From: Oribacterium sp. | GTDB lineage: Bacteria; Bacillota_A; Clostridia; Lachnospirales; Lachnospiraceae | Assembly: GCA_017940955.1 (NCBI GenBank) | Contig: JAGAXP010000227.1 | Location: 1-5,107 of the forward strand | Length of the DNA stretch: 5,107 nt | Direction of reading: 5' to 3' | Part shown: piece by piece, positions 1 to 5,107 of the stretch | Layout of the letters: each line of letters opens with the position of its first letter | Numbering within the stretch: position 1 is the stretch's first letter | Program-made: the position numbers and the translations under genes | Notes under the pieces: model-generated | What the model saw: only the letters and a program-made list of their open reading frames with translations | What the model was told of the DNA's origin: nothing | The model's database searches: none

Positions 1-78
1 AATATGTTGGATATGGTATACCTTGTTTGCTCAGATTTAAAGGTTCCACTTCCTAACAGAAAACTTAAAGCCGCATAA
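1..78 (+). CDS. Possible 3' end of an unidentified gene (partial)
   Basis: Frame 1 is open from the window edge for 25 codons and ends at TAA 76-78. The readable end is VCSDLKVPLPNRKLKAA. I do not recognise the family. The codon mix looks protein-like, and a dyad follows 15 bases after the stop, as is common after genes. However, 25 open codons can easily occur by chance and the start lies outside the window. It could equally be non-coding spacer. Confidence 0.3.
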   Translation, partial: NMLDMVYLVCSDLKVPLPNRKLKAA

Positions 79-92
79 TCAGCACAAATACT

Positions 93-126
93 GGGGTTGT
101 GGGTATTTTTTACCCACCATTACCCC
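93..126. other. Two-tier inverted repeat
   Basis: A perfect 7-bp stem (GTGGGTA 99-105 with TACCCAC 111-117) encloses a five-T loop. An outer GGGGT (93-97) can pair with ACCCC (122-126) across a small asymmetric bulge. No U-run follows on the plus strand; the next bases are TGAAGAGCC. On the minus strand the following bases are also not T-rich. It is therefore not a standard intrinsic terminator. It could be a weak terminator of the fragment at 1-78 or a protein-binding dyad. Confidence 0.35.
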
Positions 127-181
127 TGAAGAGCCAAAAATATATAGTATTTGTTTTTCAGTGTATCACCGTATTTTGATA

Positions 182-190
182 TGGTAAAAT
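182..190 (+). promoter_or_regulatory. Candidate extended -10 promoter for exoA
   Basis: TGG followed by TAAAAT (185-190) fits an extended -10 element (TGn then the hexamer). No good -35 hexamer sits 16-18 bp upstream, and other AT-rich hexamers such as TATAGT near 210-215 and TATAAG near 257 are also possible. The 250-base stretch before exoA holds no convincing gene, so its promoter should lie here, but the exact site is uncertain. Confidence 0.25.
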
Positions 191-329
191 AGCTATTATT
201 GATGCCCGGTATAGTATTGTCTGCAGCATGGTGTGAATGCGTAACATTAAATCGGGTATAAGTGACTAATGCTTTAAAAAATGAATATACACGTCCGCAG
301 TTCACAGCGGAGGAAACGGAGAATATGTC

Positions 330-1085
330 ATGAAAAAAATGATTTCATGGAATGTTAACGGCCTTCGTGCCGTTATGGGCAAGAACTTTATGGAAGACTT
401 TCAAAAACTTGATGCCGATATCTTCTGTCTTCAGGAGACGAAGCTTCAGGCCGGACAGATAGATTTGGACCTCCCGGGATATCACCAGTACTGGAACTAT
501 GCTGAGAAAAAGGGATATTCCGGCACGGCTCTTTTCACTAAAGAGGAGCCTCTGAATGTGACCTACGGCATGGGGATTCCGGAGCATGATATGGAAGGCC
601 GTGTCATAACGGCAGAGTTTCCGGACTATTATGTTCTCACTGTTTACGTTCCAAATTCCCAGGGCGAACTTAAGCGCCTTCCCTACAGAATGGAGTGGGA
701 GGACGCCTGGAGGAATTATATAAGCGAGCTTGATAAGAAGAAGCCGGTCATCTATTGCGGAGATCTCAATGTTGCCCACGAAGAGATAGACATTAAGAAT
801 CCGTCAACAAATCATCACAATGCAGGCTTCACTGACGAAGAGCGTGCCAAGTTCTCAAGGCTCCTTGCATCAGGCTTTGTCGACAGCTTCCGCATGCTTC
901 ATCCGGACGCCGTAGACGAGTACAGCTGGTGGTCCTACCGCATGAAGGCAAGAGAAAGAAATGTAGGCTGGCGTATAGACTACTTTGTTGTATCCGAAAA
1001 GCTGAAGGACAGGATCAAAGATGCAAGCATTCATCAGGAGATAATGGGATCGGATCATTGCCCGATAGAGCTCTGCATTGAATGA
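330..1085 (+). CDS. exoA: Exodeoxyribonuclease III (ExoA/XthA family AP endonuclease)
   Basis: This is a cytoplasmic base-excision-repair enzyme. It cleaves DNA 5' to abasic sites and removes damaged 3' termini, and the family also has 3'-5' exonuclease activity. The 251 residues span one complete endonuclease/exonuclease/phosphatase fold, the usual length for Gram-positive ExoA. All signature blocks are present: SWNVNGLRA (6-14, Asn8), CLQETK (33-38, metal-binding Glu36), GYSGTALF (62-69), VYVPNS (105-110, Tyr106), GDLNVAHEEID (144-154, Asp145 and Asn147), NAGFTDEER (164-172), WRIDYFVVS (214-222, Asp217) and GSDHCPI (240-246, Asp242-His243). The ATG at 330 is chosen because GGAG (318-321) lies 8 bases upstream and the protein begins right at the first beta-strand. 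An ATG at 325 in another frame stops at once. No key residue is missing and the gene appears functional. It seems monocistronic. Confidence 0.97.
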   Translation: MKKMISWNVNGLRAVMGKNFMEDFQKLDADIFCLQETKLQAGQIDLDLPGYHQYWNYAEKKGYSGTALFTKEEPLNVTYGMGIPEHDMEGRVITAEFPDYYVLTVYVPNSQGELKRLPYRMEWEDAWRNYISELDKKKPVIYCGDLNVAHEEIDIKNPSTNHHNAGFTDEERAKFSRLLASGFVDSFRMLHPDAVDEYSWWSYRMKARERNVGWRIDYFVVSEKLKDRIKDASIHQEIMGSDHCPIELCIE

Positions 1086-1099
1086 TCATACAAATGATC
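1084..1099 (+). other. Short hairpin overlapping the exoA stop codon
   Basis: GATCAT (1084-1089) and ATGATC (1094-1099) form a perfect 6-bp stem with an ACAA loop, starting inside the exoA TGA codon. It is not followed by a U-run (TAAAATTCG follows). It may help protect the 3' end of the exoA mRNA or be chance. The stronger hairpin at 1167-1203 is the better candidate for ending exoA transcription. Confidence 0.25.
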
Positions 1100-1158
1100 T
1101 AAAATTCGATAATGCTGATGAAATAGTTTTAAGAATGAAGTATTAAAGGCCTTTTCTC

Positions 1159-1203
1159 AAAAAAAAAGCCCGCGCAGGCGGATCATATCCACCTGCGCGG
1201 GCT
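1159..1203 (-). terminator. Intrinsic terminator, best fit on the minus strand
   Basis: A perfect 12-bp GC-rich stem pairs 1167-1178 with 1192-1203. It continues through one C/A position (1179/1191) into GGAT/ATCC (1180-1183/1187-1190) around a CAT loop. Read on the minus strand, the C/A mismatch becomes a G-U wobble, giving a continuous 17-bp stem followed by nine U (complement of the A-run 1159-1167). That is a textbook terminator, 15 nt past the stop of the PHP phosphatase remnant. Read on the plus strand it is followed only by GGUUAUUUA, but it may still slow polymerase leaving exoA, so it may be partly bidirectional. Confidence 0.85.
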
Positions 1204-1218
1204 GGTTATTTACGGTTA

Positions 1219-1395
1219 TTAATTTACAGTCTGTCCTTTGATCCCTGACTCTTTCAAAGCCTTAAGGAATGATTCTTTGTTCAGGCCGGCGATGAGTTCC
1301 TCCGGGAAATGAACCTCTTCAAGAAGTATCTTTGTTTGTTCAAAGTGGCCGATGAGGTTTGAGATATGAGCATCGGTTGCAACGGAAATGAAGCA
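1219..1395 (-). pseudogene. 3' remnant of a PHP-domain phosphatase (YcdX-like), 5'-truncated
   Basis: Read on the minus strand, about 58 codons end at TAA 1219-1221. They encode a recognisable C-terminus: FISVATDAHISNLIGHFEQT, then a segment with LLEEV, HFPEELI, NKESFLKAL and a short tail. The pattern S-(D/T)-DAH followed by IGxFExxxxLLEEVxFPEEL is characteristic of the PHP-domain hydrolases of the YcdX/histidinol-phosphatase-like group, in which the DAH segment supplies late metal-binding residues. The full family is roughly 240 residues, so about three quarters is missing, including the N-terminal metal-binding HxH motifs. Upstream of about 1395 the frame is open to 1491, but those residues are the antisense of the methyltransferase remnant and not PHP sequence. 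The fragment keeps its own terminator (1159-1203). It should be non-functional. The family assignment is from motif memory. Confidence 0.7.
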
Positions 1396-1668
1396 ACGAA
1401 GGCAGCTATCCGTGGCTACCGTGAGATAAATATGCAGGGAATCAAACTCGTTAAGGACGGTGGTTATCTCGCAACCTGCAGCTGCAGTCATTTCATGACC
1501 CCTGAGCTTTTCACAAAAACCATTGCCGAGGCAGCCAATTCAGTTCACCGCCGTCTCCGTCAGGTGGAGTACCGCACCCAGTGCTCAGACCACCCGATCC
1601 TTTGGGCGAAGGATGAAAACAGCTACTATTTGAAGTTCTATATTTTCCAGGTGTGTGATGAGAAATAG
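1390..1668 (+). pseudogene. 3' remnant of an RlmI-type 23S rRNA (cytosine-C5) methyltransferase
   Basis: About 92 codons, ending at TAG 1666-1668, match the C-terminal quarter of the class I SAM-dependent methyltransferases of the RlmI/YwbD family. Visible blocks are AAIRGYREIN, a GIKLVKDGGYLATCSCSHFM stretch with the family's conserved CSCSH, then LRQVEYRTQCSDHPILW and LKFYIFQV at the end. The intact family is near 390-400 residues, with an N-terminal PUA domain, an RNA-binding middle part and the SAM-binding motif I. All of those are absent here. An ATG at 1366 opens this frame, but residues before about 1390 are the antisense of the adjoining PHP remnant, and there is no ribosome binding site before it. 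The remnant is therefore probably untranslated and inactive. Intact family members methylate 23S rRNA. A functional copy would have to exist elsewhere in the genome. Confidence 0.8.
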
Positions 1669-1717
1669 GGCTGGGAAATGGCGATAATGCTTGATTTTAC
1701 GGGCTATTCATTATGAA

Positions 1718-1760
1718 AAGCCGCCGCGCTTTTGGATTATATCCATCAGCACGACGGCTT
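1718..1760. terminator. Hairpin terminator after the RlmI remnant
   Basis: The arms 1718-1729 and 1749-1760 pair over 12 positions with two C/A mismatches on the plus strand (1724/1754 and 1727/1751). An inner perfect stem TGGAT/ATCCA (1733-1737/1741-1745) has a TAT loop. On the minus strand both mismatches turn into wobble pairs, so the stem is stronger there, with a short U4 tail. On the plus strand a looser U-rich stretch (ATTTACTTTGGATTTTT) follows and the hairpin sits 50 bases after the methyltransferase stop. Direction is therefore uncertain and it may work both ways. Confidence 0.6.
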
Positions 1761-2193
1761 ATTTACTTTGGATTTTTGGTTTAGCTGCATACTAATTCAT
1801 TATGAGGATGAATTTTTATTATTTCACCTTAGGCAGCATCTCTTCCTGTACTTCTATTGACTCAGAAATGAAAAAACACGATTAGGGTCATAAAGACTTG
1901 CCGAAATCATTGACACAAAAATGAAATTTCTTGATTTGAGTCATTTTGACTGCGTAGATCAATGACCTAAATTAGACATATTACGTTATGAGTCATATAG
2001 GTGCACTTAACTAAATGACTTATTAAGAAGAATAATGTGTATGTGGTCAATCCGCAGAGGTTATTTTTGGGGTGTGGGCTGGTTTTTGTTTTACCGACTG
2101 ATTATTTCATCTGTTTATTAGTAACAGTTCGACTGTGCCCTCCGGCTCGAGCCTACATATAAACGGAAAAATATTCTATTCAACACAATTCTG
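1761..2193. other. Long intergenic stretch without a convincing gene
   Basis: No frame carries a plausible gene with a ribosome binding site. The main content is the near-periodic repeat array at 1858-2049. A short minus-strand frame ending at 1819-1821 reads ESIEVQEEMLPKVK and could be a decayed gene end. Further right are two small dyads: ACAGT-TCG-ACTGT (2124-2136) and the palindrome GGCTCGAGCC (2144-2153), a GC-rich spot in otherwise AT-rich DNA. I see no RNA gene, insertion sequence end or origin. Confidence 0.6.
1858..2049. repeat. Degenerate tandem array, period about 53 bp, with alternating TGAC/GTCA boxes
   Basis: TGAC occurs at 1858, 1911, 1963 and 2016 (steps of 53, 52 and 53). 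The inverted box GTCA ends at 1890, 1943, 1995 and 2049 (steps of 53, 52 and 54). This defines three full units (1858-1910, 1911-1962, 1963-2015) and a partial fourth. Units 1 and 2 agree at about 70% of positions by hand alignment; units 2 and 3 agree less, and the fourth is the most diverged. Each TGAC and the GTCA that follows it form a 33-bp imperfect dyad (for example TGACaCAAA with TTTGaGTCA in unit 2). Each GTCA and the next TGAC form another dyad of 27-28 bp. The array ends about 145 bp before the promoter of the GH13 operon. Function is unknown; clustered operator sites or a decayed repeat family are both possible. Confidence 0.7.
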
Positions 2194-2202
2194 TGATATA
2201 CT
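2194..2202 (+). promoter_or_regulatory. Extended -10 promoter of the GH13-like/glgB operon
   Basis: TGA followed by TATACT (2197-2202) matches the extended -10 pattern (TGn plus hexamer) of vegetative promoters. No good -35 hexamer lies 17 bp upstream, as is usual for extended -10 promoters. A start near 2209 would give a leader of about 65 nt. A second hexamer TATACA at 2212-2217 is an alternative. Assigned to this operon by position only. Confidence 0.5.
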
Positions 2203-2265
2203 TATTCCAACTATACATAAAAGTATTTATCCTATCCCTTATGTGCACCACCGGGAAACAAAAGT

Positions 2266-2270
2266 AAGGA
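2266..2270 (+). promoter_or_regulatory. Ribosome binding site of the GH13-like gene
   Basis: AAGGA is followed by four A residues and then the ATG at 2275. The spacing is on the short side but supports this start. The protein begins directly with the beta-rich N-terminal domain, and no in-frame upstream start with a better site is seen. Confidence 0.65.
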
Positions 2271-2274
2271 AAAA

Positions 2275-4287
2275 ATGTTTGGACTAAAAAAAGAAAATGA
2301 TCTGTATATATTTGAGGCAGTTGTTCATACTGAGCAGCTGTTCCTCAATCTATATGACGGTAACAGAAAGGTGCGACAGATAGCCTTTGATCCGTACCAA
2401 CGTATAGGTGATGTGTGGAAGCTTGAGATTTCGGAAGATATCTCAGGCTACAGCTATTGCTATGAGGCGGACGGAAATGTTTTTACCGATCCCAATGGAA
2501 CGGTATTTGAAGGAAGGAAAAAATTCGGTTACCTGAAGGATGGCACCAGGATACTTAAAACTCCTGTGGGGGAGGCTGTGGCCATGCCGGAGCTCAGTGA
2601 GGAGTGGATAAAGGACAGGCCTTTGGAAACCCCCTATGACGAAACTATCGTTTACCGCCTTCACGTAAGAGGCTTTACGGAGCACAGCTCCTCCGGACTC
2701 AAAAACGATGTCCGGGGTACCTTCCAGGGCATCATAGAAAAAATCACATATCTTAAGTCACTGGGGATAACGGCAGTGGAGCTGATGCCCGCCTATGAGT
2801 TTAATGAGGTCATGCTTCCGGATTACGGCAGTAAGAATCCATACCAGTCAGAGGTTAAGCCTACGGGGCGCATAAACTACTGGGGCTTTACAAAAGATGC
2901 CCTGCAGCTGGCGCCGAAATCAAGCTTTACCTCTGATCACAAAAACCCAAGAAACGAATTTCGAAAAATGGTGTATGAACTGCACCGTAACAATATAGAA
3001 GTGATCGTAGACCTGTACTTTACCTACGAGACATTACCGGACTATATCACCACAGTCATGCGGTACTGGCGCATCAGCTACCACGTGGACGGTATCCATA
3101 TGATAGGCTCCGCCCCCTACGGTGTCATCGCCCGGGATCCCTATCTCAGCAGGTTCAAGATCTGGGCTGACAGCTGGGAGGATCCGAACCGGGGAAACGA
3201 TAGGTACGGAGTGTACAGGCATGGGTCAACGAAGTATCTTGCGGATTACAATGACGGCTTCCAGAACGATATGCGCCGCGTCCTTAAGGGTGACGAAAGC
3301 ATGCTGCAGGCCCTTATGGGCAGGATCAGGTACAATCCTGAGGAGCGGGCGAACATTCAGTATATGGCCAATGTTTCCGGCATGAGTCTCTATGATGTCC
3401 TGAGCTACGACAGAAAGCATAACGAAGGAAACCATGAGGACAACCGGGACGGAACCAACATGAATTTCTCATGGAACTGCGGAGAGGAAGGCCAGACCCG
3501 GAAGAAATCCATAAAGCAGCTCCGAAGGAAGATGTGGAGGAATGCTTACCTCCTTCTCATGCTCAGCCAGGGAACTCCCCTTATAAACTCAGGTGATGAG
3601 TGCGGGCAGACGAGGCTCGGCAATAACAATGCCTACTGCCAGGACAATAACATTAACTGGTTTGACTGGCGGCTCCTTGAGAAGAACAAAGAGCTTTACG
3701 AATTCGCGAAATACATGATCGCCTTCAGGAAAAAGCACAAGGTGTTCCATCAGAGCCAGGCCCTCAGGATGCTGGATTACCGTTCAGTAGGCATTCCGGA
3801 TCTCAGCTTCCACGGCGAGAATGCCTGGAGGCCGGAGATGGAAAACTTCAGGCGACAGCTTGGCGCCATGTATGCAGGAGAGTATGCCTCGGATGACACC
3901 TTCCTGGTGCTTTACAATTTCCATTGGGAGAAACACGACTTCATGCCGCCACATGCTCCGGTAGGTAAAAAGTGGGCGGTGGCCATAGATACTTCAAAGG
4001 ATGACATTAACGGCATTTACCCTGAGGGGGAGGAGCCGGAGCTGGATACCTCGGATATCATCGTGGAACCCAGAGCCATAGTTGTCCTTAAAGCGGTCAA
4101 GGATAAGAGCTATAAGCCAAAGAGGAAGAGAGCTGTCCGGAAGAAAAAGAAAGTGACTGACAACGTAAAAACAGCTGAAGGCAGTCCGGAAGCCCCGCTG
4201 CAGGAATCTAAAGCTGAAGGCAGTCCGGAAACCTCGTTTCCGGAATCAGCAGCTGAACGCAGCCCCAAAATCCCGGCGCCGGAATAA
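2275..4287 (+). CDS. GlgX/isoamylase-like GH13 protein lacking all catalytic residues (predicted pseudoenzyme)
   Basis: A 670-residue cytoplasmic protein with no signal peptide. Residues 1-90 form a degenerate CBM48-like beta-sandwich. The GH13 barrel runs from about 120 to 490, followed by a C-terminal beta domain to about 607. GlgX-type landmarks are clear: YRLHVRGFT (127-135), YWGFTKDALQLAPKSSF (202-218), SYDRKHNEGN then EDNRDGTNMNFSWNCG (377-403), and GTPLINSGDECGQTRLGNNN (433-452). Yet the catalytic regions are altered. Region I has DLYFTYE (246-252) where DVVYNHT is expected. Region II has VDGIHMIGS (271-279), with Ile277 at the nucleophile Asp. Region III has ADSW (298-301), with Asp for the acid/base Glu. 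Region IV has NVSGMSL (366-372) for the CHDGFTL type, losing the His-Asp pair. Only 26 residues separate regions I and II, so domain B is missing. Debranching or amylase activity is thus unlikely; glycogen binding or support of GlgB is inferred. The frame is long and undisrupted within the fold, which argues for selection. The basic tail and odd stop are listed separately. Confidence 0.9.
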   Translation: MFGLKKENDLYIFEAVVHTEQLFLNLYDGNRKVRQIAFDPYQRIGDVWKLEISEDISGYSYCYEADGNVFTDPNGTVFEGRKKFGYLKDGTRILKTPVGEAVAMPELSEEWIKDRPLETPYDETIVYRLHVRGFTEHSSSGLKNDVRGTFQGIIEKITYLKSLGITAVELMPAYEFNEVMLPDYGSKNPYQSEVKPTGRINYWGFTKDALQLAPKSSFTSDHKNPRNEFRKMVYELHRNNIEVIVDLYFTYETLPDYITTVMRYWRISYHVDGIHMIGSAPYGVIARDPYLSRFKIWADSWEDPNRGNDRYGVYRHGSTKYLADYNDGFQNDMRRVLKGDESMLQALMGRIRYNPEERANIQYMANVSGMSLYDVLSYDRKHNEGNHEDNRDGTNMNFSWNCGEEGQTRKKSIKQLRRKMWRNAYLLLMLSQGTPLINSGDECGQTRLGNNNAYCQDNNINWFDWRLLEKNKELYEFAKYMIAFRKKHKVFHQSQALRMLDYRSVGIPDLSFHGENAWRPEMENFRRQLGAMYAGEYASDDTFLVLYNFHWEKHDFMPPHAPVGKKWAVAIDTSKDDINGIYPEGEEPELDTSDIIVEPRAIVVLKAVKDKSYKPKRKRAVRKKKKVTDNVKTAEGSPEAPLQESKAEGSPETSFPESAAERSPKIPAPE

Positions 4288-4290
4288 AAA
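4102..4290 (+). repeat. Basic low-complexity tail with three 39-bp (13-residue) repeats
   Basis: After the C-terminal beta domain, residues 609-627 are very rich in Lys and Arg (KPKRKRAVRKKKK). Three 39-bp repeats follow at 4174-4212, 4213-4251 and 4252-4290. They read AEGSPEAPLQESK, AEGSPETSFPESA and AERSPKIPAPE-stop-K. A basic patch followed by an acidic, Pro/Ser-rich disordered segment suggests an interaction or polyanion-binding tail rather than part of the enzyme fold. Such slippage-prone repeats commonly vary in copy number between strains. Confidence 0.8.
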
Positions 4291-4383
4291 GCTGATACAG
4301 ATGCCGCGGCATCTTCAGAAGATACAATTAGTACAGAGAAAAAGAATGAAGCAATAGAAGGCGCTTCTGTGAAGAAACGCTAA
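4288..4383 (+). other. In-frame continuation of the GH13-like tail beyond the TAA stop
   Basis: After TAA 4285-4287 the same frame stays open for 31 codons to TAA 4381-4383. It reads KADTDAAASSEDTIS and onward to ASVKKR, with the same Ala/Ser/Thr/Glu/Lys-rich composition as the tail before it. The second stop overlaps the glgB Shine-Dalgarno, the normal arrangement for consecutive genes in an operon. This suggests that the ancestral protein had 702 residues and that 4285-4287 is a recent nonsense change. Confidence 0.65.
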
Positions 4384-4388
4384 GGAGG
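4382..4388 (+). promoter_or_regulatory. Strong Shine-Dalgarno of glgB
   Basis: AAGGAGG with a 5-base spacer to the ATG at 4394 fixes the glgB start. It overlaps the distal in-frame TAA of the preceding reading frame, so ribosomes finishing an uninterrupted upstream frame would terminate on top of it. With the present stop at 4285 that coupling is weakened. Confidence 0.85.
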
Positions 4389-4393
4389 AACTC

Positions 4394-5107
4394 ATGACCG
4401 AAAAATTATATGACGTAATGAATTGGGCAGATGTAGAAGATGTAACTTATGCGGAAACATCAGATCCCAAACACATTCTTGGAGCGCACGTTGTTCCTGA
4501 GGGTCTTTTGATCCAGGCCTTTATTCCTACGGCAAAAGACATCGAAGTAAAGATCCAGGGAGACAGGGTTTATCAGATGGAGCTTGCGGATGAGGAAGGC
4601 TTCTACGCATTGCTGGTTCCCATGAAAAAGAAGTGGGAGAAGGAGCTTCCCAAGTATTCCTATATCATTACCTATGATAATGACACCACCACCGAGTCTG
4701 AGGATCCCTATTCATTTGCTTCCATCTATACCGAAGAGGATATCAAGAAGTATCAGGCCGGAATATGGTACGATATTTATAACAAAATGGGAGCACACCC
4801 CATCACCATCGACGGTGTAAAGGGCGTAGTATTTTCAGTTTGGGCACCTAATGCAGAACGCGTATCGGTTGTCGGAGACTTCAACCTCTGGGACGGACGA
4901 CGCAACATGATGCAGAGACTGGGAAATTCAGGCGTATTTGAGACTTTCATCCCTCATCTCACTCCGGGAACAGTTTATAAGTATGAGATCAAGTGCCGCC
5001 ACAAGGAGCCTTTCCTGAAGACTGACCCTTATGCAAACGCAATGGAGATGCGTCCCAACAATGCCTCCGTTGTAGCAGATCTTGAGAAATTTACCTGGAC
5101 AGATAAG
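4394..5107 (+). CDS. glgB: 1,4-alpha-glucan branching enzyme, N-terminal part (runs off the window)
   Basis: GlgB (EC 2.4.1.18) moves a cut alpha-1,4-glucan segment onto an alpha-1,6 position, making the branch points of glycogen in the cytoplasm. The 238 codons present cover two N-terminal beta-sandwich domains. The first (about 18-115) is the bacterial GlgB N1 domain, with DPKHILGAH (24-32) and AFIPTAKDIEVK (42-53). The second (about 125-232) is CBM48, with VFSVWAPNAERVSVVGDFN (146-164), LWDGRRNMM (165-173), PGTVYKYEI (191-199) and TDPYAN (210-215). It stops at WTDK, just before the catalytic GH13 barrel, so no active-site residue can be checked here. The start is fixed by a strong Shine-Dalgarno. 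It lies 106 bases after the GH13-like stop in the same direction with no terminator between, so the two are probably co-transcribed. Confidence 0.95.
   Translation, partial: MTEKLYDVMNWADVEDVTYAETSDPKHILGAHVVPEGLLIQAFIPTAKDIEVKIQGDRVYQMELADEEGFYALLVPMKKKWEKELPKYSYIITYDNDTTTESEDPYSFASIYTEEDIKKYQAGIWYDIYNKMGAHPITIDGVKGVVFSVWAPNAERVSVVGDFNLWDGRRNMMQRLGNSGVFETFIPHLTPGTVYKYEIKCRHKEPFLKTDPYANAMEMRPNNASVVADLEKFTWTDK

Follow-up and report, generated by a model that had tools for sequence, protein, structure and literature searches.

Our analysis of a stretch of 5,107 nucleotides from Oribacterium sp. (the window hereafter) gives good support to the view that its GlgX-like gene encodes a dead isoamylase, which has been retained by selection. 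We propose, with a probability of about 50%, that the protein is a retired GH13 isoamylase-type debrancher that would no longer cut alpha-1,6 linkages and would instead grip alpha-glucan as a non-catalytic glycogen-binding accessory. Since most of the sampled genomes of the family carry a well-kept protein devoid of the cutting site, it is probably gripping glycogen rather than cutting it. Among the papers listed by keyword searches of the literature, no description of this family was seen.

The gene, its fold and its catalytic positions

The host of the gene is a rumen bacterium, and the window is organized as follows:

330..1085, plus strand: exoA (exodeoxyribonuclease III), a recurring upstream neighbour in relatives
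2275..4287, plus strand: the non-catalytic GlgX/isoamylase-like gene, an open frame of 670 aa
4105..4284, plus strand: its fast-evolving tail, Lys/Arg-rich in the first part, with disorder predicted from residue ~621 (block-mean pLDDT 36-54)
4394..5107, plus strand: start of glgB (branching enzyme; GlgB_N and CBM48), which leaves the window unfinished

The open reading frame 2275-4287 (+) has AAGGAAAAAATG upstream, and glgB is the next gene on the 3' side, 106 bases on and on the same strand. exoA and the GlgX-like gene, which are ~1.2 kb apart, may well belong to separate transcripts. The stretch 1390-1668 is a remnant of an rlmI-like 23S rRNA methyltransferase gene. Relatives have a protein of 406 aa, of which only the C-terminal 92 residues are left in the window, with 100% identity to L006 and L007 over that part. 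Directly past exoA, positions 1167-1203 display a strong hairpin of 17 pairs, 12 of which are G-C, and the minus strand has a T run there. On the other side of the GlgX-like gene, its frame remains open for 31 more codons past the stop (4285-4383). The tail length of the protein differs among strains; that of L001 is longer than in the window and closes with much the same residues. Finally, Rfam at gathering thresholds gave no match anywhere in the window.

The three closest loci all belong to Oribacterium and share 94, 95 and 97% identity with the window protein. Its nearest NCBIfam family is GlgX (TIGR02100), with a score of 296 bits that does not reach the cut-off of 640.9, while Pfam detected the alpha-amylase domain in fragments only and did not find CBM48. 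The predicted structure (mean pLDDT 86.7, pTM 0.87, with values below 50 only at residues 632-670 and in two short stretches) has the isoamylase arrangement of an N-terminal beta domain, a (beta/alpha)8 barrel and a C-terminal beta domain. Its best matches among solved structures are plant ISA1, then GlgX and TreX, plant ISA2 chains being also found. The same fold is predicted (pLDDT 89.1) for a member of the distant lineage Lachnoanaerobaculum with 37% identity.

Intact GlgX was represented by 36 rows from 35 different genes (one gene of genome G001 is in twice): 30 from same-family genomes, four annotated ones including that of E. coli K-12, one from G001 and one from G004. His, Arg, Asp, Glu, His and Asp occupy the six catalytic positions in 36/36 rows, and none of the six is identical in the window protein (Y251, H275, I277, D299, V367, S368). 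The replacement of every catalytic position, which the earlier note had claimed from a reading by eye, is thus borne out by the alignment with the same residues, with the small qualification that Asp299 is still acidic. Besides, a change absent from that note is the shortening of the beta3-alpha3 loop by 44 residues; from region I to the next helix, 9-10 residues are counted in 126/126 members of the family versus 54 in 36/36 rows of intact GlgX.

3025..3027, plus strand: Tyr251 codon, region I; His in 36/36 intact GlgX rows
3028..3060, plus strand: site of the beta3-alpha3 loop deletion; 10 residues in the window versus 54 in intact GlgX
3097..3099, plus strand: His275 codon, region II; Arg in intact GlgX, with His in 92/126 and Arg in 12/126 members
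3103..3105, plus strand: Ile277 codon, nucleophile; Asp in intact GlgX and in 0/126 members
3169..3171, plus strand: Asp299 codon, acid/base; Glu in intact GlgX
3373..3378, plus strand: Val367-Ser368 codons, region IV; His-Asp in intact GlgX

The strands of the model (E242-249, E273-278, E295-298, E359-363) fit the alignment of these positions. As for the barrel centre, whose inspection in a structural model had been suggested, it was covered by alignment and secondary structure only: at that level, the catalytic residues are gone and no replacement is seen at the strand ends. Indeed, substitute catalytic residues were sought among the positions newly conserved in the family (n = 8: 114, 215, 270, 388, 432, 501, 509 and 527), none of which is found at an end of strand 3, 4, 5 or 7 according to the DSSP line.

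Spread and evolution of the family

The member set (n = 126) is composed of the window, 45 named loci and 80 genome regions; because these regions were hand-picked from the strongest matches listed, weak members are under-represented. The protein search gave at least 7547 matches at E <= 0.001 among at least 7996 candidates scored, a number from which intact GlgX is not separated out. Among the 126 members, the nucleophile Asp is never found (Asn is the commonest residue there, in 49), the acid/base Glu occurs in 13 and the stabiliser Asp in 22, the latter two being combined in two members; the family as a whole displays a wide variety of residues at the former catalytic positions. After thinning at 90% identity, 114 members remain, none with the nucleophile Asp and 112 with Trp400 (see below). 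The 120 database matches listed, which may overlap the 126 members, give a similar account, with the nucleophile Asp in 0, the acid/base Glu in six and the stabiliser Asp in one. Twelve further matches (nine weak ones and three from a sample of the class) were fetched to test the weak end: all have the short loop of 10 residues, 11 are devoid of the nucleophile Asp and none has the triad. L239 (genome G011), a short member, has Asp at the aligned nucleophile position together with Val for Arg, a gap at the acid/base position and Thr at the stabiliser. In the source databases, members are named alpha-amylase, alpha-amylase family glycosyl hydrolase, isoamylase or hypothetical protein.

The distribution among genomes was followed with a diagnostic model restricted to a barrel fragment (residues 226-345). 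Among the sequences compared, the best piece of each member scores at least 117 bits with it, whereas no intact GlgX or other GH13 protein exceeds 53. This fragment is present in 235/299 genomes (E <= 1e-15) of the family to which G001 belongs, the genome of L001 (Oribacterium sp. KHPX15). The weakest fragment matches score 61 bits; nine of the weak ones were checked, and all are members. At the class level, 8/291 genomes carry the fragment, five of which are also within the family sample; the three outside it (G481, G522 and G542) are true members. Among the relatives of G481, 9/21 have the fragment. The 45 named loci are labelled Oribacterium, Lachnoanaerobaculum, Lachnospiraceae, Choladousia, Eubacterium, Ruminococcus or Clostridiales.

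A tree of 70 rows was built with 45 members (the first 45 of the 78 remaining after thinning at 62% identity), 22 GlgX and three pullulanase-like GH13 proteins as outgroup. In this quick tree without bootstrap, 45/45 members form a single clade beside the GlgX rows (SH-aLRT 98), E. coli GlgX being a long branch. The member clade persists when the catalytic columns are removed (SH-aLRT 99), the GlgX rows then no longer being one group. The dN/dS ratios obtained for the window gene against L001, L002 and L003 are 0.058, 0.125 and 0.059, the value for L002 being inflated by the disordered tail. Ratios of 0.045, 0.047 and 0.116 against L004, L006 and L008 are less sure since dS exceeds 2, and dS is saturated against L005, L007, L009 and L010. 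Within Oribacterium, residues 240-340 display a dN of 0.008-0.030 against L001-L003.

The orthologue and dN/dS comparisons that had been suggested thus found many members and a ratio far below 1. The idea of a selected pseudoenzyme put forward in the earlier note is well sustained by these data: the triad is in none of the 126, 120 and 12 sequences, the 45 members of the tree form a single clade, dN/dS is low and 235/299 genomes match the diagnostic fragment. A search for triad-bearing orthologues of which the window gene would be a decaying copy found none in the same three sets.

The reading of the gene as decaying or as an assembly artefact could draw on the open in-frame stretch past the stop in the tail and on the gene remnant upstream, and its probability is virtually nil. 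It is refuted by the relatives, given that the same features occur in 126 members spread over many genomes and that dN/dS is far below 1, which also rules out a lone decaying gene.

Retained residues and possible function

Among 198 positions conserved at >=90% in intact GlgX, 92 are retained at >=80% in the family and 46 at >=97%. With the threshold of >=80%, retention amounts to 24/34 for residues 116-215 and 9/10 for 466-612, to 2/12 (216-249), 5/40 (250-320), 3/16 (321-357) and 3/10 (358-373) in the barrel, and to 8/31 in the N-terminal residues 1-115. The GlgX signatures that had been described as well kept are present and lie inside the best-conserved block (residues 374-465). In the available text of PMC12510319, maize ISA1 residues R504, N561, W578 and N628, which are altered in su1 alleles, form a 'border lobe'; W578 is said to contact glucan in the secondary site SBS2 and, according to the authors, ISA1 also requires the lobe for catalysis. 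The corresponding positions of the window are given below with the kept segment:

3394..3669, plus strand: kept segment, residues 374-465, with the DNRDGTNMNFSWNCG and GDECGQTRLGNNN stretches; 38/45 GlgX-conserved positions retained
3274..3276, plus strand: Arg334 codon, for maize ISA1 R504 (su1-NC; available text of PMC12510319, as for the next three); Arg in 126/126 members and, among the database matches listed, in 115/120, with Lys in five
3421..3423, plus strand: Asn383 codon, for N561 (su1-SW); Asn in 126/126 members and in 120/120 database matches listed
3472..3474, plus strand: Trp400 codon, for W578 (su1-Ref); Trp in 124/126 members and in 120/120 database matches listed
3622..3624, plus strand: Asn450 codon, for N628 (su1-Bn2); Asn in 126/126 members and in 119/120 database matches listed

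Maize numbers were transferred to the window via the rice ISA1 chain with an offset of 11; no other offset in the range tried matches all four letters. The plant structure papers behind SBS1 and SBS2 are reportedly Sim et al. 2014 and Fan et al. 2025. Trp400 is also retained in 11 of the 12 further matches, L245 having Ala. For four positions taken randomly among those conserved in GlgX, the probability that all are kept as in the border lobe is ~0.003, a rough figure because neighbouring positions are not independent.

These observations suggest a mechanism in four steps. Judged from the sequences, Koshland-type catalysis is almost certainly gone, since the triad has disappeared together with Arg and His and the loop is shortened. 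The tree and dN/dS, each on a sample, show that this loss very probably was a single event older than the split of the sampled members, and that purifying selection has acted ever since. The retention of residues then makes it rather probable that alpha-glucan is bound via the border lobe/SBS2 centred on Trp400. In view of these residues, binding of glycogen or of a partner without cutting, as put forward in the earlier note, is the likeliest reading. Lastly, at even odds, the protein may have a job in glycogen structure or turnover, either as a holder of chains on which the branching enzyme or another amylase acts or as a determinant of chain packing, a step modelled on functions proposed in maize for non-catalytic ISA. 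Against the glucan-binding step, folding alone might account for the retention of the border-lobe residues, which cannot be called purely 'non-catalytic' either because the lobe also serves catalysis in ISA1 (available text of PMC12510319). Against a role in glycogen, the usual neighbours of the gene (ABC-F ATPase, ExoA, TraX and DUF5662) seem to have no obvious glycogen link.

How the protein would fit in the glycogen pathway of its carriers bears on several alternatives. Glycogen synthase is found in 289/299 genomes (231/235 carriers and 58/64 non-carriers), a spread so wide that co-occurrence with it says little. The idea of an obligate regulatory subunit, which would form a hetero-oligomer with GlgX and tune it as ISA2 does ISA1, has in ISA2 its closest known precedent, with the same fold as ISA1/ISA2. 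GlgX (E <= 1e-120) is indeed present in 98/299 genomes and is commoner with the gene (92/235 carriers versus 6/64 non-carriers; Fisher p 2e-6, uncorrected for kinship and genome completeness), and an intact GlgX lies ~2 kb from the member gene in at least two genomes (G139 and G132). However, 143/235 carriers have no GlgX match, and a role as an obligate subunit of GlgX is therefore not tenable; we consider a regulatory subunit of this kind quite improbable. Among the first 40 of these 143 carriers (by handle number), 13 have a match to type I pullulanase (12 over the cut-off) and nine to GH133, while 26 have neither, which means that a debranching partner is not obvious. GlgB and genes with a Pfam alpha-amylase domain are present in 27/27 genomes, made up of these 26 carriers and Oribacterium sp. 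C9 (G002). Five of the alpha-amylase-domain proteins were inspected, with a PDB comparison for one of them: four are neopullulanase-like (435-446 aa) and one resembles maltodextrin glucosidase. In many carriers, branch cleavage thus probably rests on other GH13 enzymes. The scarcity of usual debranchers in GlgX-less carriers that have glgB, as well as the conservation of the altered face within Oribacterium (residues 240-340), might also speak for a new enzyme whose barrel would do other chemistry with other residues. This is very improbable in view of the many different residues that fill the former catalytic positions and of the few newly conserved ones, all away from the ends of the four strands.

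The same genomes are compatible with a scaffold or partner for either GlgB or a small neopullulanase-like GH13 enzyme, which would act by protein contact and not by glucan binding. Besides the presence of both genes in the 27 genomes, glgB is the next gene in the window and directly 3' in 9/125 loci, but this adjacency is limited to the closest relatives (all nine are among the ten closest, L001-L010) and the N-terminal domain is far less conserved than the border lobe, making such a scaffold rather unlikely. Over the 125 loci, counts in the fetched regions are 76 for the ABC-F ATPase, 39 for ExoA, 38 for TraX, 35 for DUF5662, 30 for DUF1292 and 29 for LuxS, neighbours being named from one representative per cluster, and ExoA and GlgB by likeness to the window genes. 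The ABC-F ATPase gene is directly upstream on the same strand in 30/125 loci and exoA in 21/125 (less than 50 bp away in 13 of these), while the TraX gene is directly downstream in all 38 loci having it. In ten loci (L154-L163), whose members are short (562-603 aa), the gene directly upstream encodes a periplasmic sugar-binding protein, assigned to the Peripla_BP_4 type from one representative, with a gap of 19-27 bp in seven. Some members (P0063, P0066, P0071, P0109, L108 and L109) are fused at their C-terminus to an O6-methylguanine-DNA methyltransferase. The frequency of ABC-F ATPase and exoA genes together with these fusions could denote a shift from glycogen metabolism to a role linked to stress or DNA repair, perhaps as a sugar or energy sensor. 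Such a shift appears unlikely, since synteny within one family need not imply a common function, the fusion is found in just 4/120 database matches listed and 2/125 loci, and the residues of the glucan site are kept.

If the reading of a non-catalytic glycogen-binding accessory is true, it would provide a second non-catalytic isoamylase, in bacteria with glycogen genes (some of them entered as cultured strains), which makes it testable outside plants. It would also matter for annotation, as genome papers count extra glgX copies as debranching enzymes and their predictions of starch or glycogen breakdown may be wrong. The 648-aa glgX2 of Butyrivibrio hungatei MB2003 (PMC5716241) and the two glgX homologues of Blautia obeum (PMC10395257), as given in the available text of these papers, are examples of such extra copies and at most possible members of the family.

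Comparison with known systems

GlgX/TreX (TIGR02100) are bacterial and archaeal debranching enzymes of GH13_11 (partly after the available text of PMC12516185). The window protein resembles them in its fold, domain order and GlgX signatures, and differs by the replacement of the triad, Arg and His, by its short beta3-alpha3 loop and by its score below the TIGR02100 cut-off (296 bits versus 640.9). Non-enzymatic GH13-type domains are also found in 4F2hc and rBAT, the GH13-like heavy chains of animals, which are membrane proteins of amino-acid transporters.

In plants, ISA2 is a non-catalytic paralogue of ISA1, ancient and kept by selection, with a varied nucleophile in every ISA2 examined; it has an extra N-terminal beta-sandwich domain and has kept SBS1 and not SBS2 (available text of PMC12510319). 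The same text presents the selective reason for a non-catalytic plant isoamylase as not understood. The bacterial family shares with ISA2 an isoamylase fold under selection in which the nucleophile and most of the conserved catalytic residues are varied. Unlike ISA2, it has no extra N-terminal domain (residue 1 of the model aligns with residue 103 of rice ISA1), it retains the residues of SBS2 and the border lobe (SBS2 Trp in 124/126) and its members form a clade beside bacterial GlgX. The bacterial protein is not filed as ISA2, as it departs from ISA2 in two of the features tested, and the plant and bacterial distributions suggest an origin independent of ISA2. To conclude, we tentatively consider the protein, which is widespread in a major bacterial family of the gut and rumen, as a possible counterpart of ISA2 that arose independently, i.e. 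a dead isoamylase that, without any cutting, could hold chains at its border lobe and thereby control glycogen architecture or physical state, and that would have lost the catalytic centre and kept SBS2 where ISA2 lost SBS2 and kept SBS1.
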